NCBI RefSeq assembly: GCF_009600605.1
Contig: NZ_VWNA01000001.1
Location: 620,001 to 684,000 of the forward strand
From: Segnochrobactrum spirostomi
Lineage (GTDB): Bacteria > Pseudomonadota > Alphaproteobacteria > Rhizobiales > Segnochrobactraceae
DNA length: 64,000 bases
Direction of reading: 5' to 3'
The notes beneath the pieces were generated by a model. That model was given only the letters and a program-made list of their open reading frames with translations. It did no database searches and was not told the DNA's origin. This document shows positions 1-64,000 of this stretch, one piece after another (positions within the stretch are counted from its first letter, which is position 1; every line of letters begins with the position of its first letter). The translations under genes were made by a program, and so were the position numbers.

Positions 1-2
1 AG

Positions 3-308
3 GCGGCCCACATCGGCGATCGCGCACGCGAGCTCAATCCCGGCATCATCATCGTGGGGCGTGCGCACTCCGACGCCGAGGTGCAGCACCTCGCCGATCA
101 CGGCATCACCGACGTCATCATGGGGGAGCGCGAGATCGCGCAAGGCATGCTCGACATCGTGGGGACGCACGAGGCCGAGAAGAAGGCCGGCGAACCGCGA
201 CCTGACGAACCGGGATCTGCCGAACCCACCGCGTCGGTGAATGAGGAGCCGGAGCCTCGCGAGGCGACCGGCGCCCCGGACCAAGCACCACCGGTCTCGG
301 CCGCCTGA
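3..308 (+). CDS. CPA2-type monovalent cation:proton antiporter, C-terminal fragment
   Basis: Only the last 101 codons lie in the window; the gene enters from the left edge in the frame starting at base 3 and stops with TGA at 306-308. The visible text 'NPGIIIVGRAHSDAEVQHL' followed by 'DVIMGEREIAQGML' is the end of a TrkA-N/RCK nucleotide-binding domain as found at the C-terminus of YbaL/KefB-like potassium/proton antiporters. That cytosolic domain gates an inner-membrane transporter. The last ~45 residues are a Glu/Pro/Ala-rich tail without a recognisable domain. A GTG at 54 is an internal codon, not a start. The family is assigned from the C-terminus alone. Confidence 0.75.
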   Translation, partial: AAHIGDRARELNPGIIIVGRAHSDAEVQHLADHGITDVIMGEREIAQGMLDIVGTHEAEKKAGEPRPDEPGSAEPTASVNEEPEPREATGAPDQAPPVSAA

Positions 309-312
309 GCAG

Positions 313-341
313 CCGTTGGGCCGGCAATGCCGGCCCAACGG
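313..341. terminator. Bidirectional hairpin terminator between the antiporter and glgA
   Basis: A perfect 13-bp inverted repeat CCGTTGGGCCGGC / GCCGGCCCAACGG encloses a 3-base AAT loop. It sits 4 bases after the antiporter stop and 12 bases beyond the glgA stop on the other strand, so it can serve both convergent genes. There is no strong T tract on either side. Confidence 0.7.
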
Positions 342-353
342 GATGACGGCGGA

Positions 354-1889
354 TCAGCCGACCAGCTTCAGCCGGCCGCGCCCGAACAAGCCACGGTTCG
401 TGCTCGCCCGCGACACCGGCGCCACCACCCGCGCCGACAGGGTCTGCCCGGCCTCCGCGGCCTGGGCGGCAACCGGCGGCAATCCCCGGCTGGCGCGGTA
501 GATGTTCTCGTAGGCATGGGCCGAGCGGCCCCAACCGAAATCCTGCGCCGCCGCTTCCGCGCGCATCGCCCGCAGGCGAGGCGCATCCGCATAGGTTTCG
601 AAGGCCCGCTCCAGCGCGCCGCGGAAGTCGGTCCGGGAGAACCGGCGGAACAGGAAGCCGGTCACGCCGTCCCGGACGGTGTCGTTGAGGCCGCCCGTCG
701 CATGGGCGATCGGCAACGAGCCGCAGGTCTGGGCATACATCTGGCTGAGGCCGCACGGCTCGAAGCGCGACGGCATCAGAAGGAAATCGCTGCCGGCGGT
801 GATGCGGGCGGCGAGCGGCTCGGCATAGCCAATGAGCGTACCGACCGAGCCCGGATAGCGCTTGGAGAGCCCGAGCATGCCCCGCTCGAGGTCGGGATCG
901 CCCATGCCGATCGCCGCGATCTGGCCGCCGCGGCGCACGATCTCGCCGGCGAGATCAATGACGAGATCGATGCCCTTCTGCGGCACGAGGCGCGACAGCA
1001 TGCCGAACAAGGGACCGCGGCTCGGCGCGAGGCAGAGGCTCGTGCGCACGAAGCGGGCCTGGGCACGGCGCGCCGCCTCCCGGGCGCTGCTGCGCTCCGG
1101 CAGGCGCACGCCGTCACGAATGCCCCATTGCTCGTCGATGCCGTTGACGATGCCGTCGAGCCGTCCGGCGTCGGCGATGCCGGCGAGAAGGCCGTGCAGA
1201 CCGCAGCCGAGGGCCTCCGTCGTGATCTCGCGGGCATAGGTCGGGCTGACCGTCGTCACCCGGTCGGCATAGAACAGGCCCGCCTTGAGAAACGAGATCT
1301 GATCGTGGAACTCGACGCCCTCCATCGCGAAGGCGTAGTCGGGCACGCCGAGGGGGCCCAGGCGCTCCTTCGGAAAGATGCCCTGATGGGCGAGGTTGTG
1401 GACGGTCAGGACCGTCGAGACCGGAGCCTGGGTCCATCGCGTGTAGGCGAGCGCGAACGAGGCCGGCCAATCGTGCGCGTGCACGGTCTCCGGCTGCCAG
1501 CCGGGGAGCACGCCGCCGGCAATCTGCGCGGCGGCGAGACCGAGGCGCGCGAAGCGGACGTCGTTGTCCTCGAAATCACGGCCGTGGGCGTCGACATAGG
1601 AGGTGCCGGGGCGCTCGTAGAGCTCCGGACAGATGAGCACGAAGACCCCCTGCCCGTCGTCGAGCAGCGTGTAGCCGAGTTGGGCCGCCGGCACATCCGA
1701 CAGACCGGGAAGCTGCGCCACGATCTCGATCGGTCCGATCTTGGCGAGCACCCCCGGATAAGCCGGCATCAACACGCGGATATCGAGCCCCCGCGCGCGC
1801 AGCGCGCGCGGCAGGCTCGCGGACACGTCGCCGAGCCCTCCCGCCTTCGAGAAGCCCGCCATCTCGCTCGTGACGAACAGAACACGCAT
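354..1889 (-). CDS. glgA: Glycogen (starch) synthase GlgA
   Basis: 511-residue GT5 glycosyltransferase that adds glucose from ADP-glucose to the growing alpha-1,4-glucan in the cytoplasm. The N-terminus 'MRVLFVTSEMAGFSKAGGL' carries the ADP-glucose-binding loop in the variant form KAGGL instead of KTGGL. 'VHAHDW', 'VLTVHN' and the C-terminal 'MPSRFEPCGLSQMYA' with 'ATGGLNDTV' are the other family signatures. The linker after 'GIVNGID' is shorter than in enterobacterial GlgA. The start is the ATG at 1889, where homology begins; an upstream in-frame GTG at 2060 would add 57 unrelated residues. No other glg gene is in the window, so it may be unlinked from glgBCP. The shine-dalgarno sequence is weak. 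Confidence 0.93.
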   Translation of the reverse strand: MRVLFVTSEMAGFSKAGGLGDVSASLPRALRARGLDIRVLMPAYPGVLAKIGPIEIVAQLPGLSDVPAAQLGYTLLDDGQGVFVLICPELYERPGTSYVDAHGRDFEDNDVRFARLGLAAAQIAGGVLPGWQPETVHAHDWPASFALAYTRWTQAPVSTVLTVHNLAHQGIFPKERLGPLGVPDYAFAMEGVEFHDQISFLKAGLFYADRVTTVSPTYAREITTEALGCGLHGLLAGIADAGRLDGIVNGIDEQWGIRDGVRLPERSSAREAARRAQARFVRTSLCLAPSRGPLFGMLSRLVPQKGIDLVIDLAGEIVRRGGQIAAIGMGDPDLERGMLGLSKRYPGSVGTLIGYAEPLAARITAGSDFLLMPSRFEPCGLSQMYAQTCGSLPIAHATGGLNDTVRDGVTGFLFRRFSRTDFRGALERAFETYADAPRLRAMRAEAAAQDFGWGRSAHAYENIYRASRGLPPVAAQAAEAGQTLSARVVAPVSRASTNRGLFGRGRLKLVG

Positions 1890-2307
1890 GGAACACCAAT
1901 GTGGAGACGCGGCACGCGACGGGCAGATCGCGACGATAGCCGTCGCAGATCGCAGCCTTGCGACACCGCCACCGAAAAAGAACCGCCCGCGGACAGACGG
2001 AAAAACGCTTGTCGGTACAGACGGTTCCACCACCCTGCGCGTCGCGCGGACGCGACGCACGAGAGGCGAACGAATTCATCCCTCCGCCGGAAGACCGACG
2101 AAGACCACGCGCTGTCGAATTTGGAGAGCGAAAGCCTTATGGGAGATATGGCTACGCTTGGGGTTAGTAAAAACCTGGATCTCGCCGCGGGCCAGTCACA
2201 TATCCGAGATGAGCAAATGGAGCTGAGCGCAGACACGCATCACGCATCCAGCGCCATATCATCAACGTCCCCGCGGACGAGGACGCGAAGTGCAAGCAAA
2301 GGGGCGC
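1890..2307. other. Intergenic region upstream of glgA
   Basis: About 420 bases between the glgA start and the hairpin after the DUF3309 gene. The 2130-2260 part is less GC-rich than its surroundings, as expected for a promoter zone of the leftward glgA. I see no gene, RNA fold or repeat that I can support; short reading frames here have no coding character. Confidence 0.4.
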
Positions 2308-2334
2308 GCCCTCCCCCGCGCAGCGGAGGAGGGC
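2308..2334 (-). terminator. Possible terminator of the DUF3309 gene
   Basis: On the minus strand GCCCTCCTCCGC and GCGGGGGAGGGC form a 12-bp stem with one G-U pair around a 3-base loop, 6 bases after the DUF3309 stop. The following sequence (GCGCCCCTTTGC) has only a weak T run. Confidence 0.45.
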
Positions 2335-2340
2335 TACGCG

Positions 2341-2499
2341 TCAGATCCGCCCCATGAGGGCGAGAATGATCAGGATGATCAGCACCAGACCGACAATGCC
2401 GCCCGGCCCGTATCCCCATCCGCTGCTGTAAGGCCACGTCGGCAAGGCGCCGATGAGAAGCAGAATGAGGATGATGATGATAATCGTCGTTAAGGTCAT
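2341..2499 (-). CDS. DUF3309 family small membrane protein
   Basis: 52-residue, very hydrophobic protein. Two membrane segments (residues ~4-18 and ~33-50) flank a conserved loop 'GALPTWPYSSGWGYGPGG', which is the hallmark of DUF3309 micro-proteins common in alpha- and betaproteobacteria. The function of the family is unknown; members are often linked to stress. I place the start at the ATG at 2499, preceded by GGGGAGA eight bases upstream. Longer in-frame starts to 2664 add Arg-rich sequence without homology. A near-match to an EcfG-type promoter lies ~45 bases upstream, which fits a general-stress gene. Confidence 0.85.
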   Translation of the reverse strand: MTLTTIIIIILILLLIGALPTWPYSSGWGYGPGGIVGLVLIILIILALMGRI

Positions 2500-2541
2500 C
2501 GAAGATCTCCCCGGCCGCTTACGAAGTTCAGCCGGGAGAGC

Positions 2542-2566
2542 AATGGCGACGGCGCCCATTCGTTCC
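2542..2566 (-). promoter_or_regulatory. Near-match to an EcfG general-stress promoter
   Basis: On the minus strand GGAAC is followed after 16 bases by CATT, against the alphaproteobacterial EcfG consensus GGAAC-N16/17-CGTT (one mismatch in the -10). It is 43 bases upstream of the DUF3309 ATG. One such near-match could be chance in this GC-rich DNA. Confidence 0.3.
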
Positions 2567-2708
2567 GTCCCGCCACTCATTTGACCGTGAACGCGAGAAA
2601 CGGCTCGCCCCCGGAACATGCAGCGAAGGTCGGCCCCTCTCGCGAACCGGAGCTTGTTTGCCACTCGCGAGTTCGGTTACCGTGACCGTCAACAGAGGAA
2701 GAACCGCC

Positions 2709-2963
2709 ATGCTCACGCTCTCTGCCGAGACCGAGGCTTTGGTGAAGGCTCGGGCCGCGGTCGCGGGGAAGACTCCCGATGCGCTGGTGCGCGAGGCCAT
2801 CGAGCGATATGCGTCGACATCGGATGTCGCCGGGAAGCCGGAGGTGCGCGCCGTCGACATGGAGCGCGTGAAAGAGATCAGCCGCCGAAACACTAGCTGC
2901 CCTCTTCTCGACCGCCGTAGCGCGAAAGAGATTCTCGACGAGGCCTGGACGGATCTTTCATGA
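2709..2963 (+). CDS. vapB: VapB-type antitoxin
   Basis: 84-residue protein with an N-terminal 'MLTLSAETEALVKARAAVAG' stretch followed by 'ALVREAIERY', resembling the ribbon-helix/PSK-type DNA-binding domain of short VapB antitoxins. The C-terminal half 'VDMERVKEISRR' and 'SAKEILDEAW' is the part expected to embrace the PIN toxin. The start is the ATG at 2709 after GAGGAAG at about -10; an upstream frame to 2658 is non-homologous. Its stop overlaps the toxin start by 4 bases (ATGA), so the pair is translationally coupled. Antitoxin plus toxin normally autorepress the operon. Confidence 0.8.
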   Translation: MLTLSAETEALVKARAAVAGKTPDALVREAIERYASTSDVAGKPEVRAVDMERVKEISRRNTSCPLLDRRSAKEILDEAWTDLS

Positions 2964-3355
2964 CTGTCGTGGATTCCTCCGCCCTCGTCGCGATCCTAGA
3001 GGAAGAACCCGAACATCATCATTTTGCGGAGGCACTTCGAGCAGCCTCGCGGCGCTTGGTCTCGACCATCACGTTGTACGAGACCGGCATCGTCCTGTTG
3101 CGCCGACGAGGCCTCTCTGGGCTCGCCGCTCTGCACGAACTCGCTGACGCCTTGCATCTCGAAGTCGTACCGTTCGATCGCAGCCAGAGCGAAACCGCGA
3201 TTGCAGCCTATGCCCGCTTCGGCAAGCGCATCAGCCCCGAGGCACGTCTCAACATGGGGGATTGCGCATCATATGCGCTCGCCATGAGCCTCGGCGCGCC
3301 GCTTCTCTACAAGGGCGAAGACTTCGTTCACACGGACGTCACCACCTGTCCATGA
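2960..3355 (+). CDS. vapC: PIN-domain toxin VapC
   Basis: 131-residue PIN-fold endoribonuclease, cytoplasmic, neutralised by the upstream VapB. The acidic metal-binding residues are visible: Asp5 in 'VVDSSALVAI', Glu41 in 'TLYETGIVL', Asp101 in 'MGDCASYALA' and Asp121 in 'YKGEDF'. Length and the ending 'KGEDFVHTDV' fit the MvpA/VapC subgroup. All catalytic positions are intact, so it should be active. VapC toxins usually cut initiator tRNA or rRNA; the target of this one cannot be read from sequence. Confidence 0.88.
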   Translation: MTVVDSSALVAILEEEPEHHHFAEALRAASRRLVSTITLYETGIVLLRRRGLSGLAALHELADALHLEVVPFDRSQSETAIAAYARFGKRISPEARLNMGDCASYALAMSLGAPLLYKGEDFVHTDVTTCP

Positions 3356-3389
3356 TCACGCGACCGTCCCGACAGACTGAGGCGTAGCG

Positions 3390-3412
3390 CCGGCGGCGCG
3401 ATAGGCCGCCGG
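3390..3412. terminator. Weak hairpin between convergent vapC and valS
   Basis: CCGGCGGC and GCCGCCGG form an 8-bp stem with a 7-base loop between the two convergent stops. It is followed on the plus strand by GCTTGTTG, only mildly T-rich. Confidence 0.35.
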
Positions 3413-3445
3413 GCTTGTTGCATCGCAGCCGAAGCGCGAGTGCCC

Positions 3446-6159
3446 TCAGACGCCTTCGAGACGGCCGAGGGCTTCGGCGACGGTCTGCCGGCGCGCCACG
3501 AGTTCGGCGCGCTTCTCGCGCTCGCCGTCGACGATCTCCTCCGGCGCGCGCTCGATGAAGCTCGGATTGCCGAGCTTGGCGTCGATGCGGACGACGTCGG
3601 CGTCGATCTTGCCGAGCTCCTTCGCAAGCCGCGCGCGCTCGGCGCCGAGATCGATCACCCCGGCGAGCGGCAGACAGACCAGCGAGCGCCCGACGACGAT
3701 CTGCGCCGAGGCCGGCGGCGCGACGGGGGCGGTCGCGATGCTCTCGATGCGGGCGAGGCGCTTGATGACCGCGTCGTGAAGACCGAGACGACGCTCGATC
3801 TCCGCATCCGGAGCGACGACGACGAGCGGCAGCAGCGCGCCCGCCGGCACGTTCATCTCGGCGCGCACGGAGCGGACCTCGGTGATGAGGGCGACGAGCC
3901 AGTTGATCTCGTCGGCCGCATCCGCCGCGGCGTCATCGATAGCCGTCGAGGGCCACGCGGCGTGGGCGAGCAGGCTCTCCCGCTTCGGTCCCGTCTCGCC
4001 GGTGCGCTGCCACAGCTCTTCGGTCACGAACGGCGCGAAGGGATGCAGCAGCGTCAGGATGCGGTCGAGCGTCCAGGCGGTCACCGCGCGGATCTCGTCC
4101 TTGGCCGGGCCGTCCTCGCCCATCAGCGTCGGCTTCGTGAGCTCCACGAACCAATCGCAGAAGGTGTTCCAGGTGAAGCGGTAGATCGCATCTGCCGCGT
4201 CGTTGAAGCGATAGGCTTCCAGCGCCTCGGTCACCGCCGCGGCGGTGCGACCGGCCTCGACGACGATCCAGCGGCCGAGCGTCGAGCGGACCGACGACGG
4301 ATCGAAGCCTTCGACCCGCACACAGCCGTTGAGCTCCGCGAAGCGGGCGGCGTTCCACAGCTTGGTGATGAAGTTGCGGTAGCCGGCGACGCGGCCGGTG
4401 GCGAGCTTGATGTCGCGGCCCTGGGCGGCCATCGCCGACAAGGTGAAGCGCAGTGCGTCGGCCCCGTACTCGCTCATCAGCTCGAGCGGGTCGATGACGT
4501 TGCCCTTCGACTTCGACATCTTCGCCCCCTTCTCGTCACGGACGAGGGCGTGGATGTAGACGGTGTGGAACGGCTCTTTGCCCATGAAGTGCAGGCCCGC
4601 CATCATCATCCGGGCAACCCAGAAGAAGATGATGTCGAAGCCGGTGACCAGCACCGAGGTCGGATAATAGCGGGCGAGCTCGGGCGTCTCGGCCGGCCAG
4701 CCGAGCGTCGAGAACGGCCACAGCGCCGAGGAGAACCACGTGTCGAGCACGTCCTCGTCGCGCACGATTTTGCTCGGCGCGCCGTAATGGGCATCCGCCG
4801 CGGCCTGCGCCTCGGCCTCGCTGCGCTCGACGAAGACAGTGCCGTCCGGGCCGTACCACGCCGGGATCTGATGGCCCCACCAGAGCTGACGCGAGATGCA
4901 CCACGGTTGGATGTTCTCCATCCAGTCGAAATAGGTCTTGTCCCAGCTCTTCGGCACGAAGGTGGTGCGCCCCTCGCGCACCGAGGCGATCGCCGGCTCG
5001 GCGAGCGTCTTCGCGTCGACATACCATTGGTCGGTGAGGAACGGCTCGATGACGACGCCGGAACGGTCGCCGTGCGGCACCGTATGGGCGTGGTCCTCGA
5101 TCTTCTCGACGAGCTCGCGCGCCTCCAGCATCTCGACGATGCGCTTGCGGGCGACGGCGCGGTCGACGCCGTGGAGTGCCATGACCTCGTCGAGATCGGC
5201 GCTCGGCACGAGGCCGGCGAGGAAGTCCTCGTTGCCGACGAGCGTCACCGCACCCTCGATGTCGAGGATCGAGATCATGCGCAGACCGTTGCGCTTGCCC
5301 ACCTCGAAGTCGTTGAAGTCGTGGGCCGGCGTGATCTTCACCGCGCCCGAGCCCGTCTCCGGGTCGGCATAGGTATCGCCGACGATCGGGATGCGGCGGC
5401 CGGTCAGCGGCAGCACGACGTTCTTGCCGATCAGGTCGCGATAGCGCTCGTCGTCCGGATGGACGGCGACGGCGGTGTCGCCGAGCATCGTCTCCGGACG
5501 GGTCGTGGCGACGATGATGACGCGGCCCGGCTCGCCCTCGATCGGGTAGCGCAGGTGCCAGAGCTTGCCCTTGACCTCGACCGGCTGGACCTCGAGGTCC
5601 GAGATCGCGGTGAGCAGCTTCGGGTCCCAATTGACGAGGCGCTTGTCCTTGTAGATCAGGCCCTGCTTATAGAGCGTGACGAACACCTCGCGCACCGCCT
5701 GCGACAGGCCCTCGTCCATGGTGAAGCGCTCGCGCGACCAATCACACGAGGCGCCGAGACGGCGAAGCTGGTTGCCGATGGTGCCGCCGGATTCCGCCTT
5801 CCAGGCCCACACCTTCTCGAGAAACTTCTCGCGGCCGAGGGCGCGACGTCCCGGCTCCTGGCGCTCCATCAGGCGACGCTCGACGACCATCTGGGTCGCG
5901 ATGCCGGCATGGTCGGTGCCCGGCTGCCACAGCACGTCGCGGCCGCGCATGCGCTCGAAGCGGATCAGGATATCCTGCAGCGTGTTGTTGAGCGCATGGC
6001 CCATGTGCAGCGATCCCGTCACGTTCGGCGGGGGATCACGATGCAATAGGGCTCGGCGTCGCCGCGCTTGCCGGCGCCGGCGCGAAACGCTCCGGCCTCA
6101 TCCCACAGGGACGCGATACGCGGCTCGACGGCGGCCGCCTCGTAGGTCTTGTCGAGCAT
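3446..6159 (-). CDS. valS: Valine--tRNA ligase ValS, with an apparent single-base frameshift near the N-terminus
   Basis: Class I aminoacyl-tRNA synthetase that charges tRNA-Val and edits Thr-tRNA-Val. After the break the frame runs 866 codons with the HIGH-type motif in 'NVTGSLHMGHAL', the KMSKS loop in 'GAKMSKSKGN', the editing domain, and the C-terminal coiled-coil arm 'LAKELGKIDADVV'. The true N-terminus starts at ATG 6159 ('MLDKTYEAAAVEPR') and reads in another frame up to 'EPYCIVIP'. There the minus strand has five Cs (plus-strand G run 6030-6034) where six are needed to continue into 'PPPNVTG'. With the missing base restored the protein is ~904 residues, the usual size. As read here only a truncated product from an internal ATG at 6046 is possible, lacking ~37 residues. 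valS is essential, so a homopolymer sequencing error is the likeliest cause. Confidence 0.93.
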
Positions 6160-6378
6160 GGTGAAGTCTGCTGCGCTCTCGAAACGATCGGACAGGCGGC
6201 CGGCCGGGGCCGGCGCGCGAGCGCCCTTTAGAGAGCGTGGAGGCGGTGCGAGTCAACTCGCCTACGCCATCTGCTGCAGGATCGTTCGGGGGAATGATCC
6301 CGAGGGTGACGAGAACGGCATGATCGGTGGCACGCCACCGTCCGACAGGGCCTGCGCCGGCCCGTCGGCTGCCGGGCG

Positions 6379-6972
6379 TCAGCGCCGGCTGCGCGCGATC
6401 CGCTCGATCTCCTGGCGCACCAGGTCCTCGACGAGGCCCGGCAGGTTCTGATCAAGCCAGCTCTTCAGCATCGGGCGCAGGATGTCGGCGACCAACTCTT
6501 CGACACTGCGCGGCGTCTGCGCCGAGACCGTGCGGGAGAGCGCATCGAAGGCGTGGCCGACCGACGCGCCCGCCCGGTCCGACAGGAGCCCTTCGTCGCG
6601 CGGCGGCGCGCTCACGGCCCCACGCGCCGGCGCCGGGCCGGAGGAGAGACCGGCGCTCGACGCACGATGGGACGGCGCCGCCGTGTGGGACGGGGCATGA
6701 GCCTGCCCGGCATATCCGCCGAGTGGGGACCGCGCCGCAGGCGCGTTGGCAAAGCGATCGACATAGCCGAGAACGGGCGTGCCGATCTCATCACCGTCGA
6801 CGAGCGCGACGTCCTCGTCGCCAGCGCCGAAGCGATCGACGAAATCGCGCGCTGCGGCAGCCGGCCGGCTCTGGCCGTTCTCGAGCGCATCGACGCCATC
6901 CGTGATCATGCGCTGGATCGTGGAGAGGATGTCCTCGAGCGTCTGATCACGGGCCGCATTCGCTGGCGGCAT
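6379..6972 (-). CDS. popZ: PopZ-like polar organising protein (DUF2497)
   Basis: 197-residue protein of the alphaproteobacterial PopZ family, which self-assembles at cell poles and anchors ParB-parS complexes and polar factors. Architecture is typical: a short N-terminal helix 'LEDILSTIQRMI' (residues ~13-24), a long low-complexity Pro/Ala/Ser/Asp-rich linker, and a C-terminal helical oligomerisation block 'LVADILRPMLKSWLDQNLP' with 'LVEDLVRQEIERIA'. The start is the ATG at 6972, preceded by GGAGGG six bases upstream; the 53 upstream codons in frame are non-homologous. It sits between tolC and valS, all leftward, an arrangement conserved in Hyphomicrobiales. Confidence 0.9.
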   Translation of the reverse strand: MPPANAARDQTLEDILSTIQRMITDGVDALENGQSRPAAAARDFVDRFGAGDEDVALVDGDEIGTPVLGYVDRFANAPAARSPLGGYAGQAHAPSHTAAPSHRASSAGLSSGPAPARGAVSAPPRDEGLLSDRAGASVGHAFDALSRTVSAQTPRSVEELVADILRPMLKSWLDQNLPGLVEDLVRQEIERIARSRR

Positions 6973-7180
6973 GAGGCACCCTCCGCGTCTCCGCCCATCG
7001 AGGGCGGCCGGGACCGACAGATCCGAGCGATCACCCTCCCCCGCGGATCCACCGAGAGGATAGGGCTCAAGGCGCAAAGTGTACGCCCGGCCAACGCATC
7101 GCAAGCGATGGCGAGGTCGACGGGGCCACAATTCACAAGGAAACGGCGCCCGCCTTCACGCCCTCAGGAGAACGTCCGGC

Positions 7181-8572
7181 TCAGCGGCCGTCCGGCGTGG
7201 TCAGGCCGTACCACTTGTCGCGGACCTGCTTGTAGTGGGAGACCGGGTCGTAGACGCGGACCGGCAAGGCGAGCGAAACGGCATCGAGCCGGCCCGTGGC
7301 CGCGACGAGTTGATAGAGCGCGATCGCCTGCTGGAACGTCGCCTGGACGAGGGTCGTCTGCGCCTGGACGAGGTCGCTCTGCTGCTGGAGCACGTCGAGG
7401 GTGGTCGCCTGACCGACCTTCTGCTCGTCGACGACGCCGTTCAAGGCGAGCTGGTTGGCGCTCACCGAGGACTTGGCGGCGCGGATCGACGCCTCGGACG
7501 CCTGGAGGTTGCCCCACGCGGCGACGACATTCTGTCGGACCTGATCGCGGTAAAGGTCGATCTGGATCTGGGCGTAGCCGAGCTGCTCCTTGGCCTGCCG
7601 GACCTGCGAGGACACGAGGCCGCCGGTATAGAACGGCATGTTCATCGTCACGCCGGCGGTGGCGCTGGTCTGCGACCGCTGGCCGCTGCTGTCCTGGTTG
7701 CCGTAGGCCCAGTTATAGCCCTGCTGCACGCCGGCCTGGAGGTTGACGGTCGGCAGCGTACCGCCTTCGATCACCTTGACGTTGAAGGCGGCGACGTCGG
7801 CGTTGTAGGCGGCCGCCTGGATCGCCGGATGCTTCTCCTGGGCCGCCGTCAGCGCGACGTCGAGCGAGCGCGGCCGGAGCTTGGCGCCGAGCGGCTGCTG
7901 CTTCAAGTTCTTGGCGTCGAGGCCGGTCACCTGACGGAAGGTCGCCTGGGCCGACATCAGATTCGCCTGGGCGGCGTTGACGTTCGCCTGCGCCTGGGCG
8001 GCACTCGCCTGCGCCTGGGCAACATCGGTGGTCGTACCCTCGCCGACCTTGAAGCGCTCCTCGTTCACTTTCACCTGCTGGGTGAGGAAGTCGAGGTTGC
8101 TCTTCTGGAGCTGCACCAACGCCTGCTGCTGGATGACATTCATGAACGCCGACACGGCGTTCTGCAGCACGGTCTGCTCTGTATCGCGGAGCTGCTCGCG
8201 CTGGGCGAGCACGTTCGATTCGGCCTGACGCACGCCGTTGGTGGTCTGGTAGCCTCGGAATAGCGGCTGGGTAAGCTGGAGACCCATGGTGAGCGGGACG
8301 GCATAACCTTGGGCCTGCGATCCCTGCGAGCTGCCGTAGAAGCCCGCGCTATAGGACGCCTGCCCCTGGACCTGCACGGTGCCCGAAACGGACGGCCGAT
8401 AATTCGCCATCGCCTGGGGAACGCCTTCGTCGGTCGCCCGCGTCTGAGCCCGCGCCGAATTGAGCTGCGGGTTGGTATTGTAGGTCGAAACTAGGGCTTC
8501 CGTCAGCGTCTGGGCCGACGCCGGATGCGCCACCACGACGAGAGCGGACGCGGCGAAAAGCCATCTGATCAT
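7181..8572 (-). CDS. tolC: TolC family outer membrane efflux/secretion protein
   Basis: 463-residue outer-membrane channel subunit; trimers form the exit duct for type I secretion and RND pumps. The N-terminal signal peptide 'MIRWLFAASALVVVAHPASA' ends in an AxA cleavage site. Two homologous halves of long alpha-helical repeats are rich in Gln/Ala/Asn, for example 'AQAQASAAQAQANVNAAQAN', which is typical of the coiled-coil barrel. The start is the ATG at 8572 with GGAGGG upstream. It has its own terminator-separated upstream region, so it is probably expressed from its own promoter rather than from the pcm-like gene. Confidence 0.92.
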   Translation of the reverse strand: MIRWLFAASALVVVAHPASAQTLTEALVSTYNTNPQLNSARAQTRATDEGVPQAMANYRPSVSGTVQVQGQASYSAGFYGSSQGSQAQGYAVPLTMGLQLTQPLFRGYQTTNGVRQAESNVLAQREQLRDTEQTVLQNAVSAFMNVIQQQALVQLQKSNLDFLTQQVKVNEERFKVGEGTTTDVAQAQASAAQAQANVNAAQANLMSAQATFRQVTGLDAKNLKQQPLGAKLRPRSLDVALTAAQEKHPAIQAAAYNADVAAFNVKVIEGGTLPTVNLQAGVQQGYNWAYGNQDSSGQRSQTSATAGVTMNMPFYTGGLVSSQVRQAKEQLGYAQIQIDLYRDQVRQNVVAAWGNLQASEASIRAAKSSVSANQLALNGVVDEQKVGQATTLDVLQQQSDLVQAQTTLVQATFQQAIALYQLVAATGRLDAVSLALPVRVYDPVSHYKQVRDKWYGLTTPDGR

Positions 8573-8929
8573 GGACCCTCCATTACGACGTGCAGACGAA
8601 CGATCCATGGCAACCCTCCGAGTTCGCGCCATCGCGCGGACAGTCTGCGCCTTCAAGCCTCCCTCGAGCGAACCCGAGGCGACGCCGACGCGGAGACACA
8701 CGCCTTTACTCTACACATCCGTGGGGCCGGACCTTCGCCCCCGCGGCTCAGCAACTTAGGCCAAGCGCGAAGATAGGGCATCCCGTGAAGAGGCCGACCC
8801 TTAACGGAACGTTACCTATAGGCGGGAACGGGCCGTCCCGGAAGCCGTCGCGGGAACGGATCACGTGGAAGGTTAAGGATGCGGCCTCGATGCAACAGCG
8901 GCCCCCCGAAAGGCCTCAACGGGCTGACG
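8573..8929. other. tolC upstream region
   Basis: About 360 bases between the tolC start and the terminator of the pcm-like gene. It presumably carries the leftward tolC promoter. The segment at 8800-8830 is relatively AT-rich and contains TAACGGAACGTTACC, but I cannot assign a -10/-35 pair with confidence. No gene or RNA is seen. Confidence 0.4.
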
Positions 8930-8962
8930 AAAAAGCCCCGCCGCGGCGGCCGCGACGGGGCT
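8930..8962 (-). terminator. Rho-independent terminator of the pcm-like gene
   Basis: AGCCCCGCCGCGG and CCGCGACGGGGCT form a 13-bp stem with one mismatch and a 3-base loop. Read on the minus strand the stem is followed by a run of five Ts (A run 8930-8934). It lies 26 bases after the stop of the pcm-like gene. Confidence 0.85.
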
Positions 8963-8988
8963 CGATCGGGATCGTCGAGAGGGGTCGA

Positions 8989-9651
8989 TCAGAAAACGAA
9001 GGCCTTGGGGCGTTCAAATCCGGGAAGCAGGTGAGTCGCCGCGTTGAAGGCGAATCGCGCGCTGACGCCGCCGGCGGAGCGCCCGTAGAGCCGCGCCTCG
9101 CCGGCGCCGCCGACGCCCTCGACGAGCACCATGCGGCCGTCGAGCGCGAGCTGGGAGGCGAGCGCCTCCGTCCCGGCCTCAACCGCACCGGCGACGATGA
9201 TCACATCATAGGGAGCCGCAGCGGACCAGCCGGCCGCGAGCGGGCCGACCACGCTCGTCACATTGCCGATGTCGAGCGACTGGAGGCGCTCGGCGGCGGC
9301 CGCCGACAGGGCGGCGTCCGAGTCGAGGCTGACGACCTCACGGGCGAGCTTGGCGACGATCGCCGTCTCGTAGCCGGACGCGCTGCCGATCACGAGCACC
9401 TTCTCGTCCGCGTCGATCAGTGCGAGCTGAAGCATCTTGGCGAAGGTTGCGGGACGCATCAGGTAGCGCGGCACGGGCTTCGCCGCGACCGGCACGTCCT
9501 CGTCCACATAAGCGAGCACCGACCGCTCCGGCGCGATGAAGCGCTCGCGCGGCACGCCGGCATAGGCACCGAGCACGTCATAATCGGTGACGTCGTTGGT
9601 ACGCAGCTGGCAATCGATCATCTTCTGCCGCAGGCCCAAGAAATCGACCAT
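8989..9651 (-). CDS. Protein-L-isoaspartate O-methyltransferase family protein (divergent)
   Basis: 220-residue SAM-dependent methyltransferase of the PCMT family. The SAM-binding motif I is 'VLVIGSASGYETA', and 'RERFIAPERSVLAYVDEDV' matches the N-terminal signature. Canonical Pcm carries a GQTIS-type substrate motif with a catalytic serine; here the equivalent stretch is 'KPVPRYLMRPATFAKML', as in the tolC-linked subgroup of Hyphomicrobiales. Repair of isoaspartyl residues is therefore doubtful and another substrate is possible. The start ATG at 9651 is the first homologous methionine. It has its own terminator upstream of tolC and is divergent from uvrA. Confidence 0.8.
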   Translation of the reverse strand: MVDFLGLRQKMIDCQLRTNDVTDYDVLGAYAGVPRERFIAPERSVLAYVDEDVPVAAKPVPRYLMRPATFAKMLQLALIDADEKVLVIGSASGYETAIVAKLAREVVSLDSDAALSAAAAERLQSLDIGNVTSVVGPLAAGWSAAAPYDVIIVAGAVEAGTEALASQLALDGRMVLVEGVGGAGEARLYGRSAGGVSARFAFNAATHLLPGFERPKAFVF

Positions 9652-9813
9652 CGAGCAATCCTTCGCGAGGGCTCGCGGCCGGGAGGGTGCCGCGACGCTT
9701 CATCCATCGGACTTGAATTACTTGAAGGTGCGACCCCGGCGCAAGCCGCCGCGTTGCGGTGGAGCCACCCGCGAGCCGCGCTTAGCGCATGGACCCGCGC
9801 ACCCGGCGGGTTT

Positions 9814-9828
9814 GTGCTTGCTTTGTTC
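9814..9828 (+). promoter_or_regulatory. Candidate SOS box (LexA operator) upstream of uvrA
   Basis: GTGC-TTGCTTT-GTTC matches the alphaproteobacterial LexA operator GTTC-N7-GTTC with one mismatch in the first half-site. It lies 97 bases before the uvrA ATG, a plausible promoter position. uvrA is a classic SOS gene, which raises the prior. Confidence 0.55.
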
Positions 9829-9925
9829 GCATTTCGCCCTAGTTTAAGGGCGGCTCGACGCCCCGGCGCCGCTCCCGGTCCGGCCTTCCGAGCCAGCTAG
9901 GCCTTTCCGCGCAAGGACGAAGACG

Positions 9926-12853
<2,928 letters not shown>

Positions 12854-12889
12854 GCCGACGCGATTTCCCTGCCTCCCCGGCCGGCATCA

Positions 12890-12923
12890 CGGGCGCCCCT
12901 CACCGGGCGCCCGACTTGTTTAT
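12890..12923 (+). terminator. Terminator of uvrA
   Basis: CGGGCGCCC and GGGCGCCCG form a perfect 9-bp stem with a 6-base loop, followed by ACTTGTTTAT. It begins 36 bases after the uvrA stop. Confidence 0.6.
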
Positions 12924-13134
12924 GCTGCACCGCACGCCCATTTGCCCGATTAGAGCTCACGAATTGCTCATTCATTGCGCTCTGCACAACGCGCATGGCT
13001 CCCATGCTGGCGGGACCCTGCCTCAATCGAGTGCAATCGCATAAATATAGGTCGTTCCCGAGAGGGCGCGGCGAGCCGGAGCGAAACGCTTCAGACGGTT
13101 TGCCCCCGCGGGATAAAAAGTCACAGGTGCTAAA

Positions 13135-13284
13135 ATGATCGACAACATTGTCAGCCGTTATCGCTCTTGGCGGAAGTATCGCGACACCTATGAGCAGCTG
13201 ATGCAGCTCAACAATCGCGAACTCGACGACCTCGGCATCTCCCGTTCGGAGATCCCGTCGATCGCCCGCCGCTCGGCCCGCTGA
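13135..13284 (+). CDS. DUF1127 micro-protein
   Basis: 49-residue protein. The N-terminal half is basic and amphipathic ('RYRSWRKYRDTYEQL') and is followed by the DUF1127 core 'MQLNNRELDDLGISRSEI'. DUF1127 proteins of this size are very common in alphaproteobacteria; some bind RNA or influence sRNA turnover and phosphate or stress physiology in Agrobacterium and Rhodobacter, but this copy's role is unknown. The ATG at 13135 follows an A-rich TAAA. A strong terminator ~100 bases downstream makes it a monocistronic transcript. The 280-base upstream region holds the uvrA terminator and then a moderately AT-rich promoter zone (GCATAAATATAGG at 13039-13051). Confidence 0.88.
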   Translation: MIDNIVSRYRSWRKYRDTYEQLMQLNNRELDDLGISRSEIPSIARRSAR

Positions 13285-13383
13285 GAATACCAGCGACCGA
13301 CTTCAAGATTACGGACGGCGCTGCGGTGCCGCCCGACCGAGATAGGGGCATAGCCCTCTTCCTTCTGGGCAATGTCCAGCTGT

Positions 13384-13422
13384 AACGCCTGCCGATCCTC
13401 CCGTCGGCAGGCGTTTTCGTTT
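13384..13422 (+). terminator. Strong rho-independent terminator after the DUF1127 gene
   Basis: AACGCCTGCCGA and TCGGCAGGCGTT form a perfect 12-bp stem with an 8-base loop, followed on the plus strand by TTCGTTTG, so the run is TTTTCGTTT including the stem end. The ~100-nt 3' UTR between the DUF1127 stop and this hairpin could itself be stable. Confidence 0.85.
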
Positions 13423-13514
13423 GTGCGGATCGTCGCGGATGGCGCGCCGCGTGGGCGCCGCTCGGTGACGGCGCCCAACGGGCAGGCAGCTCTGCCGAAA
13501 AATCGGTCCCGAGT

Positions 13515-14891
13515 TCAGTCCTTCGACGCGATCCGCTCGCGCGCGTCCCAGCCGCCGACCGCGTCCTCGGCGTCCGCCGGTGGCGGCGTCAGGCCGGCGA
13601 GCCGCAGCGTCCGCTCCAGCAGAACCTCGTAGATCGGCCGGCCTCCCAGGGCCTCGGCGACGATGTTCGCCGTCACGCAGGTCAGGATGACAGGCACGAG
13701 CAGGGTGTAGGCCCCGGTCAGCTCGGCCACCAGCACCATGCCGACGAGCGGCGCGCGGACGGTGGAGGAAAACAGCCCACCCATCGCGGCGATGGCGAAC
13801 GCGGCCTGAGCCCCTTCCGGCAGCGGCAGGGCGAGTTGGAGCACCGTCGCGTAGAGAAGCCCGATCGAGGTGGCGAGCGCGAGGATCGGCGCGAAGATGC
13901 CGCCCGGCACGCCGGTCGAATAGCTGAACATCGTCATGACGAAGCGGATCACGACGACGATCGCGAGCGCGGCGAGCGGCAGATTCTTCTGTGCCAGCGC
14001 GATGACGAGCACTTCGCCGCCCCCGGTCGCTTCGGGACGCAAGATCAGAAGCGCGCCGATTGCCGCGCCGACGACGAGGGGAACGAGATAAGGCGACCAG
14101 CGCCGGCCGATCTTGAGGGAGGTGTCGAGCGAGGCGATCAGCGCCTTGTTGAACAGGACGCCGACGACCCCGAGCACGATGCCGAGGCCGAAGAAGGCCG
14201 GCAGCCAGACGAGCGGCAATTTCGGGGCGAACATCTCGAGCGCCGGCGAGGTGCCGGTGATCAGTTCGCACACGACGGCGCTCGCGAAGGAGCCGAGGAT
14301 GACGGCCGTGTAGGTGCGGAAACCGTAGGGGAATTGCCGCCGCGTCTCCTCGATCACGAAGAGGATGGCGGCGAGCGGAGCGTTGAAGGCGGCGGCGAGG
14401 CCCGCGGCACCGCCTGCGGCGAGCAGGCCACGCGTATCCCGCACCGGCAGCCGGAACCAGTCCGAGGCCGCCTGCGCGACGGACGCGCCCATGTGGATGG
14501 TCGGCCCTTCACGCCCGGCGACGAGGCCGGACCCGAGCGCGAGCAGGCCGCCGACGAACTTGACCGGCAGGATGCGCTTCCAGCGCACCGTACGCAGCCC
14601 CTCCATCGCCCCCTCGATCTCCTGCACGCCCGAGCCCGCCGCCTCGGGGCAGAAGGTGCGCACCAGCCAGACCGCGGCGACGACCATGATCGCGGCCGTC
14701 ACCGACGAGGCGAGGATGAGGGAGCCGCCACTGAAGACCGGCTTCAGGTGCGTGATCCAGGAGGCGATGGCGACCGTTCCGAGGTGAAAGTAGGAGCCGA
14801 TCAGGCCCACGACGGCGCCGGCGGCGAGCGCAATGGCATAGTAGATCGCGTCCGACGGACGCGGCTCGGCCGGTTGTGCGGATTCTGACAC
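13515..14891 (-). CDS. ClC-family chloride/proton antiporter
   Basis: 458-residue integral membrane protein with ~10-12 hydrophobic helices. The chloride-binding signatures are all present: 'GSGVQEIEG', 'GREGPTIHMG' (the Glu is the external gate, equivalent to E148 of E. coli ClcA) and 'GGIFAP'. 'AAILFVIEE' retains the intracellular proton glutamate, so an exchanger rather than a passive channel is expected. There are no C-terminal CBS domains. I choose the GTG at 14891 with AGGAA upstream; 80 codons further upstream in frame are Arg/Pro-rich and non-homologous. Such transporters help in acid resistance. It stands alone, convergent with the DUF1127 gene. Confidence 0.9.
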   Translation of the reverse strand: MSESAQPAEPRPSDAIYYAIALAAGAVVGLIGSYFHLGTVAIASWITHLKPVFSGGSLILASSVTAAIMVVAAVWLVRTFCPEAAGSGVQEIEGAMEGLRTVRWKRILPVKFVGGLLALGSGLVAGREGPTIHMGASVAQAASDWFRLPVRDTRGLLAAGGAAGLAAAFNAPLAAILFVIEETRRQFPYGFRTYTAVILGSFASAVVCELITGTSPALEMFAPKLPLVWLPAFFGLGIVLGVVGVLFNKALIASLDTSLKIGRRWSPYLVPLVVGAAIGALLILRPEATGGGEVLVIALAQKNLPLAALAIVVVIRFVMTMFSYSTGVPGGIFAPILALATSIGLLYATVLQLALPLPEGAQAAFAIAAMGGLFSSTVRAPLVGMVLVAELTGAYTLLVPVILTCVTANIVAEALGGRPIYEVLLERTLRLAGLTPPPADAEDAVGGWDARERIASKD

Positions 14892-15388
14892 GAACGCTGT
14901 TCCTGTGGTCTCGGGAGGTCTGCAAGATGAACGTCCCCCGCCTCCGGGCTTAGCGGATGGCGGCGGGCCACCGCAAGCCGATTGCGCGGCCGTCGCCCGG
15001 CCGGGAAAGACAGGCGATGGATGCGGCCAGCGGGCGTGCGGTCGTGTCTCCAAAGCGACACTTGCTTGCGGCGGGCTTGAGAAAGTCGCGATTTGTCGAG
15101 TGAAGACATTGACTTTCAGGCGCATAACCATATTTTGCGCCCTGTAGATCGGGCGCGATGGGCGCTCGACGTGGGTATCGGCGTATCACGCGGCCGTCTC
15201 TCTCCCGGCGCCGTCGCGATGTTCTGTTGGAACCGAAGCCTCCCGGCGATCCCGGTTCGCTTGCCGACGATAAAATCCGGCATCGAACCCTGGATGTATC
15301 AGCCTGCTGGCGGTCTCGATAGCGCGTGGCGGCGACCAATCCGTCGGAGCGAACCGCACAGCCCTACCCCGAGCGACCAACGGGTTCA
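14892..15388. other. Divergent upstream region of the ClC gene and the DEAD-box helicase
   Basis: About 500 bases without a supported gene. It holds a good rightward promoter candidate (15109-15136), a small hairpin GCGCCC/GGGCGC at 15137-15156, and then a ~230-base potential 5' leader of the helicase gene. A GTG at 15326 in frame with the helicase would add 21 residues. No known riboswitch class is recognised. Confidence 0.45.
15109..15136 (+). promoter_or_regulatory. Candidate housekeeping promoter of the DEAD-box helicase gene
   Basis: TTGACT (15109-15114), a 16-base spacer and TATTTT (15131-15136) resemble a sigma-70-type promoter. It would give a 5' UTR of roughly 240 bases before the ATG at 15389, reminiscent of cold-shock helicase genes with long regulatory leaders. 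Confidence 0.5.
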
Positions 15389-16933
<1,545 letters not shown>

Positions 16934-17046
16934 GCCCGCCTCTCCACCGCGTTCCACCTGCCATTTTCACCGCCCGTTAACGCTGTTTTCCTAGCCTGAA
17001 GCTCGGGCGGACCGACGGGGTCCGCCGCGATTCAAGGGCGAGCGGC

Positions 17047-18033
17047 ATGAGCGAGGCGGGTCGGACGCAACGGGACGAGATCACGTCCACCGTCGAGAGC
17101 CCCGACGAGGCCGCCGAACATGCCGGCCTCAACCCCGCCCTTGCCGCCGCCTTCTCCGCGATCGACGACGCCCGCGCCGAATTGCTCGGCTACACCGCGA
17201 AGGCACAGGAAGACCCGTCGCAGCCGCGCCACGCGCGCGACGACGCCGCGCTGGTGGGTGGGCGCGGCCTCGCCACCGCGGTTGCCGCGCTCGCGGAGGC
17301 GCTCGAAGACGATCTGGCGACACTGACCCGCTTCCGCGCCACCGTCCTCACCGACGTCCTGCATCACCTCGAAGACGTGCGTCCGGGCGATGCCCGCCCG
17401 CTCGGCGAGCGAATGCGGCTCGAGATCGATGCCGCGCTCGCCGCCCACGGCCGCGTGGGCACCCTCCTCGCGCGGGAGCGTGCCCGTATCGCCGAACTGT
17501 TCCCCCGTGCTGCCGACGAATTGCCCGGGCGCGACGCCTTCGAACGGGCACTCGCCGCCGGCATCGCCCATGCTCACGCGGAGGGCCGCCGCCTCTCGGT
17601 GCTGATCGTGTCGCTCGACCGGATGGGCCTCCTCACCGCGGAATATGGACCGGAGGTCGGCGTCGAGATCCGCACCGCGGCGGGCCGCGCCATCGAGGCG
17701 TGCTTCCACGAATTCGGTCTCTCCTATCTCCATGGCGGCGACACCTTCGCGGTAATCCTGCCGGACATGCCACTGCGCCAGGCGGTGGCGGTCGCCGAGA
17801 ACCTGCGCCGCACCGTGTCGGCGAAGACCTTGATCCGCCGCTCGTCGGCGACCCCGCTCGGCCGCCTGTCGCTCTCGATCGGCGCCGCGGCGCTCGGGGA
17901 AACGGACGAATCCGCCGCTCTGCTCGCCCGTGCCGCCCGCTGCCTGGGCGATGCCCAATGGTGCGGCGGCAACCGGGTCGTCTGCGAGACCGACCCCGAA
18001 CCGAGCGTGACCAAGCGCTACGCCGTCGGCTGA
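17047..18033 (+). CDS. Degenerate GGDEF-domain protein
   Basis: 328 residues. The first ~155 are an Ala/Arg/Glu-rich helical region without a recognised sensor domain. Residues ~158-310 match a GGDEF domain, from 'LPGRDAFERALAAGIAHA' through 'LIVSLDRMG' to the active-site loop, which reads His-Gly-Gly-Asp-Thr-Phe (229-234) instead of GG[DE]EF. The fourth residue of the loop, a metal-coordinating Glu in active cyclases, is Thr. I see no RxxD inhibitory site before it. Diguanylate cyclase activity is therefore unlikely; GTP or c-di-GMP binding or a structural role is possible. It overlaps the convergent TfoX_N gene by 16 bases. Confidence 0.75.
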   Translation: MSEAGRTQRDEITSTVESPDEAAEHAGLNPALAAAFSAIDDARAELLGYTAKAQEDPSQPRHARDDAALVGGRGLATAVAALAEALEDDLATLTRFRATVLTDVLHHLEDVRPGDARPLGERMRLEIDAALAAHGRVGTLLARERARIAELFPRAADELPGRDAFERALAAGIAHAHAEGRRLSVLIVSLDRMGLLTAEYGPEVGVEIRTAAGRAIEACFHEFGLSYLHGGDTFAVILPDMPLRQAVAVAENLRRTVSAKTLIRRSSATPLGRLSLSIGAAALGETDESAALLARAARCLGDAQWCGGNRVVCETDPEPSVTKRYAVG

Positions 18034-18428
18034 CCGGAGCCGGGCGTCGTCTTGGATTTGGGTCGCTTGGCCGGGCCGCGCGGCTTCGGCGGCCCCTTCG
18101 CGGCCTTGGCGGCCTCCGCCCGCAGCGAGGCGCCGCGGGCGCGTTCGATCCAGGGCCGGAGCGCCTCCGCGTCGTCGAACGCCGCCTCCGGGCAGCGCCA
18201 ATAAGGCAGCCGTACCACCCGCCCCTTCGCCTCGTAGACGAATTGGTCGAGCCCCTCGTCCCGGAAGGCGTCCTCCGTGACCGCATCGGCCTTCAGATAG
18301 ACCACCTCGCCGATCTCGAGCGCGACGACGAGGCCGTCGAGATAGATCGCCCGGCCGCCGAACATCCGCTTGAGGCGGACGCGGCCGAATGGGCCGAACA
18401 CTTCGAACAGAAAGTCCTCATCGAGCAT
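18018..18428 (-). CDS. TfoX N-terminal domain protein
   Basis: 136-residue cytoplasmic protein. 'FGRVRLKRMFGGRAIYLDG', 'VYLKADAVTEDAF' and 'YWRCPEAAFDDAEALRPW' are the TfoX_N (Sxy N-terminal) pattern. The last ~30 residues are Lys/Pro/Ala-rich. In gammaproteobacteria Sxy/TfoX activates competence genes with CRP, but stand-alone TfoX_N proteins in alphaproteobacteria have no established role. The ATG at 18428 has GAGGCT upstream; a GTG at 18464 is an alternative start adding 12 residues. The 3' end overlaps the GGDEF gene by 16 bases tail to tail. Confidence 0.8.
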   Translation of the reverse strand: MLDEDFLFEVFGPFGRVRLKRMFGGRAIYLDGLVVALEIGEVVYLKADAVTEDAFRDEGLDQFVYEAKGRVVRLPYWRCPEAAFDDAEALRPWIERARGASLRAEAAKAAKGPPKPRGPAKRPKSKTTPGSGQPTA

Positions 18429-18533
18429 CGGTAGCCTCGCGAGCCTGATGACGCGATCCCGCACGGCGCGGATGGGTCACCGGCACCGCCGATCTTCGAC
18501 CGGCGGCGCCGCAGGCTCAAGAGGCGGCCTCCC

Positions 18534-19598
18534 TTATGCCGCGACCGCCGGCAGCGGACCGACATAGCGCGATTGCGGGCGGATGATGCGCCCACGCGCC
18601 TCCTGCTCGCGGACATGGGCGAGCCAGCCGGCGGTGCGTCCGGCGGCGAACAGCGCGGTGAAGCCGGCCCGCGGCACCCCGAGGGCATCGAGCAGGAGCG
18701 CCGTGTAGAACTCGACATTGGTGTCGAGCCGCCGCCCCGCCTTGCGGCGTTCGAGGGCGGCGAGCGCGGCCGCCTCCACCGCCTCGGCGAGCGTCAGCCG
18801 CGCGCTCCGTCCGCCGAGGCGGGCGAGCGCTGCCTTGAGCACGTCGGCGCGCGGGTCGCGCACCCGGTAGATGCGGTGGCCGAAGCCCATCAGGCGGCGG
18901 CCGGCATCGAGCTCCGCCGCGACCCAGGCGGGGGCGTTCTCCGGCAGGCCGACCGCGTCGAGCATGTCGAGCACCGGTCCGGGCGCGCCACCGTGGAGCG
19001 GTCCTTCCAACGCGCAGAGGCCGGCGATCAACGCCGCCGCCGGCCCGGCCGCGGTCGAGGCGACGACGCGGGCGGCGAAGGTCGAGGCGTTGAGGCCGTG
19101 GTCGAGGATGGTCACCAGATAGGCATCGAGCGCTGCGGCCTCCGCCGCCGCGACCGGCCGGCCGCGGATCATGCGCAGGAGATCGGCAGCGTGGCCGAGG
19201 CTCGGATCGGGCCGCACCGCCTTCCCCGCGATCGCGAACGCCGCCGCGACGCCGGCAGCGGCGAGGAGGCGCACGGCGACGGGAGCCTCCATCGTCGGCA
19301 GCCCGGCGAGGAGGAACCGCATCGCCGGAACCGGCGCCAGGGCACGGGTCGCGGGCACGAGCGGTGCGAGCCGGTCGTAGGCCTCGAGCCGGGCCGCGCC
19401 GAGGGCGCGCGCCAGACCCTCCGCCGGAAGGTCGATCAGGCCGTCCCACAACAGGGCGGTCGCCTGTTCGAACGGCACATGGCCGACCAGGGTCTCGATG
19501 TCGTGGCCGCGCACGACGAGACGGCCGGCCTCGCCGTCGACGTGGCTCAGAACCGTCTCGGCGGCGACGACATCGTCCAATCCAATGGCTGCTGGCAT
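18534..19598 (-). CDS. Citrate synthase family protein with an altered active-site acid
   Basis: 354-residue member of the citrate/2-methylcitrate synthase family, which condenses an acyl-CoA with a 2-oxoacid. The N-terminus shows 'AAETVLSHVDGEAGRL' and 'GHDIETL'. Conserved histidines are at 167 ('DHGLNAST'), 202 ('PLHGG') and 241 ('MGFGHR'). The catalytic Asp of the usual NVDFYSG is Glu296 here ('TNVEFYTA'), and the Asn after HGGA is Pro. So it is a divergent paralogue, not the housekeeping GltA, and its activity is uncertain. It starts at ATG 19598 and is divergently transcribed from an HTH-fused citrate synthase 109 bases away, which argues for a shared control region and a joint function. 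Confidence 0.85.
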   Translation of the reverse strand: MPAAIGLDDVVAAETVLSHVDGEAGRLVVRGHDIETLVGHVPFEQATALLWDGLIDLPAEGLARALGAARLEAYDRLAPLVPATRALAPVPAMRFLLAGLPTMEAPVAVRLLAAAGVAAAFAIAGKAVRPDPSLGHAADLLRMIRGRPVAAAEAAALDAYLVTILDHGLNASTFAARVVASTAAGPAAALIAGLCALEGPLHGGAPGPVLDMLDAVGLPENAPAWVAAELDAGRRLMGFGHRIYRVRDPRADVLKAALARLGGRSARLTLAEAVEAAALAALERRKAGRRLDTNVEFYTALLLDALGVPRAGFTALFAAGRTAGWLAHVREQEARGRIIRPQSRYVGPLPAVAA

Positions 19599-19640
19599 TT
19601 CAGAGGTCTCCTCAACAACGGGGAGACGATCGATCGAGCT

Positions 19641-19674
19641 TGATTGAGCGTCAATCTTGAATCAATATATCAAT
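19641..19674. promoter_or_regulatory. AT-rich repeat region between the two citrate synthase genes (putative operator)
   Basis: Within the 109-base divergent spacer lies a block much richer in A/T than its surroundings. It has a palindrome ATTGA-GCG-TCAAT (19643-19655) and two further TCAAT copies starting at 19662 and 19670. The block overlaps the expected promoters of both genes. The rightward product carries an N-terminal HTH, so autoregulation through these repeats is a reasonable inference. Confidence 0.5.
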
Positions 19675-19707
19675 ATTCCAGCCATCCTCGAACGGCGCGC
19701 GAGCTTC

Positions 19708-20892
19708 ATGGATCAAGCCCTTTCAGACAAAGACTATATCGACGCGACCGCCGCCTCGGCGAAGCTCGCGGTCAGCCGCGCGACCCTCTACGCCTATGTG
19801 AGCCGTGGCCAGATTCGCACTGCGCCGCACCCGGACGATCCCCGCGGGCGGCTCTATTCCGTCGCCGATATCGAGACCCTGATCCGCCGCAAGACCGAGC
19901 GCAAGCCGCGCATCGCCGCGGCCCGCGCGCTCGATTGGGGCCTGCCGGTGCTGACGACCGGCATCAGCCGCATCGCGGACGGCCGCCTGTTCTACCGCGA
20001 CCGCGACGCCACGCGGCTCGCCGAGCAGGACGATCTCGAAGCCGTCGCCGCCCGACTGTGGGAGAGCGGCGAGACACGCTTCGCGGAGGCGTCCTACGAG
20101 GTCGCGGCGATGACCGGCTGGGTCCTCCCGGCCGAGGCGATCGAGGGCATGAGCGCGACCGAGCGCGCGACCCTCCTCCTCGCCCGCATCGCGCCACTCG
20201 ACACGCCGGGCGGCCGCGACGCGCTGAAGCGCGCCCGGCTCGTGCTCGGCATCGCGGCGGCGGCGGTCGAGGGACGTCTCAAGCCGGGCGTCCCGCTCCA
20301 CGAGGGGTTGGCGCTCGCCTGGGGCCGGCCCGACGCCGCCGACGCGATCCGCCGCGCCCTGGTGCTCTGCGCCGACCACGAGCTCAACGCCTCGACCTTC
20401 GCGGTCCGCGTCACAGCCTCGACGGGCGCCTCGCTCACGGCCTGCCTGATCGCGGGGCTCCAGGCCCTGAGCGGGCCGCGCCACGGCGGCATGACGGCGC
20501 GCGTCACCGCCTTGTTCGACGAAATGATCGGGGTCGGCGATGGCGTCGTCGCCGTGCGGGAGCGCCTCAGGCGCGGCGATCCCCTGCCGGGCTTCGGCCA
20601 CCCGCTCTATCCCGATGGCGATCCCCGGGCGACGGCACTCCTCGCCGCCTATCCGCCGCCGCCGATCCTCGCCAACGGGATCGCGGAAGGCGCCGCCGCG
20701 ACGCATTTGAAGCCGACGCTCGACGTCGCGCTCGCCACGATCGAGCGGCTCTACGGGCTGCCCCGCGGCAGCGGCCTCGCGCTGTTCGCGATCGGCCGCA
20801 GCGTCGGCTGGATCGCCCACGCGACCGAACAGCAGGCGAGCGGCCTCCTGATCCGCCCGCGCGCCGATCATCCCGATCCGGCGGCGTTGTGA
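19708..20892 (+). CDS. Citrate synthase family protein with N-terminal MerR-like helix-turn-helix
   Basis: 394 residues from the ATG at 19708 (a TTG at 19657 would add 17). Residues ~9-62 form an excisionase/MerR-like HTH ('YIDATAASAKLAVSRATLYA', then 'GRLYSVADIETLIRR'). The rest is a citrate synthase fold: 'GISRIADGRLFYRDRD', His224 ('DHELNAST'), His259 ('PRHGG'), His298 ('PGFGHP') and Asp339 ('TLDVALA') keep the catalytic histidines and aspartate, and 'GRSVGWIAHATEQ' is the C-terminal signature. It may be an enzyme that also binds DNA, or a regulator sensing acyl-CoA or oxaloacetate. Its divergent partner lacks the catalytic Asp, so the two could form a hetero-oligomer. Genes of this build are known in rhizobia but I know of no defined role. 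Confidence 0.88.
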   Translation: MDQALSDKDYIDATAASAKLAVSRATLYAYVSRGQIRTAPHPDDPRGRLYSVADIETLIRRKTERKPRIAAARALDWGLPVLTTGISRIADGRLFYRDRDATRLAEQDDLEAVAARLWESGETRFAEASYEVAAMTGWVLPAEAIEGMSATERATLLLARIAPLDTPGGRDALKRARLVLGIAAAAVEGRLKPGVPLHEGLALAWGRPDAADAIRRALVLCADHELNASTFAVRVTASTGASLTACLIAGLQALSGPRHGGMTARVTALFDEMIGVGDGVVAVRERLRRGDPLPGFGHPLYPDGDPRATALLAAYPPPPILANGIAEGAAATHLKPTLDVALATIERLYGLPRGSGLALFAIGRSVGWIAHATEQQASGLLIRPRADHPDPAAL

Positions 20893-20899
20893 GCGGCGC

Positions 20900-21997
20900 T
20901 CAGCCCTTCGCGGGGAAGAGCAGCGAGGAATCCCCGTAGGAATAGAAGCGGTAATGGTCGGCGACGGCGTGCGCGTAGGCCGCCTTCATCACGTCGAGGC
21001 CGGCGAACGCCGAGACCAGCATGAACAGGGTCGAGCGCGGCAGGTGGAAGTTCGTCATCAGCGCATCGACGGCGCGGAAGCGGTAGCCGGGCGTGATGAA
21101 GATGTCGGTCGTGCCGTCGAACGGCCGCACCGTGCCGTCCGGCGCCGCGGCGCTTTCGAGGAGGCGCAGGGCCGTCGTGCCGACCGCGACAAGCCGGCCG
21201 CCGGCAGCGCGCGCCGCGTTGAGGGCGGCAGCGGCCTCGACGCTCACGTGTCCATATTCGGCGTGCATGCGGTGGTTTTCGGTCGCGTCGCTCTTGACCG
21301 GCAGGAAGGTGCCGGCGCCGACATGGAGCGTCAGGAACACTCGGCCGACGCCCTTCGCCTCGAGCGCCGCGAAGAGCTCCGGCGTGAGATGCAGACCGGC
21401 GGTCGGGGCGGCGACGGCACCGGGCTCGCGGGCGAAGGTCGTCTGGTAATCGCTGCGGTCGGCCTCGTCGTCGGCGCGCTTCGCCGCGATGTAGGGCGGC
21501 AGCGGCATCCGGCCGAGGGCGATCAGCGCGAGGTCGAGGTCGGGACCGGAGAGGTCGAAGGCGAACACGATCTCGCCGCCCTCCTCCTTCGCCTCGACCA
21601 CCGCATCGACATGCTCCATGGCGCAGACGGGCGACGCGGTCTGATGGGCGGCGCCGAAGCGTACCCGGTCGCCCGGCTTCAGGCGCTTGCCCGGCCGGGC
21701 GAGTGCGCGCCAGCGCGCGGCGTCGAGCCGCTCGATCAGGGTCGCCTCGATCCGCGCACCCTCGCCGCCCTCGCGCGCACGGAAGCCGTCGAGCCGGGCC
21801 GGGATCACCTTGGTGTCGTTGAGGACGAGGACGTCGCCCGGCCGCAGCAGCGACGGCAGGTCGCGCACGCCGCGATCGTCGAGCAGCGGCGTCTCGCCGG
21901 GCCGAACCACGAGCATCCGCGCCGCGTCACGCGGGCGCGCCGGACGCAGGGCGATGCGGTCCTCGGGCAGGTCGAAATCGAAGTCGTCGGTCCGCAT
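20900..21997 (-). CDS. queA: S-adenosylmethionine:tRNA ribosyltransferase-isomerase
   Basis: 365-residue cytoplasmic enzyme that transfers the ribosyl moiety of SAM to 7-aminomethyl-7-deazaguanine in tRNA, giving epoxyqueuosine. Family signatures are clear: '[19 protein letters not shown]', '[15 protein letters not shown]', 'APTAGLHLT', '[12 protein letters not shown]', 'HAEYGHVS' and '[19 protein letters not shown]'. The start is the ATG at 21997 ('[11 protein letters not shown]'). It follows ppiB in the same direction, as in other Hyphomicrobiales. The usual downstream tgt is absent; the citrate synthase gene lies there instead, convergent, with 7 bases between stops. Confidence 0.97.
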
Positions 21998-22079
21998 CGG
22001 GCGTCCCCAATCGGCGGTCTGCAATAGAGAAGGGCCGCGGCGGGCGAACCCGTCCGCGGCCCCGAAGGATGCCGGCCGA

Positions 22080-22544
22080 TCAGGCCGCGTCGGCGGCGAC
22101 GACGAGCTTGGTGATCTTGTCCGGGTTCTGCACGGGCTCGCCGCGCTTCACCTTGTCGATCGCCTCCATGCCGTCCGTCACCTTGCCCCACACGGTGTAC
22201 TGGCCGTCGAGCCAGGGCGCGCGGCCGAAGCAGATGAAGAACTGGCTGTCGCCGGAATTCGGGCTCGCGGCGCGGGCCATCGAAACAGTGCCGCGCTCGT
22301 GCTTCTCCTTGGAGAACTCGGCGTTGAGCTTCTGGCCCGAGCCGCCCGTGCCGGTGCCCTGGGGGCAGCCGGTCTGGGCCATGAAGCCCTCGATCACGCG
22401 GTGGAACACGATGCCGTCATAGAAGCCCTGGCGCACCAGCTCCTTGATCCGCGCGACATGGGTCGGCGCGAGGTCCGGGCGCAGCTCGATCGTCACGCGG
22501 CCCTGGGTGGTGTCCATGATGAGGGTGTTTTCGAGATCGGACAT
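22080..22544 (-). CDS. ppiB: Cytoplasmic peptidyl-prolyl cis-trans isomerase (cyclophilin type)
   Basis: 154-residue cyclophilin without signal peptide. '[18 protein letters not shown]', '[20 protein letters not shown]' and '[11 protein letters not shown]' contain the active-site Arg, Phe and Gln residues. It assists folding by isomerising X-Pro bonds. It follows the exported paralogue ppiA by 40 bases on the same strand and precedes queA, so the three are probably one operon with coaD. Confidence 0.95.
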
Positions 22545-22584
22545 GGATCGTCCTCCTTGCAGTTCGGATGGGGTGGGCGGCGCG

Positions 22585-23133
22585 TCACTTCGTGGCGAGC
22601 GTCGCCTTGATGATCTTGTCGGGGTCGGTGACCATTCCGTTGTTGGCCTCGTCGCCCTTCTTGATCTTGTCGACGACGTCCATGCCGGAGATGACGTGGC
22701 CGACCACGGTGTACTTGCCGTCGAGGAACGGGCCGTCGGCGAACATGATGTAGAATTGCGAGTTGGCCGAGTTCGGGTCCTGGGCGCGGGCCATGCCGAC
22801 GGTGCCGCGGACGAACTTCTGGCTCGAGAACTCGGCCGGCAGGTCGGGATAGTTCGAGCCGCCCATGCCGGTTCCGGTCGGATCGCCGGTCTGCGCCATG
22901 AAGCCGTCGATCACGCGGTGGAACACGACGCCGTTGTAGAAGCCGTCGACGGTGAGCTGCTTCAGCCGCTCGGCCGCCTTCGGGGCGTCCTTGGTGTCGA
23001 GGGCGATCTTGACGATGCCGTCCTTGAGCTGGAGCACGAGCACGTTGGCGTTCGCTGGCGGGGTGGCGGCCGAGGCCATCGACGCGACCGACAGGGCGAC
23101 GCCGAAGACGAAGGCGGAGATCAGGCGGATCAT
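22585..23133 (-). CDS. ppiA: Periplasmic peptidyl-prolyl cis-trans isomerase (cyclophilin type)
   Basis: 182-residue cyclophilin. The N-terminus 'MIRLISAFVFGVALSVASMA' is a Sec signal peptide with likely cleavage after 'ASMASA' (residue ~22), so it acts in the periplasm. The catalytic stretches 'YNGVVFHRVIDGFMAQTG', 'GTVGMARAQDPNSANSQFYI' and 'YTVVGHVISGM' are intact. It is the tandem paralogue of ppiB just downstream, which lacks the signal peptide; the pair gives the same activity in two compartments. Confidence 0.95.
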   Translation of the reverse strand: MIRLISAFVFGVALSVASMASAATPPANANVLVLQLKDGIVKIALDTKDAPKAAERLKQLTVDGFYNGVVFHRVIDGFMAQTGDPTGTGMGGSNYPDLPAEFSSQKFVRGTVGMARAQDPNSANSQFYIMFADGPFLDGKYTVVGHVISGMDVVDKIKKGDEANNGMVTDPDKIIKATLATK

Positions 23134-23241
23134 GAAGGGGCAACTCCGGTGTGGGCCTGCCGCCAGGGCGCGGACGAGGCTCGGGTCTCGGGGCAGTCGG
23201 ATCGGACGCGACGCGGCATCAAGCGCTCGGCCTGACGACGA

Positions 23242-23829
23242 TCAGGCCTTCGAATGTTTGGCCCTCAGCCGCTCGGCGACGCTGCGCGGCACGAAGGCGC
23301 CGACATCACCGCCCATGGCAGCGATCTGGCGCACGAGGGTGGCGGTGATGTGACGGACGCCGGGCGACGCCGGCAGGAACACCGTCTCGATCTCAGGCGC
23401 GAGAGAGAAATTCATGCCGGCGAGTTGCATCTCGTAATCGAGGTCGGTGCCGTCGCGCAGGCCGCGGATGAGCAGCGTCGCGCCTTCGGCCCGCGCCGCC
23501 TCGACCACGAGCGTGTCGAACGCGATGACGGAGACCGCACCGCCGGGCACCTCGCCGCGGTGTTCGGCCACCGCCTCGCGGATCATGGCGGCACGCTCCT
23601 CGAAGGAGAACAGCGGGACCTTGCCCGGATGAATGCCGATCGCCACCACCAGCCGGTCCGCGAAGGCGAGCGCCTTCAGGAGAATATCGAGATGGCCGTT
23701 GGTGATCGGATCGAACGAGCCGCCATAGAGCGCCACGCGGGGACGGACCGCCGCACCGCCCGCAGGGGCGTCCGAGGCGGCGGGACGGGACGTGCGCTCC
23801 GGCGTCGCCGGCGGGGTCTTAAGGGTCAT
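23242..23829 (-). CDS. coaD: Phosphopantetheine adenylyltransferase
   Basis: 195-residue nucleotidyltransferase for the penultimate step of coenzyme A synthesis (4'-phosphopantetheine + ATP to dephospho-CoA). The T/HxGH motif is in '[15 protein letters not shown]', with '[19 protein letters not shown]' and the C-terminal '[14 protein letters not shown]' (usually ISSTLVR). The ATG at 23829 gives a ~29-residue Pro/Ala-rich N-terminal extension before the conserved '[11 protein letters not shown]'; the real start may be later. It heads the coaD-ppiA-ppiB-queA series. Confidence 0.95.
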
Positions 23830-23899
23830 GCAAGGGTGTCTATCGCCTCCCCGCTCCGCCATCAAGCTGCCGCACCTGCCCCGATGAAGCCTTGGTGCC

Positions 23900-24031
23900 G
23901 CCCTTCGAATTTACCTTTGCTTGGCTAAAGACGTGCGATGTGAGTTTCCGGCGCGTGCGATGACGCCCTTTGCCAGAGCTCCATGTGAAGATCTCCAGAC
24001 TTCGGCCGGTGCGCGAGCGCCGGCCTTTTTT
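23900..24031 (+). ncRNA. Candidate small RNA or nagA leader ending in a strong terminator
   Basis: Between the coaD start and the rightward nagA lies a strong plus-strand rho-independent terminator (GGCCGGTGC, GCGA loop, GCGCCGGCC, then six Ts; 24004-24031). No plus-strand protein gene ends before it. A transcript must therefore begin somewhere after about 23870, giving an RNA of ~100-150 bases. Its 3' half contains the unpaired-looking segments CCAGAGCTCC and GATCTCCAGAC, which resemble anti-Shine-Dalgarno seeds. Either a trans-acting sRNA or an attenuator for nagA 135 bases downstream would fit. The 5' end given here is a guess and I recognise no known RNA family. The rest of the 336-base spacer shows nothing else. 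Confidence 0.4.
24004..24031 (+). terminator. Orphan rho-independent terminator upstream of nagA
   Basis: A 9-bp stem GGCCGGTGC/GCGCCGGCC with one G-U pair, a GNRA-like GCGA loop and an uninterrupted T6 tract. It does not follow any protein gene on this strand. Confidence 0.85.
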
Positions 24032-24165
24032 CTGTCTGCGCCTCGGACCGGCCGCAGCCACACAAGGTTGAAACAAGCCCCGCGCCAACCCGTTCTTGCG
24101 CCGACGGCAGCGAGGCGCCACAAGGAGCGCGCTGCTCCGTTCCGGATGCCTTCAGGAGCCCCGCC

Positions 24166-25332
24166 GTGGCCGATCTCTCCTCCGCCCGCCCCCGTGCCGT
24201 TCTCGCCGACATTCTGGTGAGCGGCGGCGTGGCCGCGCCCGACCGGGCCGTCCTCCTCGATGCCGGCACGATCCGCGGGATCGTCGAGCGCTCGGCGCTG
24301 CCGGACGACGCCGAGATCGTCGCCGAGGCGGACATCGTCTCGGCCGGCTTCATCGATCTCCAGATCAACGGTGCCGCGGATGTGATGTTCAACGACACCC
24401 CGACGGTGGAGGCCCTGCGGGCCATCGCCTGGGGCGCGCGCCAGGGCGGCACGGCGGCGATCCTGCCGACCTTCATCACCGATTCCGCCGAGGCGATGGA
24501 CCATGCGATCGACGCGGTGCGCGCCGCGATGGATCAGGGCGTGCCCGGGATCGCCGGCATCCACCTCGAAGGCCCCTTCATCAATCCGTCCCGCAAGGGC
24601 ACCCACGAGCCCGCCTTCATCCGCATGCCGGAGCCGGAGGACGCCCATCACATCGTCGAGCGGACGCGCGGCATCCCGACCCTGCTGACGCTCGCACCGG
24701 AGCGGGTGACCGAGGACGTGATCTCGATCTTTGCCGCCGGCGGCATCACCGTCTCGCTCGGCCACAGCGACGCCACCCTCGAAGAGGCAGCGCGCGGCGT
24801 CGATGCCGGCATCACGGTCGCGACCCACCTCTTCAATGCCATGAGCCAGCTCGGCAACCGCGAGCCGGGCGCGGTCGGCGCGGTGCTCTACGACCGCCGC
24901 ATCCGGGCCGGCATCATCGCCGACGGCATCCACGTCCATCCCTCGAACCTGGCGCTCGCCCACCGCGCCAAGCCCGACGCGCTCTTCCTCGTCACCGACG
25001 CCATGCCGACGCTCGCCGGCACCTCGGACCGCTTCTTCATCCACGGCCGCGAGATCCGCCTCGCGGACGGCCGCCTCGTCGATCCCAACGGCGTGCTCTC
25101 CGGCGCCCAGGTTTCGATGATCGAGAGCGTTCGCAACGCCATCCGCTTCATGGAAATCGAAATGCCGGCGGCCCTGTCGCTTGCGACGAGCGTCCCCGCC
25201 GACGCCGCCCGCCTCTCGCCGGGACTCGGCCGCATCGCGCCGGGCGCGCGGGCGGCCCTCACCTTGCTCACCGCCGACCTGGCGGTCGCGGGCGTGATCG
25301 TGGACGGCACGCTTTTTCCGCCGGGACACTGA
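24166..25332 (+). CDS. nagA: N-acetylglucosamine-6-phosphate deacetylase
   Basis: 388-residue amidohydrolase that deacetylates GlcNAc-6-phosphate, used in amino-sugar catabolism and cell-wall recycling. Metal and substrate motifs: 'SAGFIDLQINGAADVMFND', 'GIHLEGPFI' (metal Glu), 'SLGHSDAT' and 'THLFNAMS' (metal His residues), 'ADGIHVHPS', and 'LVTDAMPTL' (catalytic Asp). The start is GTG at 24166 with AGGAG seven bases upstream. No nagB or PTS gene is adjacent, so the gene appears isolated. A possible terminator/attenuator lies in its leader. Confidence 0.93.
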   Translation: MADLSSARPRAVLADILVSGGVAAPDRAVLLDAGTIRGIVERSALPDDAEIVAEADIVSAGFIDLQINGAADVMFNDTPTVEALRAIAWGARQGGTAAILPTFITDSAEAMDHAIDAVRAAMDQGVPGIAGIHLEGPFINPSRKGTHEPAFIRMPEPEDAHHIVERTRGIPTLLTLAPERVTEDVISIFAAGGITVSLGHSDATLEEAARGVDAGITVATHLFNAMSQLGNREPGAVGAVLYDRRIRAGIIADGIHVHPSNLALAHRAKPDALFLVTDAMPTLAGTSDRFFIHGREIRLADGRLVDPNGVLSGAQVSMIESVRNAIRFMEIEMPAALSLATSVPADAARLSPGLGRIAPGARAALTLLTADLAVAGVIVDGTLFPPGH

Positions 25333-25495
25333 CCCGCGGCGTTGCAACCCCGCCAGCGCTTCCTATCTCGTAAAGACACCGGATCGCTCCCTGCGCCCCG
25401 CCATCGTGCGTCAAGCGCGGACGCGATCCGATCGACACGGAACACACCGTGCCCGGGAGACCGCTTCGGCGTCCGGACACCGTTTGGAGAGAGCA

Positions 25496-25999
25496 ATGAG
25501 CGACGCGGCCAACGGCCAGCCCATTCCCACCCGCTTCGCAGACGGTCAGCCGTTCTACGACGTGCGCCTGTTCGACGGCGTCAGGCGGCGGCGGATGCTC
25601 GCTTTCGCCCTCGATGTCGTGCTGATCGCGATCCTGACTTTCGTCGCCGGCATCGCGGTGTTCTTCCTCGGCATCTTCACGCTCGGCCTCGGCTGGTTCG
25701 CCTATCTCTTCCTGTGGCAGGGCATCGCGCTCATCTATGCCGCGGCGACGCTCGGCGGCCCGAGCGGCGCGACGCCGGGCATGCGCGCGCTCGGCATCGA
25801 GATGCGGCTGCGCGACGGCGGGCGGCCGTACCCACTCCTCGCGGTGGCGCACTCGCTGTTGTTCTGGTTCTCGGTCTCGCTGTTGACCCCGTTCGTGCTC
25901 GCGATCTCGCTCATCGACGACCGCAAGCGGACGTTGCACGATCTCCTGCTCGGCACCGTGATCGTGGACAGCGACGCGATGCGGCGCAGCGGGTTCTGA
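25496..25999 (+). CDS. RDD family membrane protein
   Basis: 167-residue integral membrane protein. 'VRRRRMLAFALDVVLIAIL' starts the first helix with the Arg/Asp pattern that names the RDD family. About four hydrophobic segments follow, and the end 'AISLIDDRKRTLHDLLLGTV' is the conserved C-terminal motif. The function is unknown; some RDD proteins act as Na+(Li+)/H+ antiporters. The ATG at 25496 is preceded by GGAGAG. In Hyphomicrobiales this gene is often just upstream of bpt, as here. Confidence 0.88.
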   Translation: MSDAANGQPIPTRFADGQPFYDVRLFDGVRRRRMLAFALDVVLIAILTFVAGIAVFFLGIFTLGLGWFAYLFLWQGIALIYAAATLGGPSGATPGMRALGIEMRLRDGGRPYPLLAVAHSLLFWFSVSLLTPFVLAISLIDDRKRTLHDLLLGTVIVDSDAMRRSGF

Positions 26000-26162
26000 G
26001 CGCTCCGCTTTTCGAACGGGAACGTGAGCCGGCTTGCGCGGTCGCGCCGCGGGACCAGGACGATTTTCGCCAGTTCCGCCGCGCGCCAAACCTCGTTATG
26101 CTCGCCTCAGCGTTGATCAAATCGGGGCCGCCGAGCGGCCCGCCAAGTGGGAATAAGGTGAC

Positions 26163-26918
26163 ATGACCCGGCAGGTCACCGAGAACCCTCAATTCTATCT
26201 GACCGCGCCTTCACCTTGCCCCTACCTGCGCGGCAAGATGGAGCGGAAGGTGTTCACCCATCTGGTGGGCGAACGCGCCTCGGCGCTCAACGACATCCTC
26301 ACCCAGGGCGGCTTCCGGCGCAGCCAGAACATCGCCTATCGCCCCGCCTGCGAGGGCTGCCGGGCCTGCGTCTCGGTGCGCATCGTGGTCGACGAATTCG
26401 ACTGGACGCGGTCGTTCCGCCGGACGCTCAAGGACAACGACGAGATCATCGGCCTGCCGATCCCGGCCAATCCGTCGTCCGAGCAATATAGCCTGTTCCG
26501 CCGCTATCTCGACGCGCGCCACGCCGACGGCGGCATGGCCGACATGTCGGTGCTCGACTACGCGATGATGGTCGAGGACACCCACGTCGATACGATGATG
26601 ATCGAGTACCGTCGCCGCGGCCCGGATTCGCGCATCACCGGGCGCGGCACCGGCCCGCTCGTCGCCGCCGCGCTGACTGACCGCCTCTCGGACGGGCTGT
26701 CGATGGTCTATTCGTTCTTCGATCCGGAACCGCCGAGCCGCGGCCTCGGAACCTTCATCATCCTCGACCACATCCGCCGGGCCAAGAGTCTGGGCCTGCG
26801 CTACGTCTACCTCGGCTATTGGGTCGAGGGCTCGCCGAAGATGGGCTACAAAGCCCGCTTCACCCCCCAGGAGCACCTCGGCGCTCGCGGCTGGGAACGC
26901 GTCGACGCGGCCGAGTGA
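26163..26918 (+). CDS. bpt: Aspartate/glutamate leucyltransferase (Bpt)
   Basis: 251-residue aminoacyl-tRNA-protein transferase that attaches Leu (or a related residue) to N-terminal Asp or Glu, marking proteins for ClpAP degradation by the N-end rule. The N-terminus has '[18 protein letters not shown]' and '[20 protein letters not shown]', the Cys-rich ATE_N signature. The C-terminal GNAT-like half includes '[18 protein letters not shown]' and '[20 protein letters not shown]'. Length is typical. Start ATG 26163 directly follows a GGTGAC sequence. Confidence 0.93.
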
Positions 26919-27041
26919 GCGGCGGTCGGCTGGGACGGCGGCGCAATGCGATCGCTGCGTCTGGCGCGCGGGACGTTGCAACGGACCTGCACTGCCACGC
27001 GGACTTGCACCACGCGTTGGGAACATCGCCGGCCGCGGCCT

Positions 27042-27089
27042 CCCTTCTCCCCGCTGGGGAGAAGGTGCCCCGAAGGGGCGGATGAGGGG
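27042..27089 (-). repeat. Rhizobial-type palindromic repeat, copy 1 (inverted)
   Basis: A 48-base element reading CCCTTCTCCCCGC...GGGGCGGATGAGGGG. On the minus strand it is CCCCTCATCC, then a GCCCC/GGGGC hairpin, then an ACCTTCTCCCC...GGGGAGAAGG hairpin. Elements of this design are dispersed in many Hyphomicrobiales genomes. It lies 123 bases after the bpt stop and may double as its terminator. Confidence 0.75.
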
Positions 27090-27129
27090 ATGTTTCCATT
27101 CAAATCAATAATCATGAGGGGGCACGACG

Positions 27130-27180
27130 CCCCTCATCCGGCCCTTGCGGGCCACCTTCTCCCCGCACGCGGGGAGAAGG
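27130..27180 (+). repeat. Rhizobial-type palindromic repeat, copy 2
   Basis: A 51-base element CCCCTCATCCGGCCC...GGGGAGAAGG with two internal hairpins, GGCCCTTGCGGGCC and CCTTCTCCCCGC/GCGGGGAGAAGG. It is an inverted near-copy of the element at 27042-27089, separated by 40 bases of AT-richer DNA. The pair could fold into one long cruciform between the convergent bpt and malic enzyme genes. Confidence 0.8.
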
Positions 27181-27202
27181 AAGCGTGTGCTCTTGTCGCG
27201 CC

Positions 27203-28888
27203 TTATGCCGCGACGATCGGCCGGTAAGCCGGCTGCCACATCGCGGCGTCGATGCGGGCGGTGATCTCGTCGTCGCCGATCGCAGGGATCAGACCTTCCT
27301 TGACCGCCGCCTTGCCGACCGCGATCGCGATGTGGCGCGACACTTTGCGGATGTCGGCGAGCGACGGCAGCAGCCGCGGCACGTCGTCGGAGGCGGGGGC
27401 CGTTTCCGCAAGCGCGCGGGACGTCGCCATGAACATGCCGTCGCTGACCCGCGGGATGCCGAGCGCGAGCACGCCGAGACCGAGGCCCGGGAAGATGTAG
27501 GAATTGTTGGTCTGGGCGATCGGGTAGGTCTTGCCGCCATATTCGACCGGAGCGAACGGGCTGCCGGTGCCGATGACGGCGCGGCCGTCGGTCCAGGCGA
27601 GCACGTCGCTCGGCAGCGCCTCGCAGCGCGACGTCGGGTTCGACAGCGGGAAGATGATCGGGCGCGCCGCCGTCTCGGCCATCTGGCTGATGACGGCCTC
27701 GGTGAAGATTCCGGGCTGCCCCGAGACGCCGATCAGCATGGTCGGCTTCACGATCTTGACCACCTCGGCGAGCGAGAACCGCCCCGGCTTCTCGCCGGCC
27801 GGCCACGCCGCGACCGCGGACGTCTTCTGGGCCAGCTTCTGCTGGAACGGCCACAGCCCCTGCATGTCGTCCAGGACGAGGCCTTCGCGGTCGATCATGT
27901 AGAAGCGGCTGCGGGCTTCCGCCGGATCGGCGCCCTCCTCGACCGCGGCCTTGATGAGTTGCTCGGCGATGCCGCAGCCGGCCGAGCCGGCGCCGACGAC
28001 GACCACCCGTTGATCCGCGATCGAGCCGCCGGCCACCTTGACCGCCGAGAAGGCGGTGCCGACGACGACCGCGGCCGTGCCCTGGACGTCGTCGTTGAAC
28101 ATGCAGAGCTGGTCGCGATAGCGCTCCAGGAACAACGTCGCGTGGCTCTGGGCGAAGTCCTCGAACTGCAGGAGAACGTTCGGCCACTTGCGCTTGACCG
28201 CCTGCACGAAGGCATCGACGAACGCCTCGTATTCCGCCCCGGCGATGCGCTCGTGGCGCCAGCCGATATAGAGCGGGTCTTCGAGACGTTCCTTGTTGTT
28301 GGTGCCGACATCGAGAAGGATCGGCAGGGTGTTCTCTGGCGCGATGCCGCCGCAGGCGGTGTAGAGCGACAGCTTGCCGATCGGGATGCCCATGCCGCCG
28401 GCGCCCTGGTCGCCGAGGCCGAGGATGCGCTCGCCGTCGGTGACCACGATCACCTTGACGTCGAGATCACCGGCGCCTTCGAGAATGGCGTCGATCCGGT
28501 CGCGCAGCGGATAGCTGACGAAGAGGCCGCGCGGGCGACGGTAGATCTCGCTGAATTGCTGGCAGCCGAGGCCGACGACCGGCGTGTAGACCATCGGCAT
28601 CAGATCGGTGACGTGATCGATCAGGAACTTGTAGAACAGCGTCTCGCTGGTGTCCTGAAGGGCGCGCAGATAGATGTGGCGCTCGAGATCGGTGGTCTTG
28701 CCCTTGTAGGCCTCGCCGACGCGGCGGACCTGCGTGTCGAGATCCTCGACCGTCGGCGGCAGTAGGCCGTCGAGGCCGAGCGCCGCGCGTTCCTCGGTGG
28801 TGAACGCGCTGCCCTTGTTGAGCAGCGGCGTGTCGATGAGCTCCATGCCGCGAAGGCGCGTCGCAATCGGCTTTTCGGTCTCGGCCAT
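27203..28888 (-). CDS. NAD(P)-dependent malic enzyme (oxaloacetate-decarboxylating)
   Basis: 561-residue malic enzyme of the large, SfcA/MaeA-like type: malate to pyruvate + CO2 with NAD(P)H formation. 'MPMVYTPVVGLGCQQFS' holds the catalytic Tyr, 'ILGLGDQGAGGMGIPIGKL' the catalytic Lys region, 'QFEDFAQSHA' and 'FNDDVQGTAAV' the metal site, and 'VVVGAGSAGCGIAE' the dinucleotide-binding fold. There is no C-terminal phosphotransacetylase domain, unlike the other malic enzyme type common in rhizobia. The start could be ATG 28894 or 28888; I prefer 28888 because GGGGATGA then lies at proper distance. It stands alone on the minus strand. Confidence 0.93.
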   Translation of the reverse strand: MAETEKPIATRLRGMELIDTPLLNKGSAFTTEERAALGLDGLLPPTVEDLDTQVRRVGEAYKGKTTDLERHIYLRALQDTSETLFYKFLIDHVTDLMPMVYTPVVGLGCQQFSEIYRRPRGLFVSYPLRDRIDAILEGAGDLDVKVIVVTDGERILGLGDQGAGGMGIPIGKLSLYTACGGIAPENTLPILLDVGTNNKERLEDPLYIGWRHERIAGAEYEAFVDAFVQAVKRKWPNVLLQFEDFAQSHATLFLERYRDQLCMFNDDVQGTAAVVVGTAFSAVKVAGGSIADQRVVVVGAGSAGCGIAEQLIKAAVEEGADPAEARSRFYMIDREGLVLDDMQGLWPFQQKLAQKTSAVAAWPAGEKPGRFSLAEVVKIVKPTMLIGVSGQPGIFTEAVISQMAETAARPIIFPLSNPTSRCEALPSDVLAWTDGRAVIGTGSPFAPVEYGGKTYPIAQTNNSYIFPGLGLGVLALGIPRVSDGMFMATSRALAETAPASDDVPRLLPSLADIRKVSRHIAIAVGKAAVKEGLIPAIGDDEITARIDAAMWQPAYRPIVAA

Positions 28889-28982
28889 GATCATCCCCGT
28901 CTCAGCCCCGACATGCGGGGTCGTGTTGCGGGCACACCTTATGCCCGGTCAGCTTGCCTCGACATGACGAACTTTGGACCTA

Positions 28983-29003
28983 AGCACTAGATACATAAGT
29001 GCT
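28983..29003. other. Inverted repeat upstream of the malic enzyme gene
   Basis: AGCACT-N9-AGTGCT in a locally AT-rich stretch between the HAD gene stop and the malic enzyme start, both leftward. It could be a dyad operator for the malic enzyme promoter or a weak terminator for the HAD gene; nothing distinguishes the two. Confidence 0.3.
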
Positions 29004-29021
29004 ATCGCAGCGTCGGCGCGC

Positions 29022-29702
29022 TCAGCGGCGACCACCGACTTCGTCGATATGATAGAGCAGATCGGCCGGGTCCTCATAGACGCGGTAGGCGCCGCTGCGC
29101 TCGAGCTCTTCCTGACCATATCCGCCGGAGAGGACGCCGATGCCGAGCGCGCGGGCGCGGCGGGCGGCGAGCATGTCCCAGATCGAATCCCCGACGACGC
29201 AGGCATTAGCCGCATCGACGCCGAGCGCCTCGGCCGCGGCGAGGAAGAGGTCCGGATCGGGCTTCGCATACTTCACGAGGTCGCGGGTGATCACCGGGAC
29301 CTTGGTGCGATCGACGCCGAGATGATCGAGCACCCGTCCCGCGGTCTCCATGCGCCCGCTCGTAGCGATCGCCCAGGGGATACCGGACTCGGTGAGGTAG
29401 GCGAGGAGCTCCCGCGCACCGGGCAGCGGGCGGATCGTCTGCGAACGGCTGTTGTACGCTTCCGCATGGCGGTGGCGCAGCCGCTCGACCCGCTCGGCCC
29501 CGATGTCGGCGCCGATCTCGCGCAACAGCATGTTGGCGAACAAGCCGCCGCTCATGCCGATCTTGCGGTGGATGCGCCAGACCGAGAGTTCGATGCCTTC
29601 CGCGGTGAGCGCCTCGTGCCAGGCGAGCACGTGATCGTAGACGCTGTCGACGAGCGTGCCGTCGAGATCGAACAGGAAGGACGTCTGGTGGCGCGAGGTC
29701 AT
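29022..29702 (-). CDS. HAD-superfamily phosphatase (phosphoglycolate phosphatase-like)
   Basis: 226-residue HAD hydrolase. Motif I is 'FLFDLDGTLVDSVYDHV' with the nucleophile Asp; motif II is 'IPWAIATSGRMETA'; the motif III Lys is in 'LVKYAKPDPDLFL'; motif IV is 'CVVGDSIWDMLAARRA'. The cap between residues ~20 and ~85 is the small helical type of the Gph/beta-phosphoglucomutase group. The substrate cannot be deduced; sugar phosphates or 2-phosphoglycolate are plausible. It is 52 bases downstream of the aldo/keto reductase on the same strand and may be co-transcribed with it. Confidence 0.88.
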   Translation of the reverse strand: MTSRHQTSFLFDLDGTLVDSVYDHVLAWHEALTAEGIELSVWRIHRKIGMSGGLFANMLLREIGADIGAERVERLRHRHAEAYNSRSQTIRPLPGARELLAYLTESGIPWAIATSGRMETAGRVLDHLGVDRTKVPVITRDLVKYAKPDPDLFLAAAEALGVDAANACVVGDSIWDMLAARRARALGIGVLSGGYGQEELERSGAYRVYEDPADLLYHIDEVGGRR

Positions 29703-29754
29703 GGTCGGCTCCTGTGACGAGGCCGTGCCGGAGATCCGGCGCGGAAGACGGCGA

Positions 29755-30771
29755 TCAGGCGGCCGGGCGCAGCTCGGCGCGCAGCAGGCCGTCTTCCACC
29801 AGGGCGTCCCACAACGCCGGCGGCACGGGGACGCGGAAGCCCTCGAGATTGCGCGAAAGCATGTCGCGATCGGTGACGCCGGTGAGCACGGTCGAGACGG
29901 CCGGATGGCTCAACGGGAATTGCAGCGCCGCCGCCGGCAGCGGCACACCGAAGCGGTCGCACACCGCCTTGATGCGGGCGACGCGCGCGAGGATGTCGGC
30001 CGGGGCCGGCTCGTAATTGTAGCGCGCGCCCGGAACCGGGCCGGTGACGAGGATTCCCGAATTGAACACGCCGCCGATGATGAGCGTGGTGCCTCGGTCG
30101 TGGCAGGTCTGCAGCAGACCCTGTGCCGCGATCTGGTCGAGCAGCGTGAAGCGGCCGGCGAGCAGGAAGCAATCGAAGTCGGCGTGCCCGAGCGCTTCGA
30201 GCAGAACCTCGACCTCGTTGACGCCGATGCCGTAGGCGCCGATGTCACCGGCGGCCTTGAGCTCCTGCAAGGCCCGTACGCCGCCTTCCATCGCATCGCG
30301 GAAATGGCGCGGATGTTCGGCACCGTGGGTCACGGTTCCGATGTCGTGGAGAAGCAGCACGTCGATGCGGTCGAGGCCCAGGCGATGCAGGCTCGCCTCG
30401 TGGGAACGCATCACGCCGTCATAGGAATAATCGTAGACCGGCTCGAACGGCAGCGGCTCGGCGAAGCCGCGGTCCGGCACCGGCTTGCCGCGCAGCGGTA
30501 GAAGCAGACGGCCGACCTTGCTCGAGACGACGTAGGAGCCGCGCGGCTTGTCGCGCAGGAAATCGCCGATCCGCCGTTCGCTGAGGCCGAAGCCGTAATA
30601 GGGCGCGGTATCGAAATAGCGCAGGCCCGCGTCCCACGCGAAGGCGAGCGCCCCTTCCGCGGCCTCCCGCGACACCGGCGCGAAGAGGTTGCCGATCGGC
30701 GCACCACCGAAGCTCGCGACCGTGACCGCGACGTCCGTGCGCCCGAGTTTGCGGGTTTCGGTGATGTCCAT
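29755..30771 (-). CDS. Aldo/keto reductase
   Basis: 338-residue NAD(P)-dependent oxidoreductase with a TIM-barrel fold. The catalytic residues are visible: Asp in 'LRYFDTAPYYGFGLSERRIG' with the Tyr, Lys in 'YVVSSKVGRLL', and His in 'DVLLLHDIG'. The pattern is closest to the D-threo-aldose (L-fucose) dehydrogenase / pyridoxal 4-dehydrogenase branch, so a sugar or pyridoxal substrate is a family-based guess. The start is the ATG at 30771 ('MDITETRKLGRT'); the upstream in-frame GTG at 30831 adds 20 Arg-rich residues. Confidence 0.9.
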   Translation of the reverse strand: MDITETRKLGRTDVAVTVASFGGAPIGNLFAPVSREAAEGALAFAWDAGLRYFDTAPYYGFGLSERRIGDFLRDKPRGSYVVSSKVGRLLLPLRGKPVPDRGFAEPLPFEPVYDYSYDGVMRSHEASLHRLGLDRIDVLLLHDIGTVTHGAEHPRHFRDAMEGGVRALQELKAAGDIGAYGIGVNEVEVLLEALGHADFDCFLLAGRFTLLDQIAAQGLLQTCHDRGTTLIIGGVFNSGILVTGPVPGARYNYEPAPADILARVARIKAVCDRFGVPLPAAALQFPLSHPAVSTVLTGVTDRDMLSRNLEGFRVPVPPALWDALVEDGLLRAELRPAA

Positions 30772-30879
30772 GGTGTCCGCCCCGCTCAGCCGCGGTCTCG
30801 CCGCGGATTTCGTTGTCCGTCGCCGCCGCATCGGGTCGAGCTTCGGTTGCGCATACCAAGCAGCACGGTGGGAGCGTCG

Positions 30880-31374
30880 TCAACGCTGATGAAGGCCGAC
30901 CTGGATCTCGGTCATGAGCTTGGCGATGAACATCGGCTCGTCGGCCGCATCCCGGGCGGTGACGATGCCGCGATCGACCGCGACGGCGGCCTCCGAGAGC
31001 ACGGCGCCCGCCCCCACCAAGTCGGACGCGACGCGCCCTCCCGCCGCGATCGTGAGGCCCCGGGCGATGCCTGCCCGTGTCAGCAAGGCGACGGCGGGGC
31101 CGAGCGCCCCGATGACCCGGCCGGTCTGGTAGAAGGCGCGGACGATGGCTTCGAGCGGACGCTCCGGCCCGGCCGTCGCAACGGCGGCGGGCGTGCCGAC
31201 GAAGACCACTGCGGCGAAGCGTTCCGGATCGACGGAGCGCGCCGACAGGTCGGTCTCGTCGGCCTCGTAGCAGACAATTTCAGCCCCCGCGGCGGCGAGC
31301 CGATCGTGGGTCTCCGATCGTCCGCCGCCCGCACCCTCCACTATCAGCACCCGCGAGCGGGAAACCTGCGCCAT
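30880..31374 (-). CDS. DJ-1/PfpI-like protein without the nucleophilic cysteine
   Basis: 164-residue protein with the flavodoxin-like pattern of DJ-1/PfpI proteins: 'RVLIVEGAGG', 'FAAVVFVGTPAA' and 'VIGALGPAVALLTRAGIARG'. In the active family the nucleophile elbow reads A-[IA]-C-H-G-P; here it is Gly-Ala-Leu-Gly-Pro, so Cys is Ala90 and His is Leu91. Glyoxalase, deglycase or protease activity is therefore not expected. It is downstream of the KGG stress gene on the same strand (33-base gap), which suggests co-expression in stress. Confidence 0.7.
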   Translation of the reverse strand: MAQVSRSRVLIVEGAGGGRSETHDRLAAAGAEIVCYEADETDLSARSVDPERFAAVVFVGTPAAVATAGPERPLEAIVRAFYQTGRVIGALGPAVALLTRAGIARGLTIAAGGRVASDLVGAGAVLSEAAVAVDRGIVTARDAADEPMFIAKLMTEIQVGLHQR

Positions 31375-31407
31375 CGCCCCTCTCCGCGTTCCTCTCTCCT
31401 TCGACGG

Positions 31408-31665
31408 TCAGGTGCGGCCGGTCGCGTTGGCGTGGCCGCCCTTGCGGCCGGCTTCGGCGGCGCGGGCGTGGTCGTTGCGGAAATTGCCGCCGCTCTCGTG
31501 ACCGCCCTTGCGGCCGGCCTCGGCGGCACGCGCGGGGTCGTTGCGGAAATTGCCGCCGCTTCGTTGACCGCCCTTGCGGCCGGCTTCGGCCGCCCGCTGC
31601 GGATCGGCCGCGAAATTCCCGGCCCCACCCCGGCGACGCACCTCTTCGGACTCGCTTGCGGACAT
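31408..31665 (-). CDS. KGG-repeat general stress protein
   Basis: 85-residue, very hydrophilic, Gly/Arg/Ala-rich protein composed of three near-identical ~20-residue repeats. Each has the pattern G-N-F-x-x-[DN]-x-x-R-A-A-E-A-G-R-K-G-G. This is the KGG (GsiB/Con-10-like) repeat of stress-induced, probably disordered hydrophilin-type proteins in many bacteria and fungi; biochemical function is not defined. A near-consensus EcfG promoter lies about 95 bases upstream, which supports general-stress control. Confidence 0.88.
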   Translation of the reverse strand: MSASESEEVRRRGGAGNFAADPQRAAEAGRKGGQRSGGNFRNDPARAAEAGRKGGHESGGNFRNDHARAAEAGRKGGHANATGRT

Positions 31666-31738
31666 GTTTGCTTCTCCCTCGATGAGAAGCCCGTACGGGC
31701 ACTTGACCGGTCCCCGGCGGGCTTCGCTGCGGTGGGGA

Positions 31739-31764
31739 AAAGTCCCAGGCGGACCTTTTGTTCC
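31739..31764 (-). promoter_or_regulatory. Near-consensus EcfG promoter of the KGG gene
   Basis: On the minus strand GGAAC-N17-CTTT, against the EcfG (general stress sigma) consensus GGAAC-N16/17-CGTT; one mismatch in the -10. Predicted transcription start ~70 bases before the KGG ATG. It is back to back with an exact match on the plus strand. Confidence 0.5.
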
Positions 31765-31786
31765 CAGCGCCGTCGGGCTCCCGCCG

Positions 31787-31812
31787 GGAACCGAATCCTC
31801 CGCTTCGCCGTT
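31787..31812 (+). promoter_or_regulatory. Consensus EcfG general-stress promoter
   Basis: GGAAC (31787-31791), 17 bases, CGTT (31809-31812): an exact match to the alphaproteobacterial EcfG consensus, ~85 bases before the first DUF883-like gene. Its -35 is ~22 bases from the -35 of the divergent KGG promoter. Confidence 0.65.
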
Positions 31813-31897
31813 GCGCTGACGACCGGTACGTGGCGGGTCGGCAGACCTTTCGCCGGCATCACGCCGCTACGTCGGAGCAGATAGGAGATCCGTTCAA

Positions 31898-32248
31898 ATG
31901 TTAGGGCGTTCCAAATCCGTCTCGCGGGAACTCAAGCACCTGCGCGCCGATATCAGCCGCCTCACCGAAGCGCTGCGCCACGAGCTGCCGCGGGTGGATC
32001 GACGCCGCATGGAGAAGCGGGTCCGCCGGAATTATGACGACGCCGCGCACTTTCTTGGCCACGGCCTCGACCGGCTCGGCGCCAACGGCGGCCGCTTGGT
32101 GCACGACGTGGTCCACGAGGCGCGGATCGGCGCGGTGCGCGGCCTCGGCGAAGCGCGCGCGGCCGTGGAGCGCAACCCGCTCACGGCAGTCGCGATCGCC
32201 GGCGCGATCGCGGTGACGATCGGTGCGCTTCTCACGCGCCGCTCCTGA
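31898..32248 (+). CDS. DUF883/ElaB-YqjD-like membrane-anchored stress protein
   Basis: 116 residues. The N-terminal ~60 are basic and helical ('SRELKHLRADISRLTEALRH'), and the C-terminus has a single membrane anchor 'NPLTAVAIAGAIAVTIGALL' ending in Arg-Arg. The 'VERNPLTAVAIA' start of the anchor is the DUF883 signature; E. coli YqjD and ElaB of this type are membrane-bound and associate with stationary-phase ribosomes. AGGAGA precedes the ATG. An exact EcfG-type promoter upstream supports stress induction. Confidence 0.75.
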   Translation: MLGRSKSVSRELKHLRADISRLTEALRHELPRVDRRRMEKRVRRNYDDAAHFLGHGLDRLGANGGRLVHDVVHEARIGAVRGLGEARAAVERNPLTAVAIAGAIAVTIGALLTRRS

Positions 32249-32368
32249 CGGACGCGCAGTAAAGCACCGTTCTCGTGCCGCATTTTAACTTAGTCGGCTA
32301 TTCATCCCCCAATGAAAACTGCAAGGCCGGCGGGTACTGCGCGGCCTTGTCGGGACAGGACAGACATC

Positions 32369-32656
32369 ATGGTCGATCAAACCACCTTCGAGGGTGCCGC
32401 CGACGATTCCACCGGCGCGGACACGGCGGCGCTGCGGGCCGAGATCGAGCGACTCAGGGAGGATCTATCGCGCCTCGTGGAGGACGTCTCCACCCTCGCG
32501 CGGGACCGCACCAAGGCCGCCGCGGAGGACGTAGAGCGATGGACCAACGAGCGAGCGGACGAGTTTCGTGAAAGTGTTCGCGCGCAACCCCTCACTTCGT
32601 GCGCACTTTCTCTTGCGGTCGGTGCCATTCTAGGGGCAATTTTCCTTCGGGACTGA
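32369..32656 (+). CDS. DUF883-like membrane-anchored protein (second copy)
   Basis: 95 residues from the ATG at 32369, preceded by GGACAGGA. Residues ~22-50 form a coiled coil ('ALRAEIERLREDLSRLVEDV'); 'VRAQPLTSCALSLAVGAILG' and 'AIFLRD' make a C-terminal membrane anchor in the DUF883/YqjD style. It is a short paralogue of the preceding gene, 120 bases downstream on the same strand, and probably shares its stress-related context. The soluble part is acidic rather than basic, so it may not bind ribosomes in the same way. Confidence 0.75.
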   Translation: MVDQTTFEGAADDSTGADTAALRAEIERLREDLSRLVEDVSTLARDRTKAAAEDVERWTNERADEFRESVRAQPLTSCALSLAVGAILGAIFLRD

Positions 32657-32689
32657 TTTTCTGGCGTCCAGGTCCGACGGGAGTGAAGC

Positions 32690-33154
32690 ATGGCACCGAG
32701 AACGCGGAAGACGAGCGAAGACCACGAGGCCCTGGTACGCGCTCGGGCGCATCAGTTGTGGGAGGACGAAGGCCGTCCGGAAGGGCGTGCCGACGAGCAT
32801 TGGCACAAGGCCGCCACGCTCGTTGCAAGCGAGGCGGAGGCGGCATCGAAGCCGGCCCGCAAGAGCGCTAACAAGAGCGCGGAGAAGCCGGTCAAGGCTG
32901 CCGCGAAGCCGGCTGCGAAGTCTGCAGCGGCCAAGGCTCCGGCGAAGGTTGAGAAGGCCGAGGAGCCGGCGCCCGAACCCGCGCCCGCGACGGAAGCCAC
33001 AGCCGCCGCAAAGCGCACGCGACGCGTTCGCGCCGCGAACGGAAAGGCGCACGAGCCGGCGAGCGAACCCGTGCCGGAGCCGGTGAAGGCAGAGCCCGCC
33101 GCGAAGGCGCCGCGCAAGGCTCCATCGCGGAAGACCGCGGGCAAATCGGCCTGA
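32690..33154 (+). CDS. DUF2934 protein with a histone H1-like Lys/Ala/Pro tail
   Basis: 154 residues. The first ~40 match DUF2934: 'RARAHQLWEDEGRPEGRADE' followed by His-Trp. The remainder is low-complexity Lys/Ala/Pro/Glu sequence such as 'KPVKAAAKPAAKSAAAKAPA', resembling histone H1 tails and bacterial Hc1/AlgR3-like proteins. DNA or RNA binding is a reasonable inference; no function is established. It lies 33 bases after the second DUF883-like gene in the same direction. The 253-base spacer downstream shows only a possible TTGACA -35 at 33286. Confidence 0.8.
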   Translation: MAPRTRKTSEDHEALVRARAHQLWEDEGRPEGRADEHWHKAATLVASEAEAASKPARKSANKSAEKPVKAAAKPAAKSAAAKAPAKVEKAEEPAPEPAPATEATAAAKRTRRVRAANGKAHEPASEPVPEPVKAEPAAKAPRKAPSRKTAGKSA

Positions 33155-33407
33155 CGCCGATCGCCGACGGAAACAAACGAGATTGACGAGGGCCGCGCCT
33201 CCAGCGGGGGTGCGGCCATCGCACATATCGGCGATCAGGCGCGCGCTATCCCCACGCGAACGAGATTGCTTGGCGCTGCGATCGATTGACAGCGCTCTCC
33301 CGCTTCGATTTCGTCGGCTCATCCGGCGCGCGAGACAATGCGCGCTGCAATCATTGGACGGCGCCGGCATGAACGGCCCCGCCACGACACCTCAGGAGGT
33401 CTTCATC

Positions 33408-34406
33408 ATGCGCGCCGCCGCGCCCCCCCGCTCTGCCCTCGCCCGCACCGCGCTGTCGTTCGCCGCCGGCCTTCTTGCCTTCACCGCTCTCGCCGCGCCG
33501 GCGTCCGCCCAGGACCAACCGCTCGTCGCCGTGACCGCGATCGTGGAGCATCCGGCGCTCGACGCGGTGCGCGACGGCGTCCGCGATTCGCTCAAGGCGG
33601 CGGGCTTCGAGGACGGCAAGACGATTCGCTTCGTCTATCAGTCGGCGCAGGGCAACCCGGCGACCGCTGCCCAGATCGCCCGCAAGTTCGTCGGCGAGAA
33701 CCCGGCCGTGATCGTCGCCATCGCGACGCCGTCCGCCCAGGCGGCCGCGGCGGCGACGAAGGAGATTCCGATCGTGTTCTCCGCCGTCACCGATCCGGTC
33801 GGCGCCCAGCTCATCGAGAGCCTCGGCAAGCCGAACGGCAACGTGACCGGCGTCTCCGACTTCTCCCCGCTCAGCGACCAGCTCGATCTCGTCAAGGAGA
33901 TCACGCCGAACGCGAAGACCATCGGCGTGCTCTACAATCCCGGCGAGGCGAATTCGGTCTCGACCCTCGAGGCGCTGAAGGGCATGGCCGCCGACCGCGG
34001 CTACAAGATCGTCGAGGCGACTGCGGCGAACTCCGCCGGCGTTCAGCAGGCGGCGCGCTCCCTCGTCGGCAAGGTCGACGTGATCTACGTGCCGACCGAC
34101 AACACCATCGTCTCGGCGCTCGAATCGGCGGTGAAGGTCGCCGACGAAAACCAGATCCCGCTCTACACCGCGGATACGGATTCGGTCGCCCGCGGCGCGC
34201 TCGCGGCGATCGGCTTCAATTATTACGACGTCGGCAAGGAGACCGGCGGCTACGTCGTGCGCATCCTGAACGGCGAGAAGCCGTCGCGCATGCCGGCGAC
34301 GGTCGCCAAGGGCACCAACCTCGTCGTCAACACCGCGGCCGCGCAGAAGATGGGCGTCACCATTCCGCCGGCGGTGCTGTCGAAGGCCTCCAAGGTCATC
34401 AACTGA
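33408..34406 (+). CDS. ABC transporter substrate-binding protein (TrpX/PF04392 type)
   Basis: 332-residue exported binding protein. The signal sequence runs to about 'LAAPASAQDQPLV' (residue ~34). 'VAVTAIVEHPALDAVRDGV', 'VIVAIATPSAQAAAAAT', 'IPIVFSAVTDPVGAQLI' and 'NVTGVSD' are the PF04392 pattern. Characterised members of this group bind aromatic amino acids or other small ligands (TrpX of streptococci); the ligand here is unknown. AGGAGGT precedes the ATG at 33408. It heads an operon with a permease and an ATPase; a stem-loop follows the gene, which may raise its mRNA level above that of the membrane components. Confidence 0.92.
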   Translation: MRAAAPPRSALARTALSFAAGLLAFTALAAPASAQDQPLVAVTAIVEHPALDAVRDGVRDSLKAAGFEDGKTIRFVYQSAQGNPATAAQIARKFVGENPAVIVAIATPSAQAAAAATKEIPIVFSAVTDPVGAQLIESLGKPNGNVTGVSDFSPLSDQLDLVKEITPNAKTIGVLYNPGEANSVSTLEALKGMAADRGYKIVEATAANSAGVQQAARSLVGKVDVIYVPTDNTIVSALESAVKVADENQIPLYTADTDSVARGALAAIGFNYYDVGKETGGYVVRILNGEKPSRMPATVAKGTNLVVNTAAAQKMGVTIPPAVLSKASKVIN

Positions 34407-34417
34407 CGCGGTGATCC

Positions 34418-34446
34418 GGAAGGGCGGCACATGTGTCCGCCCTTCC
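34418..34446 (+). terminator. Intra-operon stem-loop after the binding-protein gene
   Basis: GGAAGGGCGG and CCGCCCTTCC form a perfect 10-bp stem with a 9-base loop, 11 bases after the stop. No T tract follows (CTCCCCCC). It looks like a stabilising or partially terminating hairpin separating the abundant binding protein from the permease gene. Confidence 0.6.
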
Positions 34447-34532
34447 CTCCCCCCGGCCGAATGGCGTAAGGGTCCGGGCAGACCAATGTTGACCGCACCT
34501 CGTGCGGGTCTTGCGCACAGCCGGACCCTTTC

Positions 34533-35426
34533 ATGTCCCTCATCGCATTCCTCGGCAGCGTCGAGCTCGGGCTCGTCTATGCCTTCGTCGCCATCGGCGT
34601 CTATTTCTCCTTCCGCGTCCTCGATTTCCCGGATCTGACGGTCGACGGATCGCTGCCGCTCGGCGCGGCGACGTCCGCGGTGCTGCTGCTCGCCGGCGTC
34701 AATCCGTGGCTCGCGACGCTGGCGGCGATGATCGCGGCGGCGCTCGCCGGCCTCGTCACGGCGCTCCTCAACGTCCGCTTCAAGATCCTGAACCTGCTCG
34801 CGTCGATCCTGACGATGATCGCGCTGTTCTCGGTCAATCTGCGGGTGATGGGGAAGCCGAACGTCGCCCTCATCACCGCCTCGACGGTGCTCGATCCGTT
34901 CATCGCGGTCGGCTCGCATTTCGGCCTGCGCGATTATTGGACACGGCCGATCGTGCTCGCGGTCTTCGTCGCGATCGCGGTGGCGCTGATCGCGCGCTTC
35001 CTCGCCTCCGATTTCGGCCTCGCGATGCGGGCGACGGGGGCGAACGCGCGGATGGCGCGGGCCCAGGGCATCTCGACCGAAACCCACATCTATGTCGGCA
35101 TGGCGCTGTCGAACGCGCTCTGCGGCCTCGCCGGTTCGCTGTTCGCCCAGATCAACGGCTTCGCCGACGTGACCATGGGCGTCGGCACCATCGTCGTCGG
35201 CCTCGCCGCGGTGATCGTCGGCGAGACGCTCATCCCGCGCCGGGCGATCCTGCCGGCGCTGATCGGCTGCGTCGCCGGCTCGGTGATCTACCGCATCTGC
35301 ATCCAGTTCGCGCTGTCGGCGGATTCGATCGGCCTCCAGGCCTCGGACCTCAATCTGGTGACGGCGCTCCTCGTCGCGGTCGCGCTCATTCTGCCGCGCC
35401 TCAGCAAGGCCGGGAGGGCGGCATGA
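34533..35426 (+). CDS. ABC transporter permease (TrpY type, branched-chain-like)
   Basis: 297-residue inner-membrane permease with eight or so hydrophobic helices. 'VYFSFRVLDFPDLTVDGSL' at the N-terminus and 'FGLAMRATGANARMARAQGI' in the cytoplasmic coupling loop (EAA-like) identify the BPD_transp_2 family seen in TrpXYZ-type importers. Its stop overlaps the start of the ATPase by 4 bases (ATGA). A single permease gene is present, so a homodimeric channel is expected. Confidence 0.92.
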   Translation: MSLIAFLGSVELGLVYAFVAIGVYFSFRVLDFPDLTVDGSLPLGAATSAVLLLAGVNPWLATLAAMIAAALAGLVTALLNVRFKILNLLASILTMIALFSVNLRVMGKPNVALITASTVLDPFIAVGSHFGLRDYWTRPIVLAVFVAIAVALIARFLASDFGLAMRATGANARMARAQGISTETHIYVGMALSNALCGLAGSLFAQINGFADVTMGVGTIVVGLAAVIVGETLIPRRAILPALIGCVAGSVIYRICIQFALSADSIGLQASDLNLVTALLVAVALILPRLSKAGRAA

Positions 35427-36217
35427 TCCGCGTCAGCAATCTCGGCGTCGTCTTCGGCCGCGGCACGCCGCTCGAGAAGCGCGCACTCGATCGCCTGAAC
35501 CTGACCATCGAGGACGGCTCGTTCGTCACCGTGATCGGCTCGAACGGGGCGGGAAAATCGACCCTCCTCGGCGCGCTCGCCGGCGACGTGCTGCCGACCT
35601 CCGGCTCGATCGAAATCGGCGGCACCGACGTCACCCGCCGCCCGACCGCGCGGCGCGCCGGCCTCGTCGCCCGCGTCTTCCAGGATCCGCTCGCCGGCTC
35701 CTGCGCCGGTCTCACCATCGAGGAGAACTTGGCGCTCGCCGCCGCCCGCGGCCGGCCGCGAGGCTTCGGCGCCGCCCTGTCGGGCAGCCGCCGCGCCGTC
35801 TTCGCCGAGCGCGTCGCCTCCCTCGGGCTCAAGCTCGAAGGGCGCCTGAAGGATCGCATGGGCCTGCTCTCGGGCGGCCAGCGTCAGGCGCTCTCGCTCG
35901 TCATGGCGACGCTGTCGCCCTCCAAGGTTCTGCTTCTCGACGAGCATACCGCCGCGCTCGATCCGCACATGGCCGATTTCGTGCTCGACCTGACGTCGCG
36001 GCTCGTCGCCGAGCATCGGCTCACCACGTTGATGGTGACGCATTCGATGAAGCAGGCGCTGTCGGTCGGCGACCGCACGATCATGCTCCACGAGGGCAAC
36101 ATCGTGCTCGACGTCTCGGGCCCCGAGCGTGCCGGGCTCACCGTCGATCACCTCGTCGCCATGTTCCGCAAGGTACGCGGGCAGGACATCGAGGACGACG
36201 CGCTTCTGATGGACTGA
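35423..36217 (+). CDS. ABC transporter ATP-binding protein (TrpZ type)
   Basis: 264-residue ATPase that powers the adjacent permease. Walker A is 'IGSNGAGKSTLLGALAG', the Q-loop region 'VFQDPLAGSCAGLTIEENLA', the signature 'LLSGGQRQALSLVMA', Walker B 'VLLLDEHTAALDP' (His replaces the more common Pro, as is usual in this subfamily) and the H-loop 'MVTHSMKQAL'. It starts with an ATGA overlap. Together with the two preceding genes it forms a complete importer. Confidence 0.92.
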   Translation: MIRVSNLGVVFGRGTPLEKRALDRLNLTIEDGSFVTVIGSNGAGKSTLLGALAGDVLPTSGSIEIGGTDVTRRPTARRAGLVARVFQDPLAGSCAGLTIEENLALAAARGRPRGFGAALSGSRRAVFAERVASLGLKLEGRLKDRMGLLSGGQRQALSLVMATLSPSKVLLLDEHTAALDPHMADFVLDLTSRLVAEHRLTTLMVTHSMKQALSVGDRTIMLHEGNIVLDVSGPERAGLTVDHLVAMFRKVRGQDIEDDALLMD

Positions 36218-36238
36218 GCCGCGGCGTGGACGCATCGT

Positions 36239-36260
36239 CGCCTTCGTCACGGCGAAGGCG
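36239..36260. terminator. Hairpin between the ABC operon and the convergent vapC
   Basis: CGCCTTCG and CGAAGGCG form an 8-bp stem with a 6-base loop, ending exactly at the stop codon of the leftward toxin gene. No T tract on either side. Confidence 0.4.
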
Positions 36261-36689
36261 TCAACCCTCGGACGGCTGCCAGGGGTCGATAGTCGGAACA
36301 CCCATCGGTGCGAAGTCCGCCACGTTGCGGGTGACGACACTCATGCCATGCACGAGCGCCGTGGCGCCGATGAAGGCGTCGCGCTCCGGCCGTCGATCGT
36401 GCACGTGCAATCGCGAACAGCGCAGCGCGACGATCTCGTCGACCGGCAGGACGCGACCCGAGAACTCGGAGAGCACGAGCTTGTCCATCCACGCGCGCAA
36501 GTGCGCGCCTTGGACCGGATCGCGACGCTCGATCATCAGGACACCGAGATCGAGCTCCATGAGGGTCACGGCGGAGATGTAGAAACTCTCGGCGCTGCGG
36601 CTCCCGATCCAAGAGACGACGTTCTTGTCCGCTCGGCCCGCCTTGGCTTGGCGCAACTCCGACACGACGTTCGTGTCGAGGAGGTACAT
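36261..36689 (-). CDS. vapC: PIN-domain toxin (VapC/FitB type)
   Basis: 142-residue PIN ribonuclease. Metal ligands are at Asp5 ('YLLDTNVVSELR'), Glu45 ('VTLMELDLGV'), Asp104 ('PERDAFIGATAL') and the Asn122/Asp125 region ('VVTRNVADF'). The opening 'LLDTNVVSELR' is typical of FitB-like toxins. It is unrelated in sequence detail to the VapC at 2960. Its ATG overlaps the antitoxin stop (TGATG), giving translational coupling. Confidence 0.9.
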   Translation of the reverse strand: MYLLDTNVVSELRQAKAGRADKNVVSWIGSRSAESFYISAVTLMELDLGVLMIERRDPVQGAHLRAWMDKLVLSEFSGRVLPVDEIVALRCSRLHVHDRRPERDAFIGATALVHGMSVVTRNVADFAPMGVPTIDPWQPSEG

Positions 36690-36943
36690 CAGGAAAAGTC
36701 CGCCGGGCGCGGCAACTCCCGCGAGGGCGAGATTTCGAGCTCGATGTCTTCGAGCCCCGGCATCGACAAAGCCTCGACGAGGCTCCGCCGCGTTCCTTTG
36801 AGCCGCAGATAGTCCTCATAGCTCAGGAGCACATGAGCGGGCTTGCCCCGGTTCGTGATGAACACGGGACCCGACTGGGTCGCCTTCTGCGCCTGATTGG
36901 CGTTCTGCTGAAACGCCCGGCTGGATAAGGTCGTGATCGTCAT
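36689..36943 (-). CDS. Phd/YefM family antitoxin
   Basis: 84 residues from the ATG at 36943. 'TTLSSRAFQQNANQAQKAT', 'GPVFITNRGKPAHVLLSYED' and 'YLRLKG' are the Phd/YefM DNA-binding fold; the acidic C-terminus 'GLEDIELEISPSRELPRP' is the toxin-neutralising part. Phd-type antitoxins pair with either Doc, YoeB or PIN toxins; here the partner is a PIN toxin, a common combination. The 61-base spacer to the divergent sfsA holds the promoter and a TTGATACATTAGAACAA stretch that may be the operator. Confidence 0.9.
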   Translation of the reverse strand: MTITTLSSRAFQQNANQAQKATQSGPVFITNRGKPAHVLLSYEDYLRLKGTRRSLVEALSMPGLEDIELEISPSRELPRPADFS

Positions 36944-37004
36944 GGTGGGCCTCCAAGGCACGCCGCCAATGTTGATACATTAGAACAAAGCGTCGATTTT
37001 CTCA

Positions 37005-37709
37005 ATGCAGCCTGCCCGCTCTCCCCTGATCGAGGTCCGCCTCCTGCGGCGCTACAAGCGCTTTCTCGCCGACGTGGAATTCGCCGACGGCCGGATCGAG
37101 ACGGTGCATTGCCCCAACCCCGGTGCGATGCTGGGGCTCGACGCGCCGGGCTCGCGCGCCTTCGTCTCGCGGTCGGCGAACCTCGCCCGCAAGCTGCCGC
37201 TGACCCTCGAAATCGTCGAGGCGGACGGTGTCCTCGTCGGGCTCAACACGGGCTTGCCGAACGCGCTTGCCGCCGAGGTGATCGCCGCGGGCCGCATCCC
37301 CGAACTCGCCGGCTATTCCACGATCCGTCGCGAGGTGCGCTACGGCCGCGACAGCCGCATCGATCTCCTGCTCGAGGCGGAGGATCGCCCCTCGGCCTAT
37401 GTCGAGATCAAGAACGTCCACCTGCGCCGTCGCGAGGGGCTCGCCGAATTTCCCGACAGCCGCACCGCGCGGGGCACCAAGCATCTCGCCGAACTCGCCG
37501 AGATGGTCGCCCTCGGCCACCGGGCGGTGATGCTCTACGTGATCCAGCGGGAGGATTGCGACCGCTTCGCCCTCGCCGCCGACATCGACCCCGTCTATGC
37601 GGCCGCCTTCGCCGCCGCACGGTCCGGCGGCGTGGAAGCCTTCGCCTATCGCTGCACGGTGACGCCCGAGGCGATCGCGGTGACTACGCGCGTGCCGATC
37701 GTCGGCTGA
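37005..37709 (+). CDS. sfsA: Sugar fermentation stimulation protein SfsA
   Basis: 234-residue protein with an N-terminal OB-like part and a nuclease-like core. '[17 protein letters not shown]', '[11 protein letters not shown]', 'YVEIKNVHL', '[16 protein letters not shown]' are SfsA signatures. E. coli SfsA was found by its effect on maltose metabolism and binds DNA; the molecular role is unsettled. The sfsA-map-radC order is typical of Hyphomicrobiales. Confidence 0.95.
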
Positions 37710-37925
37710 GGTCGCCGCCGGCCCCGACGCGCACTCTCGGCGCACGGTCCAGTGGCGCTTTCCCCCTGCAATCGGACGCGATCCGGTCTATATGTCACAG
37801 GACGCGATGAAGACGGGGCGGACCCGCGGATGGCGGCAGGCGAACGACGGCGACCGGTCAGCGTCCGGGCACGGCTCGATCGTCGCCCGCCCCCGGTCCC
37901 ATTCCAGGAAGGCGACGAGTTTCGA

Positions 37926-38756
37926 ATGGTCACCTATGTGGACGCGGCGACGGCGCCGCTCAAGAACACCGGCCAGGTCCGCCTCTACGACGCGGAGGCG
38001 TTCGTCGGCATGCACAAGGCCGGACGCCTCGCCGCGCTCTGCCTCGACGAACTCCACGACATGGTGAAGCCCGGCATCACCACCGCCGAGATCGACCGCT
38101 TCGTCTACGCCTTCGGCCTCGACCACGGTGCCCTGCCGGCGACGCTGCATTATCGCGGCTACCGCTATTCGGTGTGCACCTCGATCAACCATGTCGTCTG
38201 CCACGGCCAGCCGAACGACAAGCCGCTGCGCGAGGGCGACATCGTCAACATCGACGTGACCTATATCGTCGACGGCTGGCACGGCGATTCGAGCCGCATG
38301 TACCCGGTCGGGGAGTTGCGCCGCTCGGCCGAGCGCCTCCTCGAGGTCACCTGGGAATCGCTGATGCGCGGCATCGCCGCGGTGAAGCCCGGTGCGACAA
38401 CCGGCGACATCGGCCATGCGATCCAGTCCTATGTCGAGGCGGAGCGCTGCTCGGTGGTGCAGGATTTCTGCGGCCACGGCGTCGGCCGCCTGTTCCACGA
38501 CGTGCCGAACATCCTGCATTATGGCCGGCGCGGCGAAGGCATCGAGCTGAAGCCCGGGATGATCTTCACCATCGAGCCGATGGTCAATCTCGGCCGCCCC
38601 CAGGTGAAGATTTTGTCCGACGGCTGGACCGCGGTGACGCGCGACCGTTCGTTGTCGGCGCAATACGAGCATGCGGTGGGCGTGACCGAAACGGGTTGCG
38701 AGGTGTTCACCCTCTCTCCGCGCAATCTCGACCGGCCCGCCACCCTCGCCGCATAA
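37926..38756 (+). CDS. map: Methionine aminopeptidase, type I
   Basis: 276-residue cytoplasmic metalloprotease that removes initiator Met. 'HYRGYRYSVCTSINHVVCHG', 'GDIVNIDVTYIVDGWHGDSS' (metal Asp pair), 'CGHGVGRLFHDVPN' (metal His) and 'GMIFTIEPMVN' (metal Glu) are complete. The start ATG at 37926 ('MVTYVDAATAP') matches family N-termini; the in-frame GTG at 37752 gives 58 extra low-complexity residues. It is presumably needed to expose the N-terminal Thr of Anbu encoded nearby, though that is general housekeeping. Confidence 0.96.
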   Translation: MVTYVDAATAPLKNTGQVRLYDAEAFVGMHKAGRLAALCLDELHDMVKPGITTAEIDRFVYAFGLDHGALPATLHYRGYRYSVCTSINHVVCHGQPNDKPLREGDIVNIDVTYIVDGWHGDSSRMYPVGELRRSAERLLEVTWESLMRGIAAVKPGATTGDIGHAIQSYVEAERCSVVQDFCGHGVGRLFHDVPNILHYGRRGEGIELKPGMIFTIEPMVNLGRPQVKILSDGWTAVTRDRSLSAQYEHAVGVTETGCEVFTLSPRNLDRPATLAA

Positions 38757-38786
38757 AGCAGCACTCGTCGGCGTTCGCGGGGCACG

Positions 38787-39515
38787 ATGGGGGCGGACGA
38801 CAAGGACAGCTTCGGCGAACCGAGATTGGCGCTGTCGGAGCCTGCCTTCGGCGCCGATGGCCACCGCGAACGGCTTCGGGCGCGCTTCCGCAGCGCCGGT
38901 CCCGACGCCCTCGCCGATTACGAACTCCTCGAACTCCTCCTCTTCCGCTCGATCCCGCGCCGCGACACGAAGCCGCTCGCGAAGAAGCTGATCGCGCGGT
39001 TCGGCTCGTTCGCCGAGGTGCTCGCCGCGCCCGAAGCCAAACTGCGCGAGGTGGACGGGGTGGGAGAGGCGATCGCGCTCGATCTCGCGACCGTGCTCGC
39101 CGCCGCCCAGCGGCTTACCCGCGGCCGGGTGCGCGGCAAGGTCGTCCTCTCCTCGTGGAGCGAGGTGCTCGATTATTGCCGCGCGACGATGGCCTTCGCC
39201 GAGAAAGAACAGTTCCGCATCCTCTTCCTCGACAAGAAGAACGCCCTGATCGCCGACGAAGTGCAGCAGACCGGCACGGTCGATCACACGCCGGTCTATC
39301 CCCGCGAAGTGGTGAAGCGGGCGCTGGAACTCTCGGCGACCGCGATCATCCTTGTCCACAACCATCCGTCCGGCGATCCCACCCCGTCGAAGGCCGATAT
39401 CCAGATGACGCGCCAGATCGCCGAGGTGGCGAGGCCGCTCGGCATCGTCCTCCACGACCACATCATCGTCGGTCGCGACGGCCACGCGAGCTTCAAAGGT
39501 CTGGCACTGCTTTGA
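38787..39515 (+). CDS. radC: RadC family protein (JAB/MPN domain)
   Basis: 242 residues. The N-terminal ~100 include a UPF0758 helix-hairpin-helix region ('[20 protein letters not shown]'). The C-terminal JAB/MPN metalloprotease-like domain has the JAMM signature in '[17 protein letters not shown]' and an upstream Glu. A role in DNA repair was long assumed but is not established; the RadC name is historical. It follows map by 30 bases. Confidence 0.93.
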
Positions 39516-39681
39516 ACGGGGCACCTGATCGAAATCAAGGCAGCCCAGCCTATTCTCTAAGCAACCTCCGAACTCTCATAGCAAAATTGCACAGAGGCCG
39601 GGCAGGCACTTGCGGCTCGCACGGATTTGTCCGTTAAATCGGTTCCAAGACGCGGCGTACACGCGGATGGGAACGGGTGGC

Positions 39682-41109
39682 ATGAGCAAAGTGGCGTTCG
39701 ATGAGATGGCCGGCATCGGCGAGGCGTGCCGTCCGGGCTACAAGCACGTGAACGACTGGCTCCGAGACACCAGCACCGAACAGCTCCAGCGCTATCACCG
39801 GGAAGCCGAAGTCCTGTTCCGCCGCATCGGCATCACCTTCGCGGTCTACGGCGACGCCGCGGCGGAAGAGCGCCTGATCCCGTTCGACATCGTACCGCGC
39901 ATCATCACCCAGTCCGAATGGCAGCGCCTCGCCAAAGGGCTGGAGCAGCGGGTGAAGGCCCTCAACGCCTTCCTCGCCGACGTTTACGGGCCGGGCGAGA
40001 TCGTCAAGGCGGGCGTCGTCCCGGCCGACCTCGTCTACCGCAACCCCTATTTCCGGCCCGAGGTCGCGGGCTTCATGCCGCCGCGCGGCATCTTCATCCC
40101 GATCTCCGGCATCGACATCGTGCGGGTCGATTCCGAGACCTTCTACGTGCTCGAGGACAATGCCCGCACCCCCTCGGGCGTCTCCTACATGCTGGAGAAC
40201 CGGGAGGTCATGATTCGCCTCCTGCCCGATCTCTGCCTCGATCACCGCATCGCGCCCGTCGAGAATTATCCCGACGAACTGCTCGCCACCCTGCGCTCCA
40301 TTGCGCCGCCGTCGGCGCCGATGAACCCGACGGTCGCGCTGCTGACCCCAGGCCCCTACAACAGCGCCTATTACGAGCACTCGTTCCTGGCCGACCGCCT
40401 CGGCGTCGATCTCGTCGAGGGCAGCGACCTCTTCGTGCGCGACAACATCGTCTACATGCGCACCACCGAAGGGCCGCGCCGGGTCGACGTGCTCTATCGC
40501 CGCCTCGACGACGATTTCATCGATCCTCTGGTGTTCCGCCCCGATTCGGTGCTCGGCGTGCCGGGCCTCGTCAGCGCCTATCGCGCGGGCAACATCGCGC
40601 TCGCCAACGCGGTCGGCACCGGCGTCGCCGACGACAAGGCGATCTACACCTACATGCCGGAGATCGTGCGCTTCTATTTCGGCGAGGAGCCGATCCTGAA
40701 GAACGTGCCGACCTGGCGCTGCCGCGAGCCGGACGCCCTCGCCTACGTGCTCGACCACCTCTCCGAACTCGTCGTGAAGGAGGTCTCGGGATCCGGCGGC
40801 TACGGCATGCTGGTCGGCCCCCACGCCGACCGCGCCACCATCGAGGCGTTCCGCGCCAAGCTGATCGCCAAGCCCGACGAGTTCATCGCCCAGCCGACCC
40901 TGGCGCTCTCGACCTGCCCGACCTTCGTCGAATCCGGCGTGGCGCCGCGCCACGTCGATCTGCGCCCGTTCGTGCTGACGGGGTCGGACAAGGTCCGCAT
41001 CGTGCCGGGCGGGCTCACCCGCGTCGCGCTGAAAGAGGGATCGCTCGTCGTCAATTCCAGCCAGGGAGGCGGGACCAAGGACACCTGGATCGTCGCGGAC
41101 CCGGCCTAA
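39682..41109 (+). CDS. Circularly permuted ATP-grasp ligase of the Anbu cluster
   Basis: 475 residues from the ATG at 39682 (39667 is an alternative). 'FDIVPRIITQSEWQRLAKGL', 'NAFLADVYGPGEIVKAGVVP', 'VLEDNARTPSGVSYMLENR', 'LTPGPYNSAYYEH' and the Gly-rich 'VVKEVSGSGGYGMLVGPHA' match the DUF404/DUF407 circularly permuted ATP-grasp family. Such enzymes are predicted to form amide bonds between amino acids or peptides using ATP. It is the first gene of a four-gene set with alpha-E, transglutaminase-like and Anbu genes, so it most likely makes a peptide or a modification that the others process. The substrate is unknown. Confidence 0.92.
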   Translation: MSKVAFDEMAGIGEACRPGYKHVNDWLRDTSTEQLQRYHREAEVLFRRIGITFAVYGDAAAEERLIPFDIVPRIITQSEWQRLAKGLEQRVKALNAFLADVYGPGEIVKAGVVPADLVYRNPYFRPEVAGFMPPRGIFIPISGIDIVRVDSETFYVLEDNARTPSGVSYMLENREVMIRLLPDLCLDHRIAPVENYPDELLATLRSIAPPSAPMNPTVALLTPGPYNSAYYEHSFLADRLGVDLVEGSDLFVRDNIVYMRTTEGPRRVDVLYRRLDDDFIDPLVFRPDSVLGVPGLVSAYRAGNIALANAVGTGVADDKAIYTYMPEIVRFYFGEEPILKNVPTWRCREPDALAYVLDHLSELVVKEVSGSGGYGMLVGPHADRATIEAFRAKLIAKPDEFIAQPTLALSTCPTFVESGVAPRHVDLRPFVLTGSDKVRIVPGGLTRVALKEGSLVVNSSQGGGTKDTWIVADPA

Positions 41110-41180
41110 CTCCGGATCGCCGACCGCAGCCGACCCGGCCCAAGGCCGTCTCGCCCCTCTCCTCAACGGAATCCGCCCCG

Positions 41181-42125
41181 ATGTTGAGCCGCACCGCCGA
41201 TACCCTCTACTGGCTCGCCCGCTACGCCGAACGCGCCGAGAACACCGCCCGCATCGTCGATGCGGCCGCGCGCATGTCGACGCTGCCCGCGGGCTACGGC
41301 CCCGATGGCGGCCCCTGGCAATCGGCCGTCGCCTCGACCGGTGCCGAGGACTTGTTCGCCCGGCTCAACGGCGAGGCGACCCAGCAGAGCGTGGTCGATT
41401 TCCTCGTCTTCTCGGCCGAGAACCCCTCGAGCATCCGCTCCTGCCTGGAAATCGCCCGGGCCAACGCCCGCGCCGTGCGCACCGCCCTCACCATCGAGAT
41501 GTGGGAGGCGATCAACGGCGCGTGGATCGAGGTGAAGCGCTTCCAGGGCGCCGCGCTGACGCGGTCCAAGCTCACGGAGTTCCTGACCCTCGTGAAGGAG
41601 GCCTGCCTGCGCTTCGACGGCTCCGCCTACCGCACCATGCTGCGCGACGACGCGTTCGACTTCTTCCAGATCGGCGTATTCCAGGAGCGCGCCGACGCCA
41701 CCGCCCGCATTCTCGACGCCAAGCGCGACGCCTTGAGCCACCATGAGGGCGAAATCGCCGGATCGAGCCTCGATTATTTCCAGCTTTCGTCGATCCTGCG
41801 CTCGGTGTCGGCGCTGACGAGCTACCATTTCGTCTATCGCGACAACATCAAGCCGGAGAAGGTCGCCGACCTCCTCATCCTGCGCCGTCAGATGCCGCGC
41901 TCACTCGCGGCCTGCTACGAGAACGTGACGCGCCACCTCGAATCCCTGTCGCGGTCCTATGGCCGCCAGGGGCCGAGCCAGCGCATCGCCCGGGCGACCC
42001 ATGCGCGGCTGCAGGCGAACGACATCTCATCGATCACCGCCGCCGGGCTCCACGCGTTCCTCATCGACTTCGTCACCGAGAACAACAAGCTCGGCATGGC
42101 GATCACCGAACAATATCTGACCTGA
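41181..42125 (+). CDS. Alpha-E domain protein (DUF403)
   Basis: 314-residue all-helical protein. The N-terminus 'MLSRTADTLYWLARYAERAE' and the repeated Glu/Arg helices ('FFQIGVFQERADATARILD', 'YFQLSSILRSVSALTSYH') define the alpha-E family. It always accompanies the circularly permuted ATP-grasp and is thought to form a complex with it or act as a carrier/scaffold; no activity is proven. It lies 71 bases after the ATP-grasp gene and 16 before the transglutaminase-like gene, so one transcript is likely. Confidence 0.92.
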   Translation: MLSRTADTLYWLARYAERAENTARIVDAAARMSTLPAGYGPDGGPWQSAVASTGAEDLFARLNGEATQQSVVDFLVFSAENPSSIRSCLEIARANARAVRTALTIEMWEAINGAWIEVKRFQGAALTRSKLTEFLTLVKEACLRFDGSAYRTMLRDDAFDFFQIGVFQERADATARILDAKRDALSHHEGEIAGSSLDYFQLSSILRSVSALTSYHFVYRDNIKPEKVADLLILRRQMPRSLAACYENVTRHLESLSRSYGRQGPSQRIARATHARLQANDISSITAAGLHAFLIDFVTENNKLGMAITEQYLT

Positions 42126-42141
42126 GCGAGACGCACCGATC

Positions 42142-42981
42142 ATGCGCCTGCAGATCAGCCACGAGATCCATTATCGCTATAAATCCGCGCCGAAGCGGGC
42201 GATCGAGGTGCTGCGGCTCACCCCCCAGAACCATCAAGGCCAGTTCATCGTCGATTGGCGGCTCGACGTGTCGAGCGACGGCCGGCTGACGCGGATCGAC
42301 GACGGCTTCGGCAATATCGCCCATTCTGTCTCGATCGAGGGGCCGATCGAGAGCTTCAGCGTGATCGCGAGCGGGGAGGTCGCGACCGACGACACCGCGG
42401 GCGTGGTGCGCGAGGCGGTGGAGCGGCTGCCGGTCGCGGTGTTCCTGCGCGACACGGAATTCACCCAACCGACGCCGCGGATCGCCGAGTTCGCCGACCG
42501 CGTGCTCGCCGGCGCGGTGGACCGGCTCGATTTTCTGCACCGCCTCAACAAGACGCTGCACGAGCGCTTCGAAGCGACCGAGAACCCACCCGCGCCGACC
42601 CGTCATGCCGGCGAGATCGAAGCGGGCGAAGATGAGGCGAGCGCGCAGGATCTCGCCCACCTCTTCGTCTCGACGGCACGGCGGGCCGGGGTTCCGGCGC
42701 GCTTCGTCTGCGGCTATCGTCGGCGCGACGATGTCGAGAGCGTGCGCGCCATCCATTCGTGGGCGGAAGGGTATGCGGAGGGGCTCGGCTGGATCGCGTT
42801 CGATCCGTCGGACGGGCAATGCCCGACCTACGATCACGTCCGGCTCGGGATCGGGCTCGATTGGCTCGGTGCGGCGCCGATCCGCGGCGCCCGCACCGGC
42901 GGCGAGGGCGAAACCCTGACGCAGATCATTCGCGCCCATTCGGCTGGCGGCCGCCCCACCAGCCAGAGCCAAGCTCAATAG
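42142..42981 (+). CDS. Transglutaminase-like protein lacking the catalytic cysteine
   Basis: 279 residues. The N-terminal ~140 are the beta-rich domain typical of these bacterial transglutaminase-like proteins ('LQISHEIHYRYKSAPKRAIE'). In the papain-like core the usual G-V-C-Q-D-F-A-H reads Ala-Ser-Ala168-Gln-Asp-Leu-Ala-His, so the nucleophile Cys is Ala (codon GCG, 42643-42645). The His ('RAIHSWAEGYAEGLGWIAF', His205) and Asp221 ('FDPSDGQ') remain. Peptidase or transamidase activity is not expected; peptide binding is possible. It belongs to the ATP-grasp/alpha-E/Anbu operon. Confidence 0.9.
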   Translation: MRLQISHEIHYRYKSAPKRAIEVLRLTPQNHQGQFIVDWRLDVSSDGRLTRIDDGFGNIAHSVSIEGPIESFSVIASGEVATDDTAGVVREAVERLPVAVFLRDTEFTQPTPRIAEFADRVLAGAVDRLDFLHRLNKTLHERFEATENPPAPTRHAGEIEAGEDEASAQDLAHLFVSTARRAGVPARFVCGYRRRDDVESVRAIHSWAEGYAEGLGWIAFDPSDGQCPTYDHVRLGIGLDWLGAAPIRGARTGGEGETLTQIIRAHSAGGRPTSQSQAQ

Positions 42982-43359
42982 TCTAGCTGAGGACGATCGA
43001 ACCCGTGCTCAAGAACACGGGGGAAGATGACGGGAAGAACGGGAGTGCGCTCGGACCTCTTGGTCCGCCGGGTTCATTCCCAGTCAAACCGATGCGACGT
43101 CGTAACCCCCCGGGGCCGGCGCTCGAGGGGCGTCTCCCGCCGTTTTTGCGGCGGCACGCCTTGAAGGCGATGGCGCGGACGGGCAAGAGTGCCGCACCGC
43201 TCCGCCCGGCGGCCTGCGACGACCACAGCCTTCGAGCGCGCTCCGGTTCGGCGGATCTCCGCCGACCGGGACGCGCCCCCGATCGAACATTACCGGCGCT
43301 TGTCGCGATCGGATCGGCAGATCCGGAGGACCGGCGGCGGCGGCGCGAGAGATGCGAAC
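42982..43359. other. Spacer between the transglutaminase-like gene and anbu
   Basis: 378 bases, GC-rich, same direction on both sides. It contains a small perfect hairpin CGGACC-TCTT-GGTCCG (43052-43067), not followed by Ts, and no convincing promoter. A reading frame from 43005 to 43391 has Pro/Arg-rich non-homologous content and overlaps anbu; I do not regard it as a gene. Anbu may have its own promoter here. Confidence 0.4.
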
Positions 43360-44103
43360 ATGACCTATTGCGTGGGCATTCTTGTCCGTGACGGACTGGT
43401 GATGATCTCCGACACCCGCACCAATGCGGGCCTCGACAACATCGCCACCTATCGCAAGCTGCACGTCTTCGAGCGGCCGGGCGACCGCGTCGTGGCGATC
43501 GCCACCTCGGGCAATCTCGCGATTACCCAATCGGTCGTCACCCTCGTCACCGAAGGGTTCGAGGACGCGGAGACCGGCGAGACGGAGACGATCTACTCGG
43601 TCCCCTCGATGTTCCGCGCCGCCCAACTCGTCGGCCGCGCGATCCGCGAAGTCTACCGCGTCGACGGCCGGGCGCTCGAGCAGAGCGCCGCGAGCTTCGA
43701 CGTGACGATGCTGGTCGCCGGCCAGATCAAAGGCGGCCGGCTGCGCCTCTTCATGGTCTATCGCGCCGGCAACTTCATCGAGGCGACCGAGGACACGCCC
43801 TATCTGCAGATCGGCGAGCACAAATACGGCAAGCCGATCCTCGACCGCGCGGCGACGTTCGAGACCAATCTCGACGACGCCCTGAAGCTCGGCCTCTTGT
43901 CGATGGATTCGACGATCCGCTCGAACCTCAGCGTCGGGCTGCCGATCGACACCCTGATGGTGCGGCGTGACGCCCTGCAATCGGCGCTGCGCCACCGCAT
44001 CGGCTCCGACGACGCCTATTTCGCCGACCTCCGCCAGCGCTGGTCGCGCGCCTTACGCGACGCCCACCAGGCCATCCCCACCCCGCCCTACGGACAGGCG
44101 TGA
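43360..44103 (+). CDS. anbu: Anbu, proteasome-like N-terminal-threonine peptidase
   Basis: 247-residue Ntn-hydrolase of the proteasome beta/HslV superfamily. After Met removal the chain begins with Thr1 ('TYCVGILVRDGLVMISDTRT'), and Asp (residue 18) and Lys (residue 33, 'YRKLHVFERP') are at the positions of the Thr-Asp-Lys catalytic set. 'NLAITQSVVTLV' and 'GKPILDRAATFETNLDDALK' are Anbu-specific. No ATPase unfoldase gene is nearby; published Anbu structures show open-ring or helical assemblies and low peptidase activity. Linkage to ATP-grasp, alpha-E and transglutaminase-like genes suggests it cleaves or regulates their peptide product. The ATG at 43360 is required to expose the Thr. Confidence 0.93.
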   Translation: MTYCVGILVRDGLVMISDTRTNAGLDNIATYRKLHVFERPGDRVVAIATSGNLAITQSVVTLVTEGFEDAETGETETIYSVPSMFRAAQLVGRAIREVYRVDGRALEQSAASFDVTMLVAGQIKGGRLRLFMVYRAGNFIEATEDTPYLQIGEHKYGKPILDRAATFETNLDDALKLGLLSMDSTIRSNLSVGLPIDTLMVRRDALQSALRHRIGSDDAYFADLRQRWSRALRDAHQAIPTPPYGQA

Positions 44104-44118
44104 GGGCGCGAGGCCGCG

Positions 44119-44412
44119 CTAATACCCGGCTTCGCGCATATGGCGGAACGCCACGATGAAGACCGTGTCGAGGCTTTCTTCATAGCGATACACCGCGACG
44201 TAGCCAGTGTGACCGAACGGAATGATGAGCTCCCGCATCGCGGGGAAGCCGCGATAGGGTCTGCCGATATGTGGCGAGGCCTGAAGCAGGCGGAAAGACC
44301 GTTCGATCCTGAGTGCCGCCCGTTCGGCAGCGATCGCATTTTCAGCAGCGAGGAATTTTCGGCAGCGCGCCAGACCCCGCGCCCCATGCTCGGTGACGAT
44401 CAGTCGTGACAC
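44119..44412 (-). CDS. RelE/ParE-family toxin
   Basis: 97 residues from a GTG at 44412. 'HGARGLARCRKFLAAENAIA', 'LLQASPHIGRPYRGFPAMRE', 'IIPFGHTGYVAVYRYEES' and the end 'FIVAFRHMREAGY' match the ParE/RelE fold. It overlaps the antitoxin gene by 13 bases (GTG of the toxin lies inside the last codons of the antitoxin), so translation is coupled. ParE-type toxins poison gyrase and RelE-type toxins cut mRNA on the ribosome; which applies here is open. Confidence 0.85.
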   Translation of the reverse strand: MSRLIVTEHGARGLARCRKFLAAENAIAAERAALRIERSFRLLQASPHIGRPYRGFPAMRELIIPFGHTGYVAVYRYEESLDTVFIVAFRHMREAGY

Positions 44413-44672
44413 TCGGGAATACCGGTCTCGCGATCGGTCCCCCAAGTCCGCAGCCAATCGAACACTTCTTCCGACGTGAGATGACGGCCGGTCGCCAGAT
44501 AGGCTTCCCACGACGCCACCGCTTCCCGACCGAACGCTTCGTGGGCATCCTCACGGGCAACGAATTCAGACACGGCTTCGCGTACGACCTGGTCGGGCGA
44601 AAGCTCGCGGGCGCGCGCGATCTCCGCGACACGCGCATCGAGGTCTTCGTCGAGCTGAACAAGGCGGGGCAT
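44400..44672 (-). CDS. Ribbon-helix-helix antitoxin (CopG/ParD-like)
   Basis: 90 residues from ATG 44672 (an adjacent ATG at 44675 is equally possible). The N-terminal 'RLVQLDEDLDARVAEIARAR' and 'LSPDQVVREAVSEFVARED' are a ribbon-helix-helix DNA-binding domain. The C-terminal 'ATGRHLTSEEVFDWLRTWG' resembles the toxin-binding tail of ParD/StbD-like antitoxins. Upstream lies the stop of the molybdopterin oxidoreductase (same strand) with only 67 bases between for a promoter. Confidence 0.85.
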   Translation of the reverse strand: MPRLVQLDEDLDARVAEIARARELSPDQVVREAVSEFVAREDAHEAFGREAVASWEAYLATGRHLTSEEVFDWLRTWGTDRETGIPECHD

Positions 44673-44739
44673 CATGGCCTCCGATCTGGCGGCGTAGTGT
44701 ACCACCTGACGCCACCTCTTCGATAGCTCCGGCGGAGCC

Positions 44740-46818
44740 TCACCCCTTCTCCAGCGATACGCGGCTGTCGTGGAAGGCGACGCCGCCATAGGGCGCGACG
44801 GGGTCGGCGGCGGTCAGGGTGTTGATCCCCGCGCCGTCGACGAAGGCCGTGTTCGGCCAGAGGCCTTCCGTCACCAGAACGCCCCGCTTCAGCCCGGCGA
44901 AGATCTCCGCGTGGAGACGCACGCTGCCCCGGGCGTTGAAGAGGCGGACGAGATCGCCTTCGGCGATGCCGCGCGCCGCGGCGTCGTCCGGATGGATCTT
45001 CACCGTCGGCCGCCCTTCCTTGGCGACTGACGACGGCGTCTCGTTGAAGCTCGTGTTGAGGAAGGAGCGTGCCGGGGCGGTGACGAGGCGGAACGGCGCA
45101 TCGGCCGTCGCCTCTTCGGTCACCGGCCAATAATCCGGCAGCGACGGTAGCGCCGACCACGGCCCCATCGGCCCGTTGTTCGGCGCAGCGATCGCCGTCC
45201 AGTCCGGCTTGAAGCGGAACTTGCCGTCCGGATAGGCGAAGCCGTTGAGATAATGGGCCTCCTCGAAGGGCGGCTGCCATTCGCTCCAGCCGACCGCTTC
45301 GAGCTCGGCGAGCGAGCCGCGGCGCGACGCCTTCAGCATCCAATCGATGTGCTCGCGCGGGCTCATGGCGAAGCCCGGATGCTCGGCGCCGAGGCGCTCG
45401 GCGAGCGCGACGATCACCTCGTGGTTGGTCCGGCACTGGCCCGGCGCCTCGACGAGCTTCGGCCCGTAGAGGATGTATTGGTGGCCGCCGCCGCGATAGA
45501 CGTCGTCGTGCTCGACGAAGGTCGTCGCCGGCAGAACGATGTCCGCCATGCGGGCGGTGTCGGTCATGAACTGCTCGTGGATGGCGACGAAGAGATCCTC
45601 CCGCGCGAAGCCGCGGCGGACCCGCGTCTGCTCCGGGCACACCGTCATCGGATTGGTGTTCTGGATCAGCATTGCGGTGACCGGCGGGCCGCCGAACAGA
45701 ACGTCCGGATCGCCTTCCAGGATCGCGCCGATGCGCGATTGGTCGAGCTGCCGCGTCGCGGGATCGACGATGTCGAGCCCCTCGATCATCGTCTTGTTGA
45801 GCCCGTAGATGGCGCCGTTGTTGTGGAAGGCGCCGCCACCTTCATATTGCCAGAGGCCGAGCACGGTCGCGATCGACTGGGCGGCGTGCATGCCGACCGT
45901 GCCGTTGCGGCCGCGGGTGAAGCCGTAGCCGAGGCGCAGGAAGGTGCGCCGGTTGCGGCCGATCAGGGCGGCGACCGCCTCGATCTCCTCGACCGAAAGG
46001 CCGGTGATCGCCGCCGCCCAAGCGGGATCGCGCGTGGCGAGATGAGCCTCCAGCTCCTCCGGGCAATCGGCGAAGCGGGCGAGATAGTCCCGGTCGGCGT
46101 AGCCGTCGCGGAAGGCGACGTGCATGATCGCGCAGGCGAGCGCGGCATCCGTGCCGGGCCGCAGGATCACCCCGACATCCGCCTGCTTCACCGTCTCGGT
46201 GCGATAGACGTCGACCGCGACGATCTTGGCGCCGCGGGTCTTCCGCGCGCGGATCGCGTGGGTCATCACGTTGACCTGGGTCGAGACCGCGTTGGTGCCC
46301 CAGATCACGACGACGTCGGCCTTCGCCATCTCCCGCGGGTCGGGTCCGGCGAGCCGGCCGGTGCCCGCGATCCAGCCGGTCCAGGCCGTGTTGGTGCAGA
46401 TGGTGTCGAACATCCGCGAATAGCCGAGCGCGTGGCGTAGCCGGTTGATGCCGTCGCGCTGCACCTGCCCCATCGTGCCGGCATAATAATAGGGCCACAC
46501 CGCCTGCGGCCCGTGACGGGCGGCGGCCTCCTTGAAGGCGTCGGCAATACGGTCGAGCGCCTCGTCCCAGCCGATCTCGCGGAACTGACCCGACCCCTTC
46601 GGGCCGGTGCGCGCGAGCGGCGTCATCAGCCGGTCAGGATGGTGGTTGCGCTCGGCGTAGCGGGCGACCTTCGCGCAGATCACCCCGGCCGTGTAGGCGT
46701 TGTCGGCGGCGCCACGCACCCGGCCGATCGTGCGTTCGTCGAGGACTTCGACTTCGAGCGCGCAGGTCGAGGGGCAATCGTGCGGGCAGACGGAGCGGCG
46801 GACAGCGACGGTGTTCAT
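44740..46818 (-). CDS. Molybdopterin oxidoreductase (BisC/formate dehydrogenase-like family)
   Basis: 692-residue Mo-bisMGD enzyme. The N-terminus carries a [4Fe-4S] site, Cys11-Cys15-Cys19-Cys48 ('VCPHDCPSTCALEVEV', 'AGVICAKVARY'). There is no Tat or Sec signal, so it is cytoplasmic. 'WGTNAVSTQVNVMTHAIRA' and 'LRLGYGFTRGRNGTVGMHA' lie in the molybdopterin domain, and the C-terminal molydop_binding domain holds 'VKIHPDDAAARGIAEGDLV'. No partner electron-transfer subunit is adjacent, so the electron donor or acceptor and substrate are unknown. It is divergent from the LodA-like gene with 175 bases between starts. Confidence 0.9.
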   Translation of the reverse strand: MNTVAVRRSVCPHDCPSTCALEVEVLDERTIGRVRGAADNAYTAGVICAKVARYAERNHHPDRLMTPLARTGPKGSGQFREIGWDEALDRIADAFKEAAARHGPQAVWPYYYAGTMGQVQRDGINRLRHALGYSRMFDTICTNTAWTGWIAGTGRLAGPDPREMAKADVVVIWGTNAVSTQVNVMTHAIRARKTRGAKIVAVDVYRTETVKQADVGVILRPGTDAALACAIMHVAFRDGYADRDYLARFADCPEELEAHLATRDPAWAAAITGLSVEEIEAVAALIGRNRRTFLRLGYGFTRGRNGTVGMHAAQSIATVLGLWQYEGGGAFHNNGAIYGLNKTMIEGLDIVDPATRQLDQSRIGAILEGDPDVLFGGPPVTAMLIQNTNPMTVCPEQTRVRRGFAREDLFVAIHEQFMTDTARMADIVLPATTFVEHDDVYRGGGHQYILYGPKLVEAPGQCRTNHEVIVALAERLGAEHPGFAMSPREHIDWMLKASRRGSLAELEAVGWSEWQPPFEEAHYLNGFAYPDGKFRFKPDWTAIAAPNNGPMGPWSALPSLPDYWPVTEEATADAPFRLVTAPARSFLNTSFNETPSSVAKEGRPTVKIHPDDAAARGIAEGDLVRLFNARGSVRLHAEIFAGLKRGVLVTEGLWPNTAFVDGAGINTLTAADPVAPYGGVAFHDSRVSLEKG

Positions 46819-46993
46819 GGGGAGAGACCTCTTCGTCCCCCTCTATCCCACGCGGCCGGCTCGCGGGCAAACGGCGCGCCGGCGCGACGCACAGGCTCAA
46901 CCGCGGCGAGCGTCGCGGGCGCTTGCTCGCGTGAGTGCGGCCCGATAGCACTTCCATGACGATGATGGTCGACCTTTTTGGGGAAGGCATTCC

Positions 46994-49186
46994 ATGGATC
47001 GCAAGAACGACCGGGATCGCGAAAGCGGTCCGGATCGCAGCGCGTCGGGTCTCGATCGCCGTGCGTTGCTGAAGGGCGCCGCCACGACGACGGTCGCGGT
47101 GGCCGCGCCGCTCAAGGCCCTGACGCCCGCGCCGGCCGACGCGAGCGAAGCCGCCGCGCCGCAACGGACAGTGTTCCGCATCCACCCGGCGATGGGGCTC
47201 GCCCGGGTCGGCAACAGCACCGATTTCTACTTGGCCCCCGAAACCGGCGCCGGCGAGCTCGCGACGAATGGCGAGGCCCTATGGGGCGGCCTGCCGCTCG
47301 ACCCCGTGACCGGCGCCCCGCTCGACGCCCACGGCTTCCGCGACGCCGAGGGCCGCCTCAAGCGCCAAGCGACCCGCTACCGCATCTACGCCTACTCCGA
47401 CGCCGGCTGGCCCACCGGCGAAGGCGAGGAAATCGTCCTCGGCAGCACCATCGGCGGCAAGACGGTCAAGGACATCGTCTGGACCGTCCACGTCGCCAAC
47501 AAGAAGCTCAACAATTATTCCCACAATCAGGGCGCCGAAGAGGTCAACCTGAGCTTCTTCCGCGACGGCAAGACGCCGCCTATCCGCCGCCCGAAGGACG
47601 GGCCGCTCGACGACGAAAAGCGGCTCGCGACGCTGGTGATCGATCCCGGTCCTCGGGCGCTCTCGGCCCGCGGGGACGCCGGCAAGGTCGCCGCCTTCGA
47701 CATGGCGACGCCGGCGAGCGCCGTCGCGGCGGACGGCACCGTCGCGGCGCTGCCCGATTATCCGAAGAGCTTCCCCGCCGACCATTTCGCGCTCGACCTG
47801 CCGCTGCGGCCGCTCGACAGCCTCGGCGACATCCGTATCGAGGCGAAGACAGGCCGGCTGATCTTCGCGCCCGGCTTCGGCAATGCCGCAGGCATCATGG
47901 TGGACGGCAAGCCGCCCTCGCTCGAAGGCAGCCCGATCTTCATCGAGCACGACAATTGGTTCGACGACGTCTCGGACGGCCCGGTCGATGCGACGATCGT
48001 GTTCGAGGACGGCTCTGTCGAAACGGTGGTCGGGGCGTGGGCGCTCGCCGGCGCGCCCGGCTTCGCGCCGCAGATCCGCAACGTCGTCACCGTCTGGGAC
48101 GACGTCTACGACGTCTTCGTGCGCGAACTCGGCCTCGTGCCGGAACTCCATGACGGCAAGGGCTACATGCCCGGGTTCCGTCCGGTCTTCGACGAGGACA
48201 TCCGACCGTTGTTCCAGGCGGTGAAGCTGCTGCGCTGGAACATCCATCTGCCGCGTTACGCGGTGATGGCCCACGACGCCATCGGCGACATCAAGCCCGC
48301 CGACGACCCGACGGCGAAGCTGCCGAACTTCAAGTCGCTGATCCGCAACCCGTTCGTGCCCTCGCAGGACGCGGTCGGCGCGCCCTTGATGCCGCTGTCG
48401 CTCGGCGCGGCCGGCAAGCCGTTCCTGTCGATCACGCCGACGCAATATTTCATGCTGCATCAGTGGCATCGCAAGGAACTGTCGGCGACGCCCCGCAAGG
48501 CGCTCGGCACCGGGGAAAATCTCGACCGCGTGACCCTCGTGAACGGCGTCGCCGGCCGAATGAATCCGGGCCTCCAATATCCGTTCGTGATCCTCGACAC
48601 CCACCTCTTCCGACGCGATTGGCGCAAGGCGGGATGTGGTCCCTTCCGCATCAATGCGGCGAGCCTCGATTATTCCAAGGCGCGCAAGGACCACCCCTTC
48701 CTCGGCGTCGGCTACGTGCCCTTCCGCGACGCGCCGGTCGAGCCGGGCGACCTCACCAAGTTCATGGCCGTGCCGTGGCTGACCGACTTCAACCAGTGCA
48801 CCGTCCACCCGCCCTTCCCCAATCCGAACAACGACACCACGCTCTATTGGTCGTGGCCGGCGGAGCGGCCCTACATCGTCCACCCGCAGGCGCTCTCGCA
48901 CTTCGATCCGGCGAACGGCTGGACGCCGGGCGAGCAGGTCTATGCGGTGCGCGGCGCCGGCACAGAGACCCATTATCCGGCCCTCCATGGCCGCTTCCAG
49001 GTGCAGCGCGACTTCGTGCTGAACTGGTACAAGGTCGGCTTCGTGGTGCAGGCGAGCCGGCTCGATCCCGCCGCCCGTCCCGCGTCCGCCGACGATCCCT
49101 TCCTCGAAGTGGCGAGCTTCTTCGAGACCACGCCGGACCAGAAAGTCGCGGGCTGGCCGACCTACAATGTTCCGCCCGCCCCCTGA
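46994..49186 (+). CDS. LodA-like cysteine-tryptophylquinone (CTQ) amino-acid oxidase, Tat-exported
   Basis: 730 residues, the size of LodA/GoxA. The family opening 'FRIHPAMGLARVGNS' is followed by 'FYLAPETG'. LodA (lysine epsilon-oxidase) and GoxA (glycine oxidase) carry a self-derived CTQ cofactor, release ammonia and H2O2, and use the motif Asp-x3-Cys. Here Asp598-x3-Cys602 ('PWLTDFNQC') fits, with Trp619/Trp621 in 'YWSWPAERP' as the probable crosslink partner; Cys548/Trp595 is a less likely alternative. Residues 21-45 ('DRRALLKGAATTTVAVAAPL') look like a Tat signal, so export after cytoplasmic maturation is inferred. The substrate amino acid cannot be told. The flavoprotein maturase gene overlaps its 3' end by 20 bases. 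Confidence 0.85.
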   Translation: MDRKNDRDRESGPDRSASGLDRRALLKGAATTTVAVAAPLKALTPAPADASEAAAPQRTVFRIHPAMGLARVGNSTDFYLAPETGAGELATNGEALWGGLPLDPVTGAPLDAHGFRDAEGRLKRQATRYRIYAYSDAGWPTGEGEEIVLGSTIGGKTVKDIVWTVHVANKKLNNYSHNQGAEEVNLSFFRDGKTPPIRRPKDGPLDDEKRLATLVIDPGPRALSARGDAGKVAAFDMATPASAVAADGTVAALPDYPKSFPADHFALDLPLRPLDSLGDIRIEAKTGRLIFAPGFGNAAGIMVDGKPPSLEGSPIFIEHDNWFDDVSDGPVDATIVFEDGSVETVVGAWALAGAPGFAPQIRNVVTVWDDVYDVFVRELGLVPELHDGKGYMPGFRPVFDEDIRPLFQAVKLLRWNIHLPRYAVMAHDAIGDIKPADDPTAKLPNFKSLIRNPFVPSQDAVGAPLMPLSLGAAGKPFLSITPTQYFMLHQWHRKELSATPRKALGTGENLDRVTLVNGVAGRMNPGLQYPFVILDTHLFRRDWRKAGCGPFRINAASLDYSKARKDHPFLGVGYVPFRDAPVEPGDLTKFMAVPWLTDFNQCTVHPPFPNPNNDTTLYWSWPAERPYIVHPQALSHFDPANGWTPGEQVYAVRGAGTETHYPALHGRFQVQRDFVLNWYKVGFVVQASRLDPAARPASADDPFLEVASFFETTPDQKVAGWPTYNVPPAP

Positions 49187-50303
49187 TCACGGGGCCGCGC
49201 GCCGGGTCGCGATCGCCATCGTCGGGGCCGGGGTCGCGGGCTGCGCCACCGCCCTCGCTTTGCAGATGGCCGGCCTCGAGGGCGTCGTCGTGCTCGATCG
49301 CGGGGCTGAGCAGGCGTTCCGGATCGGCGAGAGCATCCCGGCGTTCGCGCTCGGCCTGCTCAAGCGGCTCGGCGCCTATGAGCGGACGGCGGCGCTCCGC
49401 CCGCTCGAGAGCTCGGGCTCGACCTCGCTCTGGGGCAAGGACGAGCCCGGTTACAACGATGCGATGTTCGATCCCGACGGGGCCGGCTGGCACCTCGACC
49501 GCGCCGCCTTCGACGCGGCGCTGCGCGACGAGGTCCGCGCCCGCGGCATCCCGGTCCTACCCGCCGGACGCCTCAAGGATATCCGGCGGTCCCATGCCGG
49601 GGGCTTCCGCCTCGCCTTCGAAGCCGGCCAGACGATCGAGACGGCCCTGCTCGTCGATGCGAGCGGGGTCGGCGCCGCCGCGCTCCGGCGGCTGCGGATC
49701 GCCCGCAATCCCGTCGACGAGCTGATGGTGCGCTATGTCGTGCTCGCCCTCGAACCGGCCGCGGTGACGGCGGCGCGGACGGTTCTCGAAGCCGTATCCT
49801 ATGGCTGGTGGTATGCGACGCGCATCCCCGGTGACCGCATGGTGGCGATGCTTGCGACCGACCGGGACGTGCTGGCGGACACCGGGCTGTCGCTCAGGAC
49901 CGCCGCGAGCCTCCGGCGCGCCTTCGAGGCGACGCGGCTCGTCGGTCCGGCGATCGCCGCCGCACGGCCGACCGGTATCGTCTCGGTCGGCGGCGCGAGC
50001 GCCCCTTCCGCAATCCTGAGCGGTGTCGCGGGGCCCGATTGGATCGCCGTCGGTGACGCGGCGTGGAGTTGCGATCCGCTCACCGCGCAGGGCATCACCA
50101 AGGCACTGATGGACGGCCTCGCCGCCGGCGCGGCGATCGCGGGCCGGCAGCGCGGCGACGCGGGGGCCTTTCCCGCCTATCAGGCGGAGGCGTTCGCCCG
50201 CTTCACCGCGAACCTCAGGCTCCGCGCGGCGCTCTACACCGCCGAGACGCGGTGGTCGGACAAGCCGTTCTGGCGCGCCCGCCGCCTTCCCGGCGCGCTC
50301 TGA
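49167..50303 (+). CDS. LodB-like FAD-dependent tryptophan-modifying enzyme
   Basis: 378-residue flavoprotein of the tryptophan halogenase/GidA-like fold. The dinucleotide motif is 'IAIVGAGVAGCATALALQMA', followed by 'GESIPAFALGLLKRLG', 'LLVDASGVGA' and the C-terminal FAD site 'WIAVGDAAWSCDPLTAQGIT'. LodB homologues hydroxylate the precursor Trp and are essential for CTQ formation in the neighbouring LodA. The ATG at 49167 lies inside the end of the LodA-like gene, a 20-base overlap that supports coupling. No signal peptide, so it acts in the cytoplasm. Confidence 0.88.
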   Translation: MFRPPPDHGAARRVAIAIVGAGVAGCATALALQMAGLEGVVVLDRGAEQAFRIGESIPAFALGLLKRLGAYERTAALRPLESSGSTSLWGKDEPGYNDAMFDPDGAGWHLDRAAFDAALRDEVRARGIPVLPAGRLKDIRRSHAGGFRLAFEAGQTIETALLVDASGVGAAALRRLRIARNPVDELMVRYVVLALEPAAVTAARTVLEAVSYGWWYATRIPGDRMVAMLATDRDVLADTGLSLRTAASLRRAFEATRLVGPAIAAARPTGIVSVGGASAPSAILSGVAGPDWIAVGDAAWSCDPLTAQGITKALMDGLAAGAAIAGRQRGDAGAFPAYQAEAFARFTANLRLRAALYTAETRWSDKPFWRARRLPGAL

Positions 50304-50317
50304 GCAGCGCCTGGCGG

Positions 50318-50353
50318 AAAAAGAAACAGCCGGCCGCGGCGAGCGGCCGGCTG
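50318..50353 (-). terminator. Rho-independent terminator of ndk
   Basis: CAGCCGGCCGC and GCGGCCGGCTG form a perfect 11-bp stem with a 5-base loop. On the minus strand it is followed by TTTCTTTTT (A-rich tract 50318-50326). It also lies just after the rightward LodB-like gene. Confidence 0.85.
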
Positions 50354-50381
50354 CAAAATGCGGTCAGCGATCAAGTGTCGA

Positions 50382-50804
50382 TCAGCCGACGATCTCGCTC
50401 GTCGCGAAGAAGAAGGCGATCTCCTGGGCGGCGGTCTCCGGCGCGTCCGAGCCGTGCACCGAGTTCTCGCCGATCGACACGGCGAAGTCCTTGCGGATGG
50501 TGCCCTCGGCCGCCTGGGCCGGGTTGGTGGCGCCCATCACTTCGCGGTTCTTCAGGATGGCGTTCTCGCCTTCCAGAACCTGCACGACCACCGGGCCGGA
50601 GGTCATCGTCTCGACGAGCTCGCCGAAGAACGGACGCTCGCGGTGCACGCCGTAGAACGCCTCGGCCTGGGCCTTGGTGATCTGGATGCGCTTCTGGGCG
50701 ACGACCTTGAGGCCGGCCGATTCCAGACGGTCGACGATCTTTCCGGTGATGTTGCGCTTGGTCGCGTCCGGCTTGATCATCGAAAAGGTACGTTCGATCG
50801 CCAT
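50382..50804 (-). CDS. ndk: Nucleoside diphosphate kinase
   Basis: 140-residue enzyme that balances NTP and dNTP pools by a ping-pong phosphohistidine mechanism. The catalytic His117 is in '[14 protein letters not shown]'. '[15 protein letters not shown]' and '[18 protein letters not shown]' are diagnostic. Length is normal. It has its own strong terminator and stands alone. Confidence 0.97.
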
Positions 50805-50924
50805 CGTGGTCTCCGTCGGATCTTGGCTATATTGGGTGCGAATTCGAGGTGGCGGACGTATAGCCCGGCGCCTCCGTGCACGGCAAGCCGCAGAATGCCG
50901 TCCGCACCGCCGATCCGTCCGCCG

Positions 50925-52187
50925 TCACGCCCGATCGCGATCCGGATGATGGAACAGGAGCACGACGGCGACCGACGACAGCGCCAGCGCGGCCATCAAG
51001 AGGAAGCAGTCCTCGAACGAGCCGCGTAGGCCGAGCACCCAGCCGGTGATGGCGGGTGCCGCGAAGCCGGCGAGCGCGAAGGCGAATTCCATGATGCCGA
51101 ACGCCGAGGCGGCGCGCCCCGGCGTCACGTCGAGATTGGTCGCCGCATAGGCCGCGTTGCCGCCCATCGAGGCGGCGACCGCCACGGTGATCGCCCCGAT
51201 CGCCACGCCGAGATCGTGGGTGAAGGCGACCGGCACGACGGCGAGCGCAGTGACGAGCTGCGTCGCGACGATGATGTAGGATCGCGCCACCCGCAGCCGG
51301 CCCGTCGCCTGGAGCAGATAATCGGAGAGCCGCCCGACCGCGATGAGGGCGACGGCCGCCGCCGCCCAGGGCAGCACGGTGAAGAGGCCGACCGCCTTGA
51401 TGTCGAGGCCGTAGGCTTCGACGAGATAGCTCGGCAGCCACGACATGAAGAAGAACAGGAAATAGCCGAAGACGAAGAACGCCCAATCGTTGGCGAGCAG
51501 CGTCGGGTTGCGCAAAAGCGCGCCGATATCGGCGAGGCGCAGCGGCCCGTGGCGGCTCGGCCGCGACGGGCCCTCGCCTTTGATGCGGGCGAGTTCGGCG
51601 GCATCGACGCGGCCGGATTTCGCCGGATCGTCGCGGAAGCACAGCCACCACAGCGGCACCCAGGCGATCGACAGCAAGAACAGTGCGACGAACGCGCCGC
51701 GCCAGCCGAACCAGACGAGCAGCGTGCTCGCGATCGGTCCGCCGATGGCGAGCGCGATCGGCACCGCCACCAGGGCGCCGCCGAGGGCGGTCGCCCGCTC
51801 CCGCGGCGCGAGCCAGACATTGATCGCGCCGCTCATCGCCGGGAAGTTGGGGCCCTCCGCGACGCCGAGCAGAGTGCGGGCGAGATAGAACGACATCACG
51901 CCGGAGGCGAGCGCCGTCGCGCCGATGCTGAGGCTCCACAGCGCGACCGCGACGGTGAGCACCAACCGCGCGCCGTAGCGATCGACGGCGAAACCGCCGA
52001 ACAGGGTCGTCACCGCGTAGCCGAGTCCGAAGGCGCCGAGGATCGTGCCGACGTCTCCGGGCGAAAGCCCCAGTTCCCGCTTGATCGCGGGGATCGCATA
52101 GGCGATGGCGGAGCGGTCCACATAGTTCGCCACCGTGACGGCGAACAAGAGGAACACCACGAACCAACGATATCGCGTCGCAGCCAT
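50925..52187 (-). CDS. MFS transporter, anion:cation symporter-like family
   Basis: 420-residue, 12-helix major facilitator. 'VTVANYVDRSAIAYAIPAI', 'FGGFAVDRYGAR' (the A-like motif between helices 2 and 3) and 'LLGVAEGPNFPAMSGAINVW' are typical of the ACS branch (hexuronate, glucarate, sugar-acid or phthalate transporters). The substrate is unknown. The start is ATG 52187 ('MAATRYRWF'); a much longer frame upstream overlaps the divergent DinB gene and is not coding. No catabolic genes adjoin it. Confidence 0.9.
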   Translation of the reverse strand: MAATRYRWFVVFLLFAVTVANYVDRSAIAYAIPAIKRELGLSPGDVGTILGAFGLGYAVTTLFGGFAVDRYGARLVLTVAVALWSLSIGATALASGVMSFYLARTLLGVAEGPNFPAMSGAINVWLAPRERATALGGALVAVPIALAIGGPIASTLLVWFGWRGAFVALFLLSIAWVPLWWLCFRDDPAKSGRVDAAELARIKGEGPSRPSRHGPLRLADIGALLRNPTLLANDWAFFVFGYFLFFFMSWLPSYLVEAYGLDIKAVGLFTVLPWAAAAVALIAVGRLSDYLLQATGRLRVARSYIIVATQLVTALAVVPVAFTHDLGVAIGAITVAVAASMGGNAAYAATNLDVTPGRAASAFGIMEFAFALAGFAAPAITGWVLGLRGSFEDCFLLMAALALSSVAVVLLFHHPDRDRA

Positions 52188-52283
52188 CGCTCGTTCCGAT
52201 CTGATCCGGGAACCGAGCCGCCTGCGTAGCCCAACCCGCGCGCATCTCCAAGGGCGCGCAAATCTCCGAGGGAGAGAACGGCC

Positions 52284-52811
52284 GTGCTCGAGACCTTCGC
52301 CCTTCTCGCCGACTACAACGCCTGGGCCAACGGCCGCCTGTACGAGGCCGTCGCGGCCCTGAGCGAGGCCGATTACCGGGCCGACCACGGCGCCTTCTTC
52401 CGCTCGCTCGAAGGTACCCTCAACCATCTCGTCGTCACCGACCGGGTCTGGCTCGCCCGCTTCCAAGGCGAGCAGGGTCCGCGCGATCCGCTCGATGCGA
52501 TCGTCTGCCCGACCTTCGAGGCCTTGCGCGCGGCGCGCGCGGTCGAAGACGCGCGGCTCATCGCGTTCGTCGCCGGGCTCGATGCCGACACGATCGCGGC
52601 GACGATCCGCTACCGCACCCTCTCGACGCCCATGATCATCGAGCAGCGGCTCGGCGATACCATCGCCCACCTCTTCAACCACCAGACCCACCACCGCGGC
52701 CAGGCGCACGCGCTGCTCACCCGGATCACCGGCGAGGCGCCGTCGCTCGATCTCCTGGTGTTCCAGCGGCTGACGGGCCGCGGGGTCCGCGTCGAGCCGG
52801 TCCCGGCATGA
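52284..52811 (+). CDS. DinB family protein
   Basis: 175-residue four-helix DinB/YfiT-like protein. The metal-binding histidine triad is His48 ('LNHLVVTDRVW'), His133 and His137 ('LFNHQTHHRGQAHAL'), with the opening 'FALLADYNAWANGRLYEAVA'. DinB-type proteins include thiol-S-transferases (bacillithiol, mycothiol) and many uncharacterised members. The start is a GTG at 52284 after GAGGGAGAGA. Its stop overlaps the GNAT start by four bases, so the two are co-translated. Confidence 0.88.
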   Translation: MLETFALLADYNAWANGRLYEAVAALSEADYRADHGAFFRSLEGTLNHLVVTDRVWLARFQGEQGPRDPLDAIVCPTFEALRAARAVEDARLIAFVAGLDADTIAATIRYRTLSTPMIIEQRLGDTIAHLFNHQTHHRGQAHALLTRITGEAPSLDLLVFQRLTGRGVRVEPVPA

Positions 52812-53272
52812 GCGCCGCCGACGGCCCCCTCGCCATCCGACCGGCGACCGAAGCCGACGTGCCAGCCGCGAAGGCGCTGGTGGAACGTGCCTATGCCGTT
52901 CATCTCGGCGTGGTCGACAAGCCGCCGGCGCCGCTGTTCGACGATTATGCCGCCCATCAGGCGGCCGGGCACCTGTTCGTCGCCGGGAGCGGCGGGACGA
53001 TCGCAGGCCTCGTCGTGCTGATCGACGCGGCCGATCACCTTCTGTTGGACAACGTCGCCGTGGACCCCGCCACCCAGGGCCGCGGCGTCGGCCGCGCCCT
53101 CATCGCCTTCGCCGAGGCCGCGGCGCGGGCGCGGGGCCACCACGAGGTGCGGCTCTATACCCAGGAGAAGATGGCCGCGAACATCGCCCTCTACCGTCGC
53201 CTCGGCTTCGTCGAGACCCATCGGGCGGTTCAGGACGGCTTCCCGCGGGTGTTCATGACGAAGCGCCTCTGA
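52808..53272 (+). CDS. GNAT family N-acetyltransferase
   Basis: 154-residue acetyltransferase. Acetyl-CoA-binding motif A is 'LLLDNVAVDPATQGRGVGRA', with 'AANIALYRRLGFVETHR' as motif B. Close to the family of small-molecule or antibiotic GNATs; the acceptor is unknown. Coupled to the DinB-family gene by ATGA overlap, which hints at a shared detoxification or metabolite-modification role. Confidence 0.9.
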   Translation: MSAADGPLAIRPATEADVPAAKALVERAYAVHLGVVDKPPAPLFDDYAAHQAAGHLFVAGSGGTIAGLVVLIDAADHLLLDNVAVDPATQGRGVGRALIAFAEAAARARGHHEVRLYTQEKMAANIALYRRLGFVETHRAVQDGFPRVFMTKRL

Positions 53273-53386
53273 GTACGGCGCGGGGCAGCGGCCCGGTCTT
53301 GGGTTCCGGCCGAACGGTCGACCGGCTATCGTCCGACCCGCCGGGGGCTGATCGGCCGCGTCCCGGATTGTTGGAGACGAGATCCG

Positions 53387-53869
53387 ATGAGCGCCATCAC
53401 CCGCTACCCCTTCCCCGAGAGCAATCACGGCCAGGGGCCGCAATCGGGCGATTCCCGGCTGAAATCCGGCGGGGCGCTGCCCTTCCTGCTCGCCGCCGGG
53501 GTGCGGCAGGGCACCGAGTTGATCGTGTTCAGCGGCCATACGCCGCCGGTGATCGATGCCGCGGCCCCCGCCGACAGCATCGCGGCGTTCGGCGACACCT
53601 ACACCCAGACCGTCGGGGCGCTGCGCGAGCTCGGCGCATCGCTGGCCTCGCTCGGGCTCGGCTTCGGCCATCTGGTGCAGTTGCGCGCCCTTCTGGTGGG
53701 CGATCCGGCGCTCGGCGGGCGGATGGACAGCGAGGGCTTCTCCCGCGCCTATGCCGAGGTCTTCGGAACGGCGGACAACCCTCATCTCGTCGCGCGCACC
53801 CGCTGCCAAGTGGTCGGGTTGGTGAACCCCGGCTGGCTGGTCGAGCTCGAAGCCGTCGCCGCCCGCTAG
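53387..53869 (+). CDS. RidA/YjgF-like protein
   Basis: 160-residue protein of the YjgF/YER057c/UK114 superfamily. 'ELIVFSGHTPPVID', 'QTVGALRELGASLASLG' and the end 'HLVARTRCQVVGLVNPGWLV' match the fold; the Arg of 'ARTRC' is at the position that contacts the carboxylate in RidA deaminases. It is longer at the N-terminus than classic RidA (~130). Deamination of reactive enamine/imine intermediates is the typical role. It follows the GNAT gene by 114 bases, possibly in one unit. Confidence 0.82.
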   Translation: MSAITRYPFPESNHGQGPQSGDSRLKSGGALPFLLAAGVRQGTELIVFSGHTPPVIDAAAPADSIAAFGDTYTQTVGALRELGASLASLGLGFGHLVQLRALLVGDPALGGRMDSEGFSRAYAEVFGTADNPHLVARTRCQVVGLVNPGWLVELEAVAAR

Positions 53870-53893
53870 GCCGAGCTTGTCCGCGGCAACGGC

Positions 53894-55735
53894 TCAACGC
53901 AGCGTCTCGTCCACCTTGCGGGCGAGTTCCTCGAGCGTGAACGGCTTCTGGAGCAGAGCCGTGCCGCGATCGAGCACGCCGTTGTGGACGACGGCGTTGC
54001 GCGTATAGCCGGTCGTGTAGAGCACCTTGAGCGAGGGTTTGAGCGCCAGCGCCGCCTCGGCAAGCTGGCGCCCGTTCATCTCCGGCATGACGACATCGGT
54101 CATGAGCAGATCGATGTCGGGCTCGACCTCGAGCCGGCGCAGCGCCTCCCGGGCGCCCCCGGCAGCGATCACCGTGTAGCCGAGCTCCCGCAAGGCCTCG
54201 CTCGTCGAGGCGAGCACGGCCGGCTCGTCCTCGGCCACCAGGATCCGCTGACCGCTGCCCTTGGCGGGAACGGTGCTGTCCGCCGGCGTGCCGCCCCACA
54301 GATCCGCCTCCTCGCTGGTGTGGCGCGGCAGATAGATCTTCACCGAGGTGCCGTGACCGACCTCGGAATAGACTTTCACGTGACCCGACGATTGCTTGAC
54401 GAAGCCAAACACCTGGCTGAGCCCGAGCCCGGTCCCCTCCCCGACCCCCTTCGTCGTGAAGAACGGCTCGAACACCTTGTCGATGATGTCGGGCGGGATG
54501 CCGGTGCCGGTATCGGTCACGGAGACCATGACATATTGGCCGGCGGCGACCTCGTCGTGTGCCCGCGCATAGGCCTCGTCGAGGAAGGCATTTGCCGTCT
54601 CGATGGTGAGGCGCCCCCCGCCCGGCATGGCGTCGCGCGCGTTCACCGCGAGATTGAGCAGCGCGTTTTCGAGCTGCGCCGGGTCGGCGAAGGTGCGCCA
54701 CAAGCCGCCGCCCTGCACGATCTCGATCGAGACCGGCTCCGAGATCGCCCGGCGCAGGAGATCGGACATGCCGCCGACGAGCCGGTTGACGTCGAGCACC
54801 TTGGGCTCGAGCGGCTGACGGCGGGAATACGCGAGCAGGCGGGCCGTGAGCGTCGCGGCACGCCGGGCACCGTCCATGGCGTTGTCGATCGCCTGATCCG
54901 CAGCTGAGAGCGCATTGCCCGCGATCCGCCTTTTGGCGATCCCCAGAAAGCCGATCACGATCGCCAGCATGTTGTTGAAATCGTGGGCGATGCCCCCGGT
55001 GAGCTGGCCCAGCGTCTCGAGCCGCTGCAATTGCCGCACCTGCGCCTCGGCGGCAGCGCGCTCGCGCGCCTCGGTCACGAGATCGAGGTTCGCCTTCTGC
55101 AACGCAATCATGCGCTCGCGGACGTCGCGAATATAGACATAGGCGAGCGCGCAGATCAGCAGCCCCACGAGCACCATGCCGATCTGGAGGATGGTGACGA
55201 GTCGATCGGCGCGCACAGCCCGCTCGGCGAGCAGTTGGTCTTCCTCCGCCCGCATCGCCGCGAGCGAGGCGGCGATCTCCTGGAGGGTATCCTGGTTGGC
55301 CGGGCTCGAGAACACCTCGCCGGCGGCGCCGCGCTGGTCGGATTTGATGAGCCCGACGATCTTCTCCGCATTGCCGAGGCTCGTGGCGATGGCGGGCTTC
55401 AGCGTGGCGAGCGTGGCGCGCTGGCGAGGATTGTCGGCGGTGAGCTTTTCGAGTTCGTCGAGGCCAGTCGGGATGCGCGCCGCCGCGCTGCGATAGCGGC
55501 TCTCCTCGTCGGGATCGCGGCGGATGATGAAGCCGCGGCGCGCCGATTCCGCATCGAGAAGGAGCACCTTGAGCTCCGAGAGGTGGTTCTGCACCTCGAT
55601 GGTGTGACGCACCCAATGCACGGTCGTGCGCTGTTCGACGGAGAGCCACAAGCCGGACCCGACGAGAAGCAGCAAGAGGATGAGGGCGGCGATCCGCGGA
55701 AAACGCGAACCGGTGGGACGACCGGAAAGAGGCAT
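53894..55735 (-). CDS. Hybrid sensor histidine kinase with CHASE3 domain
   Basis: 613 residues. The order is: transmembrane helix ~14-32 ('IAALILLLLLVGSGLWL'), periplasmic CHASE3 domain ~35-180, second helix ~182-202, HisKA with His251 ('LTGGIAHDFNNMLAI'), HATPase_c with N box 'NLAVNARDAMPGGG', G1 'VTDTGTGIP' and G2 'GTGLGLSQVFGF', then a receiver domain with Asp547 ('LLMTDVVMPEMNG') and Lys597 ('LLQKPFT'). The signal is unknown. There is no adjacent response regulator, so phosphotransfer to an unlinked partner is expected. The start is ATG 55735; the frame continues open upstream to 56011 without homology. Confidence 0.92.
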   Translation of the reverse strand: MPLSGRPTGSRFPRIAALILLLLLVGSGLWLSVEQRTTVHWVRHTIEVQNHLSELKVLLLDAESARRGFIIRRDPDEESRYRSAAARIPTGLDELEKLTADNPRQRATLATLKPAIATSLGNAEKIVGLIKSDQRGAAGEVFSSPANQDTLQEIAASLAAMRAEEDQLLAERAVRADRLVTILQIGMVLVGLLICALAYVYIRDVRERMIALQKANLDLVTEARERAAAEAQVRQLQRLETLGQLTGGIAHDFNNMLAIVIGFLGIAKRRIAGNALSAADQAIDNAMDGARRAATLTARLLAYSRRQPLEPKVLDVNRLVGGMSDLLRRAISEPVSIEIVQGGGLWRTFADPAQLENALLNLAVNARDAMPGGGRLTIETANAFLDEAYARAHDEVAAGQYVMVSVTDTGTGIPPDIIDKVFEPFFTTKGVGEGTGLGLSQVFGFVKQSSGHVKVYSEVGHGTSVKIYLPRHTSEEADLWGGTPADSTVPAKGSGQRILVAEDEPAVLASTSEALRELGYTVIAAGGAREALRRLEVEPDIDLLMTDVVMPEMNGRQLAEAALALKPSLKVLYTTGYTRNAVVHNGVLDRGTALLQKPFTLEELARKVDETLR

Positions 55736-55988
55736 CGTTCTCCAAGGCGCGCTGCGCGACGAACCGGACCTTTGCTGGCCGATCGCCCAGCCGGTGTCAT
55801 AGAATGATCGCGCGCGAGGCGTCCATGGCCAGCGCCGGGAAAGGAATGCTAAAGGTCCGCAAGTCAACGAGTTTTGACCGAAGGGCAGCGATCCGAGGGG
55901 CGTGCCCGCGCATCGCCGCACCGAGGCGTGGCGGCGAACCGCGCACGGCGCTTGCCCCGGAGGCGACGAGACGGCATTTATCGCCGCC

Positions 55989-57875
55989 ATGCTCTCGATC
56001 TCCGACGTCACCTACCGCATCGCCGGCCGCACCCTGATCGACCACGCTTCGCTCGTGGTGCCATCGCGTGCGCGCATCGGCCTCGTCGGCCGCAACGGCA
56101 CCGGCAAGACGACCCTGTTCAAGCTCGTGACGGGGGAGATTGCGCCGGAATCGGGAGCGATCGCGCTGGCCCGAGGGCTCAAGATCGGTCAAGTCGCCCA
56201 GGAGGCGCCCGGCACCGACGAGACGCTGATGGAGGTGGTGCTTAAGGCCGACCGCGAGCGCGTGGCGCTGCTCGCCGAGGCCGAGACGGCGACCGACCCG
56301 CAGCGCATCGCCGAGATCCAGCTCCGCCTCGCCGATATCGGCTCGCATTCGGCGGAGGCGCGCGCGGGTGCGATTCTCTCCGGCCTCGGCTTCGATGCGG
56401 CCGCCCAACAGCGGCCGTGCCGATCGTTCTCCGGCGGCTGGCGCATGCGCGTCGCCCTCGCCGGCGTCCTGTTCGCCGAACCCGACTTCCTGCTCCTCGA
56501 CGAGCCAACCAACTATCTCGACCTCGAAGGGACGCTGTGGCTCGAGAATTATCTCGGCCGCTACCCGCACACCGTCATCCTGATCAGCCACGATCGCGAC
56601 CTGCTCAACCGGGTCGTGGACACCATCGTTCACCTCGATCAGGGCAAGCTCGTCTCCTATCGCGGCGGCTACGACAGCTTCGAGCGCCAGCGCAGCGAAG
56701 CGCAGATCCTCGCCCGCAAGGCGGCCGACAAGCAGGAACTCGAGCGCAAGCACCTGCAATCTTTCGTCGATCGCTTCCGCGCCAAGGCGACCAAGGCACG
56801 CCAGGCGCAGTCCCGCCTGAAGCGGCTCGAGAAGATGGAGCCGATTGCAGCCATCGTGGACGGCGAGGTGAAGCCGTTCGTGTTCCCCAAGGCCGAGGGC
56901 CGGGTCGCGCCCCCGATCCTGACCGCGGAGCGGGTCGTGGCAGGCTACGAACCCGGCAAGCCGATCCTGTCACGCCTCACCCTGCGCATCGACGACGACG
57001 ACCGCATCGCGTTGCTCGGCCCGAACGGCAACGGCAAATCGACCTTCGCCAAGCTGATCGCCGGCAAGCTCGCGCCGCAGGACGGCACGCTCGTGCGCGC
57101 CTCCAAGCTCAAGGTCGCCTATTTCGCCCAGCATCAGCTCGACGAACTCATCCCCTCCGAGAGCGCCGTCGCCCACGTGCGACGCCGCATGGTCGGCGCC
57201 CCGGAGGCCAGGGTGCGCGCCCGCGTCGACCAGTTCGGGCTCGCCACCGACCGCATGGACACGCCAGCGGGAGAACTTTCCGGCGGCGAGAAGGCGCGCC
57301 TGCTGATGGGCCTCGCCACCTTCGACGGTGCCAACCTCCTCATCCTCGACGAGCCGACGAACCATCTCGACGTCGACAGCCGCGCCGCCCTCGTCGAGGC
57401 GATCAACGATTTCGACGGCGCCGTCATCCTCATCAGCCACGACCCGAACCTGCTCGAAGCCTGCGCCGACCGGCTGTGGCTCGTGGCTGACGGCACGGTC
57501 GCGCCCTACGACGGCGATCTCGACGATTATCGCCGCCTGGTGCTCGCCCGCGCCGGCGCCGGTCCGGGCCGCGCCGAGGGACGGGACGAGGCGAAGGAAA
57601 GCGCGCAGGACCGCCGCCGCAACGCGGCCGAGAAGCGCGCCCAGCTCGCCCCGCTGCGCAAGGAGATCCAGGCGATCGAGAAGGCCATGGAGAAATTGCG
57701 CGCCGACATCGCCAAGCTCGACGCGGCGCTCGCCGACCCGGCCCTGTTCACCAAGGACGCCGCCCGCGGCACCAAGCTCTCCAAGGAGCGCGCCGACACC
57801 GTCAAGGCGCTCGAAACCGCCGAGGAGCGCTGGCTCGAATTGTCGGAAAGCTACGAGCAGGCGGCGGCGCAGTAG
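55989..57875 (+). CDS. ABC-F family ATPase (Uup/YheS-like)
   Basis: 628-residue soluble tandem ABC protein, no membrane segments. Walker A: 'VGRNGTGKTTLFKLVTG' and 'LGPNGNGKSTFAKLIAG'. Signatures: 'SFSGGWRMRVALA' and 'LSGGEKARLLMGLA'. Walker B: 'FLLLDEPTNYLD' and 'LLILDEPTNHLD'. The ABC-F linker with 'RFRAKATKARQAQSRLKRLE' (interdomain helix, ~250-280) and a C-terminal coiled coil (~520-625) are present. ABC-F proteins act in the ribosomal E site to relieve stalling or in resistance. The start ATG 55989 ('MLSISDVTYRIAG') fits the family. Confidence 0.93.
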   Translation: MLSISDVTYRIAGRTLIDHASLVVPSRARIGLVGRNGTGKTTLFKLVTGEIAPESGAIALARGLKIGQVAQEAPGTDETLMEVVLKADRERVALLAEAETATDPQRIAEIQLRLADIGSHSAEARAGAILSGLGFDAAAQQRPCRSFSGGWRMRVALAGVLFAEPDFLLLDEPTNYLDLEGTLWLENYLGRYPHTVILISHDRDLLNRVVDTIVHLDQGKLVSYRGGYDSFERQRSEAQILARKAADKQELERKHLQSFVDRFRAKATKARQAQSRLKRLEKMEPIAAIVDGEVKPFVFPKAEGRVAPPILTAERVVAGYEPGKPILSRLTLRIDDDDRIALLGPNGNGKSTFAKLIAGKLAPQDGTLVRASKLKVAYFAQHQLDELIPSESAVAHVRRRMVGAPEARVRARVDQFGLATDRMDTPAGELSGGEKARLLMGLATFDGANLLILDEPTNHLDVDSRAALVEAINDFDGAVILISHDPNLLEACADRLWLVADGTVAPYDGDLDDYRRLVLARAGAGPGRAEGRDEAKESAQDRRRNAAEKRAQLAPLRKEIQAIEKAMEKLRADIAKLDAALADPALFTKDAARGTKLSKERADTVKALETAEERWLELSESYEQAAAQ

Positions 57876-57883
57876 GAGCGCCG

Positions 57884-58597
57884 TCAAGCCCCGATCGAGG
57901 CGAGATAGGCTTCCGCGATCGCGCGCATGCGGGCGGCGTCGAAGGCGGGACCATGGCCGCCGTGGACGATGCCGACCGGGAGCCTCCGCAGCCGCTCCAT
58001 CGTCGCCGCATAGACGGCGCGGTCACTGCCGGGCAGATCGTCGACGAGGGTGCCGACATAGATCGCGTCGCCGGAGAAGAACGTGCCGTCGCGTTCGTCG
58101 AGAAGGCCGATCGAACCCGGCGAATGGCCCGGCAGGTGCAGCACGGTGAACCGCCGGTTTCCGAGATCGATCGTGTCGCCCTCTCCGACCACGCGCGTCA
58201 GCGGCGCCGGGGCGATGGAATAGTCGGCGATGGTCCAGCCGGGTGACGGCGCCGCGGCGACCGGCTCGGCGATTGCACGATAGAGATGCGCGAGCGTGCC
58301 GTCGTCGGCCATGGTCGCGAAGGCCTCGGCCTCGGCGGCGTGGCCGAGACGGTCGGCATATTCATGGAACGAGCCGACGTGATCGACGTGGACGTGGGTC
58401 GCGAGCGCGATGACCGGCCGCCCTTCGTCCGGAACGGCCGCGGACAAGCTCTTAAGGCCGGTGCCGAAATCGATCTGGAGGTCGGCATCCCGACCGCGGA
58501 CACGGTAGAGGTTGGCGCGGAAGAAGCGGTGAACGGCCGGCTCGACGACGAGATCGATGCCCTCGCCGACCAGCGTTCGTTCAAACCAGGCCGCCAT
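57884..58597 (-). CDS. MBL-fold metallo-hydrolase
   Basis: 237-residue metallo-beta-lactamase-fold hydrolase. The metal motif HxHxDH is in 'ATHVHVDHVGSFH', later ligands in 'VLHLPGHSPGSIGLLD', 'FFSGDAIYVG' and 'GIVHGGHGPAFD'. The substrate is unknown; glyoxalase II-like or lactonase-like members share this design. It lies 24 bases downstream of gatA on the same strand, so is likely co-transcribed, and is convergent with the ABC-F gene (8 bases between stops). Confidence 0.88.
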   Translation of the reverse strand: MAAWFERTLVGEGIDLVVEPAVHRFFRANLYRVRGRDADLQIDFGTGLKSLSAAVPDEGRPVIALATHVHVDHVGSFHEYADRLGHAAEAEAFATMADDGTLAHLYRAIAEPVAAAPSPGWTIADYSIAPAPLTRVVGEGDTIDLGNRRFTVLHLPGHSPGSIGLLDERDGTFFSGDAIYVGTLVDDLPGSDRAVYAATMERLRRLPVGIVHGGHGPAFDAARMRAIAEAYLASIGA

Positions 58598-58621
58598 GCC
58601 CGCGCCCTACCCGTGCGCGGC

Positions 58622-60100
58622 TCAGGCCCACCAGTGGGCCGGCTCGAAGCGGCCGGCGGCGCGCTCGAGGGCACCGGCGAGGGAGAACAGCGTCTCCTCG
58701 CCGAACGGCCGGCCGATGAGCTGGAGGCCGAGGGGCAGCCCCGAGCCCGACAGCCCCGCGGGCACCGAGATGCCGGGCAGGCCCGCCATGTTCACCGTGA
58801 TGGTGAAGACGTCGTTGAGATACATCTCGACCGGAGAGGCGGTCGCGTTCGCCCCGATCGGGAAGGCCGGCGACGGCGTCGCCGGGGCGAGGACCGCATC
58901 GACGCCGGCGCTGAAGGCGTCGTCGAAGTCCTTCTTGATGAGGGTGCGCACGCGCTGCGCGCGGGCATAATAGGCGTCGTAGTAGCCGGCCGAGAGCACG
59001 TAGGTGCCGATCATGACGCGGCGGCGAACCTCGGCGCCGAAGCCGGCGGCGCGCGACTTCTCGTAGAGCCCGTTGATGTCGTCGGCCGGGACGCGCAGGC
59101 CGTAGCGCACGCCGTCATAACGGGCGAGGTTCGAGGAGGCCTCGGCCGGTGCGACGATGTAATAGGCCGGCAGCGCCATGCGAGTGTGCGGCAGCGAGAT
59201 GTCGACGATCTCCGCGCCGGCATCTTTCAGCCACGCCTTGCCCTGGTCCCACAGCGCCACGATCTCGTCCGACATGCCGTCGACGCGATATTCCGCGGGA
59301 ATGCCGATCCGCAGTCCCTTGAGGCTCGCGCCGAGCGCCGCCTCGTAATCGGGCACCGGCAGATCGACCGAGGTCGAATCCTTCGGGTCGAAGCCGGCCA
59401 TGGCCTTGAGCAGGATCGCGGCGTCGCGCACGTCGCGGGCGATCGGGCCGGCCTGATCGAGCGACGAGGCGTAAGCGATGATGCCCCAGCGCGAGCAGCG
59501 GCCGTAGGTCGGCTTGATGCCGACGGTGCCGGTCAGCGCGGCCGGCTGGCGGATCGAGCCGCCGGTATCGGTCGCGGTCGCCCCTGCGCAGAGGCGGGCG
59601 GCGACGGCCGCCGCCGAGCCGCCGGACGAACCGCCCGGCACCAGAGGCGTGTCGTCGCCGGTGCGGCGCCAGGGGTTGACCACGGGTCCGAACGCCGAGC
59701 TCTCGTTCGAGGAGCCCATGGCGAACTCGTCGCAGTTGAGCTTGCCGAGGAGCACCGCGCCGGCCTCCCACAGCCGCGCGGTCACGGTCGATTCATAGGG
59801 CGGCACGAACTCGCCGAGGATGCGCGAACAGGCGGTCGTGCGCACACCCTCGGTGGCGTACATGTCCTTGACGCCGAGCGGGATGCCTTCGAGCGGACCC
59901 GCCGCACCGCCGCGGATACGCTCGTCCGAGGCGTCGGCCATCCGGCGCGCCACGTCCGGCGTCTCGAGCACGTAGGCATTGAGGGCGCGGCCCGCTTCCG
60001 CCGCCGCGAGATAGGCGTCGGTCAGCTCGCGCGCGGTGAAGTCCCCGGCGGTGAGGCCGGCGCGGGCTTCGGCGATCGAAAGGGCGGTGAGCTCGGTCAT
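58622..60100 (-). CDS. gatA: Asp-tRNA(Asn)/Glu-tRNA(Gln) amidotransferase subunit A
   Basis: 492-residue amidase-signature protein, the glutaminase half of GatCAB, which converts misacylated Glu-tRNA(Gln) or Asp-tRNA(Asn). The Ser-cisSer-Lys triad is in '[15 protein letters not shown]' (Lys), '[15 protein letters not shown]' (cis-Ser) and '[16 protein letters not shown]' (nucleophile Ser). The ATG at 60100 is used; a TTG six bases upstream is in frame. gatC is 62 bases upstream; gatB is not in the window, as is common. Confidence 0.96.
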
Positions 60101-60162
60101 CTTCAAATCCGGTCAGGCGCGAAGGCGTCGATGGGCGGTCGGATACGGGCGCGGGCCGCGCC

Positions 60163-60450
60163 TCACTCGACCACCTTGGGCACCAGGAAATAGCCGTCCT
60201 CGGAGAGCGGCGCGTTGGCGAGCACCTTCTCCTGGATGCCGCCGTCGGTTACCACGTCCGGACGCATGCGCAGGGCGTGGGCGACCACGGACGTCATCGG
60301 CTCCACGCCGTCGACGTTCACGGTCGACAATTCCTCGACGAAACCCAGGATGGAATTGAGCTCGCCGACGAGACGCGCGGCCTCGTCCTCGGTGACGGCG
60401 ATGCGCGCGAGGTGGGCGACCTGGGCAACGGTACGGGCATCGACCGACAT
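60163..60450 (-). CDS. gatC: Asp-tRNA(Asn)/Glu-tRNA(Gln) amidotransferase subunit C
   Basis: 95-residue GatC, which wraps around GatA and stabilises the GatCAB complex. '[20 protein letters not shown]', '[20 protein letters not shown]' and the C-terminal '[19 protein letters not shown]' are characteristic. The start ATG at 60450 gives 'MSVDARTV', the normal N-terminus. Transcribed together with gatA. Confidence 0.96.
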
Positions 60451-60486
60451 GGGCGCTCGGCTCCAGCTTCGAACGGGACTGCTCAT

Positions 60487-60522
60487 AAAAAACGACGCCC
60501 GGCTATAGCACCGGGCGTCGTT
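60487..60522 (-). terminator. Rho-independent terminator of the UPF0173 gene
   Basis: AACGACGCCCGG and CCGGGCGTCGTT form a perfect 12-bp stem with an 8-base loop, followed on the minus strand by a T6 tract. It separates the leftward UPF0173 gene from gatC. Confidence 0.9.
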
Positions 60523-60571
60523 GCGAAACAACGTCGAAGCACGGGCGGCGCCATCCTGCCGCCCGTCCGCG

Positions 60572-61288
60572 TCACACCGCCGGGTCGAGCGCCTCGAAGG
60601 CCACGCCGCGCTCCGGCACATAGACGATCGCGCGGCTTCCCGACATGTCCTCGACGAACTCGTCCGCGCTCTGCGCGAGCAGCGGGAAGGTGCCGTAATG
60701 GCAGGGGATCACCTTCTTGAAGTTGAAGAAGCGCGAGCAGGCGTAGGCGGCGGTCTTCGCGCTCATGGTGAAGCGGTCGCCGATCGGCACGATGCCGATG
60801 TCGGGGCGGTGCAGTTCGTCGATCAGCTTCATGTCGCTGAAGAGGTCGGTGTCGCCCATGTGGTAGAGGGTCGGCTGGCCGTGGGCCTTGATGACGATGC
60901 CGAGCGGGTTGCCCATGTAGACGGCCCGGCCGTCCGGCCCTTCGATCGCCGAGGAATGCAGAGCCGGGGTGAAGGTCACGGTGAAGGCGCCGAGCGAGAC
61001 GGTGCCGCCGGTGTTGCCCATGTCGAGTTTCTCGACGCCCTGGGAGCCGAGCCAGCCGACGATCTCGGGATTGGCGACGACGGTCGCGCCGGTCTTCTTG
61101 GCGATGGCGACGGTATCGCCGACATGATCGCCGTGGCCGTGGGTCAGCACGATGTGGGTGACGCCGGCGCTCGCCGCGTCGACGCTGCCGGGAAAGGTCG
61201 GATTGCCGGTGAAGAAGGGATCGATGAGGATCTTGGCGTCGGGGATTTCGACGCGGAAAGCGGAGTGTCCGAACCACGTGATCTGCAT
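60572..61288 (-). CDS. UPF0173 metal-dependent hydrolase
   Basis: 238-residue MBL-fold protein of the UPF0173 (YtkL-like) family. '[20 protein letters not shown]', the metal motif '[20 protein letters not shown]', '[15 protein letters not shown]' and '[17 protein letters not shown]' are the family marks. The substrate is not known. In Hyphomicrobiales it commonly lies next to gatCA and ruvX, as here. It ends at a strong terminator. Confidence 0.92.
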
Positions 61289-61533
61289 GGGATCTCCTGT
61301 CGGGGTTGGCGGCCGGCAGCCGCCCGCGGATAGGGCGGAGGGAATGGCCGAGGCGGGCCTCGAAGCGCTCCGCGTGACCGGCGGGGCCGTCGGTCTGCGC
61401 GCGATGCCCTCCGCATGACGCGGCGCAATATAGTGCCCTTCGCGCCTGCGGCAACAGAGCGAAGCCGTGACGAGAGCAGAGCCGGCGAAGCGCCGCTCTC
61501 GTGCGGCGGCCCGCGGCGTGATAGCGCTCTCTC

Positions 61534-62061
61534 ATGACAACGCCCCCTTCCCCCGCCGCGCCGCTGTCCAATCCGGACGATTTCGCCCCCCGGCTCGCCC
61601 CCGGCGCCCGGCTGATCGGCATCGATCTCGGCACGCGCACGATCGGCCTCGCCCTCTCCGACGTGGAGCGCCGGATCGCGACGCCGCTCGAGACCATCAA
61701 GCGGGTGAAGTTCACCGCCGATGCCGCGCGGCTCCTTGCGCTCGCCGAGACGCATCGGGTCGGCGGCTTCGTGATCGGCCTGCCGCTCAACATGGACGGC
61801 TCGCAGGGTCCGCGGGTGCAATCGACCAAGGCCTTCGTTCGCAATCTGAGCACGCTCGATTCGCGGCCCGTGCTCTATTGGGACGAGCGGCTCTCGACGG
61901 TCGCGGTGACGCGCACCCTCCTGGAGGCCGATGCCTCCCGCGCGCGGCGCGCCCAACTCGTGGATAAGATGGCCGCGGCCTACCTCCTGCAGGGCGCGCT
62001 CGACCGCCTGCAAGCCATCGCCGCCGCGACCCGGGACGACGAAGAACCGGGCGGCTTCTGA
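61534..62061 (+). CDS. ruvX: Putative Holliday junction resolvase / pre-16S rRNA nuclease RuvX (YqgF)
   Basis: 175-residue RNase H-fold nuclease. '[17 protein letters not shown]' carries the first catalytic Asp, '[17 protein letters not shown]' the Glu-replacing region, and '[19 protein letters not shown]' plus '[12 protein letters not shown]' complete the active site. E. coli YqgF processes the 5' end of 16S rRNA. There is an N-terminal extension of ~20 Pro-rich residues; the ATG at 61534 is the first start after the promoter region. The 245-base spacer to the divergent UPF0173 gene shows nothing specific. Confidence 0.95.
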
Positions 62062-62194
62062 CGCAGGCGGCCGGTGACCTCGTCCGGCATCTTGCCTCCC
62101 GTCCGGCGCCGCGGCCTCGTCGCGCTTGCGCCCCGCACCGCTCCGGCGACAAGATCGGGCGCTGCCCGTTTCCTTCCAACGCGTCCTCAGGCCC

Positions 62195-63178
62195 ATGCTC
62201 TTTCTCGATGATGGTCCCGCGATCCTCCTCGTCGCGCTCGGGCTCGACGCCGTGGTCGGCGATCCGCCCTGGCTGTGGCGCCGGCTGCCCCATCCGGTCG
62301 CGCTGATCGGCCGGGCGATCGGCGCCGCCGACCGCGGCCTCAACGACGCCCGCCTGCCCTTCGCGACGCGGCGGCGGCGCGGCGGCCTCGCCTTCGCCGG
62401 CATTCTCCTCGCCGGCATCGCCGCCGCGGCCTTCGTCGAGGCGGTGTTCGCGGAATTGCCGTGGCCGATCGGCAGCGTCTTGATCGCCATCTTGGGCGCG
62501 ATCTTCCTCGCCCAGCGCTCGCTCTACGATCACGTCCACGTCGTCGAAGCACCGCTCGCCGACGGCAACCTCGCCGCCGCCCGCTCCGCCGTTTCCCACG
62601 TCGTCGGGCGCGACACCGCCCGTCTCGACGAAGCCGGCATCGCACGCGCGGCGATCGAGACGACGGCCGAGAGCTTCTGCGACGGGGTGGTGGCGCCGGC
62701 CTTCTGGTTCGCCCTGTTCGGGCTTCCGGGCATCGTCGCCTACAAGATCATCAACACCGCCGATTCGATGATCGGCCACGACGACGCGCGCCATCGCGCC
62801 TTCGGCTTCTTCGCAGCCAAGACAGACGACCTCGTCAACCTCATCCCTGCCCGCCTGTCCGGCGCGCTCGTCGCGCTCGCCGCGCCGCTCGCCCGCGGGC
62901 GGATCGGGCACGCCTTCTCGATCATGCTGCGCGACGCGCCGAAGCATGCCTCGCCGAACGCCGGCTGGCCGGAGGCGGCGATGGCCGGCGGCCTCGACGT
63001 CGCCCTGCTCGGGCCGACGCCCTATGGCGGCGAACTGACGGACAAGGCCTGGCTCAATCCCGAGGGTCGCCGCGAGGCCGGCGCCCGCGACATCCGCCGT
63101 GGGCTGCGCGTTTATCTCGGCGCGGCGGCGCTCCATGCCCTGCTGTGGGCGATCGTCGCGGCGATCGCAGCGCTCTGA
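62195..63178 (+). CDS. cbiB: Adenosylcobinamide-phosphate synthase
   Basis: 327-residue integral membrane protein (CbiB/CobD) that attaches aminopropanol (phosphate) to adenosylcobyric acid in cobalamin synthesis. 'ALGLDAVVGDPPWLWRRLPH', 'AIETTAESFCDGVVAPAFWF', 'YKIINTADSMIGHDDARHRA' and 'APKHASPNAGWPEAAMAG' are diagnostic. The start is ATG 62195. In the Pseudomonas/Brucella nomenclature this gene is cobD. It is convergent with cobQ (6 bases between stops), so a cobalamin gene cluster probably continues beyond the right edge. Confidence 0.96.
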   Translation: MLFLDDGPAILLVALGLDAVVGDPPWLWRRLPHPVALIGRAIGAADRGLNDARLPFATRRRRGGLAFAGILLAGIAAAAFVEAVFAELPWPIGSVLIAILGAIFLAQRSLYDHVHVVEAPLADGNLAAARSAVSHVVGRDTARLDEAGIARAAIETTAESFCDGVVAPAFWFALFGLPGIVAYKIINTADSMIGHDDARHRAFGFFAAKTDDLVNLIPARLSGALVALAAPLARGRIGHAFSIMLRDAPKHASPNAGWPEAAMAGGLDVALLGPTPYGGELTDKAWLNPEGRREAGARDIRRGLRVYLGAAALHALLWAIVAAIAAL

Positions 63179-63184
63179 CCGCGC

Positions 63185-64000
63185 TCACGCCCCGCGGCTG
63201 CGGGCGATCGCAAGGATGCGCCCGAGATCGAGATGAGCTTCGAGATGATCGGCGAGCGCGTCGAGCGCCGCCTCGACGGCCTCGTCATAGGCGAAGTCCG
63301 ACGCGACCCCGAGCCCGGCGAGAAAGCGCGCGCGGAACCCATCCGCCGAAAAGAGACCGTGGGCATAGGTGCCGGCGACCCGTCCATCCGCCGACACCGC
63401 GCCGTCGGGCCGCCCCTCGATCTCGACGAACGGCCGGGCACAATCGGGGCCTTGGGTGCGGCCGAGATGGATCTCGTAGCCCTCGATGGGCGTATTCGTT
63501 GCGACGTCGCGGCCGCGCACCGGCCGGGTCACCTTGTCGCCGCCAAGCACGGTCTCGACATCGAGCAGACCGAGCCCCGGCACGGTCCCGGCCCGCCCCT
63601 CGACCCCGTCCGGGTCGGCGATGGTGCGCCCGAGCATCTGGTAGCCGCCGCAGAGCCCGACGACCCGTCCGCCGCGGCGGACATGGGCGGCGAGATCGAC
63701 GTCCCAGCCCTGGGCGCGGAGAAAGGCGAGGTCGCCGATCGTCGCCTTCGAGCCCGGCAACACGACGAGGCCGGTTTCCGCCGGCAGGGCCTCGCCGGGG
63801 GCGAGGAAGCGCACCCGCACGCCCGGCTCGCCGCGCAGGGGATCGAGATCGTCGAAATTCGCCATTCGCGACAGCATCGGCACGACGACGAGAAGACCGC
63901 CCTCGCCGCCCGAGCGCGCGGCCGCGGCGAGGGAGAGCGCGTCCTCGGCCGGCAGGCGGGCGGCGTCGGGCAGCCACGGCACGAGGCCGAGCGCCGGCCA
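63185..64000 (-). CDS. cobQ: Cobyric acid synthase CobQ, C-terminal part (continues past the window)
   Basis: The last 271 codons of CobQ/CbiP, which amidates four side chains of adenosylcobyrinate a,c-diamide with glutamine. The frame is open through base 64000. '[20 protein letters not shown]' and '[18 protein letters not shown]' lead into the class I glutamine amidotransferase domain, with the catalytic Cys in '[12 protein letters not shown]' and the His in '[14 protein letters not shown]'. The N-terminal ATPase domain lies outside the window; the GTG at 63982 is internal. Confidence 0.95.

Follow-up and report, generated by a model that had tools for sequence, protein, structure and literature searches.

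Does a citrate synthase that carries a DNA-binding-type head act as an enzyme, as a regulator of the gene that it faces, or as both? The question is raised by a divergent gene pair in the window, the 64 kb stretch of Segnochrobactrum spirostomi DNA analysed here. A preliminary description of this DNA had reported two open reading frames: a 394-residue protein in which a helix-turn-helix (HTH) precedes a citrate synthase domain, here called HTH-CS, and a 354-residue paralogue with Glu296, here called CitA. Both were confirmed at the positions listed in Table 1. The pair sits between tfoX-like and queA genes. An empty site for insertion of the pair was sought in two family relatives that lack it; in these genomes the tfoX-like and queA genes are on different contigs and neither site could be read.

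The genome of the window contains three PF00285 genes: besides HTH-CS and CitA, there is a GltA-like one at C1:1131015. This third gene has the highest PF00285 score in the genome (467.5 bits) and, for this reason, the housekeeping role is unlikely to fall to either HTH-CS or CitA. HTH-CS and CitA are approximately 41% identical over the C-terminal half.

Table 1. Positions of the features of the divergent pair within the window.
Feature	Position	Strand	Evidence or remark
HTH-citrate-synthase fusion (HTH-CS), 394 aa	19708..20892	+	ORF, domain profiles, alignment and structure model; proposed divergon regulator
Winged HTH domain of HTH-CS, residues 9–62	19732..19893	+	Profiles, alignment, model
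Citrate synthase domain of HTH-CS, residues 77–385	19936..20862	+	With His224, His259, His298, Arg307, Asp339, Arg364, Arg383
Divergent partner, CitA-type citrate synthase, 354 aa	18534..19598	-	ORF, Citrate_synt and NF009005
Codon of CitA Glu296	18711..18713	-	Sequence; Glu in 36/36 aligned CitA partners
Conserved putative operator CGTCAATCTTGAATCAATATATCAA in the shared spacer, 25 bp	19649..19673	+	Matrix and pattern scans
Candidate -35 element TTGACG of the CitA gene, inside the operator	19649..19654	- (bottom strand)	Inference from a family-wide tendency

Domains and active sites of the two proteins

The Citrate_synt profile matches HTH-CS with 184.3 bits over residues 77–385 (Pfam PF00285, gathering cut-off 27), and the CitA subfamily profile NF009005 of NCBIfam gives 135.9 bits, under its curated cut-off of 332. 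His224, His259, His298 and Asp339, named in the preliminary description, are present and conserved in the family alignment. Together with Arg307, Arg364 and Arg383 they are matched by identical residues in the alignment with the genome's own GltA, and we take these seven positions to be the set of catalytic His/His/Asp and oxaloacetate-binding Arg residues. Across 81 proteins (the window and 80 homologues), His224, His259, His298, Arg307, Asp339, Arg364 and Arg383 are identical in 81, 81, 79, 81, 80, 81 and 81, respectively. Two features set HTH-CS apart from both CitA and GltA. The sequence at His298 reads GFGHPLY or GFGHHLY instead of GFGHRVY or GFGHRIY, and the segment from Arg307 to Asp339 is shorter.

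An AlphaFold2 model of HTH-CS calculated from 50 sequences has a mean pLDDT of 88.3. The HTH is confident, the synthase fold is mostly confident and the linker near residues 64–80 is of low confidence. The best structural match of the model is Pseudomonas aeruginosa PrpC (VIA Z 34.6, rmsd 3.1, 321 aligned). The 50 structural matches listed range from Z 30.1 to 34.6 and carry the titles of citrate or methylcitrate synthases, except for one entry that is titled for an F-box complex.

The preliminary description had placed a MerR/excisionase-like HTH at residues 9–62. For the window's protein by itself, HTH_17 reaches 22.1 bits over residues 14–62, which is under Pfam's cut-off of 27. At E ≤ 0.001, HTH_17 matches all 50 family members (best 2e-12) and MerR matches 41 of the 50. 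AlphaFold2 predicts a winged HTH at about residues 9–63, with a mean pLDDT of 88–96 per ten-residue block from 11 to 60. The HTH_17 matches and the model together bear out the assignment. When the HTH was modelled alone, its best structural match was the Pukovnik excisionase Xis (PDB: 4j2n, Z 8.2, rmsd 2.2, 54 aligned). BldC bound to DNA (PDB: 6ama, Z 7.2, rmsd 2.6, 56 aligned) and SoxR bound to DNA (PDB: 2zhg, Z 6.7, rmsd 2.3, 58 aligned) were also matched, at values of Z under 8 that by themselves may reflect a common arrangement and nothing further. A profile of the HTH alone found no PDB sequence at E ≤ 0.01, a result that says nothing on the fold. Among the family-profile matches in the PDB, the 60 of 84 that were listed all start at position 72 or later, so that none of these covers the HTH.

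The turn and recognition segment form the best-conserved part of the HTH. Residues T26–G34 read TLYxYVSRG in 81/81 proteins (the window and its 80 homologues), and among the 48 proteins in a sample of the window's class whose HTH is visible, 34 keep this motif. The remaining 14 deviate at one of three positions (Y30N in 4, G34D/N in 5 and T26S in 5), and L27, Y28, V31, S32 and R33 are invariant in both sets (81/81 and 48/48). All 14 deviants carry the operator described below, at 28.9–47.9 bits, and therefore, as judged from these sequences, the recognition segment and the operator do not strictly covary. The HTH of two proteins, L175 and L213, shows as gaps in the alignment; a motif search recovers that of L175 and not that of L213.

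The divergent partner is a CitA-type synthase, with 297.4 bits to Citrate_synt (PF00285, cut-off 27) and 401 bits to the citrate synthase profile NF009005, over the curated cut-off of 332. Glu296 was confirmed in place of the catalytic Asp, a substitution for which the preliminary description had called the paralogue altered. At this position Glu is found in 36/36 aligned CitA partners, and Asp in 11/11 GltA and other synthases and in 68/71 HTH-CS proteins. The motif TNVEF is common to CitA of the window, Bacillus subtilis CitA (PDB: 2c6x) and Mycobacterium tuberculosis CitA (PDB: 8gll, 8gmf). B. subtilis CitA is enzymatically active. Overexpression of M. tuberculosis citA (Rv0889c) is reported to have raised the flux of acetate to CO2, which fits an active enzyme (PMC3101192). 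With Glu in all 36 partners and in the CitA proteins of both species, a broken or switched enzyme can be set aside and, by sequence comparison, Glu296 is a mark of the CitA clade and no lesion.

A conserved putative operator in the shared spacer

A block shared upstream of the 80 HTH-CS homologues, of which the preliminary description makes no mention, yielded a 25-bp matrix with the consensus CGTCAATATTGATTAATATAATCAA, in which the half-sites TCAAT, ATTGAT and ATCAA may be discerned. Positions 6, 9, 10 and 11 are identical in 81/81 sites, and the operator is kept beside HTH-CS genes whose proteins are 43–50% identical. For scanning, a matrix was trained on the CoA-transferase-facing sites alone (61 loci, 34 distinct sites) with the window excluded. 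The operator of the window scored 33.5 bits and ranked first in the 64 kb over both strands, with a runner-up of 20.4 bits. The maximum in ten Markov-simulated windows was 21.2 bits, reached in one of the ten. The runner-up, at 36964 between a Phd/PIN toxin-antitoxin pair and sfsA, was taken as chance because one simulated window in ten reached 21.2 bits.

Upstream of HTH-CS, a site of more than 20 bits is present at 76 of the 80 homologous loci. By partner, the counts are 62/62 for CoA-transferase (a figure that includes the 61 training loci), 8/8 for CitA, 2/2 for M20 peptidase and 4/8 for others; one exception has no site (L050) and three are under 20 bits (L026, L028 and L063). Six relatives from the order of the window, all outside the training set, have the operator in 6/6. 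These six and 46 more loci, taken from 387 genomes sampled evenly from the class, make up a set of 52 class loci, likewise outside the training set, of which 47 have a spacer site over 20 bits and none has one elsewhere in the locus. The five without a site are L195, L215 and L216, together with L210 (at a contig end) and L217 (a match without the HTH part), which are uninformative on the operator. At eight plasmid loci (from 40 matches listed and 79 records in total), the best site lies in each case just upstream of the HTH-coding match, at 18.6 to 47.8 bits.

The main exceptions to the operator rule are therefore L195, L215 and L216. All three lack the operator and keep TLYAYVSRG. L195 faces a cation-efflux gene. 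In L215 and L216 the catalytic residues are gone and, on the evidence of the alignment, the HTH outlives catalysis in these two proteins.

A strict operator pattern was searched in 60 genomes of the window's class, 30 with and 30 without HTH-CS. Exact sites number 22, none of them more than 70 bases from an HTH-CS match; they occur in 22/30 genomes with HTH-CS and in 0/30 genomes without it. In the other eight HTH-CS genomes, including that of the window, the strict pattern is not matched exactly, and sites with one mismatch were found also away from HTH-CS and in genomes that lack it. As a spacing control, a pattern with the spacer one base shorter was run over these 60 genomes; its one exact match falls in a genome that lacks HTH-CS. 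With a looser pattern, the operator is the sole exact match in the genome of the window and three other sites have three mismatches, a result that does not support a larger regulon there.

Promoter geometry was considered at 66 distinct loci with a CitA or CoA-transferase partner. A bottom-strand TTGAC lies in the left half of the operator at 53 of these. A -10-like hexamer (four or more matches, with A2 and T6) is found 15–19 bp from this TTGAC at 20/66 loci, compared to 2, 1 and 0 at 9–13, 21–25 and 26–30 bp. In a looser count of four or more matches at single spacings, the values are 12/66 at 17, 8/66 at 14 and 7/66 at 21. On the top strand, TANNNT occurs within the operator at 41 of the 66 loci. 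A generic scan of the window's spacer found no sigma-70-type promoter, and the geometry given here rests on the family statistics. From the spacing of TTGAC relative to the -10-like hexamers and from TANNNT inside the operator, it follows that protein binding here would probably mask both promoters.

Partner exchange, distribution and descent

Relatives of HTH-CS are encoded in 414 genome stretches, of which 80 were kept and checked for the HTH. The preliminary description had placed such fusions in rhizobia; this does not hold as a limit, since named alpha- and betaproteobacteria carry HTH-CS, and in many of both classes the operator accompanies the gene. Divergent neighbours at the 80 loci are type-III CoA-transferases (62), CitA (8) and M20 peptidases (2), with another gene or none at the remaining 8 (partner identity by Pfam: four CoA-transferases and one peptidase). 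The 52 class loci comprise 39 with CitA, one of them doubtful (L204, a 32% match), 2 with CoA-transferase and 11 with another gene or none, among the last a DUF2332 gene (L192). By annotation, HTH-CS faces a citrate synthase on plasmids of Agrobacterium fabrum C58, A. vitis and two Chelatococcus, a CoA-transferase on plasmids of Azospirillum and Comamonas, a DUF2332 gene on a Pseudoroseomonas plasmid and an MFS transporter on a Caballeronia plasmid.

When the partner label was placed on trees, 13–14 changes were counted, a number inflated by treating 'other' and 'none/other' as separate labels; CoA-transferase against the rest gives 6. This variation of the partner beside a persistent operator would be expected if HTH-CS were a regulator able to exchange its targets, and not if it were an enzyme tied to one fixed pathway.

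The active-site set is intact in 110/111 HTH-CS proteins that face CitA or CoA-transferase, compared to 12/19 with other partners (L210, L214 and L217 excluded). Over five phylogenetically independent pairs, the association of an intact site with acyl-CoA partners had a mean of 1.7 for and 0.0 against and was not significant. Once relatedness is allowed for, the link to partner type is retained as a hint in the sequences, without significance.

HTH-CS was found in 49/387 genomes (E ≤ 1e-30), a count that includes one match without the HTH part (G336) and two at contig ends (G187 and G208), and CitA in 36/387 (E ≤ 1e-70). Of the CitA genomes, 35/36 also carry HTH-CS (Fisher p 3e-37, relatedness not removed), and the single CitA without HTH-CS (G314) is the weakest CitA match at 42%. 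Over 34 pairs, the distances of HTH-CS and CitA correlate with a Mantel r of 0.65, a value that 0 of 2000 permutations attained, but the two proteins share the same nearest neighbour in only 15/34 pairs. The sequences thus fit a largely joint inheritance with exceptions.

A quick tree was built from 34 of the 80 homologues and 36 of the 52 class proteins after thinning at 72% identity, with L210, L214 and L217 left out. HTH-CS and CitA each form one side of a branch and stand together against GltA (support 90, 99 and 93); the tree holds one very long fragment, L139. As HTH-CS and CitA are joined against GltA, the tree fits a putative regulator that arose when its own target, or an ancestor shared by the two, was duplicated.

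Proposed function and relation to known systems

We consider it quite probable that HTH-CS is a local autoregulator derived from a citrate synthase, one that would bind the 25-bp operator, repress both genes and sense a ligand of the synthase. In the proposed mechanism, the regulator descends from a citrate synthase and its N-terminal MerR/excisionase-type winged HTH would bind the operator between its own gene and the divergent one. Since the operator appears to overlap two likely promoter elements, the partner's -35 (TTGAC) and the -10 of the regulator gene, binding would most likely repress both genes. A synthase-type dimer or larger assembly would set several HTHs on the three half-sites and so block the two promoters. 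The complete synthase site may sense a substrate or product, such as oxaloacetate or another 2-oxoacid, an acyl-CoA or citrate; an acyl-CoA or oxoacid is a plausible ligand because the active site is conserved. Citrate synthases are closed by an oxaloacetate-like or acyl-CoA ligand, and closure in HTH-CS would alter the spacing of the HTHs, releasing or tightening their hold on the operator. The expression of an acyl-CoA enzyme, here CitA and elsewhere a type-III CoA-transferase, would thereby be coupled to the ligand pool. The preliminary description had envisaged an enzyme-derived sensor that controls its own spacer. The part concerning the spacer stands, with the operator kept there across changes of partner, and the part concerning the ligand is left as plausible.

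A wider proposal falls a little short of what we would call probable and is put forward tentatively. HTH-CS may represent a widespread family of one-component regulators in which a citrate synthase with intact catalytic machinery is the sensor. It would have been born beside CitA to regulate its sister enzyme and would later have swapped targets (CoA-transferases, DUF2332 and others) with one operator, its site reading the acyl-CoA/oxaloacetate state, possibly by turnover.

Several other readings were weighed. It is possible, if rather doubtful, that HTH-CS is a trigger enzyme, a synthase with full activity (perhaps on an uncommon pair of acyl-CoA and 2-oxoacid) that also binds the operator and whose catalysis or occupancy sets the state. 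The seven active-site residues retained in nearly all members and the complete synthase fold of the model, with its VIA Z of 34.6 to P. aeruginosa PrpC, agree with this; however, the changed loop after His298, the shortened Arg307–Asp339 segment and the HTH of L215 and L216, which lack an active site, do not. Activation of the partner gene in the manner of MerR, in place of repression, is unlikely: the HTH fold is nearest to excisionase, BldC and SoxR-type domains, several of which belong to activators, but the operator overlaps the likely -35 of the partner, with a -10-like hexamer at 15–19 bp in 20/66 loci. Less likely again is a hetero-oligomer in which HTH-CS tethers CitA or is gated by it. 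The two are neighbouring, co-occurring paralogues and citrate synthases are dimers or larger, and yet the same regulator and operator are found with a CoA-transferase, DUF2332 or peptidase gene replacing that of CitA, so that a hetero-oligomer is not needed, and over the C-terminal half the identity of the two window proteins is only about 41%. Finally, local conservation by itself does not name the binder, but it is very improbable that the site serves another, unlinked transcription factor and that HTH-CS is an ordinary isozyme whose HTH is a vestige, given no exact sites in 30 genomes without HTH-CS, none elsewhere in 30 with it, and a turn and recognition segment that are the most conserved part of the HTH.

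The proposed citrate-synthase-derived autoregulator may be compared to known systems. CitA of the window is a member of the CitA-type synthases (NF009005/PRK12350; PDB: 2c6x, 8gll) and shares their catalytic Glu. HTH-CS is sister to these relative to GltA in the quick tree, fragment L139 apart, and differs from them in its added HTH, its retained Asp339, its changed loop after His298 and a score under the subfamily cut-off. The head of HTH-CS shares the fold and profile matches of the MerR/excisionase (Xis)/BldC winged-HTH superfamily and, unlike those proteins, is fused to a citrate synthase domain. MerR regulators proper have a dimerising coiled coil after the HTH and an operator between the -35 and -10 of the target; in HTH-CS the linker at about residues 64–80 is of low confidence and the operator appears to overlap the -35 of the partner.

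The combination of a DNA-binding domain with an enzyme fold is shared with the enzyme-derived regulators MocR/GabR, BirA, PutA and ROK, although in HTH-CS the enzyme fold is that of citrate synthase. GabR and the ROK repressors are regulators derived from enzymes, and MocR/GabR proteins join a GntR HTH to an aminotransferase fold. MocR (PMC6677901) and BirA and PutA (PMC6978683) are reported to be enzyme-derived regulators that act on genes of their own pathways. The open-licence literature searched gave no description or characterised member of an HTH-citrate synthase family, and such reports may exist beyond it. Thus, the kind of regulator is already known; what appears new to us is the use of a citrate synthase fold, together with the operator and the swapping of partners.

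Most of the plasmid records listed with a gene name say 'citrate synthase family protein', and HTH-CS genes may therefore be miscounted as enzymes of the TCA cycle. If the proposal is true, citrate synthase would join the enzyme folds that have been turned into transcription factors, and the CitA and type-III CoA-transferase genes opposite HTH-CS would gain a hint of their function. The 25-bp operator, with its single exact site in the genome of the window, would be ready for building sensors of acyl-CoA or 2-oxoacids. Should the sensor reading also be true, HTH-CS would sense the entry step of the TCA cycle and relay it directly to gene expression.

Domain layout of the CoA-transferase partners

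At some loci in other genomes, the gene divergent from the HTH-citrate-synthase fusion (HTH-CS) encodes a CoA-transferase. Four such partners were scanned. In each, the strongest CoA_transf_3 match falls in the C-terminal half of the protein, covers only positions ~1–210 of 366 and is preceded by ~200 residues. A second stretch was found in two of the four. The layout resembles that of a permuted or rearranged transferase.

Coordinates of partner and window genes
Feature	Locus	Position	Strand
CoA-transferase partner	L013	4463-5923	
CoA-transferase partner	L083	4508-5890	
CoA-transferase partner	L051	4472-5863	
CoA-transferase partner	L082	4508-5905	
Phd/YefM antitoxin and PIN toxin pair	window	36261-36961	-
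sfsA (divergent from the pair)	window	37005-37709	+
GGDEF-domain protein	window	17047-18033	+
TfoX_N-domain protein	window	18018-18464	-

Operator look-alike and neighbouring genes in the window

A weak look-alike of the HTH-CS/CitA spacer operator (36964-36988, 20.4 bits) lies between the toxin-antitoxin pair and sfsA, and is probably either chance or a site of the Phd/YefM antitoxin itself. The GGDEF-domain and TfoX_N-domain genes adjoin each other on the side of the CitA gene that faces away from HTH-CS.

Operator state at other HTH-CS loci

Three Paraburkholderia/Burkholderia HTH-CS genes have no recognised divergent partner; the operator is missing at L050 and its right half is altered at L060 and L063, as if it had decayed after target loss. 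Among HTH-CS relatives of family f104 in the genome search, His298 is substituted in L195, which faces a cation-efflux gene, and several catalytic residues are gone from L215 and L216. None of these three loci carries the standard operator, and the proteins look as if they had been retargeted.
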